64,000 bases of DNA from Solimonas sp. K1W22B-7 (GTDB taxonomy: Bacteria > Pseudomonadota > Gammaproteobacteria > Nevskiales > Nevskiaceae). Under the pieces are notes generated by a model, which was given only the letters and a program-made list of their open reading frames with translations, did no database searches and was not told the origin of the DNA. Positions within the stretch are counted from its first letter, which is position 1, and each line of letters starts with the position of its first letter. Made by a program: the position numbers and the translations under genes. Of this stretch, positions 1-64,000 are shown piece by piece. The stretch covers positions 2,294,001-2,358,000 of the forward strand of contig NZ_CP031704.1 of NCBI RefSeq assembly GCF_003428335.1. The letters run 5' to 3'.

Positions 1-1
1 G

Positions 2-85
2 GCGCGCTCGCGCGTGATCACGCAGATTCTCGACGAGCAGGCCACCGGCCTGCTGGCCGAGCGCCTGGAGAAGGCGCGTGCTTGA
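2..85 (+). CDS. 3' end of a TtpC-like MotA/TolQ/ExbB protein (partial)
   Basis: An open frame enters from the left edge and stops with TGA at 83-85, giving 27 C-terminal residues ending LLAERLEKARA. The charged ending with an ILDEQ-type motif resembles the C-terminus of the large MotA/TolQ/ExbB proteins (TtpC) that precede exbB2 in Vibrio-type TonB2 operons. The next gene starts at GTG 78 and overlaps by 8 bp, so the genes are coupled. The identity rests mainly on context: exbB2, exbD2, tonB2 and a TPR gene follow in the usual TtpC operon order. The membrane domain is outside the window. Confidence 0.6.
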   Translation, partial: ARSRVITQILDEQATGLLAERLEKARA

Positions 86-614
86 GCAGTTCTGGTACGG
101 ACTGCTGGCGCCCTTCGAATCGATTGACACGTTCGTCGAGTCAGGCGGTTGGGTCCTCCCCTGGATCTTCATCGCCGGCCTGGTGATGTGGACGCTGATC
201 GTCGAGCGCTGGTGGTACCTGCGCTATGCCTACCGCAAGGAGCGCGAGACACTGACGCAGACCTGGAAGGCGCGCCCGGAGCACAAGTCCTGGCATGCGC
301 GGCAGATCCGCCGGATGATGATCTCGCGCATCAACGTGCGCCTGGTCGGCAGCCTGCCGCTGATTCGCGTGATCGTGCCGCTGGCGCCGCTGCTGGGCCT
401 GCTCGGCACGGTCACCGGCATGCTCGAGGTCTTCGACGGCATGTCGGCGCTGGGCTATGCCGATGCACGCACCATGTCCGACGGCGTCTCCCACGCCATG
501 GTCGCGACGCTGGCCGGCCTGGCCGTGAGCCTGAGCGGCATCTTCTTCGTCGGGCGGTTCCAGACCCTGAGCATGGTCGAAACGGAACTGTTCGCCGACG
601 CCCTGGAGTACTAA
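78..614 (+). CDS. exbB: ExbB2-type proton channel subunit (MotA/TolQ/ExbB family)
   Basis: This 178-aa inner-membrane protein should form, with ExbD, the proton-driven motor that energises TonB. Three membrane spans are visible: about 24-44, 92-114 and 141-159. The second and third carry the family signature (PLAPLLGLLGTVTGM, then a span starting MVATLAGLAV). The short length fits ExbB2 of TonB2 systems rather than the longer E. coli ExbB. The start is GTG at 78, overlapping the upstream gene. Unlike most exbB-exbD pairs, it is separated from exbD by 136 bp holding a long palindrome whose left arm begins inside this gene's TAA stop. Confidence 0.9.
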   Translation: MLEQFWYGLLAPFESIDTFVESGGWVLPWIFIAGLVMWTLIVERWWYLRYAYRKERETLTQTWKARPEHKSWHARQIRRMMISRINVRLVGSLPLIRVIVPLAPLLGLLGTVTGMLEVFDGMSALGYADARTMSDGVSHAMVATLAGLAVSLSGIFFVGRFQTLSMVETELFADALEY

Positions 615-736
615 AGATGCGAATAAACCTAAACGCAGGCTCGGTGTCTTGGCGTCTCCGGTGCTCGCCGTACTTCAGTACGTCTCCGCTCCTTGCCGCA
701 ACCTCGGGCCGCTCGCTACGGTTTCTTCGCATCTTT
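612..736. repeat. Long palindromic element between exbB and exbD
   Basis: Outer arms at 613-629 (AAAGATGCGAATAAACC) and 720-736 pair at 16 of 17 positions. The centre holds a small hairpin, CGTAC-TTCA-GTACG, near 669-682. The left arm starts inside the exbB stop codon. Core words TGCTCGCC (662-669) and CCTTGCC (691-697) recur in the element at 63899-63995. On a transcript it would fold into a 124-nt hairpin between two genes whose products work as a complex, so it may tune the ExbB:ExbD ratio, or be a selfish repeat. Confidence 0.75.
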
Positions 737-750
737 GAAGGGACGCGAGC

Positions 751-1161
751 ATGAGGTTCAGCCGCCATACCCAGCCCGCCGAGGACAGCCATGGCATCGA
801 CCTGGCGCCGATGCTCGACTTCGTCCTGAACCTGTTGATCTTCTTCATCATCACCAACACCTTCGTGACCGAGGCCGGCATCCACATCAACCGGCCGACG
901 GCGCAGACCGCGGTGCGCGAGGAACGCAACAACATCATCGTGGCGATCTCGCCCAAGGGCGAGGTGTGGATCGACAAGCAGCGCGTCGACATCCGCACGC
1001 TGCGCGCCGTGATCGGCCGCATGCGCGCCGCCAACCCGCAGGCCGGCGTCATCATCCAGGCCGACAAGGATGCCCGCGCCGGCCTGATGGTGGAGGCGAT
1101 GGACCAGGCGCGCCTGGCCGGGGTGAAGGACGTTTCCGTCGCGGCGCAGCCGATGCGCTGA
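751..1161 (+). CDS. exbD: ExbD2-type proton channel subunit (ExbD/TolR family)
   Basis: This 136-aa protein has a short cytoplasmic N-terminus, one membrane span at about 22-40 and a periplasmic domain. It is the partner of ExbB in the TonB motor. The membrane-start motif LAPMLDFVLNLLIFF places Asp23 where the essential proton-carrying aspartate of ExbD lies. The periplasmic part has the expected ExbD/TolR pattern (ISPKGEVWIDKQRV, then an IIQADKDA strand). The ATG at 751 follows the palindromic element by 14 bp. tonB follows after 10 bp. Confidence 0.92.
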   Translation: MRFSRHTQPAEDSHGIDLAPMLDFVLNLLIFFIITNTFVTEAGIHINRPTAQTAVREERNNIIVAISPKGEVWIDKQRVDIRTLRAVIGRMRAANPQAGVIIQADKDARAGLMVEAMDQARLAGVKDVSVAAQPMR

Positions 1162-1171
1162 GAACGAACGC

Positions 1172-1885
1172 ATGCGCCTTCCCGCCTCGTTGCTGCTGGG
1201 TCTGCTGATCGTGCTCGGCCTGTTCTGGCTGATGCAGTGGATGATCCAGCCCTCCGATCACGCTCCCGCTCCCTCGCAGGTCATCGAGTCGGTGGAGATG
1301 GTCGAGGTCGTGCCCGATGAAGCTTCGCCGGAGGAGGCCGCTGCGGCCGCTGCCGACGAGCCACCACCGCCGCCCTCGGCCCCGCCTTCGCTGGCGCGGC
1401 CGGACCTGCCGACGATGAGCCTGCCGGCCAGCGCGCCGGTGGATGCGGGGCCGATCAAGATTCCGGCGATCAACACCTCCAGCCTCGGGCTCGGCGGTTC
1501 CAGCCTCAACGGCAGCGGCCTGTTCGGCGGTTTCGCCGGGCGCGGCAGCGGCTCCGGCAATGGCAGCGGCGCCGGCGGCGGTTTCGGCAAGGGCGAGGGC
1601 TTCCAGGGCAAGACGCTGGTCCCGCTGTCCACCGCGCGCCCGCAGATGCCGGAGTGGGCCTGCAAGCAGGGCATCCGCGGCTGGGTCGAGGTGGTGTTCA
1701 CGGTGATGCCCAATGGCCGCACCGCGGATGTGAAGCTGATCGACGCCGATCCTCGCGGGGTGTTCGAGGCCGCCGCGATCGAGAGCGTCGGCAACTGGAT
1801 CTACCAGTCCACGGGCAAGGCACGCATGGTGAAACAGCGCGTGCCGATGGACCCCGAAGACTGCATCTACAACTGGCAGCAATGA
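1172..1885 (+). CDS. tonB: TonB2-like energy transducer
   Basis: This 237-aa protein has an N-terminal anchor (about 4-24), an acidic and Pro-rich stretch (40-75), a Gly/Ser-rich linker (105-145) and a C-terminal TonB domain (about 150-237) containing GWVEVVFTVMPNGR and SVGNWIYQ. TonB links the ExbB-ExbD motor to TonB-dependent outer-membrane receptors. The periplasm-spanning segment is glycine-rich rather than the classical long Pro-Lys repeat, which fits the short TonB2 class. Its TGA overlaps the ATG of the next gene, so the TPR-DUF1329 protein is co-translated with it. Confidence 0.9.
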   Translation: MRLPASLLLGLLIVLGLFWLMQWMIQPSDHAPAPSQVIESVEMVEVVPDEASPEEAAAAAADEPPPPPSAPPSLARPDLPTMSLPASAPVDAGPIKIPAINTSSLGLGGSSLNGSGLFGGFAGRGSGSGNGSGAGGGFGKGEGFQGKTLVPLSTARPQMPEWACKQGIRGWVEVVFTVMPNGRTADVKLIDADPRGVFEAAAIESVGNWIYQSTGKARMVKQRVPMDPEDCIYNWQQ

Positions 1886-4422
1886 TGAGAGTTCGACTTC
1901 TCATCCTCGCGACCCTGCTGATGGTTGGCGCCGCTCGTGCCGACCAGTACCGCAGCGAGGTCAAGGAACTCGACAGCGTGCCGCAGCAGGCGCCGCAGAA
2001 GAGCACGCAGCAGCAGCTGCAGGTCACCACCGATCCCTATGCCAAGGCCTTGCTGCTGCGCGAGCTGGCGGCGCAGGCGGTGGCGAAGAAGGACTACGCG
2101 CAGGCCTCCAGGTACCTGGAGCAGGCACTGGCGCAGAAGTCCATCTCGGGCATCGCTGCCGAACAGATGCGGCGCGACCTGTCGCAGCTGTATCTGGCCG
2201 GCGGCGACTTCAAGCGCGTGCTGCCGCAACTCGAGGCGCAGGTGAAGGCCGGCAATGCCGCGCCCGAGACGCTGGTGGCGCTGGGCGCTGCCTACGCCGA
2301 GCAGAAGCGCTACCGCGAGGCGGTGCCGCTGCTGCAGAAGGGCCTGGCGGGCGTGAAGAATCCCGATCCGAGCTGGCAGCGCGCGCTGGTCGCGGCGCTG
2401 TTCGGGGCAGGGCAGGAGAAGGAGGCATTGCCGTTGCTGGAGGCGCTGCTCAAGCGTGACCCGAGCCAGCGCGAGGACTGGCTGCGGCTGGCGGCACTGA
2501 CGATCAGGCACGGCAGCAAGGAACGCGCGCAGGCGGTGATGGAGATCGCCAACCGCATGGGCTTCCTGGAAAAGGCCGAGGACCGCCTGCGCCTGGTGCA
2601 GCTCACCGCCCAGGTCGGCGCGCCGTTCGAGGCGGGGTCGCTGCTGCAGTCCTGGATGAAGAAGGGCCTGCTCAAGCCCGACGCCGCCAACTGGAAGCTG
2701 CTGGGCGGCCTGTGGATCGCGGCACGCGAGGCGACGCCGGCGATCGCCGCGCTGGAAGAAGCGCTGAAGCAGCAGCCCGATGCGGCGATGTACCGCCAGC
2801 TCGGCCAGCTGCGCCTGGACCGCGAGGAGTACGCCGGGGCGGCGGATGCGCTGTACAAGGCCGTGCAGCGCGGCGGCAAGGACGGCAACACCCTGCTGGC
2901 GCTGGGCATGGCGCGCTACCAGCAGGCCGACGTCGATGGCGCCCTGGTGGCGTTCCGCGATGCGGCACAGTTCGCCGCGGCCAAGAAGCTGGCGGCGGAA
3001 TGGGTGCGCTACCTCGAATCGGGCCAGGCCCGCGAACAGGCCCTGGCCGCGGCGGCGCAGCGGCGCCAGCGCGGCGACGGCGGCTTCCAGCTCAGCGGCC
3101 GCATGAGCGGCGAGGGCTTCAGGCTGTCGGCCGGACAGGAGGCCAGTGTCACGCTGGCCGAGACCGGCGGCGATCCCTACACCCCGATCGGCGCCGACCG
3201 GCCGGGCAGCGGCGACGGTACGATCCCGGCCTGGACCGGCGGCCTGTCGCGCGGCGGTACACCGGGCCAGCGCCTGGCCGATCCCTATGCCGCCGACAAG
3301 CCGCTGTTCACGATCACCGGTGCCAACGTCGCGCAGTACCGCAACCGCCTGACGCCGAGCCACCAGGCCCTGCTGGCGCGCTATTCCACCTACAGGATTC
3401 CGGTGTACCCGACGCGCCGCAGCGTCGCCTACCCGCAGGCGATCTACGACGCCACCAAGGCCAACGTCGGCAAGGCCAAGCTGCTGGGGTCCGATGCGCT
3501 GGAGGGCGCGCGCCTGGGTTTCCCGTTCCCGCGGCCGCAGTCCGGCGTGGAGGTGATGTGGAATCACCGCACGCGCTATCGCAGCGACGCGGTGGACCTG
3601 CAGTCGACCCAGGCGGTGGTGCAGGCCGACGGCAGGATCCAGCAGCCGCTCAAGCAGATGGAGCGCGTGTCGTTCCGCTATGGCAACGTCCGCTCGCCGT
3701 CCGACCTGTCGAAAAGCAACATCCTGCTGTACTACCTCACCTGGTTCGGCCGTTCGCGCAACGACACCGATTTCCTGGTGCTGGTGCACGAGACCGCGAA
3801 TTCCGAGAAGGACTCGCGCGACATCTGGGTGCTGCCGCCGAAGATCAACAAGATGTTCCGCATTCCGCCGGTGGGCTACGACCAGCCGTTCCCGGGTGCC
3901 GACGGCCTGATGTTCGTCGACATGATGGACATGTACAACGGCGCCTTCGACCGCTACGTCTGGAAGCTCACCGGCAAGCGCGAGATCTACGTCCCGTACA
4001 ACGACTACCGCCTGCTCGACGGCCAGACCGCCATGGCCGACCTGCTGCGCCCCGGCCACCCGCGCCAGGACCGCATGCGCTACGAACTGCACCGCGTCTG
4101 GGTGATCGAGGCGGTGGAGCGGCAGGGCAAGCGCCACTCCTTCGGCAAGCGCGTGTTCTACGTCGACGAGGACAGCTGGAACGTGGTGCTGGTGGAGAAC
4201 TACGACCGCGAAGGCAAGCCCTGGCGCTTCCAGGAGGGCCACCTGCTGGCCTTCTACGACGCGCAGTTCGCCAACACTGCCCCGGTGTTCATCTTCGACC
4301 TGAAGGACGGCCGCTACTTCGCCAACCGCCTCAACGACCGCGACCCGGCGCCGCAGTACGGACTGACGATGCGGGACTCGGAGTTCCTGCCGGCCGCGGT
4401 CAAGGCCAAGTACGGTCGCTAG
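1882..4422 (+). CDS. TPR-DUF1329 fusion protein, last gene of the TonB2 operon
   Basis: This 846-aa exported protein has a signal peptide ending near ARA (residues 1-20 or so). Residues 50-400 carry tetratricopeptide-like helices, with repeated patterns such as ALGAAYAEQKRYREAVPLLQ. From about residue 425 to the end lies a complete DUF1329 domain with GDGTIPAWTGG, YELHRVWV, FYVDEDSW and FQEGHLL. In Vibrio-type TonB2 operons this position is held by a TPR protein alone; here it is joined in one frame to DUF1329. The stand-alone paralogue at 6574 shares the same motifs. DUF1329 has been related to the LolA/LolB-like lipoprotein or lipid carrier fold, so a periplasmic or outer-membrane lipid role is plausible. 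The start is ATG 1882 (ATGATG), overlapping tonB. Confidence 0.85.
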   Translation: MMRVRLLILATLLMVGAARADQYRSEVKELDSVPQQAPQKSTQQQLQVTTDPYAKALLLRELAAQAVAKKDYAQASRYLEQALAQKSISGIAAEQMRRDLSQLYLAGGDFKRVLPQLEAQVKAGNAAPETLVALGAAYAEQKRYREAVPLLQKGLAGVKNPDPSWQRALVAALFGAGQEKEALPLLEALLKRDPSQREDWLRLAALTIRHGSKERAQAVMEIANRMGFLEKAEDRLRLVQLTAQVGAPFEAGSLLQSWMKKGLLKPDAANWKLLGGLWIAAREATPAIAALEEALKQQPDAAMYRQLGQLRLDREEYAGAADALYKAVQRGGKDGNTLLALGMARYQQADVDGALVAFRDAAQFAAAKKLAAEWVRYLESGQAREQALAAAAQRRQRGDGGFQLSGRMSGEGFRLSAGQEASVTLAETGGDPYTPIGADRPGSGDGTIPAWTGGLSRGGTPGQRLADPYAADKPLFTITGANVAQYRNRLTPSHQALLARYSTYRIPVYPTRRSVAYPQAIYDATKANVGKAKLLGSDALEGARLGFPFPRPQSGVEVMWNHRTRYRSDAVDLQSTQAVVQADGRIQQPLKQMERVSFRYGNVRSPSDLSKSNILLYYLTWFGRSRNDTDFLVLVHETANSEKDSRDIWVLPPKINKMFRIPPVGYDQPFPGADGLMFVDMMDMYNGAFDRYVWKLTGKREIYVPYNDYRLLDGQTAMADLLRPGHPRQDRMRYELHRVWVIEAVERQGKRHSFGKRVFYVDEDSWNVVLVENYDREGKPWRFQEGHLLAFYDAQFANTAPVFIFDLKDGRYFANRLNDRDPAPQYGLTMRDSEFLPAAVKAKYGR

Positions 4423-4428
4423 CCGGCC

Positions 4429-4872
4429 TCAGGCCAGGTACTTCTGGACCAGCCGGCCGACCTCCGGCACCATCGCGGCGATGTCCTTGTCGGCACCGCC
4501 GCGGAACTTGCCGTAGAGTGACTTGGCGGTGGCGTTCTGGCTGGTGGACATCAGCTGGTCGATGGTGCGGGCCAGCACGGTCGCCGTTTCGCCAGCGTTC
4601 TTCTTCAGGAAAGCGGTGAAGTCGGCGCCGCCGTCCTTCTGGAAACGCTCGAACAGCGGCTGCAACTGGACGGCGAATTCGGGCAACATGCGGGCGGCGC
4701 CGCGCTGCATCACATCGGGCTTGCCCGACTTGAGCATCGCCAGGCCGGTTTTCAGGGCCATGCCGGTGAGGCCGCCGCGGTGGGCGAGGGCGCCTTCCAG
4801 CAGCTTGGCCAGGTCGGCTACCGCCGCGTCTTTCTTCTCGGGCGCCAATAGAATATCGCTCAAGGATTTCAT
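4429..4872 (-). CDS. DUF6918-like small helical protein
   Basis: This 147-aa protein starts MKSLSDILLAPEKKDAAVAD. It is mostly alpha-helical, with LLPEFAVQLQPLF and a C-terminal LVQKYLA, and has no signal peptide or membrane span. The pattern resembles the DUF6918 family, better known from actinobacteria, whose function is unknown. It diverges from the ABC1 kinase gene with only 15 bp between start codons, so the two must share a promoter region. Its 3' end meets the TPR-DUF1329 gene with 6 bp between stops. The same frame stays open far upstream, but that extension runs through the kinase gene and is a shadow. Confidence 0.65.
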   Translation of the reverse strand: MKSLSDILLAPEKKDAAVADLAKLLEGALAHRGGLTGMALKTGLAMLKSGKPDVMQRGAARMLPEFAVQLQPLFERFQKDGGADFTAFLKKNAGETATVLARTIDQLMSTSQNATAKSLYGKFRGGADKDIAAMVPEVGRLVQKYLA

Positions 4873-4887
4873 CAGTGTGGACTCTCG

Positions 4888-6273
4888 ATGGCTGAAGACA
4901 GGAAAGGCGGAAAGGGTAGCATTTCTTCCCTGAAAACCCGCCCGCTGGAACGCAACTTTGCGCTGACCATGCTGGGTCTGGGCGCCGGCAGCAAGATCGT
5001 GGCCCATTCGGTCGCCAACATGTTCCGCGACGAGGCCGCGCGCGACTCTGCCGATCGCGCTTTCTACAAGCGCCAGGCGCAGGTGCTGGCCGACGAGCTG
5101 GGCAATCTCAAGGGCTCGGTGATGAAGGCCGGGCAGATGCTGTCGCTCTACGGCCAGTACTTCCTGCCGGAAGAGGCGGTGACGGTGCTGTCCAGCCTGC
5201 AGGACGACACCGCGCCGGTGGACTGGGAGCTGGTGCTGCCGGTGCTGGAGCGCGGCATCGGCCGCGAGCGCCTGCGCGAGCTGGAGGTGGACCACCGCCC
5301 GCTGGCGGCGGCCTCGCTGGGCCAGGCGCACCGGGCGCGGCGCAAGCGCGACGGCCAGGAGCTGGTGATCAAGATCCAGTACCCGGGCGTGGCCGACGCC
5401 ATCGAAAGTGACATCCGTACCCTGTCGCGGCTGCTGATGATGACGCGGCTGGCGCCCAAGGGACTGGACCTGGAGCCGGTGTTCAACGAGGTGCGCGAAA
5501 TGCTGCACCGCGAGGTGGATTACGAAACCGAGCGCCATTTCACCCAGACCTTCGCCGAAAAACTCGCAGACGACCCGCGCTTCGTGGTGCCGCGCGTCTT
5601 CGGCGAGTACAGCAGCGACCGTGTGCTGACCACCAGCTTCGAGCATGGACACCATGTCCGCGACGCCGCGGTGCAGGAGCTGTCGCAGGAGCGTCGCAAT
5701 GGCCTGTCGCGGGCCTTCCTGGAGCTGTTCCTGAAGGAGTTCTTCCGCTGGCACATGGTGCAGTCCGACCCGCATTTCGGGAACTACCGCATCCGCCCGG
5801 GCGCGGACGGCCAGGACCGCATCGTGCTGATCGACTTCGGCGCCACCCGCGTGTTCGGGCGCGGCTTCGTCGAGAGCTATGCCGACATCGTGCGCGGCGG
5901 CATCGAGCGCGACAGCGCCACGGTGCTGCGCGGCGGCATCGACATCGGCCTGATGAAGCCGGGGTTCCCCAAGTCGGTGCTGGAGACCTTCGTCAAGCTC
6001 TGCGAGACCATCGTCGAACCCTTCGGCGACGCCGACCGCATGCCCGCGCATCTGCGCAACGAGCGCGGCGAGTACCTCTGGGGCAAGAGCGACCTGCTGC
6101 TGCGTGCCGGGCGCATGGCGGCTTCCAACGCCCTGTCGGTGCATTTCAAGGTGCCGCCTCGGGAGATCGTGTTCCTGCACCGCCGCCTGGCCGGTGTCTT
6201 CATCATGCTGGCGACCCTGCACGGCGAACTCAACGCCCGCGACATGCTGCTGGAGTACATCAGGGAGGGCTGA
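4888..6273 (+). CDS. ABC1/AarF/UbiB-family atypical kinase
   Basis: This 461-aa soluble protein is of the protein-kinase-like ABC1 family (UbiB/COQ8 relatives). Visible motifs are the KxGQ motif MKAGQ (80-83), the Ala-rich loop AAASLGQAH (near 140-150), the strand VIKIQYPG, QSDPHFGN (292-299; catalytic-loop equivalent) and LIDFG (314-318; metal-binding aspartate D316). UbiB proper ends in two membrane spans, which this protein lacks, so it is a soluble ABC1 member and not obviously the ubiquinone UbiB. Members bind ATP and act in isoprenoid or lipid metabolism; the substrate here is unknown. Divergent from DUF6918. Confidence 0.85.
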   Translation: MAEDRKGGKGSISSLKTRPLERNFALTMLGLGAGSKIVAHSVANMFRDEAARDSADRAFYKRQAQVLADELGNLKGSVMKAGQMLSLYGQYFLPEEAVTVLSSLQDDTAPVDWELVLPVLERGIGRERLRELEVDHRPLAAASLGQAHRARRKRDGQELVIKIQYPGVADAIESDIRTLSRLLMMTRLAPKGLDLEPVFNEVREMLHREVDYETERHFTQTFAEKLADDPRFVVPRVFGEYSSDRVLTTSFEHGHHVRDAAVQELSQERRNGLSRAFLELFLKEFFRWHMVQSDPHFGNYRIRPGADGQDRIVLIDFGATRVFGRGFVESYADIVRGGIERDSATVLRGGIDIGLMKPGFPKSVLETFVKLCETIVEPFGDADRMPAHLRNERGEYLWGKSDLLLRAGRMAASNALSVHFKVPPREIVFLHRRLAGVFIMLATLHGELNARDMLLEYIREG

Positions 6274-6573
6274 GGCCGGCGGGCGGGCTGGCCAGGGCAT
6301 GGGCTGCGGGGCAGGGGCCTTGCGGTTCGCCTGGCGCCGCCATCCGAGCCATTTCGTGCCGTCCGGCTGCCCGGCAGGAGCCGGCGCCGCCCCTTGTTCA
6401 GGCCGCATTCAGTCCCCTGTTGCAGTGCGATGAAATCCCTGGTGGTTTCGCCGGAAACTTGTTGGCGCCTATGGGGATTTGCGCTAGCATCCTTTGCGCT
6501 CGGTGCCCCTGGGCCGAAGTTCTCCGACAGGTGGGCAACCATCCGAATAACCAAAGACGAGGAGATGTTCCCG
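6274..6573. other. 300-bp non-coding interval before the DUF1329 gene
   Basis: No convincing gene is seen. The last 100 bp has lower GC than its surroundings and should hold the promoter of the DUF1329 gene. A TTGTTG hexamer near 6459 and a TAGCAT near 6484 are too far apart for a standard promoter. A GAGGAG ribosome-binding sequence lies at 6559-6564, about 9 nt before ATG 6574. Confidence 0.5.
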
Positions 6574-7926
6574 ATGAAAAAAGTCTTAGTAACAATCCTT
6601 GGCGCCGCAGCGCTGTGCCTTACGGCACAGGCCGGAGCCAAGGTCCCCGCAGCGGAGGCGGCCAAGCTCGGCGCCGAACTGACGCCGGTGGGCGCCGAAA
6701 AGGCCGGCAACGCCGACAAGTCGATCGGTGCCTGGGAGCCCCGCGCTCGCGAGGGCGCGCTGAAGGGCGACTGGCCGCATGACGACAAGATCGATGGCGA
6801 AAAGCCGATCTACACGATCACCAAGGCCAACATGGCGCAGTACGCCGCCAAGCTGTCCGAGGGCCACAAGAAGCTGCTGTCGAGCTACGACAGCTACAAG
6901 ATGAACGTGTACCCGTCGCACCGCACTGTTGGCTGGCCGGACGAGATCTACGCCGCCACCAAGGCCAATGCCGCCAGCTGCGAACTGGTCAACACCGAAA
7001 TCCTCAACGGCTGCAAGCTCGGCTTCCCCTTCCCGATTCCGAAGTCCGGCGCCGAGCCGATCTGGAACCACAAGCTGAAGTGGCGCGGTGAGTCGGTCAC
7101 CCGCTACAACAACCAGATGATCGTGCAGCCCAATGGCCAGTTCCAGCTGACCAAGATCATCGAGGACGTCACCTTCGGCTACGCCTCCATGAAGAACCCG
7201 ACCGAGCTCAAGCCGGGCCAGGGCGAGTTCCTCAAGTACCTGTCGAAGACCGTCGCTCCGCCGCGCCTGGCCGGCACCTTCATTCTCGTGCACGAGAAGA
7301 TGGGTACCGGTGCCGAAGGCCGCGCCGCCTGGCTCTACTCGCCGGGCCTCAAGCGTATCCGCCGCGCCCCGACGGTCTGCTGCGACAACCCGTACGAAGG
7401 CACCGACGGTCACCAGTTCTACGACCAGGTCGACATGTTCAACGGCGCCCTGGAGCGCTACAACTGGAAGCTGGTGGGCAAGAAGGAGATGTACATCGCG
7501 TACAACTCCAACAAGATCGCCGGCAACAAGGTCAAGTACAAGGACCTGGCCAAGCCCAAGCACCTGAACCAGGATCTGCCGCGCTACGAGCTGCACCGCG
7601 TCTGGGTGGTCGAGGCCGACATCAAGCCGGGCACCAGCCACACCTTCAAGAAGCGTCGCTTCTATCTCGACGAGGATGGCTGGACCGTCGGCATGGTTGA
7701 CGACTACGACAACCGCGACCAGCTGTACCAGTTCCAGGAAGGCCACATCATCAGTGCGCCGAACATCATGGCCGCGACGACCGTGCCGGAAGTGATTTAT
7801 CACTTCACCTCGGGCCGTTACTTCATCACCGCGGCCTGGAACGAAGACAAGCCGATCGACGCCACGGCCAGCTTCAACGCCGACTACTTCAGCGCGGCCT
7901 CCGTGCAGAAGATGACGACGAAGTAA
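6574..7926 (+). CDS. DUF1329 family exported protein
   Basis: This 450-aa protein has a clear signal peptide (MKKVLVTILGAAALCLTAQA). The DUF1329 domain covers the rest: LTPVGAEKAGN near the mature start, then YELHRVWVVEAD, RRFYLDEDGWTVG and FQEGHII. It is a paralogue of the C-terminal half of the TPR-DUF1329 fusion 2 kb upstream. DUF1329 proteins are common in gammaproteobacteria, often beside DUF1302 and RND-type genes, and are linked by fold to outer-membrane lipoprotein or lipid trafficking. ATG 6574 is preferred over ATG 6565 because GAGGAG is correctly spaced for the former. A strong terminator follows at once. Confidence 0.88.
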   Translation: MKKVLVTILGAAALCLTAQAGAKVPAAEAAKLGAELTPVGAEKAGNADKSIGAWEPRAREGALKGDWPHDDKIDGEKPIYTITKANMAQYAAKLSEGHKKLLSSYDSYKMNVYPSHRTVGWPDEIYAATKANAASCELVNTEILNGCKLGFPFPIPKSGAEPIWNHKLKWRGESVTRYNNQMIVQPNGQFQLTKIIEDVTFGYASMKNPTELKPGQGEFLKYLSKTVAPPRLAGTFILVHEKMGTGAEGRAAWLYSPGLKRIRRAPTVCCDNPYEGTDGHQFYDQVDMFNGALERYNWKLVGKKEMYIAYNSNKIAGNKVKYKDLAKPKHLNQDLPRYELHRVWVVEADIKPGTSHTFKKRRFYLDEDGWTVGMVDDYDNRDQLYQFQEGHIISAPNIMAATTVPEVIYHFTSGRYFITAAWNEDKPIDATASFNADYFSAASVQKMTTK

Positions 7927-7954
7927 GCCGTCAGCAGTACCAGAGGCAAGGGAA

Positions 7955-7983
7955 GGCCGCCGGGGTATGCCCCGGCGGCCTTT
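7955..7983 (+). terminator. Rho-independent terminator after DUF1329
   Basis: A perfect 11-bp stem (GGCCGCCGGGG, 7955-7965, with its complement at 7970-7980) has a TATG loop and is followed by TTT. It separates the DUF1329 gene from the DUF2505 gene. Confidence 0.85.
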
Positions 7984-8029
7984 CTCGATAATGAGGGGAC
8001 GGCCCAAGGCCGCAGGGGATGGAAACCAG

Positions 8030-8518
8030 ATGAAATACGACGAGAAGCTCGACTACGACAAGCCGGTCGACACGGTGCTGCGCATGTATACCGACCGCAG
8101 CTACTTCGAACGCAAGTACAAGGACTCCGGTGCCTGGGATGTCGAGGTGCTGGAGCACGAGAAGAGCGGCAAGCACTTCCGCATCAAGTGCCGCTTCAAC
8201 ATGAAGTCCGACGTGCCGTTGCCGGACTTCGCCAGGAAGTTCATCGGCGAGTCGGTCACCGTGGTGCAGCAGGACGCCTGGGACCTGGACAAGCTGACCG
8301 GCCGCATCGATACCGAGATCAAGGGCGCCCCGGTGAAGGTCTTCACCGAGATGCAGCTCAAGCCCGAGGGGCAAGGCTGCGCCAATCACCTGCGCTGGAA
8401 CGTCAACTGCGGTATCCCGCTGATCGGCGGCAAGCTGGAGAAGGTGCTGGCCGAGGACCTGCAGGCCAAGTCGCGCACCGACTACCAGTCCAGCATCAAG
8501 ATCCTGCGCGACTACTGA
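8030..8518 (+). CDS. DUF2505 family protein
   Basis: This 162-aa soluble protein begins MKYDEKLDYDKPVDTVLRMY. The layout is that of DUF2505, a START/SRPBCC-like fold: a helix with YTDRSYFERK, a strand pattern VEVLEHEKSGKHFRI, LPDFARKFIG, VVQQDAWDLD, and a final GIPLIGGKLEKVLAEDL before the long C-terminal helix. The fold suggests binding of a hydrophobic ligand, but no ligand is known. The DUF2970 membrane protein gene starts 2 bp after its stop, so they are probably co-transcribed. Confidence 0.75.
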   Translation: MKYDEKLDYDKPVDTVLRMYTDRSYFERKYKDSGAWDVEVLEHEKSGKHFRIKCRFNMKSDVPLPDFARKFIGESVTVVQQDAWDLDKLTGRIDTEIKGAPVKVFTEMQLKPEGQGCANHLRWNVNCGIPLIGGKLEKVLAEDLQAKSRTDYQSSIKILRDY

Positions 8519-8520
8519 TC

Positions 8521-8757
8521 ATGGCCACCGATCCGACGCCCGGGCAGCCCCCGGATGAACCGCCGCCCAGCCTCTGGCAGACCATCGCCAGCGTCGCTGC
8601 CTCGTTCTTCGGCGTGCAGAGCTCGAAGAACCGGAAGCGTGACTTTTCCAAGGGCAAGCCGCTGCATTTCATCCTGGTCGCCCTGGGCATGACCGTCGCC
8701 TTCGTCCTGGTGGTCTGGGTCGCGGTGCGCCTGGCGCTGCGCAGCGCCGGCCTCTGA
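8521..8757 (+). CDS. DUF2970 small membrane protein
   Basis: This 78-aa protein has a conserved cytoplasmic segment (TIASVAASFFGVQSSKNRKR then DFSKGKPLHF) followed by one membrane span at about 50-71. The FFGVQS...N..RDF..G.P.HFI signature is that of DUF2970, a proteobacterial family of unknown function often near respiratory-chain genes. The ATG at 8521 lies 2 bp after the DUF2505 stop. A SURF1-like gene follows 121 bp later. Confidence 0.85.
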   Translation: MATDPTPGQPPDEPPPSLWQTIASVAASFFGVQSSKNRKRDFSKGKPLHFILVALGMTVAFVLVVWVAVRLALRSAGL

Positions 8758-8878
8758 ACCTCCGTATGGGCCATCCCCCCGTTTTTACCCGGGGCGGGGC
8801 CTTGCCGCCACCCCTTGTTCCGGCGCAATAATGGGCATAGCGCGCCGTACGAGCGCGCAGCACACATCGGGAGGAGAT

Positions 8879-9748
8879 ATGGCAAGTCACGGCTTGCGCG
8901 TGCTGGCCCTGGGCGTGGTTGCCCTGGGCGTGGCCGCGGGTGGGGCCTGGTACGGGCTTCAGCAGCAGAAACTGGCCCAGGCAGCGTCCGCCGACCTGGC
9001 CCTGTACGAATCGGCACAGACGCGCACCCCCCTGGTCCTGACCAGCCGCGCCGCCGCGGTGGAAGGGCTGGTCGAGCGGGGCAGCGTCGTTGGCAAGCTG
9101 GTGCCGGCGAAACAGTTGCTGGTCCCGCGCCTGCAGGCCGATGGCCGCAAGGGCTATGACCTGTGGCTGGCGCTGGAGTACACGCCCGGCACGGGCGGCA
9201 TGAATGGCTCCGGCGAGTTCGTCATCGTCAACCGCGGATGGATCGCCGAGTCCGAGGTTTCCGACGCCGCGAAGTTCCGCGTGCCGGACAGCGAAGGCGA
9301 GTTTTCCGGCTACTGGGTGCCGCTGCCCCTCAGCGCCGATAACGAGCTGGGTGCCGAAACCTGCCTGGATACCTCCTGGCCCAAGACCCTGAGGACCCCG
9401 AATCCCACTTTCGGCGACATGAAGTGCCTGTTCAACTCGCAGCAGATCGCGCAAGGCCTGCTGATGCTGACCACCGAGCTGGGCGAGGGCGCCGACCGCA
9501 ACTGGACCGGACAGCGTCAGGCGATCGTCAAACGCTACCAGACGATGGTCTACGGCGCCTTCGGCGCTGCCGCGCTAGCGCTGCTGCTGTGGCTGGGGTT
9601 TGCGATCCTGGGTCGTCCGCGACCGGCGGTTGCGGCTCCCGCGCCGGCACCCGCGGCTCCCGCGGCAACGGAGACACCGGCGGAGGAAGCGCCGGCCGGG
9701 GCCAAGCATCATCATCCGCACGCGCCGCTGGGCAAATTACAGCGCTAG
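8879..9748 (+). CDS. SURF1-like membrane protein
   Basis: This 289-aa protein has an N-terminal span (about 6-25), a periplasmic domain with the SURF1 hallmark VIVNRGWI (near 115), a second span (about 222-242), and an Ala/Pro-rich tail ending in a His cluster (KHHHPHAP). SURF1 proteins help assemble cytochrome c oxidase. The His-rich tail could bind haem or copper, which is inference. The gene stands outside any cox operon in this window. GGGAGGAG lies 5-6 nt before the ATG at 8879. Homology is weak outside the VNRGW motif, so a divergent SURF1-fold protein with another role is possible. Confidence 0.65.
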   Translation: MASHGLRVLALGVVALGVAAGGAWYGLQQQKLAQAASADLALYESAQTRTPLVLTSRAAAVEGLVERGSVVGKLVPAKQLLVPRLQADGRKGYDLWLALEYTPGTGGMNGSGEFVIVNRGWIAESEVSDAAKFRVPDSEGEFSGYWVPLPLSADNELGAETCLDTSWPKTLRTPNPTFGDMKCLFNSQQIAQGLLMLTTELGEGADRNWTGQRQAIVKRYQTMVYGAFGAAALALLLWLGFAILGRPRPAVAAPAPAPAAPAATETPAEEAPAGAKHHHPHAPLGKLQR

Positions 9749-9762
9749 GGGTTTGCTGAACG

Positions 9763-9826
9763 GTGGGAGCGGCTTCAGCCGCGATGGGAGCTTGAAGCGC
9801 CCCATCGCGGCTGAAGCCGCTCCCAC
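9763..9826. repeat. REP-like perfect inverted repeat between convergent genes
   Basis: Two 26-bp arms (9763-9788 and 9801-9826) are perfect reverse complements around a 12-bp loop. Each begins GTGGGAGCGGCTTCAGCCGC, a sequence typical of REP-type repeats in Pseudomonas and Xanthomonadales. It lies between the SURF1-like gene (plus) and mutS (minus), where a doublet of REPs can end transcription from both sides. Confidence 0.9.
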
Positions 9827-9841
9827 ATTTCGTTCGGGGTT

Positions 9842-12418
9842 CTACTTCTTCTTCCCGCGCAGCCCCTTGAGCCGGTAGAGCTGTTCCAGCGCCTCGCGCG
9901 GCGTCAGCGCGTCCGGGTCCAGCTGATCCAGCAGGCGGTCGCTGTCGGAGTCCACCACTGCCGCGAACAAAGGCAGCTGCGGCGCGGCCGCGGCAGCCGA
10001 AGGCGGCGGCTCGCGGCCTTCCAGTTCCAGCAGGTGCGTGCGGGCGCTGCGGATCACCGCTGCCGGCACGCCGGCCAGCTGCGCCACCTGCAGGCCGTAG
10101 CTGCGATTCGCCGGCCCGGCCTTGACCTGGTGCAGGAACACCAGGCGCTCGCCCGCCTCGGAGGCATACTCGGCGGCATCCAGGTGGGCATTGGCCACGC
10201 CCGGCAGCTCGTCCGCCAATGCCGTCAGCTCGAAGTAGTGCGTGGCGAACAGCGTAAACGAGCGCAGCTTGCCGGCCAGGTGCTCGGCCACCGCGCGCGC
10301 CAGCGACAGGCCGTCGTAGGTCGAGGTGCCGCGGCCGATTTCGTCCATCAGCACCAGGCTTTGCGCGCTGGCGTTGTGCAGGATGTTGGCGGTTTCGCTC
10401 ATTTCCACCATGAAGGTCGACTGGCCCGAGGCCAGATCGTCGGCGGCGCCGATGCGGGTGAAGATGCGGTCGATCGGCCCCAGGCGCGCCGATTCGGCCG
10501 GCACGTAGCAGCCGGCATGCGCCAGCAGCACGATCAGCGCGGTCTGGCGCATGTAGGTGGACTTGCCGCCCATGTTCGGGCCGGTGATGACCAGCAGGCG
10601 GCGGCTGTCGTCCAGCAGCAGGTCGTTGGGCACGAAGGGCTCGCGCAGCGTCTGCTCCACCACCGGGTGGCGGCCACCGCGGATGTCGAGGCAGGGCGTG
10701 CCGACCAGCTGCGGGCGGCTCAGGTTGAGCGCGCGCGCGCGCTCGGCGTAGCAGGCCAGCACGTCCAGTTCGGCCAGGGCCTGCGCGGCCTGCTGCAGCG
10801 GCCGCAGGCGCTGCGCCAACAGCTCCAGCAGGGCCTCGTACAGTTCCTTTTCGCGTGCCAGCGCGCGGTCGCGCGCCGACAGCACCTGGTCCTCGAATTT
10901 CTTCAGTTCCTCGGTGATGTAGCGCTCGTAGTTGGTCAGCGTCTGGCGGCGCGTGTAGTCGGCGGGAATCTTCGCCGCATGGGTCTTGCCGACCTCGATG
11001 TAGTAGCCGTGCACGCGGTTGTAGCCGACCTTCAGCGCGTCGATGCCGGTGCGGGCGCGCTCGCGCTGCTCCAGGTCCACCAGGAATCCGTCCGCGTTCT
11101 CCGACAGCCGGCGCAGGTGGTCCAGGGTTTCGTCGTGGCCGCTGCGGAACACACCGCCGTCGCGCGCCAGCAGCGGCGGAGTGTCGGACAGGGCGCCGGC
11201 CAGCAGGGCCGCCGTGGCGCTGTGGTCGCCGAGTTCGCGACGCAGGTTCTCGATCAGCGGCGCTTCCAGCGTGCCCAGCGCGGCCAGGATCGCGGGCAGC
11301 GCATGCAGGCTGTTGGACAGGCCCAGCAGGTCGCGCGGTCGCGCCGAGCGCAGCGCGATGCGCGCCAGGATACGCTCGATGTCGACGATGTCGCGCAATG
11401 CCTCGCGCAGGCCGCGGTCCGCGGAATCGTCCAGCAGGCTGGCCACGGCGGCGTACCGGGCCTCCAGCTGCGCATGGTCGCGCAGCGGCCGCGTCAGCCA
11501 GCGGTGCAGGGCGCGTGCGCCCATCGGCGTCACGCAGCTGTCGAGCACGCTGATCAGGGTGTAGTCGTGCTGGCCCGACAGCGAACGGTCGATCTCCAGG
11601 TTGCGCCGCGAGGTGGCGTCCAGGATCAGGGCCTCGCCGGCAGTCTCGGTGCGCAGGCCCGCGACATGCGGCAGCGCGGCCTTCTGCGTTTCCTGCACGT
11701 ACTGCAGCAGCGCGCCGGCGGCGGCGATCGCTGCGGGCAACTCCTCGCAGCCGTAGCCGCGCAGGTCGCGCGTGGTGAACTGCGCGGTCAGCAGCCGGTA
11801 GGCCGAGCCCGCGTCGAAGTGCCAGACCGGCCGCAGCCGCGCCGGGAAACCGCCCCAGTCGGCGCTGCCGCCATCGGCCGCCAGCAGTTCGCTGGGACGC
11901 AGGCGCTGCAGTTCCGACAGCAGGTCGGCGCGGCGCTCGGTCTGCAGCACGGAGAAGCGCCCGGTCGAGAGTTCCAGCCAGGCCAGGCCGTAGCTGCCCT
12001 TGAATTCCGACACCGAGGCCAGCAGCGTCTGCGTGCGCGCATCCAGCAGCGCCTCGTCGGTGGCGGTGCCGGGGGTCACGACACGCACGACTTCGCGGCG
12101 TACGGGACCCTTCTCTGCGCCCACTTCGCCGACCTGCTCGGCGATCACCGCCGACTCGCCGGCCTTGATCAGGCGCGCCAGGTACTGCTCCACCGCATGA
12201 TGCGGCACGCCGGCCATGATCACCGGCGCGCCGCCGGACTCGCCACGCTGCGTCAGCGTGATGTTGAGCAGCTTCGCCGCCTTGCGCGCGTCGTCGTAGA
12301 ACAGTTCGTAGAAGTCGCCCATGCGCAGCAGCACGAGCGTGTCGGGATACTGCGCCTTGATGCCGAAGAACTGCTGCATCAGGGGCGTGTGTTCGCTATA
12401 GGGCGTAGCGGCGGTCAT
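9842..12418 (-). CDS. mutS: DNA mismatch repair protein MutS
   Basis: This 858-aa protein has the full MutS architecture. The N-terminal mismatch-binding domain carries [11 protein letters not shown] (the F-x-E mismatch motif), followed by connector, lever and clamp domains. The ABC-type ATPase has the Walker A motif [14 protein letters not shown], the segment [11 protein letters not shown], and the Walker B region [13 protein letters not shown]. Length matches E. coli MutS (853 aa). It recognises mismatches and recruits MutL. The ATG at 12418 overlaps the TGA of the upstream permease gene (ATGA), so it appears translationally coupled to a metal permease, which is not a usual mutS neighbour. 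Confidence 0.97.
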
Positions 12419-14163
12419 GTGCGCGAAGACTCGAACAGGTCGGCCATCCAGCCGCGGCCGCCGCGGCGCAGCAGCGAGGCGCCGTAGAGCAGCACCAGCA
12501 GCAGCAGGCTGGCCTGTTGCAGCAGGCCGCCGCCGTGGACGTGGAGGTCGGGGATCGTGGTCTTGAGCGGCGGCAGGAACAGGTTCACCGCCAGGCCGAT
12601 CGTTACCGCGCCGACGGCGGTGATCACGGCGAAGGCCAGGGCATGGCGGCGATCATGCAGCTTCGCCAGCACGCCGAAGGTGGCGACATTGGTGGCCGGC
12701 CCGGTGAGCAGGAAGGCGATGGCGGCGCCGGGCGAGACGCCGGCGGCGATCAGCACCGCCACCAGCGGCGTGGCCGCCGCCGAGCAGACATACATCGGCA
12801 TGCCCAGCAGGGCGAACACCAGTACCTCCACGCCATCGGGCAACTGTGCCCACAGCACGGACTCGGCATAGGGCACGAGGAAGGCCGCCAGGGCGACGCC
12901 GGCAATGATCCAGGCGGCGGTGTCGTCGACCAGGTCGACCAGGCCGCTGCGCAGCGCGCGCCGCAGCCGGGGCTGCTGCGTCGGCGCAGGAGCATGATGA
13001 CCGCCGCAGCAGCTGGGCGCGGCCGGGACAGCCGTCGTGGTGGCCGGCAGCAGGCGTGCCAGTGTGTAGCCGATGAAGGCGGCGAGCAGCGCCGCGCAGC
13101 CGACGCGCAGCAGCGTCGCCTCCCAGCCCAGCAGCGGCAGCGACACGAACAGCGCGGTCAGGCCCACCTCGGGGGTGGCGATGAGAAAGGCCGTGGCCGC
13201 CGCCAGCGGTACGCCGCGCTTGATCAGCGACTGGTACAGCGGCAGCACGCCGCAGGAGCAGATCGGCAGCGGCAGGCCCAGCGCCATGCCGCGCAGCGCT
13301 TGCGAGCCAGGTCCGCCGCGCGACAGCCAGCGCAGCCAGCGATCCGGCAGCTCGCCGGTAATGAAACCGCCGATCAGGTAGGCCAGCAGCAGGGCCGGCG
13401 CCGATTCCAGGGCCAGCGCGAGGAAGCGTTCTCCGAAGCCGGAGTGACCGGCCTCATGCGCGTGGGCGCCGCCGATCAGCAGCAGCGCCGCCAGCGCGGC
13501 CAGGTTGCCCAGGCCTTCGTAGGGCGGCCGGGAGGCTTGTTCGGCGGCATGGTCGTCCAGGTGCGGGCGGCCGAACACCACGTGCAGGATCGAGCCGGCG
13601 ACCAGGGCCTGGAACCAGGCGCCGGCCTGCAGGCCGAGCACCGCGTTCAGCTCGATGCCGTAGTGGTAGCCGGCCAGCGTGCCCAGGCACATCGCCGCGA
13701 TCGCCAGCGAGGGCAGCAGGGCGCCGAACACCGGTGCCATCAGCCACCACACGACCAGGCCCACCGGGATGCTGTGGATCGCCACCGCCAGGGCCAGCGC
13801 ATCGTGGCGGTGCAGGCTTTCCTCGCCCAGCGGCGACAGGGCGGCGCCGTCGGCCATGCTGTGCAGCACCAGCCCCAGGATCGCCAGCGCCAGCGCCGCG
13901 ATGTGGGCGCCGCGGCGGGCGCGGCTCAGCAGATGCTCGAACAGGGTAGGGCCGAGCAGGCCCAGCAGCAGGAAGGCACCGCTCCACAGGCCACCGTCGA
14001 CGAAGGCCCCGGGCACCACCTCCAGCAGCACCAGGCCGGCGATGCTGACCAGCACGAAACCATCGAGGAAGGCCAGCAGCGCCGGGCGCCGGTGCGCCAC
14101 CGCGTAGATCAGCGGACCGGACAGCAGCGCGGCGAGCGTGGCGAGGAGCAGCGCGAGATGCAT
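12415..14163 (-). CDS. ZIP-like domain fused to DUF318-type metal permease
   Basis: This 582-aa protein has about 14-16 membrane spans in two parts. Residues 1-200 resemble the ZIP divalent-metal transporter fold: two spans carry [10 protein letters not shown] (H101, D105) and AIHSIPVGL (H130), like the HNxxDG and HEIPHE motifs of ZIP proteins. Residues 245-582 resemble the YraQ/DUF318 permease family (SO_0444-type Cu/Zn efflux), with [12 protein letters not shown] (C302, C304), a loop CCGGHH (385-390) and MPMYVCS. The natural call is a zinc or copper exporter with a built-in metal-binding domain. Direction and substrate are inference. Cotranscribed with mutS through a 4-bp overlap. Confidence 0.75.
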
Positions 14164-14246
14164 GAAAAGGGAGTTATGCCACGAAAAAGGGTTAACAGAA
14201 GGGGGGCATTATCCCATAGCATTCGGACAGCAATGGAGGGCAGCGA

Positions 14247-14747
14247 ATGAAAGCAGCATGGATACTGCTGGGGGTAGTCGCCGCGGCCGGCGCCGGCTAT
14301 GGCGTCTGGCAGATGCAGCAGGACGACTTCGACTATGAAGCGGCCTTCGAGAAGCCCGAGGGCGCGGAACTGCCCCAGGCCCCGGGCGTGATCCTGCGCG
14401 TGCCGGAGCTGGCCGGCCGCAGCCCCGACGAGGTGACGCAGAAGCTGGGCCGCCCGCAGGACTGCGAGGACTCCCTCTACAGCCGCCGCTGCCGCTATCC
14501 CGACGCCCGCGCCAGCGTGCTGTTCATCGACGGCAAGGCCAGCTGGTTCACCGCCGACTTCGCTGACTCCGGCTACCCCCTGCAGGCCGAGACCCTGGCC
14601 GCCCTGGGCCTGCCCGAGGGCAAGCCGCAGCAGGTGGGCAAGCGCGAACTGGTCTGGACCGGCATCGCCGGCTACCAGGAAATCCACCTCTACGGCGACA
14701 GCCAGGGAATCGTGACGCATGCGCTCATCAAGACTGCTGCTCGCTAG
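14247..14747 (+). CDS. Membrane-anchored protein of unknown function before A2M
   Basis: This 166-aa protein has one N-terminal membrane anchor (about 3-22) followed by an exported domain with a Cys pair (QDCEDSLYSRRCRYPD) that could form a disulfide. No family is recognised. GGAGGGCAGCGA precedes the ATG at 14247. Its end overlaps the alpha-2-macroglobulin gene by 29 bp, so it heads an operon with that gene, the DUF695-RraB gene and pbpC. A periplasmic accessory role for the A2M is a guess from position. Confidence 0.7.
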   Translation: MKAAWILLGVVAAAGAGYGVWQMQQDDFDYEAAFEKPEGAELPQAPGVILRVPELAGRSPDEVTQKLGRPQDCEDSLYSRRCRYPDARASVLFIDGKASWFTADFADSGYPLQAETLAALGLPEGKPQQVGKRELVWTGIAGYQEIHLYGDSQGIVTHALIKTAAR

Positions 14748-17700
14748 CCTGGCCCTGCTGGCCAGCTCTGCCGCGCAGGCGGAAGCGCTGGGCATCGTCC
14801 GCGTCACGCCCGAGGGCGACGACGTCAAGGACACGCGCCAGATCGTCATCGCCTTCGACCGCGCCGTGGTGCCGCTGGGCCGCATGGAGCGCGAAGCCTC
14901 CGAGGTGCCGGTGACACTGGACCCGGCGATCCGCTGCGACTGGCGCTGGCTCGATCCCTCGACCCTGGCCTGCAACCTGCCCAGCGACGAAAAGCTGCGC
15001 CTGGCTTCGCGCTACACGGTCGAGATCCGCCCGGAGTTCGTCACCGAGCAAGGAGAGAAGCTGGAGCGCGGCCAGACCACCCGCTTCGTCACCGAGCGGG
15101 CGCAGCTGCGCTACACCCGCGTGGCCGACTGGGAAGGCCCCGGCCAGCCGGTGGTCTACGCCCGCTTCACCCAGCCGGTGACGGCGGCCTCGGTTGCCGC
15201 CGCCCTGCGCATCGGCGGTACCGCGGTACAGGCGCAGGCAGACCCGGACGATCGCGAGATGCCGTTCTGGACGCCGCGCGGCGAAGCCCGCGAGCAGTGG
15301 CTGCTGCGCCCGGTGCGAGCCTTGCCGCTGGATACGGCGCAGCGCCTGTGGCTGTCGCCGGGCCTGGAGTCGATCTACGGCACCGAGACCGGCATCGAGG
15401 ACCGCGAGGCCGAGAACCTGCACACCTTCCCGGAGCTGCGCCTGCTCGGCATCAGCTGCCTGCGCAATGCCGCGCCCGGCAGCGAGCCCCAATGGGGCAT
15501 CGTGCACGAGGGCCAGAGCTGCGATCCGCTGGGCGGCGCGGCCCTGAGCTTCAGCGCGCCGGTGCGCACCGCCGAGGTCAAGGACCGCCTGACGCTGGAG
15601 CCCGATCCGCGCAAGGCCTTCAAGAAGGACTACGACCCCTGGGCCAATGGCGGCGACGAGGGCGGCAGCATCGGCGGCCACTCGCGCGAGTCCAGCTACT
15701 CCGTGTCGCTGCCCTTCAATTTCATCGGTGGCAGCAGCTACCGCGGCGCCCTGGCCGCAGGCCTGCGCGATGTCTTCGGCCGCGAACTGAAGGCGCGCGA
15801 CTTTGCCTTCCGCACCGGCGACCGCACGCCGCGCATGGTGTTCGAGCACGAGCGCGCGGTGATCGAGTCCGGCATCGACTCGGAAGTCCCGGCGATCGTC
15901 ACCAACCTCGGCAGCATCGACGCGCGCTTCAGCCGCCTGACCGCCGCCGGCCTGCAGAAGGACCAGCAGCACCGCGTGCCGGTGCAGCCGGTGCGCAACA
16001 TCGCCTTCGCCATGCCGCTGGACGTGCGCGGCATGATCGGCGCCTCCTCCGGCGCGGTCAGCGGCAGCATCGTCACCACGCCGTCCACCTCCAGCGAACC
16101 GCAGCGCTTCTTCGCCGAGGTCACGCCCTGGCAGGTGCATGCCAAGCTGGGCAATTCCAACCTGCTGGTCTGGGTCACCGACATGGCCAGCGGCAAGCCG
16201 GTGTCCAAGGCCAAGGTCAGCGTGCTGCTGGGCTTTGGCGGCGACAGCAAGGCCGAGGCGGTGACCGACAGCAACGGCCTGGCCGAACTGCCGGGCACGG
16301 CGGTGCTGGACCCCGAACTGAAGAACGCCGGCTGGCGGCCCGATCCGGGCCTGATGGTGCGCGTGGCGAAGGACCAGGACCTGGCGCTGCTGCCGCTGGA
16401 GTACGAGTTCCAGGTCGACGTCTACCGCGCCTCGCGCAACCAGTTCTCCGAGTGGCGACGGCCGAAGCATGGTCACCTGCGCTCCTGGGGCACGACCGCG
16501 CAGGGTGTCTACCGCGCCGGCGAGACGGTGCAGTACAAGATCTACGTGCGCGACGAGGCCGGCCGCTCGCTGGCCGCGGCGCCCAAGTCCGGTTACACGC
16601 TGAAGGTCTACGACCCCACCGGCAACGCCGTGCTGGAGCAGGCCAAGCTCTCGCTGTCCGACTTCGGCGCGCTGTCCGGCGACCTGAAGCTGGGCGAGCG
16701 CGCCGCGGTGGGGTGGTACCGCTTCGAGCTGACGCCGGACTTCGCCAAGGACGATCCGCTGGAGCCGCTGCGCGTGCTGGTCAGCGACTTCACCCCGGCG
16801 CCGTTCCGTGTCGGCGCCGAGCTGCGCGCGCATGAAGCAAAACCCGGCGACGAAGTGGAGGCCGTGCTGGCCGCGCGGCTGCATGGCGGCGGGCCTTTCT
16901 CCGGCGCCCCCGCGCGCATGGTGGTGCGCGTCGATGCCGCGCCCTTCACCTCGAAGGACCCGGTGGCGATGCAGTATGAATTCGCCAGCTACGAGGCGCG
17001 TGCCGCCGAGCCGCTGCTCGACACCGAGACGCAGCTCGACGCGCAGGGCCAGTTCGCACAGAAGCTCAAGCTGCCGCAGATCGACACGCCCTATGGGCGT
17101 CTGCTGTTCGACGCCACCGTGCAGGACGATCGCGGCAAGGGCATCGGTGCCCAGGCCACTGTGCCGTACTACGGCCGCGACCGCTATGCCGGCGTGCGCT
17201 GGGACGGCTGGATGCTGCAGCAGGGCAAGGAGGCTTCGGTCGGCACGATCGTGGTCGGCAGCGACGGCAAGCCGGTCAAGGGCCAGCCGTACTACGTCAA
17301 GGTCGACCGGCAGGAGACCAAGGGCGCGCGCGTCAAGGGCGCGGGCAATGCCTACATCACGCGCTATGTGCAGAGCTGGAAGCGTGTCGGTACCTGCAAG
17401 GGCCGTTCGAAGGCGGAGGGCGTGGCCTGCGCGTTCACGCCGGATGCCAGCGGCGAGTTCCGCATCACCGTGATGACGCAGGATACCCAGGGCCGCCTGC
17501 ACGAATCCTCCACCTGGGTCTACGCCCAGGGTTCCGACGAAGTGCTGTGGGAGGACACGCCGGACTACAGCCTGGAACTGCGCGCCGACCGCTACGAGTA
17601 CAAGGACGGCGACACCGCGAAGCTGATGGTGAAGAACCCGTACCCCGGCGCCCGCGCGCTGGTGACGGTGGAGCGCTACGGCGTGCTGGATCGCTGGGTG

Positions 17701-20310
17701 GAGAAGCTGTCGGGCTCCACGCCCGAGATCCGCATCCCGGTGAAGCCGGAATACTTCCCCGGTGCGTACGTCTCGGTGGTGGTGATGTCGCCGCGCGTCG
17801 ACCAGCCGCTCAAGGAGGGCGTGGACCTGGGCAAGCCCAGCTTCCGCATGGGCTATCTGGAACTGCGGGTCAACGACCCCACGCGCGAGATGAAGGTGAA
17901 GGTATTGCCGCAGCGCGAGGAGATGCGCCCGCGCGAGACCGTGAAGATCGAACTGGAGGCGGCGCCGCGGCACAAGAAGCCCGGCGACCGTATCGAATAC
18001 GCGGTGGCGGTGCTCGACGAGGCGGTGTTCGACCTGATCAAGGACGGCAAGGACTACTTCGATCCGCTCAAGGGCTTCACCCGTCTCGACGCGCTGGACG
18101 TGGCCAACTTCGGCCTGCTGACGCGCCTGGTGGGGCGGCAGAAGTTCGAGAAGAAGGGCGCCAATCCCGGTGGCGACGGCGGCAGCGACCTGTCGATGCG
18201 CAGCATCGACAAGTACGTGGCCTACTGGAACCCGGCCTTGCCTGCCGACAGCAGCGGCCGTGCGCGCTTCGAGTTCCAGGCACCGGACAACCTCACCGGC
18301 TGGCGCATCCTGGCGCTGGCGGTGACGCCCGACGACCGCATGGGACTGGGGCAGGCGGTGGTCAAGGTCAACAAGAACACCGAGCTGCGACCGGCGCTGC
18401 CCAACCACGTGATCGCGGGGGACCGCTTCGATGCCGGCTTCACCCTGCTCAACCGCGGCAAGGGCGAGCGCAGTTTCACCCTGAGCATCCGCGCCGAGGG
18501 CGCGACGCAAGGCGCGAAGAGCGAAACCTTCACGCTCAAGCCCTTCGAGCGGCGCAACGTCTACCTGCCGCTGCAGGCGCCCACGGCGGGCGAGATCCGC
18601 CTGACCGTGCAGGCCGGCGAGGGCAAGGACGCCGACGCGCTGGTGCAGACGCTCAAGGTGCTGGCACGCAAGCCCAACATCACCGTGGCGGACTACGGCC
18701 ACTTCGAGGCCGGCGCGGAAGTGCGCATTCCCCTGAAGCTGCCGGAGACGATGGAGCGCGGCGAGCTGAAGTTCACGTTCGCGCCGACCGTGCTGGGCGA
18801 TCTCGACGGTGCCTTCGGCTACGTGCGCCAGTATCCCTATGCCTGCTGGGAGCAGCGCCTGACCAAGGCGGTGATGGCCGCGCACTACCTCAAGCTGCGT
18901 CCGCGTCTCAAGACGGTGGGCGACTGGCCGGAGGCGCAGCAGCTGGCCACGGCGACGCTGGAGCAGGCGGCGAGCTTCCAGGCGGAGGAGGGCGGCATGG
19001 GTTACTGGTCGCCCGACGCGCAGCGCCAGAGTCCCTACCTGTCGGCCTACACGGCGCTGGCCTTCGGCTGGATGAAGGACCTGGGCTACGAGCCGCCGAA
19101 GCTGGTCTGGGACCGCCTCGACACCTACCTCGAGAAGCTGCTGAAGGAAGACATCAGCGCCGAGGGCTTCGACGCCCCGGAGACGCGGGCGCAGGTGCGC
19201 GCCGTGGCGCTGGCGGCGCTGGCGCAGCGCGGCAAGCTGAAGAAAGACGACCTGGAGCGCTACGCCAGCTGGCTGCCGCGCATGGGCCTGTTCGGCCAGT
19301 CGCTGTTCCTGCAGGCGGCCAGCCGCGTCGACGGCAGCGGCCTGCTGATGAAACAGACGCGCGACCTGATCCTGTCGCGCGGCCAGGAGTCCGCCGGCAG
19401 CCTGATGCTGCGCGAGGATGACGACAGCAGCTGGCGCTGGTGGCTGCTGGGCTCCGAGCTGCGCTCCAACTGTGCCGCCTTGTCGGCTTTCACCGGCCGC
19501 TACGGCTGGGACGCGGCGATGACCGAGCTGCCGATGAAGCTGACGCGGACCATCACGCAGGCCCGCGGCAACCGCTTCCACTGGAGCAACACGCAGGAAA
19601 ACCTGTTCTGCACGCGCGCCTTCATCGAGTATGCCGACCGCTTCGAGTCGGTGACCCCTGACCTGCTGGCGCAGGTGATGCTGGGCGAGGCGAAGTTCGG
19701 CGAGGTGAAGGTCACGCGCGAGCAGGGCGGCCAGCTGCAGAAGCCGGTCACCGCGCAGCAGGCCGGCGCCGCGCCGCCGATCCTGATCCAGTCGCAGGGA
19801 CAGGGCCGTGCCTACTTCACGGCGGCACTGAGCTATGTCGAGAAGGAAGCCGCGGCCCGCGCGATCAACGCCGGCATGCAGGCACGGCGCAGTTACGCCG
19901 TCCTGCGCGACAAGACCTGGGTGCCGATGGAGCCGCCGCTGAAGCTGAAACGCGGCGACAAGGTGCGTGTGGAGCTGACCCTGGACCTGCCGTCCTGGGC
20001 GACCTACATCGTGGTGGACGACCCGGTGCCGGGCGGCCTGGAGCCGGTCAACCCGGACCTGGCCAACGTGCCGGGCGACGACGCCGCGCTGGCGATGGAT
20101 GGCGCCTATGCCTTCTACCACCGCGAGCTGCGCCATGACGCCGTGCGCTTCTTCGCCGACTCGGCGGGGCCGGGCGAGTACCGCATGGCCTGGCTCGGCG
20201 TCGCCGTGGCCACCGGCGACTTCGCCGTGCCGGAGACGCACGCGGAACTGATGTACAGCCCCGAGGTGTTCGGCAACGGCATGCCGGCCCGACTGACGGT
20301 GACCGAATGA
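14719..20310 (+). CDS. Bacterial alpha-2-macroglobulin (YfhM-like), thioester type
   Basis: This 1863-aa protein has a signal peptide (MRSSRLLLASLALLASSAAQ) and many beta-sandwich MG-type domains. The bait-region side is near 1150-1200, where YWNPALPADSSGRARFEF follows. The thioester region CWEQ (C1376-Q1379) is set in GYVRQYPYACWEQRLTKAV and matches the CxEQ motif. A helical toroid TED domain and a C-terminal domain follow. Such proteins trap proteases entering the periplasm and are usually encoded next to pbpC, as here. There is no clear lipobox cysteine after the signal peptide, so it may be soluble rather than a lipoprotein. It is about 200 aa longer than E. coli YfhM. Confidence 0.93.
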   Translation: MRSSRLLLASLALLASSAAQAEALGIVRVTPEGDDVKDTRQIVIAFDRAVVPLGRMEREASEVPVTLDPAIRCDWRWLDPSTLACNLPSDEKLRLASRYTVEIRPEFVTEQGEKLERGQTTRFVTERAQLRYTRVADWEGPGQPVVYARFTQPVTAASVAAALRIGGTAVQAQADPDDREMPFWTPRGEAREQWLLRPVRALPLDTAQRLWLSPGLESIYGTETGIEDREAENLHTFPELRLLGISCLRNAAPGSEPQWGIVHEGQSCDPLGGAALSFSAPVRTAEVKDRLTLEPDPRKAFKKDYDPWANGGDEGGSIGGHSRESSYSVSLPFNFIGGSSYRGALAAGLRDVFGRELKARDFAFRTGDRTPRMVFEHERAVIESGIDSEVPAIVTNLGSIDARFSRLTAAGLQKDQQHRVPVQPVRNIAFAMPLDVRGMIGASSGAVSGSIVTTPSTSSEPQRFFAEVTPWQVHAKLGNSNLLVWVTDMASGKPVSKAKVSVLLGFGGDSKAEAVTDSNGLAELPGTAVLDPELKNAGWRPDPGLMVRVAKDQDLALLPLEYEFQVDVYRASRNQFSEWRRPKHGHLRSWGTTAQGVYRAGETVQYKIYVRDEAGRSLAAAPKSGYTLKVYDPTGNAVLEQAKLSLSDFGALSGDLKLGERAAVGWYRFELTPDFAKDDPLEPLRVLVSDFTPAPFRVGAELRAHEAKPGDEVEAVLAARLHGGGPFSGAPARMVVRVDAAPFTSKDPVAMQYEFASYEARAAEPLLDTETQLDAQGQFAQKLKLPQIDTPYGRLLFDATVQDDRGKGIGAQATVPYYGRDRYAGVRWDGWMLQQGKEASVGTIVVGSDGKPVKGQPYYVKVDRQETKGARVKGAGNAYITRYVQSWKRVGTCKGRSKAEGVACAFTPDASGEFRITVMTQDTQGRLHESSTWVYAQGSDEVLWEDTPDYSLELRADRYEYKDGDTAKLMVKNPYPGARALVTVERYGVLDRWVEKLSGSTPEIRIPVKPEYFPGAYVSVVVMSPRVDQPLKEGVDLGKPSFRMGYLELRVNDPTREMKVKVLPQREEMRPRETVKIELEAAPRHKKPGDRIEYAVAVLDEAVFDLIKDGKDYFDPLKGFTRLDALDVANFGLLTRLVGRQKFEKKGANPGGDGGSDLSMRSIDKYVAYWNPALPADSSGRARFEFQAPDNLTGWRILALAVTPDDRMGLGQAVVKVNKNTELRPALPNHVIAGDRFDAGFTLLNRGKGERSFTLSIRAEGATQGAKSETFTLKPFERRNVYLPLQAPTAGEIRLTVQAGEGKDADALVQTLKVLARKPNITVADYGHFEAGAEVRIPLKLPETMERGELKFTFAPTVLGDLDGAFGYVRQYPYACWEQRLTKAVMAAHYLKLRPRLKTVGDWPEAQQLATATLEQAASFQAEEGGMGYWSPDAQRQSPYLSAYTALAFGWMKDLGYEPPKLVWDRLDTYLEKLLKEDISAEGFDAPETRAQVRAVALAALAQRGKLKKDDLERYASWLPRMGLFGQSLFLQAASRVDGSGLLMKQTRDLILSRGQESAGSLMLREDDDSSWRWWLLGSELRSNCAALSAFTGRYGWDAAMTELPMKLTRTITQARGNRFHWSNTQENLFCTRAFIEYADRFESVTPDLLAQVMLGEAKFGEVKVTREQGGQLQKPVTAQQAGAAPPILIQSQGQGRAYFTAALSYVEKEAAARAINAGMQARRSYAVLRDKTWVPMEPPLKLKRGDKVRVELTLDLPSWATYIVVDDPVPGGLEPVNPDLANVPGDDAALAMDGAYAFYHRELRHDAVRFFADSAGPGEYRMAWLGVAVATGDFAVPETHAELMYSPEVFGNGMPARLTVTE

Positions 20311-21047
20311 ACGAAGACTGGGATTGGTACGTGAGCGAACTGGAGGGTCGTCCCGCGGCGACCTGCCTGGACCTGTCGCTGGGCGCCGAGACGCCGCTGC
20401 CGCAGCTGCCGCACCTGGTGTGGCTGCGGCTGGAGCTGCAGCAGCCCGGCAGCGACGGCCTGCCCGGCGAGGAAGAGGAAGAGGCCCTGCTGGCGCTGGA
20501 GGAGGAGCTGGCGACGCTGGACGACGAAGACACGCGTTACGTCGGCCGCCGCGACAGCGAAGGCGCGCGGGATTTCTTCTTCTACGACGCGATGCCCGAC
20601 GACTGGCCGGAGCGCTGTGCCCGCGTGATGGCCGGCTTCGCCGGCTATCGCCATGAGACCGGGATGCGCGAGGACCGCGACTGGAGCCTGTACCGGGATG
20701 TTCTGTATCCACGTGGCGAGGATTTCGAGCGCATGCAGAACCGTCGCGCCTGCGAGGCCTTGCAGGACAATGGCGACGACCTGGCGACACCGCGCGAGAT
20801 CGACCACTGGATCTACTTCGGCGATGGCGCCGCCTGCGCGGCCTTCGAGCGCCGTGCCGACGAGCTGGGCTTTTCGGTGCGCGCGCGCGTGGCGCCGCAC
20901 GACGAGGAGCCACGCCACTGCCTGCAGCTCTACCGCATCGACATCCCCGCGCCGGAGCGCATCGACGAGGTGACGCTGCCGCTGTACCGCGCCGTCCGCG
21001 AGGCCGGCGGTGACTACGATGGCTGGGAGTCGCAGGTCGTCGAGTGA
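20307..21047 (+). CDS. DUF695 and RraB-domain protein between A2M and PBP1C
   Basis: This 246-aa acidic soluble protein has two parts. The N-terminal part (about 1-110, starting MNEDWDWYVSELEGRPA) resembles DUF695. The C-terminal part (about 135-246) resembles the RNase E inhibitor RraB: DDLATPREIDHWIYFGDGAA, ELGFSVRARV and a GGDYDGWESQVV ending. RraB binds RNase E in E. coli, but DUF695-RraB proteins are a separate, uncharacterised group. The ATG overlaps the A2M stop (ATGA) and its TGA overlaps the pbpC GTG, so it is tightly inserted in an otherwise periplasmic operon. Confidence 0.75.
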   Translation: MNEDWDWYVSELEGRPAATCLDLSLGAETPLPQLPHLVWLRLELQQPGSDGLPGEEEEEALLALEEELATLDDEDTRYVGRRDSEGARDFFFYDAMPDDWPERCARVMAGFAGYRHETGMREDRDWSLYRDVLYPRGEDFERMQNRRACEALQDNGDDLATPREIDHWIYFGDGAACAAFERRADELGFSVRARVAPHDEEPRHCLQLYRIDIPAPERIDEVTLPLYRAVREAGGDYDGWESQVVE

Positions 21048-23116
21048 AGGCAAACCCCGCAAAGCTCGCGGCGGGGTTGCTTGCGGTGCTCGCCCTGGCG
21101 ACGCTGCTGGCGCAGCGTCCGCTGCCGCGCACGCTGCAGCCGCAGCCCGGGCAGGCGGCGCAGGCCCTGGTGCTGGACCGCCAGGGCCGGCCGCTGAACC
21201 TGCGCTACGACGGCGGCTGGAACCTGCAGGAGCGCGTGCCGCTGGAGCAGGTGCCGCCGCTGCTGCGGCAGGCCTTCGTCGAGGCCGAGGACCGGCGCTA
21301 CTGGGCGCATCACGGCGTGGACTGGCGCGCGCGCTTCTCGGCCACCTGGACCAACCTGCGCGCCGGCCGCTCGCTGCGCGGCGCCAGCACCATCACGGAG
21401 CAGGCGCTACGCGTGCTCAACCCGCGCCCGCGCACGCTGTGGTCGCGCTGGGTCGAAGGCTTCGAGGCGCTGCGCCTGGACGCGCGCTTTTCCAAGCCCG
21501 ATATCCTCGAGTTCTATCTCAACCAGGTGCCCTACGGCGCCAACCGCCGCGGCGTGGCGCCCGCCGCGCACTACTACTTCGGGCGCAGCCTGGAGACGCT
21601 GTCGGAACGCGAGATGCTGGCGCTGGCGGTGCTGGTGCGCGCGCCCTCGCGGCTGGTACGCCAGCCCGAGGCGCTGGATGCCGCGATCGCGCGCCTGGCG
21701 CAGCGCCTGGCGGAGCAGGGTGCCCTGGCGCCTGAGCGCCTCGCCGCGCTGCAGGCCCAGCACCTGAGCTGGGCGAAGCAGCCGCCGGAGCTGGCGGCCG
21801 CGCACTTCGCCGCCGAGGCACAGCGTCGCTACGCCGGTACACCGCCGCTGCGCAGCAGCCTGGACGCCGCATTGCAGGCCAGCGCCGAGGGCTTCCTGCG
21901 CCAGCGCCTCGAGGGCCTGCGCAGCCAGGGCGTGCGGCAGGGCGCGCTGCTGGCAGTGGACCTGGACGGCAACCGCGTGCGCGCCTATGCCTCGGTGGAC
22001 GACGAGCATCCGGGCGTGGTCGGCGTGGACGCGGTGCAGGCGCTGCGCCAGCCCGGCTCCACGCTCAAGCCGCTGCTCTACGCCATGGCGATCGAGAAGG
22101 GCTGGAACGCCGACACCGTGCTGGAGGACACGCGCCTGACCGAGCGCGTCAATGCCGGCCTGCACGAGTACCGCAACTACAGCCGCATGCACTACGGCCG
22201 CGTCAGCCTGCGCGAGGCCCTGGGCAATTCGCTGAACATCCCGGCGCTCAAGGCCCTGCAGTTCGTCGGCGGCGAAGCCTTCCTGCAGCGCCTGCGCGCG
22301 CTGGGCATGGAGGGCCTGTCGCGCCATCCGGATTTCTACGGTGACGGCATCGCCCTGGGCAATGGCGAGGTCTCGCTGTTCCAGCTGGTGCAGGCCTATG
22401 CCGCGCTGACACGGGGCGGGCAGTGGCAGGCCCTGAGCCTGCTGGAGAACGACCCGGCGCCGCGCCCGCTGCGCCCGCTGATCCAGCCGGCGGCGGCGCG
22501 CGCGATCAGCGAGATCATCTCCGACCCGCAGGCGCGGCTGCTGGAATTCGGCGACGGCGGCCTGCTGCGCTTCCCGGCCGAGACGGCGGTGAAGACCGGC
22601 ACCTCCAGCGACTACCGCGATGCATGGACCGTGGCCTACAACGGCCGCTACCTGGTCGGCGTCTGGATGGGCAACCTCTCCGGCCGCGAGACCGACGGCA
22701 TCACCGGCGCCCAGGGCCCGGCGCTGCTTACGCGCTCCCTGCTGGCGCGGCTGGAAGCGGACCGGCCGTTGCAGCGGTCCCAGCGCCTGGCGCACGCCGC
22801 CGGAGCCCTGCCGGCCGAACCGGCGGTCACCACGGCTCCGCCGGCCGAGCCGCGGCTCAGCCAGCCCTTCGACGGCCTGATGCTGGCGATGGATCCGCGC
22901 ATCCCCGACCGGCTGGAAGCCTTCGAATTCGTCGCCGAATGGAACCGCCCGCTGCGGCGGACCACCTGGCACGTGAACGGCGCCTCGCCGGTGACGGTCG
23001 AAGGAGGCCGCTACCTGTGGCCGCTGGCCCGTGGCCGGCAGCGGGTCTGGGCCGAGCTGGAAACCGAGGACGGCCAGCGCGGCCGCACGCCCGAGACGGC
23101 CTTCCTGGTGAAGTAG
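21044..23116 (+). CDS. pbpC: Penicillin-binding protein 1C
   Basis: This 690-aa bifunctional peptidoglycan synthase has an N-terminal anchor (about 8-23), a glycosyltransferase domain with catalytic glutamate E82 in [14 protein letters not shown] and [11 protein letters not shown], and a transpeptidase domain with SxxK at GSTLK (S339, K342), SLN and KTGTSS (K517). The C-terminal BiPBP-like domain (about 600-690) is typical of PbpC. The start is GTG at 21044, overlapping the RraB-like gene. Coupling with alpha-2-macroglobulin follows the conserved idea that the protease trap protects and PbpC repairs the envelope. Confidence 0.94.
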
Positions 23117-23185
23117 TTTTTCCTTGCCGATCAGGGCACAGGACTTGCTTCTTCAGGTAGTACACGATTACTGCGGCGCAGCCCT

Positions 23186-23213
23186 CTTGATTCCTCGGGG
23201 GGTGGCCGCATTT
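23186..23213 (+). promoter_or_regulatory. Candidate heat-shock (sigma-32) promoter of lon
   Basis: CTTGAT (23186-23191) and CCGCATTT (23206-23213) are 14 bp apart. The E. coli sigma-32 consensus is CTTGAA and CCCCATNT with 13-17 bp spacing, so each half has one or two mismatches. It lies 45 bp upstream of the lon GTG; lon is a classical heat-shock gene. A housekeeping -10 (CATAAT, 23228-23233) lies further downstream. Confidence 0.45.
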
Positions 23214-23258
23214 CTGCAAGGTTGCGGCATAATGCCAGCGACCCCAACAGGAAGATCC

Positions 23259-25670
23259 GTGGAAACCCTGACCGACCGATCCGCCCCCGTACTCCCGCTT
23301 CGCGATGTGGTGGTGTTCCCCCACATGGCGATCCCCCTGTTCGTCGGACGCGAGAAATCCATCAAGGCGCTGTCGGCCGCCATGCAGAACGACAAGCGCA
23401 TCCTGCTGCTTGCCCAGAAGACCGCGGACACCGACGATCCTGCCGAGAAGGACCTCTACGAGGTCGGCACCCTGGCCAGCATCCTGCAGATGCTCAAGCT
23501 GCCCGACGGCACCGTGAAGGTGCTGGTCGAAGGCGTGCGCCGTGCCCGCGTCACCCGCCTGGATTTCGGCAGCGAGTTCCTGGTGGCCGACTGCCAGCCG
23601 CTGCCGGAAGACCCGGCCACGGTGACCGACGACAAGGAGATCGACGCGATGACGCGTTCGATCCTGGCCCAGTTCGAGCAGTACTCCAAGCTCAACAAGA
23701 AGATCCCGGCCGAGCTGCTGCCCTCGCTGGCCAGCATGGATTCGGCCGGCCGCCTGGCCGACACCATCGCCGCGCACCTCAACCTCAAGCTGGAAGACAA
23801 GCAGCAGGTCCTGGAGATCCAGGACCCCAAGCCGCGCCTCGAGCATGTCGCCTCGCAGCTGGAAGGCGAGATCGACGTGCTGCAGATCGAGAAGAAGATC
23901 CGCTCGCGCGTGAAGCAGCAGATGGAGAAGAACCAGCGCGAGTACTACCTCAACGAGCAGATGAAGGCCATCCAGAAGGAACTGGGTGACAACGAGGATG
24001 GCCCCAGCGAGCTGGAAGAGCTGACCCAGAAGGTCGAGCGCGCCGGCATGCACAAGGATGCCAAGACCAAGGCCCGCGCCGAGCTCAACAAGCTGAAGAT
24101 GATGCCGGCGATGTCGGCCGAGGCGACGGTGGTGCGCAACTACCTCGACTGGCTGACGCAGATGCCGTGGAAGCGCCGCAGCAAGACCGTGATCGACCTG
24201 CAGGCCTGCCAGGACAAGCTCGACGCCGATCACTACGGCCTGGAGAAGGTCAAGGAACGCATCGTCGAGTATCTGGCAGTGCAGTCGCGCGTAAAGAAGA
24301 TCAAGGGCCCGATCCTGTGCCTGGTCGGTCCTCCGGGCGTGGGCAAGACCTCGCTCGGCCGCTCCATCGCCGAGTCGGTCAACCGCAAGTTCGTGCGCAT
24401 GTCGCTGGGCGGCGTGCGCGACGAGGCGGAGATCCGCGGTCACCGTCGCACCTACATCGGTTCCATGCCCGGCAAGATCGTGCAGAACCTGTCGAAGGTG
24501 GGCGTGAAGAACCCGCTGTTCCTGCTCGACGAAATCGACAAGATGAGCATGGACTTCCGCGGCGATCCGTCGTCGGCGCTGCTCGAGGTGCTCGACCCGG
24601 AGCAGAACTCCACCTTCCAGGATCACTACCTTGAAGTGGACTTCGACCTGTCCGACGTCATGTTCATCGCCACCGCCAACACGCTGAACATTCCCGGTCC
24701 GCTGCTGGACCGCATGGAAGTGATCCGCCTGCCGGGCTACACCGAGGACGAGAAGGTCAACATCGGCCGCCAGTACCTGGTGCCCAAGCAGATGAAGCAG
24801 AACGGCCTGAAGGACGGCGAACTGGAGATCAGCGACAGCGCGCTGCGTTCCGTCGTGCGCATCTACACGCGTGAAGCCGGCGTGCGCAAGCTGGAACAGC
24901 ACATCAGCAAGATCGCACGCAAGACCGTCAAGCAGCTGCTGATGAAGCCGGCCGACAAGAAGGTCAAGGTCACCGACAAGAACATCGACAAGTTCCTCGG
25001 CATCCCGCAGTACCGCTACGGCCGCGCCGAAGAGAAGAACCAGATCGGCCAGGTCACTGGCCTGGCCTGGACCGAGGTCGGCGGCGAGCTGCTGACGATC
25101 GAGGCGGCGTTGACGGCGGGCAAGGGCAAGATGACGCAGACCGGCTCGCTGGGCAACGTCATGCAGGAGTCCATCCAGGCCGCCCTGACCGTGGTGCGCT
25201 CGCGCGCCAAGGCCTTCGGCATCGACCCGGAGTTCTACGCCAAGAACGACCTGCACGTGCACGTGCCCGAGGGCGCCACGCCCAAGGACGGCCCCTCGGC
25301 CGGCATCGCCATGTGCACGGCGCTGGTCTCGGCCCTGACCGGCATCCCGGTGCGTGCGGATGTCGCCATGACCGGCGAGATCACGCTGCGCGGCGAAGTG
25401 CTGCCCATCGGCGGACTCAAGGAAAAGATGCTCGCGGCCCAGCGCGGCGGTATCCAGACCGTGATCATCCCGCAGGAGAACGTCAAGGACCTGGCCGACA
25501 TCCCGGACAACGTCAAGAGCAAGCTCAACATCGAACCGGTCCGCTGGGTCGAGGACGTGCTGAAGCTGGCCCTGGAACGCCTGCCGGAACCCAGGCCGGA
25601 AACCGAGGCCACGCCGGCGGCGCCGGCCAATCCGGCGGAAGGTACGGCCGACAGCGCAAGGGCGCACTGA
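23259..25670 (+). CDS. lon: ATP-dependent protease Lon
   Basis: This 803-aa cytoplasmic protease degrades misfolded and regulatory proteins. It has an N-terminal substrate-binding domain opening with [15 protein letters not shown], a AAA+ module with Walker [10 protein letters not shown] (357-365, K363), and a peptidase domain with the catalytic dyad S680 (DGPSAGIAM) and K721 (GGLKEKM). Length and dyad spacing match E. coli Lon (784 aa; S679, K722). GTG at 23259 is preferred because AGGAAG lies just upstream and the N-terminus then matches the family. ATG 23232 falls in a putative -10 element. A strong terminator follows. Confidence 0.97.
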
Positions 25671-25688
25671 GGTCTGAGGCGGCAAGGC

Positions 25689-25716
25689 AAAAAGGCGCGG
25701 TCTCCGCGCCTTTTTG
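25689..25716 (+). terminator. Rho-independent terminator after lon
   Basis: The sequence AAAAAGGCGCGG, a TCT loop and CCGCGCCTTTTT form a GC stem flanked by A and T tracts, 19 bp after the lon stop. Confidence 0.9.
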
Positions 25717-25807
25717 CTGCCTGTCATCCTGACGAGCGCGTCAGCTTGCGGCGTGCAGGTCGCCGACGGCACCATGTTCCGGGCACGAAGCCGCCCGGAG
25801 GATCAGG

Positions 25808-26104
25808 ATGAGTCGCAGGTACGAGTACATTTCATATGCCGCCATCGGCGTGGGAGTGGGCGCCTTCCTTCTTGCCGTCTACCTGGGCCAGGGCAGCACG
25901 ACGGTCAACATCTGGGGACCCGGCGGCGCTCCGCCGTTTCTGGCCATGCTCATCGGCTCTTCGATCCTGGCCTTCCAATGGGCTCGTGCCAAGGAAAGCC
26001 GACTCCCGGGCTGGATCGGATTGCTGCCGCCCCCTCTGAGCATCCTGGCGCTGCTTGTCGTGATCAGGAGCGGGCGCAGCCCGGCGCCGCGGGACAAGCC
26101 CTAG
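25808..26104 (+). CDS. Small membrane protein of unknown function
   Basis: This 98-aa protein has three hydrophobic segments: about 10-27, 42-58 and 68-86. Charged residues at both ends suggest a small integral inner-membrane protein. No family is recognised. GGAGGATCAGG lies just before the ATG at 25808. Its TAG overlaps the GTG of the phosphodiester glycosidase gene by one base, so the two are translated together. Confidence 0.65.
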   Translation: MSRRYEYISYAAIGVGVGAFLLAVYLGQGSTTVNIWGPGGAPPFLAMLIGSSILAFQWARAKESRLPGWIGLLPPPLSILALLVVIRSGRSPAPRDKP

Positions 26105-26829
26105 TGTTGCCGTTGCGGTGGCTCCTTTTCGTCCTGGCCCTGACGGCCAGTCTTGCCGGTGAGGCACGCGACCCGCGCTTCACGGTGCAGGCCGTGGACA
26201 CCCGCAGCCAATCGCTGGAGCTGTTCCTGGACGACGAAGCCGGGCGGCCCTTCCATCGTTTCGAGCGCCTCGATTCCTGGCTGCAGACCCAGGGACGGCG
26301 GCTGCGCTTCGCCATGAACGCCGGGATGTTCCAGCCGGACTATTCGCCGGTCGGGCTGTTCGTCTCCAATGGTCGCCAGCGCCAGCCGCTGAATCTCTCC
26401 GCAGGCAAGGGAAACTTCTTCCTCGAGCCCAACGGGGTGTTCCTGCTGGGTGGCGCCGGCCCGAGGGTCGTGGAGTCATCCAGGTATCCCTCGATGGCGC
26501 AGGGCGTGCGTCTGGCGACGCAGTCGGGGCCGCTGCTGCTGAGGGCCGGCCGAATTCACCCGTCCTTCAATCCGCAGTCGCAATCGCGTCTGATCCGCAA
26601 TGGCGTGGGTGTGCGTGGAGCGATGGCCTATTTCGTGATCAGCGAGCAGCCGGTCAGCTTCCACGAGTTCGCCGTCTTTTTCCGCGACGAGCTGCGTTGT
26701 GCCGATGCGCTGTATCTGGACGGCACCGTTTCGGGCCTTTATTCGCGGGAACTGGCGCGAAACGACGCCAGGGCCGATCTGGGGCCGATGATCGCTGTCG
26801 TGGAGCAAATCCCGCGGGACAGGCCCTAG
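26104..26829 (+). CDS. Phosphodiester glycosidase-like (DUF2233/NAGPA) exported protein
   Basis: This 241-aa protein has a signal peptide (about 1-20, MLPLRWLLFVLALTASLAGE) and the NAGPA/DUF2233 fold. FAMNAGMFQPDYSPVGL carries the NAGM family signature, and LYLDGTVSGLY matches the conserved late strand. Relatives include the uncovering enzyme that cleaves GlcNAc phosphodiesters, and bacterial YigE-like proteins. A periplasmic hydrolase acting on cell-wall or teichoic-like phosphodiesters is likely; the substrate is unknown. The GTG at 26104 is chosen because it gives the signal peptide and overlaps the previous stop (TAGTG). Confidence 0.8.
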   Translation: MLPLRWLLFVLALTASLAGEARDPRFTVQAVDTRSQSLELFLDDEAGRPFHRFERLDSWLQTQGRRLRFAMNAGMFQPDYSPVGLFVSNGRQRQPLNLSAGKGNFFLEPNGVFLLGGAGPRVVESSRYPSMAQGVRLATQSGPLLLRAGRIHPSFNPQSQSRLIRNGVGVRGAMAYFVISEQPVSFHEFAVFFRDELRCADALYLDGTVSGLYSRELARNDARADLGPMIAVVEQIPRDRP

Positions 26830-26917
26830 CGCCGCCGTGCCGGCGGGCTGCCCTCGGTCGCCGCCTTGTGGCAGCGTATGCTGTACCGGATCGTTGGCTG
26901 TTCGGAGCAGGGAAGGC

Positions 26918-27553
26918 ATGCAGAATCACTGGAACCTGGGGCGCTGGCTGGGCATTCCCGTCACGATGGACTGGACGGTGCTGCTGGCCTTTGCGTGGCT
27001 GTTCCTCATGCTGGGCGAGTTGCTTGCCGCGCTGGTGGGTGCGGTGGCGTTCGGCTGCCTGCTGGCGGCCCACGAGTTCGGCCACGTCGCCATGGCGCGC
27101 TGGCGCCGGGTGCCGGTCTACGGCATCAACTTCAACGGCCTGCACGGCGAAACCGCGCGTGGCCACGCGGCACGGCGCGGGGATGAAATCCTCGTCGCCT
27201 GGGGCGGGGTGCTGGCCCAGCTGCTGATCCTGGTCCTGGCGCTGGCGGCGAGCCAGGCCCTGGCGTTCTCGACGAATTCCTGGGTGTCGCGCATCGCCGG
27301 CCCCTGGCTGATGGTGTGGACGCGCTGGAACGTCTTCCTGATCATCGTTGCCCTGCTGCCGATCGGGCCGATGGATGGCCACGCGGCCTGGAAAGTCATC
27401 CCCTTCCTGCGCGAGAAACTGCGCCGCCGGCCACAACCCAAACCCGCTTCCACCGGCAAAGTGGTGGAGCTCGACGCCGCTCGACGCCGCGCCCTGGAAG
27501 CCGAGTCCGCCAAGGCTGCGGACGAGATCATCAACCGCCTGAAGAAGAAGTAG
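26918..27553 (+). CDS. M50-type site-2 protease family membrane protein
   Basis: This 211-aa integral membrane protein has the zinc motif HEFGH in a span near residues 50-54 and a later GPMDGHAAW motif supplying the third metal ligand. This is the minimal four- to six-span M50 core, without the PDZ domain of RseP. The C-terminus is a basic cytoplasmic helix (KVVELDAARRRALEAE, then IINRLKKK). Members cut transmembrane anchors of anti-sigma or regulatory proteins; the substrate is unknown. The start ATG 26918 (MQNHWNLGRW) matches family N-termini. A terminator follows. Confidence 0.82.
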   Translation: MQNHWNLGRWLGIPVTMDWTVLLAFAWLFLMLGELLAALVGAVAFGCLLAAHEFGHVAMARWRRVPVYGINFNGLHGETARGHAARRGDEILVAWGGVLAQLLILVLALAASQALAFSTNSWVSRIAGPWLMVWTRWNVFLIIVALLPIGPMDGHAAWKVIPFLREKLRRRPQPKPASTGKVVELDAARRRALEAESAKAADEIINRLKKK

Positions 27554-27566
27554 GGCCGGGCAAACG

Positions 27567-27594
27567 AAAAGGGGCGCGGAATCCGCGCCCCTTT
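27567..27594. terminator. Bidirectional terminator between M50 protease and a small minus-strand gene
   Basis: AAAAGGGGCGCGGA followed by TCCGCGCCCCTTT forms a perfect GC stem flanked by A and T runs, so it can stop transcription from the protease gene and from the minus-strand small gene at 27615. Confidence 0.88.
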
Positions 27595-27614
27595 CCTGTT
27601 GCTGCGTTTCCGCG

Positions 27615-27764
27615 TCAGCGCGTGCCGGGCACCGGCAGCGAGGGGCCGCGGGAGGGAACGACAACGGTGTTCCCGCTGGGCAGCTGCGGTGCCTGGCGCT
27701 GCGTCTGCGGGTTCATCGGGCGGACTTCGCCCAGAGCGGGCATCTGGCGCTGCATCAGGCTCAT
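27615..27764 (-). CDS. Orphan 49-aa Pro/Gln-rich small protein
   Basis: The translation begins MSLMQRQMPALGEVRPMNPQ and ends PVPGTR. It is unstructured-looking, rich in Pro, Gln and Arg, with no membrane span. AAGGAA lies 6 nt before the ATG at 27764, a terminator follows at 27594-27567, and the interval is otherwise empty, so it is a plausible stand-alone gene. No family is recognised. It could also be a leader or a chance frame. Confidence 0.4.
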   Translation of the reverse strand: MSLMQRQMPALGEVRPMNPQTQRQAPQLPSGNTVVVPSRGPSLPVPGTR

Positions 27765-27917
27765 GTGCATTTCCTTGTGTTGGCTTCGACCCCAATGTGC
27801 GCCCTTGCGCACAAGCTGTCTGTAGAGAAAGTCTCACGTCGCTGGCATGGAAAATTCGATTGCCGACGAGAGGTGGAGAAAGAGGGGATGAACTGCAGCG
27901 CGCCACCGGTCGGCCGG

Positions 27918-28709
27918 CTAGACCGTCCCGGCTTCCGCCGGCGCCTTGAACTGGTCCTTCCAGCTGCGCAGGGCGGTGAACACCGCCACGCTGTCGGGCA
28001 GGCGGCCGCCGGACCACTGGCGCGCAGATTGCGCCACGGCCGGCACCTCGGTGCGCAGGAAGGGGTTGATCTGCTTCTCCAGCGCCAGCGTCGTCGGCAG
28101 GCTGGGCTCGCGGTTGCCGCGCAGGGCGCGCACGCGCATCAGCTGGTTGGCGATGGCGCCGTTCTCGGGCTCCACCACGCGGGCGAAGGCGAGGTTGCTC
28201 AGGGTGTATTCGTGGGTGCAGTACACCAGGGTCTCGGGCGGCAGCGCGGTCAGGCGCGACAGCGAGGAATGCATCTGCGAGGGCGTGCCCTCGAACAGGC
28301 GGCCGCAGCCGGCCGAGAACAGGGTGTCGCCGCAGAGCAGCACGCCTGGGGCGTAGTAGACGATGTGGCCCAGGGTATGGCCGGGCACGGCGATGACCTG
28401 GAAGCTGTGGCCCAGCAGGTTCACCCGGTCGCCTTCCTTCAGCAGCTGGGTCAGGCCGGGGATCTTCTTTTCCTCGGCGGCCGGGCCGTAGACCGGTATG
28501 CCCTTGAATTGCCGGCAGAGTTCGGCGATGCCGCCGATATGGTCCGGGTGCCAGTGGGTGATGGCGATGGCTTCCAGCGTCAGCTGGCGCTCCTGCAGCT
28601 CGCGCAGGACCGGGGCCGGGTCGCCGGGATCGACCACGACCGCGCGCGAACCCTCCACCAGGGTCCAGAGGTAGTTGTCCTGAAAAGCCGGAATCGGGAT
28701 GATCTGCAT
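27918..28709 (-). CDS. gloB: Hydroxyacylglutathione hydrolase (glyoxalase II)
   Basis: This 263-aa metallo-beta-lactamase-fold enzyme hydrolyses S-lactoylglutathione to lactate and glutathione. The metal motif is THWHPDHIGG (H-x-H-x-D-H kept, with Trp and Pro at the variable positions). VPGHTLGHIVYY, LLCGDTLFSAGCGRLFEGT and YCTHEYTLSNL are diagnostic for GloB. The C-terminal substrate domain is present. The gene diverges from the methyltransferase at 28750; gloB-yafS-rnhA-dnaQ is a conserved gammaproteobacterial neighbourhood. Confidence 0.95.
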   Translation of the reverse strand: MQIIPIPAFQDNYLWTLVEGSRAVVVDPGDPAPVLRELQERQLTLEAIAITHWHPDHIGGIAELCRQFKGIPVYGPAAEEKKIPGLTQLLKEGDRVNLLGHSFQVIAVPGHTLGHIVYYAPGVLLCGDTLFSAGCGRLFEGTPSQMHSSLSRLTALPPETLVYCTHEYTLSNLAFARVVEPENGAIANQLMRVRALRGNREPSLPTTLALEKQINPFLRTEVPAVAQSARQWSGGRLPDSVAVFTALRSWKDQFKAPAEAGTV

Positions 28710-28749
28710 GGCGTATGATCTTGGTGCCTCACCCCCGTCTGGTCAAACC

Positions 28750-29520
28750 ATGTCCCCGACAAGAGCCGATCTTTCCGGACTGCCCCTGACCCGCCACACG
28801 CTGGACCTGTGGCTGCGCTCGCCGCGCGGCCGCCGCCTGCTGGCGCTGGAGGAGAACGAAGTCCGTCGCGTCCTGCCCGAGGTATTCGGCCGCCATGTGC
28901 TGCAGATCGGCAGCTGGGGTGTCGACAACCAGCTGATCGCCTGCGCCGAGACCCTGCACAAGGCTGTACTGGGTACCGTCAGCGGCGAGCCCTCGGCCGC
29001 GCTGATCGATCCCGAGCAGCTGCCCCTGATGAGCAAGAGCGTGGATGCGGTGCTGCTGCCGCATACGCTGGAGTTCAGCCGCTCGCCGCACAATGTGCTG
29101 CGCGAGGTCAACCGCGTGCTCAACGACCGCGGCCGCCTGTTCGTGATGGGCTTCAGCCCCTTCAGCGCCTGGTCTCTGCGCGGCCTGCTGGGCCTGCGCT
29201 ACCGTGCCTTTCCGGCCGGCGCGCGCTACCACGGCGTCGGCCGCATCTGCGACTGGCTGGAACTGCTGGACTTCGAGGTGACCGAGATCCGCCGCTTCGG
29301 CATCGGTTTTCCGTGGATGGCGCCGCGCACCGCCGGCGGTCCCTGGAGCGTCGGCGCGCTGCTGTCGCCGCTGTCGGAGGCCTACCTGCTGGTGGCGCGG
29401 AAGCGCGTGATCCCGGTCAATTTCATCGGCCGCACGCAACGCGCGCAGGTCAGGACACTGGTCGGGGTGACCGCTCCCGCGGCACAATCCACGTCCTCAT
29501 TGGAAAAACACCCGACGTGA
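28750..29520 (+). CDS. SAM-dependent methyltransferase (YafS-like)
   Basis: This 256-aa class I methyltransferase-fold protein contains VLQIGSWG (motif I position, somewhat degenerate), [20 protein letters not shown]-like motif II/III residues and [18 protein letters not shown]. It sits between gloB and rnhA exactly as yafS does in E. coli. The substrate is unknown. ATG 28750 gives the family-like N-terminus [19 protein letters not shown]. The final TGA overlaps the rnhA GTG. Confidence 0.82.
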
Positions 29521-29972
29521 AGCAAATCGTGATTTACACCGACGGCGCCTGCAAGGGTAATCCCGGGCCCGGCGGCTGGGGTGCCCTGCTCGAATACAAC
29601 GGCACCCGCAAGACACTCAAGGGCGGCGAAGCCCTGACCACCAACAACCGCATGGAGCTGATGGCGGCGATCAGCGCCCTGGAAGCCCTGCTCGAGCCCT
29701 GCTCGGCACAGCTCTATACCGACTCGGTCTACGTGCGCTCCGGCCTGCTGGAATGGCTGCCGGGCTGGAAGAAGCGCGGCTGGAAGACCGCCGACAAGAA
29801 GCCGGTGAAGAACCAGGACCTGTGGCAGCGCCTGGACGAAGCCGCGGCGCGGCACAAGGTCGAGTGGCACTGGGTCAAGGGGCACAGCGGCCATCCGGGC
29901 AACGAAGCGGCGGACCGGCTGGCGAACGAGGGCATCAACGAGCTGCTGGCGCAGAAGGGTGCCGCGGCATGA
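29517..29972 (+). CDS. rnhA: Ribonuclease HI
   Basis: This 151-aa enzyme removes RNA from RNA-DNA hybrids. The active-site carboxylates are in [17 protein letters not shown] (D9), [10 protein letters not shown] and LYTDSVYV, and the late histidine loop is [17 protein letters not shown]. The start is GTG at 29517, overlapping the methyltransferase stop. Its TGA overlaps the dnaQ ATG. In E. coli rnhA and dnaQ are divergent; here they are co-directional and coupled. Confidence 0.96.
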
Positions 29973-30697
29973 GCGCCGTGATGACGCGCCAGGTCATCCT
30001 CGACACCGAAACCACGGGCCTGGAGGCCAGCCAGGGCCATCGCGTCATCGAGGTCGGCTGCATCGAGCTGGTCAATCGCCGTTATACCAACAACAACTTC
30101 TGGCGCTACGTCAATCCGGATCGCGAGATCGACCGCGGCGCGATCGAGGTCCACGGCATCACCAACGAGTTCCTCGCCGACAAGCCGAAGTTCTTCGAGA
30201 TGGCGCAGGAGCTGTGGGACTACCTGGAAGGCGCGGAACTGATCATCCACAACGCCGCCTTCGACATCGGCTTCCTCAACGCCGAGTTCGGCCGCCTGGG
30301 CTTCACCCGCCGCGTCGAGGACGTCTGCACGGTGACCGACACGGTGGCGATGGCGCGCAGGATGCACCCCGGCCAGCGCGTCAGCCTGGACGCCCTGTGC
30401 AAGCGCTACGAGGTGGACAACTCCGGCCGCGACCTGCACGGCGCCTTGCTCGACGCACGGCTGCTGGCCGACGTCTACCTGTCGATGACCGGCGGCCAGA
30501 ACCGCCTGATGCTGGACAGCGGCGAAAGCGGCGGTGTCTCGCGCTCGCGCTTCGTCGAGCTGCTCGGCGCCAGCGCGGCGCCGCTGCCGGTACTACAGCC
30601 CAGTACCGATGAGCTCGAGGTGCATGTTGCCAAGCTCAAGAAGCTGGCGGACAAGGGCAAATGCCTCTGGGTTGGCGAGATTCCTGCGGCGTCCTGA
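29969..30697 (+). CDS. dnaQ: DNA polymerase III epsilon subunit
   Basis: This 242-aa 3'-5' proofreading exonuclease has Exo I motif LDTETTGLE (D12, E14), Exo II in [13 protein letters not shown] and Exo III in [16 protein letters not shown]. The start matches the E. coli N-terminus (ITRQ-VLDTETTG). A C-terminal tail that binds the alpha subunit is present. It ends 7 bp before the stop of the convergent membrane protein gene. Confidence 0.96.
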
Positions 30698-30704
30698 AGG
30701 GTGG

Positions 30705-31997
30705 TCAGCCGGTCAGCCACCGCGCATCCAGCATCACCGGGCGCCAGCTCCAGCCGGCACCGGTGACCAGCTGCACCAGCGGCGCACGCATTTCCTCGAT
30801 GTCGAAGCGGTAGACGTAGGCCGGGTCATGACTGATCCGGCCGTCGCGCAGCTGCAGGCCCAGCACGCCCTCCACCTGGCGCTCGAAGAAGGTGATACCC
30901 CAGCTGGCGCGGTAGCGCAGGTCGGCACCACCGTGCCCGGCCGAGGCGTCGAAGGCGGCCTGGAACTCGCGAACCCGTACCTCGGCGTGGTCCTCGTCCA
31001 GGCGCAGGCGGAAGCGCACCAGGCGGCGCATGTGGCGCGCGCGCATCAGGTCCAGCCAGGTCGCGTCGGCATAGCGCCATTCCGCCACCAGCTCCTCCGG
31101 GCTGTCGCCGGGCAGCAGCGTGAAAGGGATGTCTTCCTTCGCCAGCCGCAGCAGGCGGTCGCGCAGCGTGGTGAGCGGCAGCACCGTCGCCTCCGGCTGT
31201 GCGGGGTGGGCGGCGGCCCAGGCCGAGAGCCGGAAGAACACCCAGGACACGAACAGGGTATAGACCAGCAGGCCGGCCAGCAGCGGCGCCATCGGCAGTT
31301 CCGGGATCGGCTCGGGCAGTGGCTGCGGCGGCAGGGGGGCGGGCGGCGGCATGTCGCGCGCCCGCAGGCGCTGCTCGATGCCGGCACTGTCGATCGCGGT
31401 GATGCGCAGCAGTTGCGCGCCGTCGACGCTGTGGAATGTGCTGTAGCCCGGTTCCTGCGTCAGCACGCCGTTGTGTCCAGCCAGCGAGGCCAGCGGCGGC
31501 GGCTGGTTCTGGTATTCGGCCAGGAAGCGCATCCGTGCCTCGGCGTCGCCGTCGTAGACGATCTCGATCAGCTGGCTGCCGTCGCGGTACACCGACAGGG
31601 TGGCGCGGCGGGCATTCAGGATGCCGGCGGTGAGGTCGGTCGTCTGCAGCGGCGTTTCCACCGCCCCGGACGCGCCGGTTGCGGCCGCAGCGGGGAAGGA
31701 TGGGGCAGGGGCATCCGCCCGCAGCATCCGTTCCGGCATGAAGCCGAATGCCAGGAAATGCGGCAATACCACCAGGCCGAAGAAAACGCCGAAGAACACC
31801 ATGCCGCGCGGGTCCGGCATCATCGCCAGCAGCCCGGCCATCACCAGGCCGCCGGTCAGCGCCAGGCCTGCCATCGCCAGCACCGCCGTATGCCCGACGC
31901 TGCCGGTCCGCCACCAGGCCGCCGCCAGCACGGCCAGGCCTGCCAGCAGGTACAGGGCGACGATGCTGCGTGCGACCGGCCGCATCCGAGACTGCAT
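30705..31997 (-). CDS. Multi-span membrane protein of unknown function
   Basis: This 430-aa protein has three N-terminal spans (about 10-30, 38-58, 63-82), an extracytoplasmic domain (about 90-240) with SVYRDGSQLIEIVYDGDAEA, a Pro-rich linker, a fourth span (about 245-265), and a cytoplasmic domain ending YRFDIEEMRAPLVQLVTGAG. No family is recognised. GGGGGTC precedes the ATG at 31997. It diverges from the DUF445 gene and shares the short promoter region that holds an inverted repeat. Confidence 0.65.
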   Translation of the reverse strand: MQSRMRPVARSIVALYLLAGLAVLAAAWWRTGSVGHTAVLAMAGLALTGGLVMAGLLAMMPDPRGMVFFGVFFGLVVLPHFLAFGFMPERMLRADAPAPSFPAAAATGASGAVETPLQTTDLTAGILNARRATLSVYRDGSQLIEIVYDGDAEARMRFLAEYQNQPPPLASLAGHNGVLTQEPGYSTFHSVDGAQLLRITAIDSAGIEQRLRARDMPPPAPLPPQPLPEPIPELPMAPLLAGLLVYTLFVSWVFFRLSAWAAAHPAQPEATVLPLTTLRDRLLRLAKEDIPFTLLPGDSPEELVAEWRYADATWLDLMRARHMRRLVRFRLRLDEDHAEVRVREFQAAFDASAGHGGADLRYRASWGITFFERQVEGVLGLQLRDGRISHDPAYVYRFDIEEMRAPLVQLVTGAGWSWRPVMLDARWLTG

Positions 31998-32054
31998 GTT
32001 GACCCCCGGGACGTGGATCGATTGTATCCGGACCATAGGAAAGAACGCCTCGTC

Positions 32055-32075
32055 TATGGCATAAGGGTTGCCATA
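32055..32075. promoter_or_regulatory. Inverted repeat in the divergent promoter region
   Basis: TATGGCA (32055-32061) and TGCCATA (32069-32075) are perfect complements around a 7-bp spacer. They sit between the starts of the unknown membrane protein gene and the DUF445 gene, 24 bp before the latter. This is consistent with an operator or a small hairpin. Confidence 0.4.
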
Positions 32076-32098
32076 ACGACAATACGGGGAACCTGCGA

Positions 32099-33358
32099 AT
32101 GCAGTCCTGGGCTGAAATCCTGGCGGATGTGCAGAGCAACTGGCTGATCTACGTCTCCATGCCCTTCGTGGCGTCGGCCATCGGCTACGTCACCAAGCTG
32201 GTGGCGATCCGCATGATGTTCGAGCCGATCGAGTTCATCGGCATCAAGGCGCCGTACCTGGGCTGGCAGGGCATCGTGCCGCGCAAGGCCGCGATCATGG
32301 CCAGCATCGCCTGCGACACCATGACCCAGCGCCTGCTCAAGCCGCAGGACATCTTCGGCCGCCTGGACCCCGACCAGATCGCGCGCGAGATCGAGGCGCC
32401 GCTGCTGGCCGCCGTCGAGAAGATCACCCACGAGGTCGCTTCGCACTACTCGCCGGGACTGTGGGAAGCGGCGCCGGACTCCGTGCGCCAGGCCATCGTC
32501 CGCCGCATCCAGGCGGAGGCGCCCAACATCGTGCGCCAGATGATGGTGGACCTGAAGGCGAACATCGACGACATGTTCGACCTGACGGACATGGTGGTCA
32601 GGGCATTGCTGCGCGACAAGCGACTGCTCAACCGCATCTTCCAGGAGGCCGGTCACGAGGAGTTCCGCTTCATCGCGCACTCCGGCATCTACTTCGGCTT
32701 CATCATCGGCTGCGTGCAGGCCGTGACCTGGGCGCTGACGCACAGCCCCTGGGTGATGCCGCTGTTCGGCGGCTTCACCGGCTGGTTCACCGACTGGCTG
32801 GCCCTGAAGATGATCTTCTATCCGAAGAAAAAGACGCGTTACCTGGGTCTGTTCACCTGGCAGGGCCTGTTCCTCAAGCGCCGCAAGGAAGTGGCCGCCG
32901 AGTACGGTGCGCTGATCGCCAGCGAAGTGGTGACGCCGCGCAACGTGCTGGAGGCGGTGCTGCGCGGCCCGTTCTCCGACCGCCTGTTCCACATGGTGCA
33001 GAAGCAGGTGCAGAAATCCATCGACGAGCAGGCCGGTATCGTGCGGCGTGTCGTCATGTTTGCGGTGGGCAGTCGCCAGTACCGCGACATGAAGCAGATG
33101 GTGGCCGACAAGATCGTCGAGACGCTGCCGGAGACCCTTCGCCACATGGAAGGCTACGTCGGCGATGCCATGGACCTGCGCACCACGCTGACCCACAAGA
33201 TGCAGGAACTCACCGAGGACGAGTTCGAGGCGCTGCTGCGCCCGGCCTTCCAGCAGGACGAGTGGATCCTGATCACCGTGGGCGCGGTGCTCGGCTTCCT
33301 GGTCGGCGAGATGCAGGTGCAGATCATGCTGCACATGGGCTCCATTCCTGCGCACTGA
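32099..33358 (+). CDS. DUF445 family membrane protein
   Basis: This 419-aa protein has an N-terminal span (IYVSMPFVASAIGYVTKLVA), a central pair around FIIGCVQAVTWALTHSPWVM and GGFTGWFTDWLALKMIFYP, and a C-terminal hydrophobic segment (ILITVGAVLGFLVGEMQVQI). The GYVTKLVAIRMMFEPIE and WFTDWLALKMIF repeats are the DUF445 signature (YheB/YjiN relatives). Function is unknown; a membrane or spore-like structural role has been suggested for relatives. The last 30 bp before the stop are copied in inverted orientation immediately downstream. Confidence 0.85.
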   Translation: MQSWAEILADVQSNWLIYVSMPFVASAIGYVTKLVAIRMMFEPIEFIGIKAPYLGWQGIVPRKAAIMASIACDTMTQRLLKPQDIFGRLDPDQIAREIEAPLLAAVEKITHEVASHYSPGLWEAAPDSVRQAIVRRIQAEAPNIVRQMMVDLKANIDDMFDLTDMVVRALLRDKRLLNRIFQEAGHEEFRFIAHSGIYFGFIIGCVQAVTWALTHSPWVMPLFGGFTGWFTDWLALKMIFYPKKKTRYLGLFTWQGLFLKRRKEVAAEYGALIASEVVTPRNVLEAVLRGPFSDRLFHMVQKQVQKSIDEQAGIVRRVVMFAVGSRQYRDMKQMVADKIVETLPETLRHMEGYVGDAMDLRTTLTHKMQELTEDEFEALLRPAFQQDEWILITVGAVLGFLVGEMQVQIMLHMGSIPAH

Positions 33359-33388
33359 AGTGCGCTGGCATGGAGCCCATGTGCAGCA
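33327..33388. repeat. Fold-back palindrome copying the 3' end of the DUF445 gene
   Basis: The 30 bp at 33327-33356 (coding for the end of the DUF445 protein) and the 30 bp at 33359-33388 are reverse complements at 28 positions, with GA between them. The mirror axis sits on the TGA stop codon. The core pairs CATGGGCTCCAT with ATGGAGCCCATG and GCGCACT with AGTGCGC. This would form a near-perfect transcript-end hairpin. Confidence 0.9.
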
Positions 33389-33392
33389 GATA

Positions 33393-33442
33393 GTAGTTTG
33401 TAGATAGTAGAAGCAGCGCCGCTTTTACTATCTACCAACTAC
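33393..33442. repeat. GTAGATA-rich hairpin between convergent genes
   Basis: Arms at 33393-33412 (GTAGTTTGTAGATAGTAGAA) and 33423-33442 pair at 18 of 20 positions around a 10-bp GC loop. A looser extension of the pairing (33383-33392 with 33443-33457) reaches into the last codons and TAA stop of the minus-strand Abi-alpha gene. The AT-rich arms stand out from the surrounding GC-rich sequence. Confidence 0.85.
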
Positions 33443-34294
33443 TTATCTACTGTCTGCTTTCGGGGCCGAAGGGCCCGAAAGCTTGGGCTGCATGCTAACC
33501 CCGCCGCAGGCGCGCCAAAGCTGCTGGCCGGTCACGCTCAGGCGCAGCGTCTCTCTCGTGATCTTGGCTCGCTGGCGCGGCCTGGACTCGATGCTGGCGA
33601 TGGTCTGGCGCATTTCGCTGCTGTTTTCCAGCAGCTGGTACTGCACCAGCAGCTGCGGGTCCTCGGGGCCGAACTCGATCAGGCCCAGGCGCTTCAGGCG
33701 GCCGATGTAGTAGTGCCCGGACTCGTGCAGCGAGGCGCCCGCGTTCTTGGCCACGGCATTGACGTTTTCCATCATCAGCGTGCGCGACTGCGCCGAGCCC
33801 AGCAGTGTGCCGCTGTGCAGCTGGACCAGGGCGTGGCGCGCACCGTCGGACAGGAAGGAGATGATGCGCGCCTCGTCCGGCACCAGCTCGCGCAGGATCG
33901 CCGCGAACAGGTAGTCGTAGGCCTGCGGCTTGGACTGGTCCACGGCCTGCTGCAGCAGGTCGGCGAACATGCGCGAGGGCGGCTGCGGCAGCGGCAGCAT
34001 GTAGGTGCGCTCGACCTTGGGCTTGCGCGGCGCCTTGGCGCCGTTGCCGGCGGCGGCGCCTTCGCCGGCTGCAGATTCGTCCTCCGCGGCGCGCTCCATG
34101 CGGTCCTTCAGCGTCGCGAACAGGGCCTTTTCGGCCTTGCGCAGCTGTTCCTGCGCGATGTCGGCGCCGGGCAGGCGGCTGAGGAAGCTGGCGGCAAAGC
34201 GACCGGCCCGCCGGGCGTTGGCGACAGCACCATCGTTGATGGCGAGGCCACGGCCGGCGCTGCTGTCATCCTGTTTCGGATCGTTGGGGTTCAC
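33443..34294 (-). CDS. Abi-alpha (DUF4393)-like protein
   Basis: This 283-aa soluble protein has a charged N-terminal helical region (about 20-90) and a conserved part from about 100: PSRMFADLLQQAVDQSK, FAAILRELVPDEARIISFLS, GHYYIGRLKRLGLIEF and a final LRLSVTGQQLWRACG. This order (a helix ending in a small-residue pair, a PDEARI motif, an IxxLxxLGLI helix, and a terminal L-x-x-T/S-G-x-x-F/W) is typical of the abortive-infection-alpha family. The start GTG 34294 has GAGAGG 6 nt upstream. The final residues and the stop are encoded by the repeat at 33393-33457. A role in phage defence is only family-based inference. Confidence 0.55.
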   Translation of the reverse strand: MNPNDPKQDDSSAGRGLAINDGAVANARRAGRFAASFLSRLPGADIAQEQLRKAEKALFATLKDRMERAAEDESAAGEGAAAGNGAKAPRKPKVERTYMLPLPQPPSRMFADLLQQAVDQSKPQAYDYLFAAILRELVPDEARIISFLSDGARHALVQLHSGTLLGSAQSRTLMMENVNAVAKNAGASLHESGHYYIGRLKRLGLIEFGPEDPQLLVQYQLLENSSEMRQTIASIESRPRQRAKITRETLRLSVTGQQLWRACGGVSMQPKLSGPSAPKADSR

Positions 34295-34394
34295 TCGAAA
34301 CCTCTCGCGGGTATAACAGCTAGTTTCCGGCGGAAGCATACGTCAGATGAATGGCCCTGCGGCCGTGCCCCCAGGGCCTGTCACCCATTCCCTC

Positions 34395-34413
34395 GGTGTC
34401 GAACCTCGACACC
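34395..34413 (-). terminator. Hairpin at the stop codon of the ArsR-methyltransferase gene
   Basis: GGTGTCGA (34395-34402) and TCGACACC (34406-34413) pair perfectly around a 3-nt loop. The stem touches the first base of the stop codon. No T run follows on the minus strand, so it is a weak or Rho-linked terminator at best. Confidence 0.4.
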
Positions 34414-35342
34414 TAAGGCTTGCGGGCCAGCGCGGTGACGACCTCGAAGTAGGGCGGGCGGCTCTCGCGCGAGCTGATCCGGCAGTTTTCCACCCGGAAG
34501 CCGGCGCCTTCCAGCATGCGCTGCAGCTTGGTCGGTTGCAGGCCGAGGTTGACGTGGTCGTAGGCGTGCATCGCCGCCTCGTGGCGGTGGGCGTTCAAGG
34601 CGGCCACCACCAGGCGTCCGCCGGGGCGCAGCAGGCGAAAGCCCTCGGCCAGCAGCTTCTCCGGCGTGCGCGTATAGGCCAGTGCATGCATCGCGAAGAC
34701 ATGGTCGGCGCTGGCGTCCGGCAAGGGGGTGGCGTGCATGTCCGCTTCGTGGAAGCGCACGTTGCGGTAGGGTGCCAGGCGCTTGCGCGCGGCGGCGATC
34801 ACGGTAGGGCTGATGTCCACGCAGGCGATGCTGCGGGCGCGCTCCGCGATCAGCTCGGCCAGCACGCCGTCGCCGCAGGCGATGTCCACCACGTCGCCCA
34901 GGTCGAGCAGGCCGATCAGCGCCCGTGCCGTGGCCTCCCAGGTGCGTCCCGGGGAATAGTGAAGTTCCATGCGCCCGGCGACCGACTCGGCCCAGGTCTG
35001 GCCGGGCGTGCGGCTGCGCAGGACTTCCTTGGCGCGCTCGTGGTCCACGCGCAGCTGCCCATCATCCAGCCGGCTACGCAGCAGTTCCCACAGCTCGCCC
35101 ACGGCCCCGGAGACGCCGTTGGCGGAATAGAGCGCGGAACTGCCGCTGCGCTTGTCCTGCACCAGGCCGGCGCGCTTGAGGCGCGCCAGGTGGGTGGAGA
35201 CGCGGCTCTGCGCCAGACCGGTGATGCCGGTCAGCTCGGCCACGCTCAGTTCGTGGGTTTCCAGCAGCAGCAGCAGGCGCAGGCGGCTGGCGTCGGCCAG
35301 CAGGCTGCAGAGCTCGGTGCTTTGTTCCAGGGATAGGGTCAT
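34413..35342 (-). CDS. ArsR-family HTH fused to SAM methyltransferase
   Basis: This 309-aa protein combines an ArsR/SmtB winged-helix domain (about 1-95; ELTGITGLAQSRVSTHLARL recognition helix) with a class I methyltransferase (about 140-309; VVDIACGDGVLAEL motif I, FHEADMHATPLPDASADHVF). Such fusions are found in proteobacteria, often upstream of methionine or SAM-cycle genes, and may sense SAM or homocysteine status. No met gene is adjacent here. No metal-binding ArsR cysteine pair is visible (a single Cys near residue 12). No Shine-Dalgarno sequence is visible at the assigned ATG. Confidence 0.85.
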   Translation of the reverse strand: MTLSLEQSTELCSLLADASRLRLLLLLETHELSVAELTGITGLAQSRVSTHLARLKRAGLVQDKRSGSSALYSANGVSGAVGELWELLRSRLDDGQLRVDHERAKEVLRSRTPGQTWAESVAGRMELHYSPGRTWEATARALIGLLDLGDVVDIACGDGVLAELIAERARSIACVDISPTVIAAARKRLAPYRNVRFHEADMHATPLPDASADHVFAMHALAYTRTPEKLLAEGFRLLRPGGRLVVAALNAHRHEAAMHAYDHVNLGLQPTKLQRMLEGAGFRVENCRISSRESRPPYFEVVTALARKP

Positions 35343-35358
35343 GCGGATAGGCGGATAT
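35343..35358 (-). promoter_or_regulatory. Tandem 8-bp repeat at the ArsR-methyltransferase start
   Basis: GCGGATAG (35343-35350) and GCGGATAT (35351-35358) lie head to tail immediately upstream of the start codon, where a ribosome-binding site would be expected. They could be an operator for autoregulation. Confidence 0.35.
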
Positions 35359-35387
35359 CCACGCCATTAGACGTGAGGCGCGCCGAC

Positions 35388-35423
35388 AAAAAAAGGCCCG
35401 CCGGCAGAACCGGCGGGCCTTTT
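35388..35423 (-). terminator. Rho-independent terminator of the histone H1-like gene
   Basis: Read on the minus strand, AAAAGGCCCGCCGG, a short loop and CCGGCGGGCC are followed by seven T residues. It lies 12 bp after the stop of the Lys/Ala-rich gene. Confidence 0.9.
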
Positions 35424-35434
35424 CGTACTTTCGC

Positions 35435-36193
35435 TCAGGGCAGCAGGCTGGCCTGGGTCGGCTGCTGCGGCTCGGCGGCGGCCGGCTCCGCGGCGGTTAC
35501 CGGAGCGGCGGCGGCCGGCGGCGGCACGGAGGCCTCCTTCTTGCCCTGCGAGGTGGCCAGGAAGGCGCGCGACAGCGGCGACGGCGTGATCGCCTGCTGC
35601 ACCGCGTTCACGACCTTGTCGGTGGCCTCGCTGATCCGGGCCTTGGCCTTGGCGACCGCGCCCTGGGGTGCGGCGGCGGCTGGCTTGGCGGCCGCTGCAG
35701 GAGCGGGCTTGGCTGCCGGCTTGGGCAGCGGCGCCTTGGCGACGACCTTCTCGACCGCGGCCTTCACCTTGGCGACGTCCTTCTTCACCGTCGCCTTGGC
35801 GGCAGCCACGTCCTTCCTGACCGCGGTCTGGACCTTGGCGACCTGCTGCTTGACGGCGGCCTGGGCCTTCTTGGCCTGGGCCACCGGCTTCTTGGCCGCA
35901 GCCTTGGCCTGGGCCACCGGCTGCCTGGTGGCCTTCTTGGCGGCGGCCTTGACCTGGGCGACCGGCTTCTTGATCGCCTTCTTGGCCTTGGCAACCGTCT
36001 TCTTGGCGCTGCTCTTGGCCTGGGCGACGGTCTTCTTCGCGCTGGTCCTGGCCTTGGCCACGGTCTTCTTGGCGCTGCTCTGGGCTTTCTTGGCCTGGGC
36101 CTTGACCTGGGTCACCGTCTTCTTGGCTTGCGCCTTGACCTTGGAAACAGGCTTTTTCGCGGGCTTGCCGCTGGATTTGCTCGGCTTCTTCAT
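35435..36193 (-). CDS. Histone H1-like Lys/Ala-rich protein (AlgP-type)
   Basis: This 252-aa protein is almost wholly Lys, Ala, Val, Pro and Gln. Residues 1-160 are degenerate repeats of the type KKTVAKAKxxAKK/KKPVAQAKAAAKK, like the C-terminal tail of eukaryotic histone H1 and of Pseudomonas AlgP (AlgR3). The rest is an Ala/Pro-rich region with one helix (ARISEATDKVVNAVQQA). It should bind DNA non-specifically and act as a nucleoid or regulatory protein. The ATG at 36193 (MKKPSKSSGK) is chosen because the longer upstream frame has no family-like sequence. Confidence 0.85.
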   Translation of the reverse strand: MKKPSKSSGKPAKKPVSKVKAQAKKTVTQVKAQAKKAQSSAKKTVAKARTSAKKTVAQAKSSAKKTVAKAKKAIKKPVAQVKAAAKKATRQPVAQAKAAAKKPVAQAKKAQAAVKQQVAKVQTAVRKDVAAAKATVKKDVAKVKAAVEKVVAKAPLPKPAAKPAPAAAAKPAAAAPQGAVAKAKARISEATDKVVNAVQQAITPSPLSRAFLATSQGKKEASVPPPAAAAPVTAAEPAAAEPQQPTQASLLP

Positions 36194-36553
36194 AAGTTCA
36201 ACAAGCTCCAAACGTATGGCGGCCACGGAAGGCCAGGGACTCATGGGCGGTCGAGGCGACACGCCGGATCATCATCCTGCAGCGACTCCACGCTGCGAGG
36301 CGACATTCTTTTGCCTTTGGCGCCCCGAACGGGCCGACACCAGGCGAATCCAGTCTGGAGTGAAAATGTCCGATTTTCGCCGGTCGCTTGTTGCGGCCAG
36401 CGGCTGGAAACTTTCTACAGGAATAACAAGCCCTTGTATGGGCTCTGGGCCAAGGCTGCGCCGGCTGTTCTTGGTGCCGGTCATCCCGCCTGGCTCGCCG
36501 CTTTCCTGCAGCGTTCCAACTCCCCTTGACATTTCCCCTGCAAGCTTTTCCTG

Positions 36554-36583
36554 AGTGTAGGGTCTGTGATGAATCAGTGTCAA
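36554..36583 (-). promoter_or_regulatory. Candidate minus-strand promoter far upstream of the H1-like gene
   Basis: Read on the minus strand, a perfect TTGACA (36583-36578) is followed after 18 bp by TACACT (36559-36554). Transcription would begin near 36548, about 355 nt before the ATG at 36193. Confidence 0.45.
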
Positions 36584-36645
36584 AAATTTTTCAGCTACGC
36601 AGGTTTAGGCCTTGCCGGCCATAGGGTGGGAGGCGGGTTTTTCGG

Positions 36646-36674
36646 TTGTCGCAGGGGGGGGCGGTCGCTATGAT
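36646..36674 (+). promoter_or_regulatory. Sigma-70 promoter of fadBA
   Basis: TTGTCG (36646-36651), a 17-bp spacer and TATGAT (36669-36674) predict transcription from about 36681, with a 68-nt leader to the fadB ATG. The spacer contains eight consecutive G, which could make spacing or promoter strength variable. Confidence 0.7.
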
Positions 36675-36748
36675 TGCCGCCTCTTCATTCCGGCTGCGGC
36701 CCTTCTGCGCCGCGCAATTCCACGTTTTCTTTCTCCCAAGAGGTGACC

Positions 36749-40090
<3,342 letters not shown>

Positions 40091-40119
40091 GCGATCCGCA
40101 GCGGCAAGCAGGACGGAAA

Positions 40120-40143
40120 GGCCGGGGAAACCCGGCCTTTTTT
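40120..40143 (+). terminator. Rho-independent terminator after fadA
   Basis: GGCCGGG, a GAAA tetraloop and CCCGGCC are followed by TTTTTT. Confidence 0.92.
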
Positions 40144-40196
40144 CATGTGCGGCGCCACGCTGCTATGGTGGTGAAAATCATTCGAGGAGTCGCCCG

Positions 40197-41492
40197 ATGA
40201 AGCTGCGATACATGATGCTGCTGGTGGGGGGATTGGCAGGCTGCGGCGGCAATGCCCAGCTGCCGCTGTCCGACGGCACCGGCCCGAATCCGAAGTTGCC
40301 GGCACCCGAGAAGTCGCTGCTGCCGGTACTGAACATCGCTCCGGCGCAGGGCTGGCCGGCGGGCGGCAGGCCGACGCCCGCGGCGGGCCTGCAGGTGCAG
40401 GCCTTCGCCGATGGTCTGGATCATCCGCGCTGGCTCTACGTCCTGCCCGATGGCGATGTGCTGGTGGCGGAGACCAATGCGCCGGCCAATCCTCCGCGCG
40501 GCCTGATCGGCCGTGTGGAGAAGCAGGTGATGAAGAAGGCCGGCGCCGGCGTGCCCAGCGCCAACCGCATCACGCGCCTGCGCGACAGCGACGGTGACGG
40601 CGTCGCCGACCAGCGCTCGGTGTTCCTCAAGGACCTGCATTCGCCCTTCGGCATGGCATTGGTGGGCAGCAACTTCTACGTCGCCAACACCGATGCGGTG
40701 CTGCGCTATCCCTACGCCGATGGCGCCATCGCCGGGCCCGGCGTGAAACTGGCCGATCTGCCGGCCGGGCCGATCAACCGCCACTGGACCAAGAGCCTGG
40801 TTGCCAATGCCGAGGGCACCAAGCTCTACGTCGGCGTCGGCGCCAACAGCAACGTCGGCGAGGCCGGGCTGGACGTGGAGGAGGGCCGCGCGCTGATCTG
40901 GGAGATCGACGTGGCCAGCGGCGACAAGCGCATCTATGCCTCCGGCCTGCGCAATCCCGTGGGCATGGCCTGGGCGCCCGGGAGCGGCGCCCTGTGGACG
41001 GCGGTGAACGAGCGCGACGAACTGGGCAGCGACCTGGTGCCCGACTACATGACCTCGGTGCGCGACGGCGGCTTCTACGGCTGGCCCTGGAGCTACTACG
41101 GCCCGCACGTCGACGAGCGCGTCAAGCCGCAGCAGCCGGAGCAGGTGGCCAAGGCCATCGCCCCCGACTACGCGCTGGGCCCGCACACGGCTTCGCTGGG
41201 CCTGGCTTCGTCCCAGGGCACGACGCTGCCGGCGCCCTATGCGGAGGGCATGTTCGTCGGCCAGCATGGTTCCTGGAACCGCAAGCCGCACAGCGGCTAC
41301 AAGGTGATCTTCGTGCCTTTCTCCGGCGGCAAGCCCGCGGGGCAGCCGCTGGACGTGCTGACCGGCTTCCTCAGCGCGGACGGCAAGGCGCAGGGACGCC
41401 CGGTGGGCGTCGCACTGGACCACGGTGGCGCGCTACTGGTGGCAGACGACGTCGGCAATACGATCTGGCGCGTCAGCGCCGCCAAGCCCTGA
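40197..41492 (+). CDS. Lipoprotein PQQ-dependent sugar (sorbosone-type) dehydrogenase
   Basis: This 431-aa exported beta-propeller protein has signal and lipobox LVGGLAGC (C16), predicting membrane anchoring. Propeller motifs include [42 protein letters not shown] and [18 protein letters not shown], as in L-sorbosone and soluble glucose dehydrogenases that use PQQ. No PQQ synthesis genes are in the window. The MAPEG gene follows within 8 bp. Substrate is unknown. Confidence 0.83.
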
Positions 41493-41500
41493 GGCTGGAG

Positions 41501-41929
41501 ATGACGATGGAAACCCCGCTGCACTGGTACGCACTGAGCGCCGTCGTGCTGTTCCTGAAGATGTTCGGAATTTCCCTGTACCAGGGCTACTGCCGCATCG
41601 GCCGGCAGCAGTTCAAGAACCCGGAGGACGCGGCCTTCGTGCACCGTGCGCCGGCGACCGAGGAACTGCCGCAGGTGCAGCGCGCCGCGCGTGCCTGGCT
41701 CAACGACGTGGAGAACATCCCGATCTTCCTGGCGCTGGGCATCGCCTATGTCCAGCTGGGATTGTCGGCTGCGGCGGCACCCTGGCTGTTCGGCCTGTTC
41801 ACGCTGGCGCGCATCGCGCACACGCTGTGCTATCTCGCCGGCCTGCAGCCCTGGCGCACGGTCGCCTACTCGGTGGGCATCGGCAGCACGCTGTGGATGA
41901 GCGCGATGATTCTTGGGGCGGTGCTGTAG
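41501..41929 (+). CDS. MAPEG family membrane protein
   Basis: This 142-aa protein has four membrane spans (about 6-24, 67-85, 88-105, 120-140). It has the MAPEG pattern: an N-terminal helix ending KMFGISLYQG, then RAWLNDVENIPIFLALGI and a loop FTLARIAHTLCYLAGLQPWR. Relatives are glutathione transferases or peroxidases acting on lipid electrophiles. It lies 8 bp after the sugar dehydrogenase and ends 7 bp from the convergent hydrolase gene. Confidence 0.88.
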   Translation: MTMETPLHWYALSAVVLFLKMFGISLYQGYCRIGRQQFKNPEDAAFVHRAPATEELPQVQRAARAWLNDVENIPIFLALGIAYVQLGLSAAAAPWLFGLFTLARIAHTLCYLAGLQPWRTVAYSVGIGSTLWMSAMILGAVL

Positions 41930-41936
41930 CGCCGTT

Positions 41937-42833
41937 CTAGCGCAGCGTCTGCTGGAAGAACGCCAGCTGGTCGGCGCAGGCGCGTTCGAAGCCGGCACCG
42001 ACGTAGATGTCGAAGTGGCCGATGTCGTAGCGCTTCAGCACGGCCTTGCCGCCGAGCTTCTCGGCGGTCCTGATGGCGGCTTCCGCGGGCGCCACGGAGT
42101 CCTGCTTGCAGACGCAGATCAGCGTCGGGCAGGGCACGCGTCCGGCATGGCTGATCGGCCGGTAGGTGGCCAGCCACAGCGCCAGGCGCGCGCTCATCTG
42201 GTTGCGCCAGCCGGGCGGCGTGATCGCGCGGTAGCCGCTCTCGGAGTCCGCGGTGGACATCGCGGCAAACTGGCCCGGCGGTGCCACCAGCGGCACGTAC
42301 AGCGGCGACAGGCCGAGCAGGCCGCGCAGCTGGTCGGTGATGCCCCAGGCCGACAGCTTCAGCACGCGGCCGATGCCGGCGTACTGCAGCATGTTCATGG
42401 TCGCCGCCAGGCCATCCATCATCGGCCCCTGCGCGGACACCGCGGCGACCTTGCCGTCGCGCGCCGCGGCGACGATGACATGGCCACCGGAGAACGAGGA
42501 GCCCCATAGCGCGATGCGCTCGCCGTCCACCTGCGGCAGGCCGCGGGCGTGGGCGATCGCCGCGGCCCAGTCGTCGAGCTGGCGGCCGACGGACAGCAGC
42601 TGCCGCGGCTCGCCGTCGCTGGCGCCGAAGTGACGGTAGTCGAACAGCAGCACGAAATAGCCCGCGGCGCAGAAGCGCCGGGCAAAGGGCTCCAGGCCGG
42701 CGTCGCGGGTGCCGCCCAGGCCATGGGCCATGACGATGCAGGGGCGCGGCGCCGTCGCCGTGCCGTCGGGAGTGAACAGCCAGGCGCGGCAGCGCGTACC
42801 GTGGCTGTCGAATTCGATGTCGTGGCGTTCCAT
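41937..42833 (-). CDS. Alpha/beta hydrolase
   Basis: This 298-aa soluble hydrolase has HGLGGTRDAGLEPFARRF (oxyanion loop), the nucleophile elbow WGSSFSGGH (probable nucleophile S113), an acid after LICVCKQD, and the final histidine in YDIGHFDIY. The family includes serine esterases of the FrsA/PHB-depolymerase-like type; the substrate is unknown. Its ATG at 42833 overlaps the stop of the upstream TetR gene, so the two are coupled and the hydrolase is probably in the TetR regulon. Confidence 0.85.
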   Translation of the reverse strand: MERHDIEFDSHGTRCRAWLFTPDGTATAPRPCIVMAHGLGGTRDAGLEPFARRFCAAGYFVLLFDYRHFGASDGEPRQLLSVGRQLDDWAAAIAHARGLPQVDGERIALWGSSFSGGHVIVAAARDGKVAAVSAQGPMMDGLAATMNMLQYAGIGRVLKLSAWGITDQLRGLLGLSPLYVPLVAPPGQFAAMSTADSESGYRAITPPGWRNQMSARLALWLATYRPISHAGRVPCPTLICVCKQDSVAPAEAAIRTAEKLGGKAVLKRYDIGHFDIYVGAGFERACADQLAFFQQTLR

Positions 42834-43492
42834 CAGCGGGCGGAGCCCTTGAGCAGCAGCGGACCGCGGCGGATCAGCTCGGCGGCCGGTTTCTCCGGCT
42901 GCAGGCCCGCCAGGCCGTTGACGAACAGGCGCGTGGCGAACTCCGCGGCTTCCTTCGGGTCGGGGTTCTGGCGGTCGACCAGCATGCGTGACACCTCGTA
43001 GCCGGTGCCGAACATGATCGCGGTGAGGTAATCGACGTTGACGTCGGCCAGCAGGCCGCGCGCCACCGCGTCGGCCAAGTCGATCTTCAGCATGCGCATG
43101 GTGTGGCCGAAGACGTTGTCGGTGTAGTAGGCGCGGATCACCGGCTCGTTGCGGAACATCATCCGGTAGAACTCAGGGTGCGCGCAGACCTCTTCGAAAG
43201 TGGTGAGGTAGGCGCCGCGCAGGAACTGCTCCATGTCGTCGGCGGTGCGGCGCGCCTGGATCAGGCGGTCGGTCAGCTCGCCCAGGCGTTCCTCGACCAG
43301 GGAGCGCAGCAGCGACTCCTTGTCCGGGAAATAGTTGTAGAAGGTGCCCGAGGCCAGCGGCGTGGCGCGGATGACGTCGCGGATCGTCACCGCGTCGTAG
43401 CCCTGCTCGGCAAACAGGCGCCGCGCGCTGTCGAGGATGGTGGCACGGTTGGCCACCTTGTTCTGTTCACGCTTGCCGCTGGGCGTCTGCAT
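42833..43492 (-). CDS. TetR-family transcriptional regulator
   Basis: This 219-aa regulator has an N-terminal HTH (about 15-60; RLFAEQGYDAVTIRDVIRAT, then GTFYNYFPDKESLL). The C-terminal ligand domain is unassigned. It precedes the hydrolase gene and follows the enoyl-CoA hydratase on the same strand, so a fatty-acyl or related ligand is plausible. A palindrome 23 bp upstream of its start is the likely autoregulatory operator. Confidence 0.92.
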   Translation of the reverse strand: MQTPSGKREQNKVANRATILDSARRLFAEQGYDAVTIRDVIRATPLASGTFYNYFPDKESLLRSLVEERLGELTDRLIQARRTADDMEQFLRGAYLTTFEEVCAHPEFYRMMFRNEPVIRAYYTDNVFGHTMRMLKIDLADAVARGLLADVNVDYLTAIMFGTGYEVSRMLVDRQNPDPKEAAEFATRLFVNGLAGLQPEKPAAELIRRGPLLLKGSAR

Positions 43493-43515
43493 TGACGGTG
43501 GCCGCTCGGTCAGTA

Positions 43516-43529
43516 TGACGGATGCGTCA
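43516..43529. promoter_or_regulatory. Palindromic operator upstream of tetR
   Basis: TGACGGATGCGTCA is a 5+4+5 inverted repeat just upstream of the TetR start. A perfect TTGACA on the minus strand lies at 43557-43552, so the palindrome falls at the -10/+1 region, a usual position for a self-repressing TetR protein. Confidence 0.55.
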
Positions 43530-43588
43530 CATTCCCTCCGGGAGGGCGCCCTGTCAAGGGCACCCTTTCCGGGGAAATGAGCCGCGGC

Positions 43589-44362
43589 TCAGCTGAACTT
43601 CGAGAAGTCCGGCTTGCGCTTCTGCATGAAGGCGCCCATCGCCTCGCGGGCCTCCGGCATGCCCAGCATCGGGATGAACTTGTCGGCCTCGATGCGGATG
43701 GCATCCACCACCAGGTCCTCGCGCCAGCGCTTGAGCAGGGCCTTGCTGGTGCGCAGGGCATTGGGCGGCTGGCCCGCGAGCTTCAGTGCGACCTCGCGGG
43801 CCTTGGCCTCGCTCTGGTCGTTGGGCAGCACGGCATTGACCAGCCCGGCCTCCAGCGCCGTGGCGGCGTCGAAGGGCTCGGCCAGCAGGCAGAGTTCGGC
43901 GGCCTTCTGGTGCCCCATGAGGCGCGGCAGGATGTAGGTGGAAGCGAATTCCGGGCAGATGCCGATGTTGACGAAGGGCAGGTGGAAGCGGGTCTTCTCG
44001 CCGGCATAGACCAGGTCGCAGTGCAGCAGCAGGGTGGTGCCCACGCCGACGGCGACGCCGTTGACCGCGGCCACCACCGGCTTCTTTGCCGTGGCCAGCG
44101 TGCGCATGAAGCGCGCCACGGGGCTGTCATCGCCGGTGGGCGGGTTCTGCAGGAAGTCCGCCAGGTCGTTGCCGCTGGTGAAGCAGTCGGCGGAGCCGGC
44201 CAGCAGGATCACGCGCACCTCGGGATCGGACTCCGCCTTGAGCAAGGCCGCGGTGATGCCCTCGTACATCGTCGTGGTCAGGGCGTTTTTCTTGTCCAGG
44301 CGGTTCATGCGGATCGTGAAGACCCGGTCCTGCAGCTCGGTCAGGACGTGCTCGGTGCTCAT
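43589..44362 (-). CDS. Enoyl-CoA hydratase/isomerase family protein
   Basis: This 257-aa crotonase-fold protein has the oxyanion loop GSADCFTSGNDLADF, NGVAVGVGTTLLLHCDLVYA and FVNIGICPEFASTYILPRLMG. The Glu in CPEFAS matches one of the two catalytic glutamates of hydratases. The second position (in GNDLAD) is not Glu, so isomerase activity (enoyl-CoA delta isomerase type) may fit better. ATG 44362 is chosen as the first with a ribosome-binding sequence. A 14-bp palindrome (43578-43591) overlaps its stop and may terminate transcription. Confidence 0.85.
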   Translation of the reverse strand: MSTEHVLTELQDRVFTIRMNRLDKKNALTTTMYEGITAALLKAESDPEVRVILLAGSADCFTSGNDLADFLQNPPTGDDSPVARFMRTLATAKKPVVAAVNGVAVGVGTTLLLHCDLVYAGEKTRFHLPFVNIGICPEFASTYILPRLMGHQKAAELCLLAEPFDAATALEAGLVNAVLPNDQSEAKAREVALKLAGQPPNALRTSKALLKRWREDLVVDAIRIEADKFIPMLGMPEAREAMGAFMQKRKPDFSKFS

Positions 44363-44401
44363 CGGGGAAACTCCAGGGGGGAAAGTTAAGGGCGCCATTG
44401 T

Positions 44402-44463
44402 AGGGTGCGCATCGCGCACCGGGTGTCTCAGGCGCTTGCGCCATGGTGCGCAATGCGCACCCT
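44402..44463. repeat. GGTGCGCATTGCGCACC-type inverted repeat
   Basis: AGGGTGCGCATCGCGCACC (44402-44420) and its inverted partner at 44445-44463 pair at 18 of 19 positions. The loop holds another small hairpin, GGCGC-TT-GCGCC (44431-44442). This family is common in proteobacterial genomes. It lies between two same-strand genes (HIT protein and enoyl-CoA hydratase) and may act as a terminator or mRNA stabiliser. Confidence 0.85.
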
Positions 44464-44468
44464 GCAGG

Positions 44469-44810
44469 TCAGCCAGGGGGCCACTTCAGGGGACGGCCCC
44501 CGATCAGGTGCAGATGCAGGTGAAACACCGACTGCCCCGCCTCGGCGCCATTGTTGACCACCAGCCGGAAAGCCTCGCCGTAGCCATGCGCGGCCGCGAT
44601 CTTGCCCGCGGCCAGCATCAGGTGGCCCAGCAGGGCCTGGTCCTCGGGGCCGGCGTCGCAGAGGCGCGGGATGGGCTTGCGCGGGATCAGCAGCAGGTGC
44701 ATCGGCGCGCCGGGGTTGATGTCCTGGATCGCCACGCAGTGCTCGTCCTCGTGGACGATCTTGCCGGGGATCTCCCGGTCGATGATCTTCTCGAACAGCG
44801 TCTTCACCAT
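44469..44810 (-). CDS. HIT (histidine triad) family protein
   Basis: This 113-aa nucleotide hydrolase of the Hint class has the triad HLHLHLIGG near the C-terminus and the upstream strand LLIPRKPIPRLCDAG. Length fits Hint/HinT proteins, which hydrolyse AMP-lysine or adenosine phosphoramidates. ATG 44810 (MVKTLFEKIIDREIP) matches the family N-terminus. It diverges from msbA. Confidence 0.92.
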   Translation of the reverse strand: MVKTLFEKIIDREIPGKIVHEDEHCVAIQDINPGAPMHLLLIPRKPIPRLCDAGPEDQALLGHLMLAAGKIAAAHGYGEAFRLVVNNGAEAGQSVFHLHLHLIGGRPLKWPPG

Positions 44811-44887
44811 GGGGGGTTCCTCGAAATGAGGACGGCAGTTTACGCCATGGCCGGTACCCGGCCCGCCGTTTGTTACCATTCCCGCCC

Positions 44888-46678
44888 ATGACCGAACCTT
44901 CTCCGACCGTGGCCGGCGACTATCGCCCGATGGCCGTCTACCGCCGCCTGCTCGGCTACACCCGGCCGCACTGGCCGGTGTTCCTGCTGGCCTCGGTGGG
45001 CATGATCCTGGCCGCCGGTACCCAGGTCGGCTTCATGTCCCTGATCAAGCCGCTGCTGGACGGCACGTTCATCAATCGTGATCCCGAGGTGATCCGCTGG
45101 TTGCCCTGGGCCATCGTCGGCCTGTTCCTGCTGCGTGGCGTCTCCGAGTTCATCTGCTCCTTCGGCATGTCCTGGATCGGCCGCCGGGTGATCAAGGCGC
45201 TGCGCGGCGAACTGTTCGATCATCTGCTCAAGCTGCCGGTGCGTTTCTACGACCGCATGAGCAGCGGCCAGCTGATCGCGCGCCTGACCTACCACGTCGA
45301 GCAGGTGGCCGAGGCCGTCACCACCGCTTTCACCTCGATCATCAAGGACGGCCTCACGGTCGTCGGCCTGGTCGGCTGGATGCTGTGGCTCAACTGGGAG
45401 CTGGCGCTGTTCTGCCTGGGCGTGGCGCCGCTGATTGCCGGCGTGATCTCCTACGTCAGCCGCCGTTTCCGCAAGGTCTCGGGGCGCATCCAGCAGAACA
45501 TCGGCATCGTCACGCAGGCCTCGGAGGAGGCGATCGGCGGCCAGCGTGTCATCAAGATCTACAACGGCCAGGAGCAGGAGCGCCGCCGCTTCGAGGGCGT
45601 CAACGAGCAGCAGCGCTGGCTGTCGATGAAGCTGGTGGCCACCAAGGCCGGCAGCGACGCGCTGATCCAGTTCATCGCCGCCTGGGCGGTGGCCTTCATC
45701 ATCTACTTTGCGACGCGGCCCGAGATGCTGCAGGCCATCACGCCGGGGACCTTCGTGTCCTTCCTCGGCGCGATGCTGTCGCTGATGAACCCGCTGAAAA
45801 GCCTGACCAACGTCAACGAGCGTCTGCAGCGCGGCATTTCCGCCGCCGCCGACGTGTTCAAGCTGATGGGCGAGGACACCGAGCCCAAGGGCGGCGAGCG
45901 GCCGCTGCAGCGCGCGCAGGGGCTGGTGGAGTTCCAGGACGTGCGCTTCCGCTATCGCGCCGATGTCTCCGAGGCCCTGCGCGGGATTACCGTGACGATC
46001 CGGCCCGGTCAGACCGTGGCCTTCGTCGGCGCTTCCGGCAGCGGCAAGTCGACGCTGCTGGCGCTGCTGCCGCGCTTCTACGACGTCGATGCCGGCATGG
46101 TGAAGGTCGACGGGCACGACGTGCGCGACTACCCGCTGGAGCGCCTGCGCGCGCAGGTCGCGCTGGTGGACCAGCAGGTGCGCCTGTTCGACGCCACGGT
46201 GGCCGAGAACATCGCCTACGGACTGGATCCCATGCCGGACGAGGCACGCATCGTCGAGGCGGCCAAGGCCGCCAATGCCTGGGAGTTCATCAGCCGCCTG
46301 CCGCAGGGCCTGCACACCCCGGTCGGGCAGAACGGCGGCAAGCTTTCCGGCGGCCAGCGCCAGCGCCTGGCGATCGCCCGCGCGCTGCTCAAGGACGCAC
46401 CGATCCTGATCCTGGATGAGGCTACTTCGGCGCTCGACACCGAGTCCGAGCGCTACATCCAGAGTGCGCTGGAAGAACTGGTCAAGGGCCGTACCACGCT
46501 GGTGATCGCCCACCGCCTGTCGACGATCCAGAACGCCGACCTGATCGTGGTGATGCGCGATGGCGAGGTGGTGGAGCGCGGTACCCATGCCCAGTTGCTG
46601 GCGCTGGGGGCCACCTACGCGGCGCTGCACAGCCTGCAGTTCCGTGAAGATGGTGAGAGCGGCGCCACGCCAGCCTGA
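44888..46678 (+). CDS. msbA: Lipid A export ATP-binding/permease MsbA
   Basis: This 596-aa half-transporter has six membrane spans (about 20-320) and an ABC domain with Walker A GASGSGKST, signature LSGGQRQRLAIARALL and Walker B ILILDEATSALD. The homodimer flips core-lipid A across the inner membrane. The next gene is lpxK, overlapping by one base (TGATG), as in the conserved msbA-lpxK pair. Slightly longer than E. coli MsbA (582 aa). Confidence 0.95.
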   Translation: MTEPSPTVAGDYRPMAVYRRLLGYTRPHWPVFLLASVGMILAAGTQVGFMSLIKPLLDGTFINRDPEVIRWLPWAIVGLFLLRGVSEFICSFGMSWIGRRVIKALRGELFDHLLKLPVRFYDRMSSGQLIARLTYHVEQVAEAVTTAFTSIIKDGLTVVGLVGWMLWLNWELALFCLGVAPLIAGVISYVSRRFRKVSGRIQQNIGIVTQASEEAIGGQRVIKIYNGQEQERRRFEGVNEQQRWLSMKLVATKAGSDALIQFIAAWAVAFIIYFATRPEMLQAITPGTFVSFLGAMLSLMNPLKSLTNVNERLQRGISAAADVFKLMGEDTEPKGGERPLQRAQGLVEFQDVRFRYRADVSEALRGITVTIRPGQTVAFVGASGSGKSTLLALLPRFYDVDAGMVKVDGHDVRDYPLERLRAQVALVDQQVRLFDATVAENIAYGLDPMPDEARIVEAAKAANAWEFISRLPQGLHTPVGQNGGKLSGGQRQRLAIARALLKDAPILILDEATSALDTESERYIQSALEELVKGRTTLVIAHRLSTIQNADLIVVMRDGEVVERGTHAQLLALGATYAALHSLQFREDGESGATPA

Positions 46679-47682
46679 TGAAGGACTGGCTCGAACAGGT
46701 CTGGTACCGGCCCGAGCCGCCGCCGGCCTGGCTGAGGCCGCTGGGCCTGGCCTACGGCGCCGTCGCGACGCGGCTGGCCGCGTCGCGACGGCGCCAGTCG
46801 CAGCGCCTGCCGGTACCGGTGATCGTGGTCGGCAATGTCGCCGTCGGCGGCACCGGCAAGACGCCCTGCGTGCTGTGGCTGGTCGAGACCCTGCGTGGCC
46901 TCGGGTACCGCCCTGGCATCCTCAGCCGCGGCTACGGTGGCCGCGGCCCGTTTCCCTTCATGGTCGCGCCCGGCGCCGACCCGGCGCTCTGTGGTGACGA
47001 GCCGGCGCTGATGGCGGAGCGCGGCGGCGTGCCGCTGGCCGTGGCGCCGGACCGGCTCGCCGCCGGCCGCCTGCTGCTGCAGCGATACCCGCAAACCGAT
47101 GTGCTGGTCTGCGATGATGGCCTGCAGCACTATCGCCTGCAACGCGACCTGGAGTTCTGTGTGGTCGATGGCCGCCGCGGCTATGGCAACGGCTGGCAGC
47201 TGCCGGCCGGTCCCCTGCGCGAGCCGCCGTCGCGGGCGGGGCAGGCGGCCCTGATCCTGGTCAATGGCGGCGACGCCTCGGCCTTCGGCCCTACGGCGGT
47301 CGGCTTCAGCCTGGTCACCGCCAGCGCCGTCAACCTGCGCAGCGGTGAGCGCCGCCCGTTGCGCGACTTTGCCGCCACGCCGGTCCATGCTGTCGCCGGC
47401 ATCGGCAACCCCGGGCGCTACTTCGACAGCTTGCGTGTCCAGGGCCTGCAGCCGGTCGAGCATGCCTTTGCCGATCACCATGCCTACACCGCCGCCGACC
47501 TCGATTTCGGCGATGCGCGACCGCTGCTGATGACCGAGAAGGACGCGGTGAAGTGCCGCGCCTTCGCCGCCGGCCACTGGTGGGCGGTGCCGGCCAGCCT
47601 GCAGTTCACGGGTGATGGCGCGGCACGGGTCACGGAGCTGCTGAAGGCCGCCCTGCGGCCCGCCGGACGCGGGTCCGCCTGA
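46678..47682 (+). CDS. lpxK: Tetraacyldisaccharide 4'-kinase LpxK
   Basis: This 334-aa membrane-associated kinase adds the 4' phosphate of lipid A. It has the LpxK P-loop VGGTGKTP (about 56-63), [27 protein letters not shown] and [13 protein letters not shown]. Its ATG overlaps the msbA stop. Length matches E. coli LpxK (328 aa). Confidence 0.95.
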
Positions 47683-47780
47683 GCGGCAGGGGGCCTCCTG
47701 CGGGAGGCTGCGGACCCTGGTCCGGCAGGGAGAAAAGCATGCAACAATGCCGCCCCCATCGTTGCCGTAGCGCCAGAATC

Positions 47781-47963
47781 ATGGACAAGCGTCTGCTCGA
47801 CATACTCGTCTGCCCCGTGAGCCAGGGGGCCCTGGAATGGCGCCCGGAGCGGCAGGAACTCTGGAGCCGTGCCTCGCGCCTGGCCTATCCGGTGCGTGAC
47901 GGCATTCCCGTCATGCTCGAAGAGGAGGCCCGCGAACTGAGCGAGGCCGAGCTCGAGGCATGA
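47781..47963 (+). CDS. ycaR: Trm112/YcaR-like small protein lacking zinc cysteines
   Basis: This 60-aa protein aligns with E. coli YcaR ([28 protein letters not shown]). The usual zinc-binding cysteines are mostly lost: the CPxC motif is CPVS, and the second cysteine region (ELICK in E. coli) reads ELWSR. One cysteine (C11) remains. Trm112 proteins bind methyltransferases; YcaR's partner is not established. It sits between lpxK and kdsB as in E. coli, and its stop overlaps the kdsB ATG (ATGA). Confidence 0.85.
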
Positions 47964-48724
47964 AGCCCTTCAAGGTGGTGATTCCCGCGCGCCTGGGCTC
48001 CACGCGCCTGCCCAACAAGGTGCTGCGCGACGTGCACGGCAAGCCGGTGCTGCGCCATGTCTGGGAAGCGGCGCGCAAGAGCGGTGCCGAGGAAGTGATC
48101 GTCGCCACCGATTCGGAGCAGGTGCTGCAGGCCTGCCGCGGCTTCGGCGCCGATGCACGGTTGACCGCCGCCACGCACAACTCCGGCACCGATCGCATCA
48201 ACGAAATCGCCCGCGGTGCCGGCTGGGCCGCCGACACGGTGGTGGTGAACCTGCAGGGCGACGAGCCGCTGATGCCGGTGGAACTGGTGCGCCAGGCGGC
48301 GCAGCTGCTGACCGAGGACAGCGAGGCACACATTGCATCGCTATGCCATCCGCTGCATGTGCTCGAAGACTGGCTCAATCCCAATGTCGTCAAGCTGGTG
48401 ATGGACCGCCGCGGCTACGCGTTGTACTTCTCGCGCGCGCCGATTCCCTGGAAGCGCGACGGCTCCAGCCGCGAGCAGCCGCGCATGCCGGAGGGCCTGG
48501 CCTTCCGCCATATCGGCCTCTACGCCTACCGCGTGGCGGCGCTGGCCGAGTTCAGCCAGCTGCCGCCGGCGCCGCTGGAAGACTGCGAAGCGCTGGAGCA
48601 ACTGCGCGCGCTGACGCATGGCTTCCGCATCAAGATGGGCGTCACCGACAACCCGCCGCCGCGTGGCGTGGACACCGAGGAAGACCTGCAGGCGGTGATC
48701 GCTCTGCTGAAACCCTCGCGTTGA
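47960..48724 (+). CDS. kdsB: CMP-KDO synthetase (3-deoxy-manno-octulosonate cytidylyltransferase)
   Basis: This 254-aa enzyme activates KDO with CTP for LPS core synthesis. The N-terminal signature is [15 protein letters not shown], followed by [11 protein letters not shown] and [11 protein letters not shown]. The C-terminal [16 protein letters not shown] is diagnostic. Last gene of the msbA-lpxK-ycaR-kdsB block, followed by a terminator. Confidence 0.96.
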
Positions 48725-48738
48725 ATCATCCGCGCAAC

Positions 48739-48766
48739 AAAAAAGGCTCCTTGCGGAGCCTTTTTT
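48739..48766. terminator. Bidirectional terminator between kdsB and ugd
   Basis: AACAAAAAAGGCTCC, a short loop and GGAGCCTTTTTTG form a stem with A and T tracts on both sides, so it can end both convergent operons. Confidence 0.93.
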
Positions 48767-48780
48767 GTTGATGCGTAGCC

Positions 48781-50118
48781 TCAGGGCACAGTCGGCTGGC
48801 GGCCGATGCTGTAGTAGGTAAAGCCCAGGCGCTTGAGCAGCTGCGGATCGTACAGGTTGCGGCCATCGAAGATCGTCGGCTGCTTGAGCTGCTTGGCCAG
48901 GCGCTCGAAGTTCGGGCTGCGGAACTGCTTCCACTCGGTGACGATCGCCAGCACGTCGGCGCCATCGCAGGCGGCCTCGGCGCTGTCGCAGAGCATCAGG
49001 TCGGCGCGTTCGCCGTAGATCTTGCGGGTCTCGTGCATCGCCACCGGATCGAAGGCACGGACCTTGGCGCCGGCCTCCCACAGCGACTCCATCAGCACGC
49101 GGCTGGAAGCTTCGCGCATGTCGTCGGTGTTGGGCTTGAAGGCCAGGCCCCAGAGAGCGATGGTACGCCCCTTGAGATCGCCGCCGAAATGGCTGCGGAT
49201 GCGCTCGAACAGCACGCGCTTCTGGCGCTCGTTGACGTCTTCCACCGCGGCCAGCAGCGCCGCCATGTGGCCCGACTCCGCGGCGGTATGCACCAGCGCC
49301 TTGACGTCCTTGGGGAAGCAGGAGCCGCCGTAGCCGCAGCCCGGATAGATGAAGTGATAGCCGATGCGCGGATCCGAGCCGATGCCGATGCGCACCTTCT
49401 CGATGTCGGCGCCGACCTTCTCGGCGACATTGGCCAGCTCGTTCATGAAGCTGATCTTGGTCGCCAGCATTGCGTTGGCGGCGTACTTGGTCAGCTCCGA
49501 GGAGCGCACGTCCATCACCACGATGCGGTCGTGGTTGTGGTTGAACGGCGCATAAAGCGCGCGCATCAGTTCGGCCGTGCGCGGGTTGTCGGTGCCGATG
49601 ACGATGCGGTCCGGCTTGGTGAAGTCCGGGATCGCCGCGCCTTCCTTGAGGAACTCGGGGTTGGAGACGATATCGAACTCGGCGGGCTCGCCGCCGCGCT
49701 TCTGCAGTGCCGCGCGCACCGCGTCACGCACCTTGTCGGCGGTGCCCACCGGCACGGTCGACTTGGTGATGACGATGCGATAGTCGTTCATCAGGCGGCC
49801 GATGGTGTCGGCCACCTGCAGTACGTACTTCAGGTCGGCGGAGCCGTCCTCGCCCGGGGGCGTGCCCACGGCGATGAACTGGAACAGGCCGTGGCGGACG
49901 CCTTCCTCGGCATCCGTGGTGAAGCGCAGGCGGCCTTCCTGGAAGTTGGCCTTGACGATCTGGTCCAGGCCCGGCTCGTAGAACGGCACTTCGCCGCGCG
50001 ACAGGGTCTCGATGCGCTTGGCGTCGACATCGACGCAGACGACGGTGTTGCCGGCATCGGCGAAGCAGGCGGCGGTGACGAGCCCGACGTAGCCCGAGCC
50101 GAAAATGGTGATATCCAT
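48781..50118 (-). CDS. ugd: UDP-glucose 6-dehydrogenase
   Basis: This 445-aa enzyme oxidises UDP-glucose to UDP-glucuronate for polysaccharide synthesis. The NAD motif is FGSGYVG (6-12), the catalytic loop [12 protein letters not shown] (C267) and the C-terminal domain [12 protein letters not shown] 50118 lies 9 bp after the rne stop, and a TTG 9 bp further upstream is a less likely start. Coupling to rne is unusual; no other polysaccharide gene is nearby. Confidence 0.95.
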
Positions 50119-50127
50119 GGATTGCAA

Positions 50128-53118
50128 TCAGGAGTGGGTGGTGTCTGGCTTCTGTTCGCCGGACGTTTCTGTCTCGGCCGCTGCGGGGGCAGGCTCTTCG
50201 AACAGCTTGAAGTAGTCGGAGGCCGGGGCGCTGGCGCGGAACTTCCGCGCGCTTTCTTCCGCTTCGGCGACATCTTCGGGGCTGTCCATTGCAACCGTTT
50301 GAACCTCTTCCTCGGCCTCGGCCGCCGGAGCGGAGGCCGCGGCTTCGGCCTCTACCGTCTCGGCGACCGCTGCGGGGGCTTCGGCGACGGGGGCTGCAGT
50401 AACAGGTGTTTCGACAACAGGTGTTTCGACAACAGGGGCTTCGGCCACAGGCTCGGGCTGCGCAGCGACGAAGGCGGGGGCCGCCACCGGTGCTGCCGTC
50501 TCGGCGGGCGGGGCCGGCGATTCGTCCTGTGCCTCGACCGGCGCCTGCGTCTCGACCGGCGTGGCCTGTACCTCTGCCACCGCGGTGGCGTCGCTCTCGG
50601 CCTCGGCCTCCGGCGCGGGCTCGATGGCGGAGGAGATCGTCACTTCGCCGCTGTCGCCGGCCGGGGCCTGGACAGCTTCGTTAGCGGGTTCCGCTGCCGG
50701 GATGTCGCTGGAGGCCACGCCGCCGGACAGGACATCGTCCTCGGTCAGCGCGACCACGCCGCCGGCGGCTGCCGGCAGCTGGCCTTCGCCACGGCCTTCA
50801 CCACCACGGCCGCGGTTACGGCGGTTACGGCGGCCGCGCAGGCTGCGTCCACCCGGCGCATGACCCTCTGTGCCTTCCGGCTCCAGGCCTGCGGCCTCGG
50901 CGGCCAGTTCGGCGGCAGCTCCTTCGGCGGTCAGCGGCAGCTGCTCCGTCTGCTGCGGACGCTCCGGGCGGCCGTCGCGGCGCTGCTGGCCATCACGGCC
51001 CTGGCGCTGCGGATTCTGCTGCTGACGGTCCTGCTGCTGGCCGTCGCGACCCTTCTGCTGGTTCTGCTGCTGGCCTTCGCCGCGGTTCTGCTGCGGCTGC
51101 TGGCCATCGCGGCGCGGCGGGTTCTGCTGGCCGTCGCGGTTCTTCTGCGGCGGGTTCTGCTGCTGGCCGTCGCGATTCTTCTGCTGCTGCGGATTCTGTT
51201 GCTGGCCATCGCGGCGCGGGCCCTGCTGGCCGTCACGGCGCTGCTGGCCCTGCTGCTGGCCGCGGTTCTGGTCGCGATTCTGGTCACGGCCACGCTCGCC
51301 ACGCTCACCGCGGTTGTTGCCGCCACGACCGTCGCGGCGCTGCTCGTCGCGGCGGCGCTGGTCCTGCGGAGCCTTGGCCGGAGGGGCCTCGGTGACCGGC
51401 TGGGCGCCGAAGCCGAGCCAGCGCATCAGGCGGGTCCAGACCGACTCGGTGGGCACCGCAACCATCTGCACCGGCGCAGGGGCGGCGACGATCTCCTGCT
51501 TGATCACGATCGGCGCCGGCGTCGCCGGCACGATCTGCTTGACCGCCGGCTCCTGCAGCGGACGCGTCGGCGCCTGCGGCTTGGCCATTTCTTCCTGGGC
51601 CGCGGCGTCGAAGTTCTGCGCCAGCACGTAGGAAATGCCGGAGTTGCCGTCCTGCGCCAGGTGATCGGCGCGCACGCGCTTGATCTCGAAGTTCGGCGTG
51701 TGCAGCGTCGGGTTCGGCACCACCGCGATGTGCACGCGGCAACGCGCCTCGATCTCGCGTACGTTGAGGCGCTTCTCGTTGAGCAGGAACGTGCCGACGT
51801 CGACCGGCACCTGGGCGATCACGCGCCCTGTGCGCTCCTTCATCGCCTCTTCTTCGATCAGTCGCAGGATCGACAGCGCCAGCGACTCGACGCTGCGGAT
51901 GTGGCCACGGCCGCTGCAGCGCGGGCAAGCCACCTGGGTATGCTCGGCCAGCGTCGGGCGCAGGCGCTGGCGCGACAGCTCCAGCAGGCCGAAGCGCGAG
52001 ATGCGGCCCAGCTGGATGCGGGCGCGGTCCATTTCGACCGCGCGCTCCAGGCGTTTCTCGACTTCCTTCTGGTTCTTGGAGCTGGCCATGTCGATGAAGT
52101 CGACGACGATCAGGCCGCCGAGATCCCGCAGGCGCAGCTGGCGGGCGATTTCCTCGGCCGCTTCCAGATTGGTATTGAACGCGGTTTCCTCGATGTCGCG
52201 TCCGCCGGTGGCCTTGGCGGAGTTGATGTCGATCGCGGTCAGGGCCTCGGTATGGTCGATCACGATCGAGCCGCCGGAGGGCAGGCGCACATTGCGTTCA
52301 TGCGCCAGTTCGATCTGGCTCTCGACCTGGAAGCGCTGGAACAGCGGGGTTTCGTCGTTGTACTGCTTGAGCTTGGGCAGGTCCTGCGGCGTCGAATACT
52401 GCAGCTGCTCGCGGGCTTCCTCGTAGATCTCGGGGTTGTCGACGATCACCTCGCCGATATCGGCGCGCAGGTAGTCGCGCAGCGCGCGCATCACGATGTT
52501 GTTTTCCTGGTAGATCAGGAAGGGCCCCTGGCGCTTGGCGGCCTCGGCGATGATCGCGTTCCAGGTGCCGACGCGGTGGTCGAGGTCCCACTGCAGTTCC
52601 TCGACCGTGCGGCCGACGCCGTTGGAGCGGATGATCAGCCCCATGCCGTCCGGCAGGTTCAGCTGGTTCAGGGCTTCCTTGGCTTCCTCGCGCTCGTCGC
52701 CGTCGGCGCGGCGCGAAATGCCGCCGGCGCGCGGATTGTTGGGCATCAGCACCAGGTAGCGGCCGGCCAGGGAGACGAACGTGGTCAGGGCCGCGCCCTT
52801 GTTGCCGCGCTCTTCCTTCTCGACCTGGACGATGATTTCCTGGCCTTCGTCGAGCTGGTCGCGCAGGTTCTTGCCGTCGCCCTTGAAATAGGAGCGGACG
52901 ATTTCCTTTACCGGCAGGAAGCCGTGGCGTTCTCCACCGTAGTCGACGAAGCAGGCTTCGAGGCTGGGCTCTACGCGGGTGATGCGGCCTTTGTAAATGT
53001 TTCCTTTCTTCTGCTCGCGGGAGGCGTGCTCGATATCAAGGTCATGCAGCTTTTGCCCGTCCACGATCGCCACGCGCAGCTCTTCGCGCTGCGTGGCATT
53101 GATCAGAATGCGTTTCAT
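50128..53118 (-). CDS. rne: Ribonuclease E
   Basis: This 996-aa endoribonuclease is the scaffold of the RNA degradosome. The catalytic half (1-520) contains the S1 domain (about 36-120), the DNase I-like site with [13 protein letters not shown] and VVDFIDMAS, and the zinc-link CPRC motif near residue 400. The C-terminal half is disordered: an Arg/Gln/Gly-rich tract of repeated RDGQQ units (about 595-730) that should bind RNA, then an Ala/Val/Glu-rich stretch of PVVETPVV-type repeats. The start ([20 protein letters not shown]) matches E. coli. Confidence 0.97.
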
Positions 53119-53373
53119 GTTGGTCTCGTCTGGTGACGCTCGACCGCGGGGCAGGGGAGAGTTCAGTGACAGGCATTTTGCGTTGTCTTTGTAGGTCGCC
53201 CGCCCTTTGCAGGAGCGTTGGTTTTTGATGATGCCTGCGGCACTGGCGCGCCACAGACGCAAACTTGAGGCGTGCTGCGCTGCTAAGATGCGCGCTGCAA
53301 CGTCCCCTAATCGATTCCGTAACCGCCGATGCGGTAACGGAATTTTCCGCTTATTCAAACGGAATGTCGTATT
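53119..53373. promoter_or_regulatory. Divergent rne/rluC promoter and leader region
   Basis: The 255 bp between rne and rluC should hold the long rne leader. An extended -10 (TGCTAAGAT, 53281-53289) faces rluC. A near-perfect palindrome lies at 53314-53343: ATTCCGTAACCGC and GCGGTAACGGAAT pair at 12 of 13 positions around CGAT. In E. coli the rne leader folds and mediates autoregulation by RNase E; a similar arrangement is inferred. Confidence 0.5.
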
Positions 53374-54309
53374 TTGACACAAACCCGCCAAGAAGTGCGC
53401 AAGGTTACCGTTACCGCTGGTGAAGATGGCCAGCGGATCGATAATTTTCTTTTAAAACAACTGCCTGGCGTGCCGAAGTCGCATGTCTACCGACTCCTGC
53501 GTTCCGGCCAGGTGCGGGTGAACGGCGGGCGCGCCAAAGCCGAGCGCAAACTGGTCAAGGGCGAGGAGGTGCGCATCCCGCCGGTGCGCATGGCCGAGAA
53601 GGGTGAAACGGTTCGTCCGCCGGATGCAGTGCTGAACAAGCTGCGTGAGGCGGTGATACACGAAGATGAGCACTACTTGGCGATAAACAAGCCCGCGGGC
53701 CTGTCTGCGCACGGCGGAACCGGCGTACTTTACGGGGTGATCGAGACCGTTCGCGCCTGGGGCAAGTACGAATTCATCGAACTGGCACATCGGCTGGACC
53801 GCGACACCAGCGGTGTCCTGCTGCTGGCCAAGACCCGCCCGGCATTGCTGCGCGCCCAGCGGGCCTTCAAGAACAGCACCGCCGACAAGCGCTACTTCGC
53901 CCTGCTGGACGGCAAGTGGCGTGGCGAGGACCGTGATGTCGACGCCGCCCTGGTGCGCAACAACCTGCGCGTGGAGATCGACGAGGAAGAGGGCAAGCCC
54001 TCCATGTCGCGCTTCTCGCCCAAGGCGCGCTACCGCGACGCCACCCTGATGGAAGTGCAGATCTTTTCCGGCCGCACCCACCAGATCCGCGTGCATTCGC
54101 TGGCGCTGGGCCACCCGGTCTGCGGTGACACCAAGTACGGCGAGCGCGAGGTCAACAAGCAGTACAAGGACAGGGGCCTCAAGCGCATGTTCCTGCACTC
54201 GCATTTCCTCAAGCTGGTGGCGGACGAAGAGTTCCCCAAGCTGATCCTGAATGCGCCGATGACCGATGAGCTCAGGGATTTCCTGACGAAACTCGGGCCT
54301 GGGCGGTGA
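53374..54309 (+). CDS. rluC: 23S rRNA pseudouridine synthase RluC
   Basis: This 311-aa enzyme makes pseudouridines 955, 2504 and 2580 in 23S rRNA. It has an N-terminal S4 domain ([20 protein letters not shown]), catalytic aspartate in [14 protein letters not shown] and [12 protein letters not shown]. The likely start is TTG at 53374, giving an N-terminus that aligns with E. coli RluC; a downstream GTG ([12 protein letters not shown]) is possible. Divergent from rne as in E. coli. Its TGA overlaps the next gene's GTG. Confidence 0.93.
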
Positions 54310-55019
54310 GTGCAGCGGCTGCCGCCGGAGTTCGGCCACAGCTGCTGATCTTTGACTGGGACGGGACCCTTGCCGACTCGGCCGCCGCCATCGTGCAGAC
54401 CATGCAGGTGGCGATTCGGGCGTTGTCGTTGCCGACGCGTGACGACAAGACCATCCGCGAGTTGATCGGCCTGGGCATGAACGACGTGCTCACGCGCCTC
54501 TTTCCCGAACTGGAGCTCGACGCACTCAAGGCCCTGCTGGAGCGCTACCGTGCGCAATGGGTGACCGAGACTGCCGAGGCGCCCCTGTTCCCGGGAGCCC
54601 TGGAGGCCCTGGAGGCCCTGCACGGGCAGGGCTACCGACTTGCGGTGGCCACCGGAAAGTCGCGCCGCGGCCTGGACCGCTCGTTGCGCCACCACGCCGA
54701 GATACGGTGTCTGCTGGTGGGTTCGCGCACCGCCGACGAAACCGCCTCCAAGCCCGACCCGCTGATGCTGCGGGAACTGCTGGAGGCCGAGGATCTGAAG
54801 GCCGATCAGGCGCTGATGATCGGCGACACTGAATACGACATGGCCATGGCCGCCGCCATCGGCATGCCGTGTGCCGGCGTGCTCTGTGGTGTGCACGATG
54901 CCGCGCGCCTGCGCCTCTTCAGCCCCGCAGTGCTGCTGGAGGACGTTTCCGGATTGCCGGCCTGGCTGACGGCATCAACTGCCGCAGAAGCAATGCTGTC
55001 CGCAAATGGACGCAAATGA
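54306..55019 (+). CDS. HAD-family phosphatase (phosphoglycolate phosphatase-like)
   Basis: This 237-aa haloacid dehalogenase-type hydrolase has motif I FDWDGTLAD (D17, D19), motif II LAVATGKSR, the motif III lysine in SKPDP and motif IV MIGDTEYDMAMA. Similar YjjG/Gph-type proteins follow rluC in many gammaproteobacteria. GTG 54306 overlaps the rluC stop. The last residues (SANGRK) and the TGA are encoded by the left arm of a repeat (54998-55081), so the C-terminus has been rewritten by the repeat. Confidence 0.9.
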   Translation: MSAAAAAGVRPQLLIFDWDGTLADSAAAIVQTMQVAIRALSLPTRDDKTIRELIGLGMNDVLTRLFPELELDALKALLERYRAQWVTETAEAPLFPGALEALEALHGQGYRLAVATGKSRRGLDRSLRHHAEIRCLLVGSRTADETASKPDPLMLRELLEAEDLKADQALMIGDTEYDMAMAAAIGMPCAGVLCGVHDAARLRLFSPAVLLEDVSGLPAWLTASTAAEAMLSANGRK

Positions 55020-55081
55020 ACGCAAATCAAGCCAGGAAGGCGCTCCAGTTCATTTGCGTTTATTCGCGTTCATTTGCGGAC
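54998..55081. repeat. 10-bp-unit palindromic repeat, copy 1
   Basis: Three 10-bp units in the left arm (CGCAAATGGA, CGCAAATGAA, CGCAAATCAA; 55001-55030), an 18-bp loop, and three inverted units in the right arm (55049-55078) are capped by GTC/GAC. It lies between the convergent HAD and maf genes and supplies the HAD stop codon. A second copy is at 57937-58010. Confidence 0.93.
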
Positions 55082-55105
55082 TGAGATTCCCGATCAGGGG
55101 CTTCT

Positions 55106-55690
55106 TCAGGGAATCGCGAACCCCGCCTCGCGCAGCAGCGCGGCGGTGCGGATCAGGGGCAGGCCGACCAGTCCGGTGGGGTCGCTGCTGCGGATTTCCT
55201 CGAACAGGCTGATCCCCAGGCCCTCGCATTTGAAGCTGCCGGCGCAGTCCAGGGCCGGCTCGGCCGCCAGGTAGCGCTCGATGGTCGGCTCGTCCAGGCG
55301 CCGGAAGCGCACCGTGGTCACGTCCAGGCCCTGCAGCAGCTTCGTGCCCTGAATCAGTGCAACGGCGGTCAGGAACTCCACGGTCTGCCCCGACAGCAGC
55401 TTCAGCTGCGCCCGCGCCCGCTCCAGGGTGCCGGGCTTGCCCAGGTGGCGCCCCTGGGTGGCGGCGGACTGGTCCGAGCCGAGAATCCAGGCCTGGGGGT
55501 GATCCTGGGCCAGGGCGCGGGCCTTGGCCACCGCCAGGCGCTGGGTCAGTTCGCGCGGGGTCTCCCCGGGCTGGGGAGTCTCGTCGACATGGGAGGGCAG
55601 GGGTTTGAAGGGCAGTTGCAGGCGCCCCAGCAGTTCCGCCCTGTAGCGCGAGCCGGAAGCAAGGATCAGCGGGGGATTGTCAGCCGGCAT
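55106..55690 (-). CDS. Maf/YceF-type nucleotide pyrophosphatase
   Basis: This 194-aa Maf-family protein of the YceF type (7-methyl-GTP pyrophosphatase) has LILASGSRYRAELL, WILGSDQSA and LGKPGTLERARAQL. The C-terminal CEGLGISLFEEIRSSDPTGLVGLPL is typical. The rne-rluC-maf-yceD-rpmF-plsX neighbourhood matches E. coli, but maf is on the strand opposite to its neighbours. Confidence 0.93.
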   Translation of the reverse strand: MPADNPPLILASGSRYRAELLGRLQLPFKPLPSHVDETPQPGETPRELTQRLAVAKARALAQDHPQAWILGSDQSAATQGRHLGKPGTLERARAQLKLLSGQTVEFLTAVALIQGTKLLQGLDVTTVRFRRLDEPTIERYLAAEPALDCAGSFKCEGLGISLFEEIRSSDPTGLVGLPLIRTAALLREAGFAIP

Positions 55691-55809
55691 TTTCCACCGG
55701 GTCGCCTTCGATCCCTGCGGGTATATCGAGATTCATGGCCCATGATAGTCGTTGGTTGCGGATCGAGCTTCGGGGGATCGAAGGCTGATCGGCGCTGGCC
55801 TGCCTGTGG

Positions 55810-55880
55810 TGCCGGCGGCTAGGACTTCACTCAACCCATGGAACAACCATGGGTTTCGCTCCAGTCCGTTGCCGCCGGCA
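55810..55880. repeat. Nested palindrome upstream of the yceD operon
   Basis: Three nested perfect stems: TGCCGGCGGC with GCCGCCGGCA (55810-55819 and 55871-55880), GGACT with AGTCC (55822-55826 and 55863-55867), and AACCCATGG with CCATGGGTT (55833-55841 and 55847-55855; loop AACAA). The layout of arms, inner stem and TCGCTCC flank resembles other palindromes in this window. Confidence 0.8.
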
Positions 55881-55965
55881 TCCTCGGCGACGGCCATCGC
55901 TCGATACCCCGGTGAAAAATGCCGGCTAACCATTGAATTCTTTGGAATATGCGCCCGTGCCCGCT

Positions 55966-55994
55966 TTGACTTTTCGAGGGGCTGTCTCTATGAT
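55966..55994 (+). promoter_or_regulatory. Sigma-70 promoter of yceD-rpmF-plsX
   Basis: TTGACT (55966-55971), a 17-bp spacer and TATGAT (55989-55994) lie 30 bp before the yceD ATG. This is the best-matching housekeeping promoter in the window. Confidence 0.8.
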
Positions 55995-56023
55995 GCGCGC
56001 CCTTTGAAGGGTAGCTCGGGACG

Positions 56024-56536
56024 ATGGCCTTGGGTATCCCCGCCAGAATACGTGTTTCCAGTACCGCCGCGCAGGCGGAGCGCTTCCATGGTGATCTGCC
56101 GCTGAAGGCGCTGCCGCGCCTGGCTGAGCTGCTGGCAGAGACGGGCGGGATGCTCGCGGTGTCGCTGCAGGCAAGCTCGCTGCAAGGCCACGTGGCCTTG
56201 CAGGGTACGCTCGGCGGCGTGCTGCCGTTGGCCTGCAAGCGTTGCGGCAAGACCTATGGCTGGCCGCTGCAGACGGAAGTCGACTGGCGACTGGTGGTGG
56301 ACGAGGCCAGCGAGCGCGCCCTGATGCAGGATTGCGAGCCGTTGCTGGTCGAGAACGACGAGTTGCAGCTGCGTGAAGCGATCGAGGACGAGATTTTGCT
56401 GTCCTTGCCGATGCTGCCGCGCTGCGAATCGTGCGAAAATGTTGTTGCGGTGCAGCCAGAGGCTGCGCCGGTGGAAGAAGAGCCTCGTCGGGAAAACCCT
56501 TTCGCGGCATTGAAGAAGCAGTTGAAGTCAGATTGA
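56024..56536 (+). CDS. yceD: YceD (DUF177) family protein
   Basis: This 170-aa DUF177 protein contains the CKRCGKTYGWPLQ and CESCENVV cysteine pairs, a central acidic strand LREAIEDEILLSLPMLP, and a basic C-terminus ENPFAALKKQLK. YceD proteins are linked to 23S rRNA or ribosome assembly and are almost always encoded just before rpmF, as here. Confidence 0.93.
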   Translation: MALGIPARIRVSSTAAQAERFHGDLPLKALPRLAELLAETGGMLAVSLQASSLQGHVALQGTLGGVLPLACKRCGKTYGWPLQTEVDWRLVVDEASERALMQDCEPLLVENDELQLREAIEDEILLSLPMLPRCESCENVVAVQPEAAPVEEEPRRENPFAALKKQLKSD

Positions 56537-56574
56537 AGTGATAGTCAGGGCGTTGTGCCCGACGGAGCAAGACA

Positions 56575-56781
56575 ATGGCAGTTTCCCAGGACAAGAAATC
56601 CCGTTCGATGCGTGGCCACCGCCACGCCCATTGGAAGAACAAGGTCAAGCCGGCTGCACTGTCGGTCGACGCCACTTCCGGTGAGACGCACCAGCGTCAC
56701 CACGTGACGGCCGACGGCTACTACCGCGGCAAGAAGGTCATCGACACGGCCGGCTCGGCCGGCGACAGCACCGAAGAGTAA
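56575..56781 (+). CDS. rpmF: 50S ribosomal protein bL32
   Basis: This 68-aa basic protein has the bL32 sequence ([40 protein letters not shown]). The cysteine-free form lacks the zinc motif found in some bL32 paralogues. It follows yceD and precedes plsX. Confidence 0.97.
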
Positions 56782-56804
56782 GGCTGGATACCGGGCGCAT
56801 CCGC

Positions 56805-57857
56805 ATGGCTGCCCCCGTCGTCCTTGCCATCGACGCCATGAGCGGCGATCACGGCTACCCGGTAGTCGTGGACGCCGCTCTGTCGTCGTTGCGGGAGCAC
56901 CCGCTGCTGCAGCTGATCCTCGTCGGCGACGAGGGCAGGCTGCGTGCCGCACTGGCCGAGCGCAAGCACGCCGGCGATCCGCGACTGACGCTGCAGCACG
57001 CCAGCGAAGTCGTGGAGATGGACGAGTCACCGTCCAAGTCGCTGCGCAACAAGAAGGATTCCTCGATGCGCGTGGCCATCAACCTGGTCAAGGAAGGCCG
57101 CGCGCGCGGTGCCGTTTCCGCCGGCAATACCGGCGCGCTGATGGCCACCGCCAAGTTCGTGCTCAAGACCCTGCCGGGCATCGACCGTCCGGCGATCATC
57201 TCCGCCATTCCCTCGGTCAACGGTCACGTCCACATGCTGGACCTGGGCGCCAATGCCGAGTGCGGCGCCGACCAGTTGGTGCAGTTCGCCGTGATGGGCG
57301 CGGCCATGGTCACCGCGGTGTACGGCATCGAGCGGCCCAAGGTCGCGCTGCTGAACATCGGCGAGGAAGAGATCAAGGGCAACGACACGATCAAGCTCGC
57401 AGCTTCGCTGCTGCAGCAGTCGGGCCTGAACTACATCGGCTTCGTCGAGGGCGACGGCATCTTCCTGCGTGACGTCGACGTGGTGGTCTGCGACGGCTTC
57501 GTCGGCAATGTCGCGCTGAAGACCGGCGAGGGTGTCGCCAAGCTGGTGCACCAGTTCATGAAGGAAGAGTTCACCCGCAACATCTTCACCAAGGCCGCGG
57601 CGGTGGCGGCGATGCCGGCGCTCAAGGCACTGGGACGGCGCATGGATCCACGCAACTACAACGGCGCCAGCTTTGCCGGCCTCACCGGCATCGTCGTCAA
57701 GTCCCATGGCAGCGCCGATGCGCAGGCCTTCGCCCATGCCATCGGCGTGGCGATCAAGGCGGTGGAGCAGGACATCCCGGCGCGCATCAGCAGCCTGCTG
57801 GGCGTGGTGCTCAAGCCTGCCGACGACGCTCCGCTGGGTGCCAGCGAAGCGGCCTGA
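56805..57857 (+). CDS. plsX: Phosphate acyltransferase PlsX
   Basis: This 350-aa enzyme converts acyl-ACP to acyl-phosphate in phospholipid synthesis. Motifs are IDAMSGDHGYPVVVDA, KDSSMRVAINLVKEG, AVSAGNTGALMATAKF and MLDLGANAECGADQLVQFA. rpmF-plsX is a conserved pair. fabH/fabD, which often follow, are not here: the next gene is gspF on the other strand. Confidence 0.96.
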   Translation: MAAPVVLAIDAMSGDHGYPVVVDAALSSLREHPLLQLILVGDEGRLRAALAERKHAGDPRLTLQHASEVVEMDESPSKSLRNKKDSSMRVAINLVKEGRARGAVSAGNTGALMATAKFVLKTLPGIDRPAIISAIPSVNGHVHMLDLGANAECGADQLVQFAVMGAAMVTAVYGIERPKVALLNIGEEEIKGNDTIKLAASLLQQSGLNYIGFVEGDGIFLRDVDVVVCDGFVGNVALKTGEGVAKLVHQFMKEEFTRNIFTKAAAVAAMPALKALGRRMDPRNYNGASFAGLTGIVVKSHGSADAQAFAHAIGVAIKAVEQDIPARISSLLGVVLKPADDAPLGASEAA

Positions 57858-57936
57858 GCTGTTCTCAGGGGCCTAGAGGCCCAGTCTCCTGTGTCCGCGG
57901 TCAGGCTGGCGTCCATGGGCGCTGCTGCGCAAAAGC

Positions 57937-58010
57937 AGTCCGCAAATAAACGCAAATGAACGCGAATGGAAGGCTGTCCATTTGCGTTGATTCGCGTTTA
58001 TTTGCGGACT
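57937..58010. repeat. 10-bp-unit palindromic repeat, copy 2
   Basis: Left-arm units CGCAAATAAA, CGCAAATGAA, CGCGAATGGA (57941-57970), a 6-bp loop, and three inverted right-arm units (57977-58006) are capped by AGTC/GACT. The outermost unit pairs perfectly. It lies between convergent plsX and gspF. Confidence 0.93.
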
Positions 58011-58046
58011 GAAGTCTTGGGGACAGCAGGCCCAGCAGGTCGACGG

Positions 58047-59258
58047 CTACTTGACCAGGTTGTTCAGGTCGAAGATCGGCAGCAGGATCGCCAGCACGAT
58101 CAGCATCACCATGCCGCCCATCGCCACGATCACCAGCGGCTCCAGTACGCCCATCATGGTGGCGACCAGGGTTTCCACTTCGCGCTCCTGGTTCTCGGCG
58201 GAGCGGTCGAGCATTTCGTCGAGCTTGCCGGAGGTCTCGCCGCTGGCGATCAGGTGGATCGCGATCGGCGGGAACAACTTGCTCGCATTGAGCGAGCGCG
58301 ACAGCGTGGCGCCCTCGCGCACCTTGATCGCGGCGTCTTCGATGGCGTCGCGCATCGGCAGGTTGTCGACCACCTGCGTGCCGATACGCATGGCGTCCAG
58401 GATCGGCACGCCGCTGCCGAACAGGATGCCGAGCGTGCGCGTGAAGCGACCGGTGTTGGCGCCGCGTGTCAGCCGGCCCACCAGAGGCAGGCGCAGGATG
58501 AAGCGGTGCACTTTTCGCTTGAAGGGATCGGCGCGCATCATGCGCGAGAACACCACGGCACCCGCCACCAGCAGCAGGGCCACATAGATGCCGTAGTTGC
58601 GCAGGAACGCCGAGGCGCCGATCAGGGCCTTGGTCAGCGGCGGCAGCTCGGTGTCGATGCTGTCGAACACCGAGACCACCTGCGGCACGACGTAGGTCAG
58701 CATCACCACCAGCACGCCGACCGCGACGATCGCGAGAATAGTCGGGTACACCGCCGCCAGCATCATCTTGCTGCGCATCGCCTGGCGCTTCTCGACGTAT
58801 TCGGCAAGGCGTTCGAGGATGTAGTCGAGCTTGCCGGACTGCTCGCCGGCCTCCACCGTGGCGCGGAACAGCGGCGGGAAGGCGTTGGGGAACTGGTTCA
58901 GCGACATCGCCAGGCTGTTGCCCTCGATCACGCCGGAACGCACGCCCAGGGCGACGCGCTGTACGCGCTTGCTTTCGCTCTGCTCGGCGACGGCGGTCAG
59001 GGCCTCGTCCAGCGGCAGGCCGGAACGAACCAGGATCGCCAGCTGGCGCGTGAACAGCGACAGCTCGGTGTGGCTGATGCCGCCGCCACCCTGGAACGAC
59101 AGGCCGCCGCTCTTGCGCTCGGCCACCTCGGTGACGTCCAGCGGCGACAGTCCGCGGTCACGCAGCAGCTGCCGCGCCTGGCGCGGGGTGTCGCCTTCGA
59201 TCAGGCCCTTGACCTGGCGGCCGCGCGCATCCAGCGCGCTGTACTCGAAGGCGGACAT
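58047..59258 (-). CDS. gspF: Type II secretion inner-membrane platform protein GspF
   Basis: This 403-aa protein has the two GspF domains, each a cytoplasmic helix bundle followed by membrane segments: LSLFTRQLAILVRSGLPLDEAL and RFTRTLGILFGSGVPILDAM are the paired signatures. It forms the inner-membrane platform of the T2SS with GspE. It follows gspE by 7 bp. After it the operon ends at a repeat element; no gspG-M genes are downstream. Confidence 0.95.
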   Translation of the reverse strand: MSAFEYSALDARGRQVKGLIEGDTPRQARQLLRDRGLSPLDVTEVAERKSGGLSFQGGGGISHTELSLFTRQLAILVRSGLPLDEALTAVAEQSESKRVQRVALGVRSGVIEGNSLAMSLNQFPNAFPPLFRATVEAGEQSGKLDYILERLAEYVEKRQAMRSKMMLAAVYPTILAIVAVGVLVVMLTYVVPQVVSVFDSIDTELPPLTKALIGASAFLRNYGIYVALLLVAGAVVFSRMMRADPFKRKVHRFILRLPLVGRLTRGANTGRFTRTLGILFGSGVPILDAMRIGTQVVDNLPMRDAIEDAAIKVREGATLSRSLNASKLFPPIAIHLIASGETSGKLDEMLDRSAENQEREVETLVATMMGVLEPLVIVAMGGMVMLIVLAILLPIFDLNNLVK

Positions 59259-59265
59259 TGCTGGT

Positions 59266-60750
59266 TCAGTCCTCGATCGTCACGCGCAGCACTTCGCGCA
59301 AGGTGGTCTTGCCGTTGAGGACCTTGTTGCGGCCCGACTGGATGATGCCGGGGCCGCGCGAACGGGCGTAGGCTTCCATCGCCTGCTCGGAAGACTCGTC
59401 GTGGATCATGCTCTCGAGCTGGCGGTCGATCTCGATGATCTCGTGGATGCCGCTGCGGCCGAGAAAGCCGGTGTGGCGGCAGGCCGGGCAGCCCACCGGC
59501 TTGTACAGCGTCAGCGGCGGCGCCAGTTCCACGCCCAGCTGTTCCTTTTCGACGACGCTGGCCTCGTAAGGCACCTTGCAGTGCTTGCACAGCGAGCGCA
59601 CCAGGCGCTGCGCCATCAGACCGATCAGCGAGGAGGAAAGCTGGTAGGGCTCCACGCCCATGTCGCGCAGGCGCGTCACGGCGCCCACCGCGGTGTTGGT
59701 ATGCAGGGTCGACAAGACCAGATGGCCGGTCTGCGAGGCCTGCACCGCGATCTGCGCGGTTTCAAGGTCACGGATTTCGCCGACCATCACCACGTCGGGG
59801 TCCTGGCGCAGGATCGCGCGCAGGCCGCGCGCGAAGGTCATCTCGACCTTGGTGTTGACCTGGGTCTGGCCGATGCCGTCGATGTAGTACTCGATCGGGT
59901 CTTCGACCGTCATGATGTTGCGGCTGCGGTCGTTGAGTACCGACAGGCCGGAGTACAGCGTGGTGGTCTTGCCCGAGCCGGTGGGGCCGGTGACCAGCAT
60001 GATGCCGTAGGGGCGGAACAGGATGCGCCGCATGACGGCGATCTGCTCCTCGTCCAGGCCCAGCTGTTCCAGGTCGAGGCGCTCGGCCTGCTTGTCGAGG
60101 ATACGCATCACCACGCGCTCGTTGTGCGCGCCGGTGGGGATGGTCGAAACGCGCAGGTCGACCTTGCGGCCGCCGAAGGCGCGCGAAATGCGGCCGTCCT
60201 GCGGCAGGCGCTTCTCGGCGATGTCGAGCTTGGCCATGACCTTGATGCGCGACACCAGGCGCGGGGCCAACTGCCGGGGCGGGGACAGCACCTCGCGCAG
60301 CACGCCGTCGACGCGGAAGCGGATCTGCAGGCGGCTCTCGAAGCTTTCGATATGGATGTCCGAGGCGTTTTCCTTGATCGCCTCGACCAGCAGGCCGTTG
60401 ATGAACTTGATCACCGGCGCGTCGTCGCTGGATTCCAGCAGGTCCTGGTTTTCGCTCAGGGCCTGGGCCAGGGAGCCAAGGTCGGCTTCCTCCTCGCCCA
60501 GTCCGTCCATCAGGCTGGAACTGGCCGAGGTCTGGCCCTCGTAGGTCTTCTGCAGCAGCGCGTCGAACTCCTGCGCGCTGACGTTCTGCAGGCGCAGCGG
60601 CCGGCCGACGAAGCGACGGGTTTCCTGGATCGCATCGACACCGACACCGGGTCGGGCCGCCACCAGCACGTGCTCGCCCTGGTCCTCGGTGACGATCAGG
60701 CCGTGGCGCTTGGCGAAAGCGAACGGCGGGCGCCGCAATGCGATTTCCAT
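59266..60750 (-). CDS. gspE: Type II secretion ATPase GspE
   Basis: This 494-aa secretion ATPase powers pseudopilus assembly. The Walker A motif is GPTGSGKTTT (K261), the Asp box IMTVEDPIEYY, Walker B VVMVGEIRDLETA and the His box STLHTNTA. The C-terminal zinc-binding region has the CKHC and CPAC pairs. The N-terminal N1E domain (about 1-90) is present. Lies between gspD and gspF. Confidence 0.96.
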   Translation of the reverse strand: MEIALRRPPFAFAKRHGLIVTEDQGEHVLVAARPGVGVDAIQETRRFVGRPLRLQNVSAQEFDALLQKTYEGQTSASSSLMDGLGEEEADLGSLAQALSENQDLLESSDDAPVIKFINGLLVEAIKENASDIHIESFESRLQIRFRVDGVLREVLSPPRQLAPRLVSRIKVMAKLDIAEKRLPQDGRISRAFGGRKVDLRVSTIPTGAHNERVVMRILDKQAERLDLEQLGLDEEQIAVMRRILFRPYGIMLVTGPTGSGKTTTLYSGLSVLNDRSRNIMTVEDPIEYYIDGIGQTQVNTKVEMTFARGLRAILRQDPDVVMVGEIRDLETAQIAVQASQTGHLVLSTLHTNTAVGAVTRLRDMGVEPYQLSSSLIGLMAQRLVRSLCKHCKVPYEASVVEKEQLGVELAPPLTLYKPVGCPACRHTGFLGRSGIHEIIEIDRQLESMIHDESSEQAMEAYARSRGPGIIQSGRNKVLNGKTTLREVLRVTIED

Positions 60751-60760
60751 GGCAGACCGC

Positions 60761-62827
60761 TCAGTTCGTGGCGGGCGGAGCGGGCGGCTGCGGACGCGCC
60801 TGACCGGCGACGGAGGGCGGCGGGACCTGCTGTTCCGTCACTGGCGGCGGTGGCGGGGCATCGCTCATCAGCACGTCATAGGGCTTCAGCATCGGTTGGC
60901 GGCCGGTGGACTGGGTCACCTTCGCCGAGTCGATCTGCGCCTGGCGCACGGCGTCGTACTTCTTGCGCGTGTAGTAGTCGGCCTCGGACTGCTTGCGCAG
61001 GATCGTGGGGCGGATGAACACCATCAGGTTGCTCTTGTCCTTCTTGACCGCCCGGGCCCGGAACAGGTTGCCGAGCAGCGGCAGGTCGCCGAGGAAGGGC
61101 ACCTGGTTCTTGGAATCATTGAGCTTGTCGTCGGTCAGGCCGCCGATCACCAGCACCTGGCCGGTTTCCACCACCACGGTGTTGGTCAGGGTGCGCTTGT
61201 TGGTGGTCTGCTGCAGCGTGCTGTCGGCACTGGCGGTGAGGCTGGACGATTCCAGGTCGATCTTCAGCTTGACCACGTTGCCCTCGTTGATCTGCGGCGT
61301 GACGCCCAGGGTCAGGCCCACGTCCTTGCGCTCGATGGTCTGGAACGGGTTGACCGTGCTGGAGCCGGAACCGGTGTTGCTGAAGCTGCCGGTCAGGAAG
61401 GGCACTTCCTGGCCGACCGAGAACTTGGCTTCCTCGTTGTCCATCGTCAGCAGCGTTGGCGTCGACAGGATGTTGCTGCTGCCGTCGCCCTTGAGGGCCT
61501 TGAGCAGCAGGCCGAAGCTGGTGCCGTTGTCGTTGATGATGCCGCCCGCGGCGGTGGCGCCCAGGCCCAGCAGGGACAGTGCGGCGGTGGCGGTGTTGCC
61601 GGAACTGCTGCTGCTGTTGCCGAGCGCGCTGGCGGCGTTGCTCAGCGCCTGCGAGGTGCTGGGGTTGAGGATGCCGGCGGCGGCGATGCGCTCCTTGTTG
61701 AACACGGCCCAGTCCACGCCCAGCTGGTTGCTGGTGGTGGCACTGACCTCGGCGATGATCGCCTCCACCAGCACCTGCGAGCGCTGGATGTCGAGTTGGG
61801 CGATGACGTCGCGGATCTGGCGCATCGCCTTGGGCGGCGCGGTGATGATCAGGGCATTGGTGTCCTTGTCGGACAGCACGCGGATGCCGTCGCGGCCGCC
61901 GCCGCCGGAACTTGCGGCCGGGGCCGCGGCGGGCGCGGCGCCACCGGCGCTGCTCTTGCTGTCGGACTTGGCTACTTCCTGGGCATAGCCCTCCAGGATC
62001 GGCGCCAGGTTCTCGGCGGTGGCATAGCGCAGGTAGACCACCTGCGTGGCGCCGCCGTCGGTCACCGGCTGGTCGAGCTGGCGGATGATGTCGCGGTACT
62101 TGCCGCGCTCGGTACGGTCGCCGCCGATCAGCACGGAGTTGCTGCGCTCGTCGGCGATGATCGCGGTCTGGCGCATGCTCGGATCGGCCTGCTTGTCCTG
62201 CTGGGTGAGCGCGGTGAGGATGCGCACCACCTCGGCGGCGGAGGCATTCTCCAGCTTGAAGCTCTCGATGTCGCGATCGCCCACCTGGTCCATCTGGCGG
62301 ATCAGCTGCTCGAGGCGGCGCACGTTGGCGGCGCGGTCGGAGATGATCAGGATGTTGGAGGGCTGGTAGGCACCCAGGTGGCCCCACTGCGGGATCATCG
62401 GGCGCAGGATCGGCACCAGCTGCGTGGCCGAGACGTTTTGCACCGGGAAGACCTTGGTGACGATCTCGTCCTTGGCCAGGCCGCCGGCGTCGCCGCCGTA
62501 GGAGGAGCCCTCCCAGCGCGCATTGGTCTCGGGGATGATCTTGATCGTGTCGCCGGCCGGCACCGCCGCAAAGCCGTTGACCGCCAGCACCGCCAGGAAG
62601 GTTTCGTAGAGGCCGTCCGCCGACATCGGCGAGGACGAGATCACCGTGACCTTGCCCTTGACCCGGCTGTCGACGATGAAGTTCTTGCCGGTCACCTCGC
62701 TGACGGTGGCGATCAGCGTGCTGATCTCGGCGTCCTTCAGGTTCAGGGTGACGTCTGCCCGCGCCGGCAGGGACGCCAGGGCAAGGCAGAGCAGTACCGC
62801 GCGCATCGCGATTTTGAGCGGAGTCAT
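60761..62827 (-). CDS. gspD: Type II secretion outer-membrane secretin GspD
   Basis: This 688-aa secretin has a signal peptide (MTPLKIAMRAVLLCLALASL) and periplasmic N0-N3 domains (about 25-330) with ISTLIATVSEVTGKNFIVD. The C-domain (about 360-620) carries QVLVEAIIAEVSA, VPFLTG, the secretin signature VPFLGDLPLLGNLF and a long Gly/Ser/Asn stretch (about 400-440). It forms the outer-membrane channel. The Pro-rich C-terminal tail may bind a pilotin. Confidence 0.95.
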   Translation of the reverse strand: MTPLKIAMRAVLLCLALASLPARADVTLNLKDAEISTLIATVSEVTGKNFIVDSRVKGKVTVISSSPMSADGLYETFLAVLAVNGFAAVPAGDTIKIIPETNARWEGSSYGGDAGGLAKDEIVTKVFPVQNVSATQLVPILRPMIPQWGHLGAYQPSNILIISDRAANVRRLEQLIRQMDQVGDRDIESFKLENASAAEVVRILTALTQQDKQADPSMRQTAIIADERSNSVLIGGDRTERGKYRDIIRQLDQPVTDGGATQVVYLRYATAENLAPILEGYAQEVAKSDSKSSAGGAAPAAAPAASSGGGGRDGIRVLSDKDTNALIITAPPKAMRQIRDVIAQLDIQRSQVLVEAIIAEVSATTSNQLGVDWAVFNKERIAAAGILNPSTSQALSNAASALGNSSSSSGNTATAALSLLGLGATAAGGIINDNGTSFGLLLKALKGDGSSNILSTPTLLTMDNEEAKFSVGQEVPFLTGSFSNTGSGSSTVNPFQTIERKDVGLTLGVTPQINEGNVVKLKIDLESSSLTASADSTLQQTTNKRTLTNTVVVETGQVLVIGGLTDDKLNDSKNQVPFLGDLPLLGNLFRARAVKKDKSNLMVFIRPTILRKQSEADYYTRKKYDAVRQAQIDSAKVTQSTGRQPMLKPYDVLMSDAPPPPPVTEQQVPPPSVAGQARPQPPAPPATN

Positions 62828-62835
62828 TTCTTGTA

Positions 62836-63723
62836 CTAGTTCAGCGTGACGTTGACGGTTTGCGCCTGGCCACCGCGTTCGACGGTCAGGGCGAAATTGC
62901 TGGACTTGCTCAGGTCGCTGAGCATTTGCAGGGCCTTCTGGGCATTGTCCAATTCTATGCCATTGACCGCCGTGACCACGTCGCCGGGACGCAGGCCGAC
63001 GTTGTTGAACAGCTCGCGCTCGCGGCCGGGGTAGACGCGGTAGCCGCGCAGCTGGCCGTTGACGCTGGCCGGCTGCACGCGGATGTACTCCGAGGCGCGG
63101 GACGGGTCCTGCAGGATCTGGTCGCGGGCGGCCCCCAGGGTGGCGGCCGTGCCGGCGTCCACTGCCGTGCCGGTGTCCACCGGGCCGGAGGCGGCCACGC
63201 CACTGCTGCCCGGCTGGTCCTTGTTCAGGCGCAGGGTCTCGGCCTTGCCGTTGCGCATCAGCACCACGCGGTCGGCGAAGATCGCCTCCAGGGTCACGCC
63301 GCGGGCAAGATCGTCGCCGATGGCGTAGGGCTTCTCCTCGCCGGAACCGTCGGCGATCAGGGCGCGGGAGTCGTCGTTGCCGCGGCCGGCCAGGATGCCG
63401 ATCAGGGTCAGGTTCAGCCGGGTATCGGGGGCATTGTCGAGGTCGCTGGCGCCCGGCACCGCCTCGTAGCTGCCGAACAGGTTGGCGCCGGCGAGCCGTT
63501 CCACGTCGGCCGGGCCGGGGCCGGCCTGGGCGGCGGGGCGGGCGGCGGCGGCCGGGGCCGGCTGCCAGCGGCCGGCCTCGGGGACCGGCAGCAGGGTCCA
63601 GGCCAGGCGGGCCAGGGTGGCCGCGATCAGGGCCAGCAGCAGCAGGTTGGCCACCGGCGGCAAGCGCCGCCCATGGCGCTCGTAGGCCTGGGTCAGCTTA
63701 TGTAAAGGGAGTGCTGCGGTCAT
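62836..63723 (-). CDS. gspC: Type II secretion protein GspC
   Basis: This 295-aa protein links the inner-membrane platform to the secretin. It has an N-terminal span (about 24-45), a Pro/Ala-rich stretch, the HR domain (about 80-160; TRLNLTLIGILAGRGNDDSR, AIGDDL) and a C-terminal PDZ domain (about 205-290; GLRPGDVVTAVNGIEL). It is the first gene of gspC-D-E-F. A TATGAT -10 (63734-63729) with TGTTGC 17 bp upstream would begin transcription at or next to the ATG, so the mRNA may be nearly leaderless. Confidence 0.93.
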   Translation of the reverse strand: MTAALPLHKLTQAYERHGRRLPPVANLLLLALIAATLARLAWTLLPVPEAGRWQPAPAAAARPAAQAGPGPADVERLAGANLFGSYEAVPGASDLDNAPDTRLNLTLIGILAGRGNDDSRALIADGSGEEKPYAIGDDLARGVTLEAIFADRVVLMRNGKAETLRLNKDQPGSSGVAASGPVDTGTAVDAGTAATLGAARDQILQDPSRASEYIRVQPASVNGQLRGYRVYPGRERELFNNVGLRPGDVVTAVNGIELDNAQKALQMLSDLSKSSNFALTVERGGQAQTVNVTLN

Positions 63724-63728
63724 TCCGC

Positions 63729-63757
63729 ATCATAACCTGCGAGTGTGACGGGCAACA
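63729..63757 (-). promoter_or_regulatory. Candidate gspC promoter
   Basis: Read on the minus strand, TGTTGC (63757-63752), 17 bp, and TATGAT (63734-63729) are present. The -10 match is good and the -35 is weak. The predicted start nearly coincides with the gspC ATG. Confidence 0.45.
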
Positions 63758-63797
63758 CGTTGGAGCTTGCCATGGGCCTGCCGATCGCTGCGGCGGA

Positions 63798-63887
63798 GAC
63801 CGCCTGGGTGCAGGGCTATGTCCCGAGGCGCGCCGTGTACTAGATGTACATCAGCGACTCGGGACGCCGCCCTGCGCCCAGGCGGTC
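63798..63887. repeat. Three-stem palindrome upstream of gspC
   Basis: An outer 19-bp stem (GACCGCCTGGGTGCAGGGC at 63798-63816 with 63869-63887, 18 of 19 paired) encloses an 8-bp perfect stem (GTCCCGAG, 63820-63827, with 63858-63865) and a core hairpin TGTAC-TAGAT-GTACA (63836-63850). Pairing continues outward with one bulge. Confidence 0.9.
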
Positions 63888-63898
63888 CCGCCCTTCGG

Positions 63899-63995
63899 GT
63901 GCCCCGTCTTTGCGGCCATGCTGTGTTGCTCGTCAGTTACTTGGTCCCGCCAAGCGTCCTCCTCGCGCCTTGCCTGGCCGCAAATACGGGGGCAC
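63899..63995. repeat. Second palindrome next to the gspC-upstream element
   Basis: GTGCCCCGTCTTTGCGGCCA (63899-63918) pairs with 63975-63995 at 19 of 20 positions with one bulge. The centre holds CTTGG-TCCCG-CCAAG (63940-63954) and shares core words TTGCTCGTC and CCTTGCC with the exbB-exbD element. It lies at the window edge; what follows is unknown. Confidence 0.85.
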
Positions 63996-64000
63996 CGCAG

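Follow-up and report, generated by a model that had tools for sequence, protein, structure and literature searches.

The last gene of a TonB2-type operon in the window (the whole 64,000-nucleotide stretch of Solimonas sp. K1W22B-7 DNA that was analysed) encodes a TtpD subunit fused to a DUF1329 domain, and its TonB partner, judged from the sequence, is diverged from ordinary TonB. The original prediction had described a TPR protein continued in frame by a complete DUF1329, and this is what we found: positions 1882-4422 of the forward strand form a single stop-free reading frame of 846 aa, in which Pfam DUF1329 (PF07044) matches residues 477-838 over positions 1-365 of the 368 in the profile (E=4e-108). 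The fusion architecture is secure. As to function, we tentatively favour a third, dedicated TonB2-type system, the TtpD of which carries a tethered carrier of hydrophobic ligands, with import of hydrophobic carbon compounds as its likeliest activity.

The gene order, DUF3450 (TtpB)-TtpC-ExbB-ExbD-TonB-fusion, places the fusion gene last, in the position held by TtpD in Vibrio, and Pfam matches for the five preceding genes agreed with the TonB2 context that had been proposed (Table 1). Gene choice was based on GC3, a purely length-based choice being useless at the G+C of this DNA. The tonB and fusion genes overlap by 4 nt. Among the fusion loci with enough sequence, TonB, ExbB, TtpC and DUF3450 were found upstream in 33 of 33 and ExbD in 31. 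TonB2 systems elsewhere had been said usually to end with a stand-alone TPR protein; all 15 comparison operons, hand-picked from the TPR-only matches of a 369-genome sample of the class, did so. Their TtpDs measured 369-428 aa, and the 846 aa found here exceed the usual length of a TPR-only TtpD (about 370-430 aa).

Table 1. Features of the fusion operon, its products and its conserved neighbours. Positions are those of the window unless a locus is named.
Feature	Position	Strand	Evidence
DUF3450 gene (ttpB) and rest of ttpC, upstream of the window	L009 7978-8733 and 8730-10085		DUF3450 E=1e-67
3' end of ttpC (MotA/TolQ/ExbB domain)	1..85	+	Pfam MotA_ExbB E=1e-25
exbB2	78..614	+	Pfam MotA_ExbB E=1e-20
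exbD2	751..1161	+	Pfam ExbD E=2e-27
tonB, variant C-terminal domain	1172..1885	+	Pfam TonB_C E=6e-10, over cut-off
TonB residues 153-160, STARPQMP, replacing P-x-YP	1628..1651	+	motif pattern, aligned position
TonB C-terminal extension PEDCIYNWQQ, residues 228-237	1853..1882	+	tail pattern; predicted helix
TtpD::DUF1329 fusion gene, 846 aa	1882..4422	+	
Signal peptide, SPase I type (AxA before residue 21), without lipobox Cys	1882..1941	+	sequence inspection; predicted N-terminal helix 2-16
QYRSE motif, mature N-terminus, residues 22-26, predicted disordered	1945..1959	+	alignment; pLDDT
TPR superhelix (TtpD part), residues 39-386	1996..3039	+	Pfam; predicted structure
Linker, residues about 395-429, variable in length and sequence	3064..3168	+	predicted structure; alignment of 41 fusions
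DUF1329 protein, residues 427-846	3160..4419	+	Pfam match 3310-4395; LolA-like fold 3532-4413
ABC1 (UbiB-like) atypical kinase, conserved neighbour	4888..6273	+	ABC1 E=2e-53
Stand-alone DUF1329 paralogue, 2.0 kb downstream of the fusion	6430..7926	+	PF07044 E=2e-130
DUF2505 protein, conserved neighbour	8030..8518	+	E=4e-31

The fused protein consists of a signal peptide, a TPR superhelix, a variable linker and a complete DUF1329 with a LolA-like fold. A20 of the signal peptide was kept in 39 of the 40 fusion rows with letters, and a LolB-type lipobox or N-terminal lipid anchor was absent by inspection (no Cys near the N-terminus). The mature N-terminus lies in a stretch of low predicted confidence (pLDDT <50 at residues 19-30); of its QYRSE motif, Q and Y were conserved in 40 of 40 rows with letters, S in 39 and E in 35. 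An N-terminal QYxSE is carried by the fused proteins, and QYxS occurred in none of the 15 stand-alone TtpDs. Pfam TPR repeats, including TPR_14 at residues 166-206, mark the TtpD half. Two segments of the linker (395-401 and 410-429) again had pLDDT <50, and the relative orientation of the TPR and DUF1329 halves is not predicted by the model (pTM 0.54). Most alignments of the fusion with stand-alone DUF1329s start at about residue 415-430, indicating that a whole mature DUF1329 protein, not a fragment, has been fused.

DUF1329 had been tied by its fold to lipoprotein or lipid carriers, and prediction of the structure of the fusion alone, proposed at the time, supported this. The best structural match of the C-terminal half was LolA3 of Porphyromonas gingivalis (9tp6_A; Z 19.3, rmsd 3.1, 236 aligned, target 239), and the model also matched the solved DUF1329 4z48_A (Z 17.0, rmsd 3.8, 230 aligned, target 240) and 3bk5 (Z 16.7). 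Searching the PDB by sequence with the DUF1329 half yielded no significant match (E=0.36 for the LolA row). In 37 of 40 relatives, the DUF1329 half had greater identity to the window protein than the TPR half did, and 54 of the 77 columns that are near-invariant in stand-alone DUF1329s were kept (a comparison made without 11 rows, namely nine long branches and two of L122, and without rows containing a stop), which argues that the DUF1329 half is under selection. The other 23 columns were changed, nine of which fall within residues 625-674, and a DUF1329 loop is altered in the fused proteins. Because of these changed positions, the partner or ligand of the fused domain may differ from that of stand-alone DUF1329s.

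A search for the architecture across relatives, together with a map of its neighbours, had been suggested as a check. Of the 85 genomes of the window's order, for which 11 candidates per genome were scored, 59 matched the fusion at E<=1e-140, 58 of them over both halves; within the window's own family the count was 49 of 58. In the orthologues of relatives, at 38-88% identity, the two halves share a reading frame and the operon position is the same. An assembly error or frameshift joining two genes, in favour of which we found nothing, can thus be set aside with near certainty, the same fusion recurring in many independent genomes. With the orthologues conserved and the C-terminal half matching 4z48, neither an artefactual junction nor a C-terminal half other than DUF1329 applies here. 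The TonB energiser and a domain resembling lipid carriers are physically linked, as postulated; the link is real, and it is old.

In the 369-genome class sample, four genomes carried the fusion and one further family only was found to have it; scoring in the class and phylum samples covered the top two candidates of each genome, so that a fusion ranking behind better stand-alone matches could be missed. Nine genomes of the order had DUF1329 and no detected fusion, six of these being 90-94% complete. Every one of the 59 carriers in the order had at least three DUF1329 matches, the fusion possibly included, and at least two DUF1302 matches. In family f6, the single carrier had 12 DUF1329 and nine DUF1302 matches; the 16 genomes without the fusion had no DUF1329, and three of them had one DUF1302. 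These distributions bear on a possible role in envelope maintenance, in which the system would be a TonB-driven relative of Lol or Tol-Pal function moving lipoproteins or phospholipids between the membranes. Such a role would suit the LolA3 match and the retention of the gene across so much of the order, even in a 2.7-Mb genome (G031). We nevertheless regard it as improbable, as the fused protein has no lipobox or LolB-type anchor and its absence from the 16 f6 genomes lacking DUF1329 indicates that it is not essential for the outer membrane in this order.

The fused DUF1329 domains formed one clade (SH-aLRT 99 in a tree of 120 rows), so that a single origin of the fusion is likely on phylogenetic grounds. 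In this tree a contig-cut row (L114) was scored as fusion, nine long-branch rows and three near-duplicates were left out, and seven of the genome's 30 other DUF1329 matches were present; with 132 rows and L114 scored as 'other', two changes were needed. Restoring the long rows and adding 15 of 18 further loci of the genome (three had no match to the queries used) gave 144 rows, 26 of them other rows from this genome, and the fusions again fell on one side of a branch, with support 96; two added rows, L266 and L272, have an odd composition, and their frame may be wrong. In the TtpC tree, restricted to matches with >280 aligned residues, no single branch separated the fusion operons from the rest (2 changes), and the smallest well-supported set holding the window's TtpC beyond its genus contained 20 fusion rows, the two paralogues from the same genome and two rows from operons with a stand-alone TtpD. 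We also considered whether the fused domain had been copied recently from the neighbour at 6430-7926; this was rejected, as the neighbour grouped with stand-alone DUF1329s beside the fusion clade. A stand-alone DUF1329 beside a stand-alone TtpD, the expected intermediate before fusion, was seen in none of the 15 comparison loci, the flanks of which were unequal (loci of 5 to 17 kb). No plasmid record with a DUF1329 match covered 80% of the query.

The TonB of the operon was not remarked upon in the original prediction, nor was the fact that TtpD is already described as an essential subunit of Vibrio vulnificus TonB2 (PMC6957404). Like the fusion itself, the divergence of this TonB is shared among relatives. 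The P-x-YP motif of TonB has a role in receptor binding. In all 42 fusion-operon TonBs it was replaced by ST[AG]RP.[MIF][PS], a pattern found in none of the 13 TonBs of the hand-picked operons with a stand-alone TtpD and in none of the five TonB_C proteins compared out of ten further matches in the same genome. The only P.YP match among the fusion-operon TonBs falls outside the aligned position, as read from the alignment. The C-terminal tail pattern was likewise present in 42 of 42 and absent from 13 of 13. The Cys of the tail occurred together with that of the EWAC helix in 31 of the 42 TonBs, both were missing in 11, and neither was found alone. Among the matches listed for the 369 class genomes, TonBs reaching residue 236 came only from the four fusion genomes (E 1.4e-39 or better; next best 6.6e-20). 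The motif replacement and the shared tail in fusion operons are, at the level of sequence patterns, new here; no title or abstract opening found describes a TtpD-DUF1329 fusion, in a literature search with subscription journals and preprints mostly outside its coverage.

Could this nevertheless be an ordinary TonB2 system serving iron or other TonB-dependent receptors, in which a lineage-specific decoration of TtpD fine-tunes an unchanged job? The operon has the full set of six TonB2 genes, arranged as usual, and the genome has 23 Plug-domain matches. The TonB fold is also kept: over 81 residues, the model of the window's TonB matches that in the BtuB:TonB complex 2gsk with an rmsd of 1.8 (Z 10.9). 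Moreover, another TonB_C protein of the genome (L147) reads PPQIP, so the Tyr of P-x-YP is lost outside fusion operons too. Yet the same genome has two ordinary TonB2 operons, each with a stand-alone TtpD and a TonB that, as in all 13 comparison TonBs, keeps P-x-YP and lacks the tail. In addition, the fusion co-occurs with the TonB change across families, one of which does not belong to the order. We therefore hold this explanation to be quite unlikely. The fusion and the matching TonB change suggest a machine that may have been refitted to move greasy molecules.

The stand-alone DUF1329 paralogue that had been placed 2 kb away was found at 6430-7926, and among the 37 fusion loci offering 6.5 kb or more of sequence, such a gene lay downstream in 18, an ABC1 gene downstream in 25 and a DUF2505 gene nearby in 23. 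The neighbour clusters comprised the operon genes, ABC1, DUF1329, DUF2505, rhodanese, alpha/beta hydrolase, MutS, an SDR-like protein (named by eye) and unnamed clusters. No barrel or TonB-dependent receptor was present among the nameable recurrent clusters, and none of the unnamed ones, judged by appearance and not by Pfam comparison, was barrel-like; an outer-membrane partner encoded elsewhere in the genome is possible. The nearest DUF1302 lies 84 kb from the fusion locus, which has no adjacent DUF1302 barrel gene. Of the 31 DUF1329 matches in the genome, 20 lie within 5 kb of a DUF1302.

This last association, the DUF1329-DUF1302 complex predicted for PP_0766/PP_0765 (PMC10866462) and the presence of both families in each of the 59 carriers would fit a docking adaptor: a ligand-free fused DUF1329 that recruits the TonB2 complex to DUF1302-type or other barrels, with TonB energising a transporter that has no TonB box of its own. 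We consider such an adaptor rather unlikely; a run of positions at which stand-alone DUF1329s may have their interface is different in the fused domain, and this domain keeps the LolA-like fold and most family-invariant residues, which a pure adaptor would not need.

For the tethered carrier that we favour, we infer ligand binding, transport direction, outer-membrane partner and energy coupling along the following lines. By analogy with known families, TtpC, ExbB and ExbD would use the proton-motive force to move TonB. Operon position and architecture suggest that the fused protein is the TtpD subunit and that its TPR half would sit within the TonB complex like Vibrio TtpD. The DUF1329 half would be a LolA-like barrel on a flexible linker, taking up a hydrophobic ligand at, or delivering it to, an outer-membrane partner opened or pulled on by the modified TonB. 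The ligand could then be handed on to a soluble DUF1329, for instance the paralogue encoded 2 kb downstream. The likeliest direction would be import, and the likeliest cargo hydrophobic carbon compounds; the stand-alone DUF1329s PP_0766 and AmeB are needed for growth on Tween 20 (PMC10866462) and on monoterpenes (PMC6394551), respectively. As originally put forward, the proton-motive force may plausibly drive transfer of lipids or hydrophobic substrates. The stronger version appears unlikely to us, namely that TonB/ExbB/ExbD directly drives the tethered LolA-type carrier to move lipid or hydrocarbon across the periplasm, TonB being re-tooled for the fused subunit and not for TonB-box receptors. 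If true, the genome would have, as an alternative to its RND-coupled DUF1329 systems, one powered by TonB.

The fusion is a natural experiment on how hydrophobic molecules are carried through the periplasm and on what powers this, since it joins a subunit of a known proton-motive-force-driven energiser to a LolA-type carrier fold. Within the order, where it is widespread, Hydrocarboniphaga and Polycyclovorans, both associated with hydrocarbon use, are among the named carriers. As the genome supplies two ordinary TonB2 systems as an internal control and the TonB co-varies, the coupling can be tested by single-domain deletion. The fusion also gives a specific pointer to what may lie beside TtpD, a subunit essential in TonB2 systems.

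FusB, a TonB homologue, has its job in ferredoxin import, and we know of no TPR or DUF1329 subunit that goes with it. Its C-terminal domain, solved alone and with ferredoxin (7zc8, 9hi3), has a fold similar to that of the window's TonB (Z 10.4), and the structure title likewise names an unusual partner. Compared with Vibrio vulnificus TonB2 (TtpB2-TtpC2-ExbB2-ExbD2-TonB2-TtpD2), as described in PMC6957404, the genes and their order are the same, with the TPR protein last and the DUF3450 gene in the place of ttpB directly upstream of ttpC. TtpD2, essential there for TonB2 transport, has 425 aa, whereas the TPR protein here runs on into DUF1329 and the TonB lacks P-x-YP and has an extra tail. 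Of the two systems, the Vibrio one is that for which siderophore uptake has been shown. With the LolA/LolB carriers, and LolA3 of P. gingivalis in particular (9tp6; PMC13103446), the fusion shares the predicted fold over residues 553-844; it differs in some 120 extra N-terminal DUF1329 residues and in the TPR half. The genome also carries a DUF1329-YCF48-MMPL set (L012). The DUF1329 family is common to the fusion and to the DUF1302-DUF1329-RND sets, namely PP_0765/PP_0766/PP_2018/PP_2019 of Pseudomonas putida, in which we take PP_2018 to be the YCF48-type protein, and the Ame proteins of Castellaniella. In contrast to these sets, the fused DUF1329 has no DUF1302 neighbour, differs at 23 of 77 near-invariant columns and is connected to TonB/ExbB/ExbD, not to an RND pump.

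The N-terminal half of the fusion protein carries TPR repeats, and its residues 477-838 match the DUF1329 profile PF07044 almost end to end (Pfam, E=4e-108). With 846 open codons, this bears out the original prediction that a TPR protein is continued in the same frame by a complete DUF1329 domain. The operon is completed by ttpC and a DUF3450 gene, both immediately upstream of the window. The TonB2 system of Vibrio vulnificus is described as comprising six genes, with ttpB2 immediately 5' of ttpC2 and ttpD2 3' of tonB2, and TtpB2 and TtpD2 as each indispensable to the uptake of siderophores through TonB2 (PMC6957404). Since the fused gene matches ttpD2 in operon position and TPR architecture, it can be identified by analogy as a ttpD to which DUF1329 has been added; V. 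vulnificus TtpD2 is a TPR protein of 425 aa (PMC6957404), whereas the window's TtpD is extended to 846 aa. TonB2 operons had been said to end usually with a stand-alone TPR protein, and this held in all 15 comparison loci (369-428 aa), hand-picked from TPR-only matches of the class sample (one from the same order, the other 14 from outside that order but within the class). The exbB-exbD gap measures 136 nt in the window (615-750), versus about 9 nt in a same-genus relative (locus L072). An inverted AAAGATGCGAA/TTCGCATCTTT flanks this stretch, which resembles a small inserted element; the own-genome stretches that were compared contained no other copy.

Genes of the fusion operon within the window
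Feature	Position	Strand	Remark
exbB	78-614	+	precedes fusion gene
exbD	751-1161	+	precedes fusion gene
tonB	1172-1885	+	4-nt overlap with fusion gene
TtpD-DUF1329 fusion gene	1882-4422	+	846 codons, frame open throughout

Both halves were conserved in an alignment of 41 fusions, the linker differing in length and sequence; by identity, the DUF1329 half was closer to the window than the TPR half in 37 of 40 relatives. AlphaFold2, run with the 41 sequences (pLDDT 84, pTM 0.54), predicted a TPR superhelix (residues 39-386), a low-confidence linker (pLDDT under 50 at residues 395-401 and 410-429) and a beta-rich domain; because of the low pTM, the model leaves the mutual arrangement of the two halves unfixed. 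By VIA-align, residues 551-844 of the model match Porphyromonas gingivalis LolA3 (9tp6) with Z 19.3 (rmsd 3.1, 236 aligned), 4z48, a DUF1329 protein of solved structure, with Z 17.0, and 3bk5 with Z 16.7. The model thus agrees with the assignment of the C-terminal half to DUF1329, with a fold of the lipid-carrier type.

A search for this architecture, as originally proposed, gave a match at E<=1e-140 in 59 of 85 genomes of the order. Both halves were spanned by 58 of these matches (the one in genome G048 starting at residue 95, at a contig end), and the remaining one (G040) was interrupted by the end of its contig. By family, carriers numbered 49/58 (f1), 1/1 (f2), 4/4 (f3), 3/4 (f4), 1/1 (f5, the contig-cut match) and 1/17 (f6). 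With two candidates scored per genome, two-half fusions were found in four of 369 genomes of the class sample (the own genome, another of the same order and two of family f117, outside it) and in the own genome only among 398 of the phylum sample. A scan of named-species genomes (best 80 of 131 relatives, giving 78 loci) recovered both halves in 50, under titles including Solimonas, Fontimonas, Stenotrophobium, Sinimarinibacterium, Hydrocarboniphaga, Panacagrimonas, Stagnimonas, Nevskia, Polycyclovorans, Algiphilus and Abyssibacter. The fusion also occurs in records titled Verrucomicrobia (L170) and Rhodospirillales (L171, a title that is probably wrong), and genome G034 has two full-length fusion genes on separate contigs (L087 on C151, L091 on C91). 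Neighbour mapping placed the operon genes upstream: TonB, ExbB, TtpC and DUF3450 in all 33 loci that reach 6 kb or more upstream, and ExbD in 31. In five loci of families f3 and f117 (L104, L105, L106, L112 and L113), ExbB and TonB lie about 100 nt apart at most, with no ExbD gene detected between them; these operons may draw on an ExbD encoded elsewhere.

A tree of 120 DUF1329 domains, including 7 of the 30 other own matches, placed the 41 fused domains in one clade (SH-aLRT 99) adjoining 44 stand-alone DUF1329s, mostly of the same order (support 93), among which the stand-alone DUF1329 downstream of the fusion falls. In an enlarged tree of 144 rows, with 26 other own DUF1329s, a branch with support 96 again separated the fusions from all other rows. 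The trees were built by a quick method with a midpoint root, some rows being left out; a single fusion event is the simplest reading.

The TonB of the fusion operons is a variant. All 42 carried ST[AG]RP.[MIF][PS], versus P-x-YP at the same place in 13/13 TonBs of stand-alone-TtpD operons, and all 42 ended in a tail, [DE][CFY]..[NDG][WY], found in 0/13 of the latter. Among the matches listed for the 369 class genomes, TonBs reaching residue 236 came only from the four fusion genomes (E 7.5e-158 to 1.4e-39; next match 6.6e-20). ST[AG]RP was absent from the five of ten other own TonB_C proteins that were compared; four kept P-x-YP, and the PPQIP of the fifth (L147) shows that loss of the Tyr by itself also happens outside fusion operons. 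The own genome holds two more TonB2 operons (L143 and L146), each pairing a stand-alone TtpD with an M-Y-P TonB, and the TonB change is therefore linked to the fusion operon, not to the organism. These two operons are similar, each with two consecutive exbD genes. The variant domain retains the TonB fold in the predicted model (Z 10.9 against BtuB:TonB, 2gsk), with the tail as a helix beside the last strand. A first-helix Cys and a tail Cys occur together in 31 of the 42 TonBs, neither in 11 and one alone in none, a pattern that fits a disulfide.

The fused protein has changes of its own. Right after the signal peptide stands QYxSE (of the 40 aligned rows that have letters there, all show Q and Y, 39 show S and 35 show E); QYxS was found in none of 15 stand-alone TtpDs, nor did inspection by eye show it at the N-terminus of either own TtpD. 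Its predicted disorder (AlphaFold2) suggests a docking peptide. Of 77 columns conserved to 95% or more across 81 stand-alone DUF1329s, the fused DUF1329 retains 54; nine of its 23 changed positions fall at residues 625-674, and P663, G665, P671 and F689, rare in stand-alone DUF1329s, reach 98% conservation or more in the fusions. A partner-facing or gate loop has probably been remodelled.

The own repertoire of these families is very large, with 31 DUF1329 matches (30 above cut-off) and 33 DUF1302 matches. DUF1302 lies within 5 kb of 20 of the 31 DUF1329s; the nearest is 84 kb from the fused DUF1329 and 80 kb from its downstream neighbour. All 59 carriers of the order have at least three DUF1329 matches (the fusion possibly counted) and at least two DUF1302 matches. 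The sole f6 carrier has 12 and 9, versus no DUF1329 in the 16 non-carriers and one DUF1302 in three of them, which is a single lineage contrast, not a statistical test. DUF1329 was present and the fusion undetected in nine genomes, six of them 90-94% complete. In the 37 loci that extend 6.5 kb or more 3' of the fusion, ABC1 followed on the same strand in 25, DUF2505 in 23 and stand-alone DUF1329 in 18; MutS, on the opposite strand, also recurs in seven, which shows that conservation of these neighbours is in part general synteny. The ABC1 kinase-DUF1329-DUF2505 cluster (window 4888-8518), an adjoining group at many fusion loci, may form a separate functional unit concerned with lipids or quinones. 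Between the SURF1 gene and mutS lies an inverted repeat of about 64 nt (9763-9826, 92% self-complementary), which we take to resemble repeated extragenic palindromes.

The most economical reading is that a TonB2 system has been re-purposed for a hydrophobic substrate, because an essential TonB2 subunit is joined to a LolA-type carrier fold, because TonB has changed in step with the fusion, and because two unmodified own TonB2 systems remain for ordinary receptors; we infer every functional step. The closest rival would make the DUF1329 half only a docking domain for barrels. Under re-purposing, that half would be a tethered carrier, acting with the variant TonB at an outer-membrane partner and handing its ligand on to soluble DUF1329s.

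The constituent families are known already; in our literature searches, no title or abstract opening described the TPR-DUF1329 union, its order-wide spread or the matching TonB variant. Growth on monoterpenes is described as requiring the DUF1329 protein AmeB (PMC6394551), and Tween 20 use by Pseudomonas putida as requiring PP_0765 (DUF1302), PP_0766 (DUF1329), periplasmic PP_2018 and the transporter PP_2019 (PMC10866462). The own locus L012, with consecutive DUF1329, YCF48 and MMPL genes, resembles this P. putida set. The fusion system itself is classed here with the TonB2 type, and neither as a Lol system nor as a member of the DUF1302-DUF1329-RND sets.
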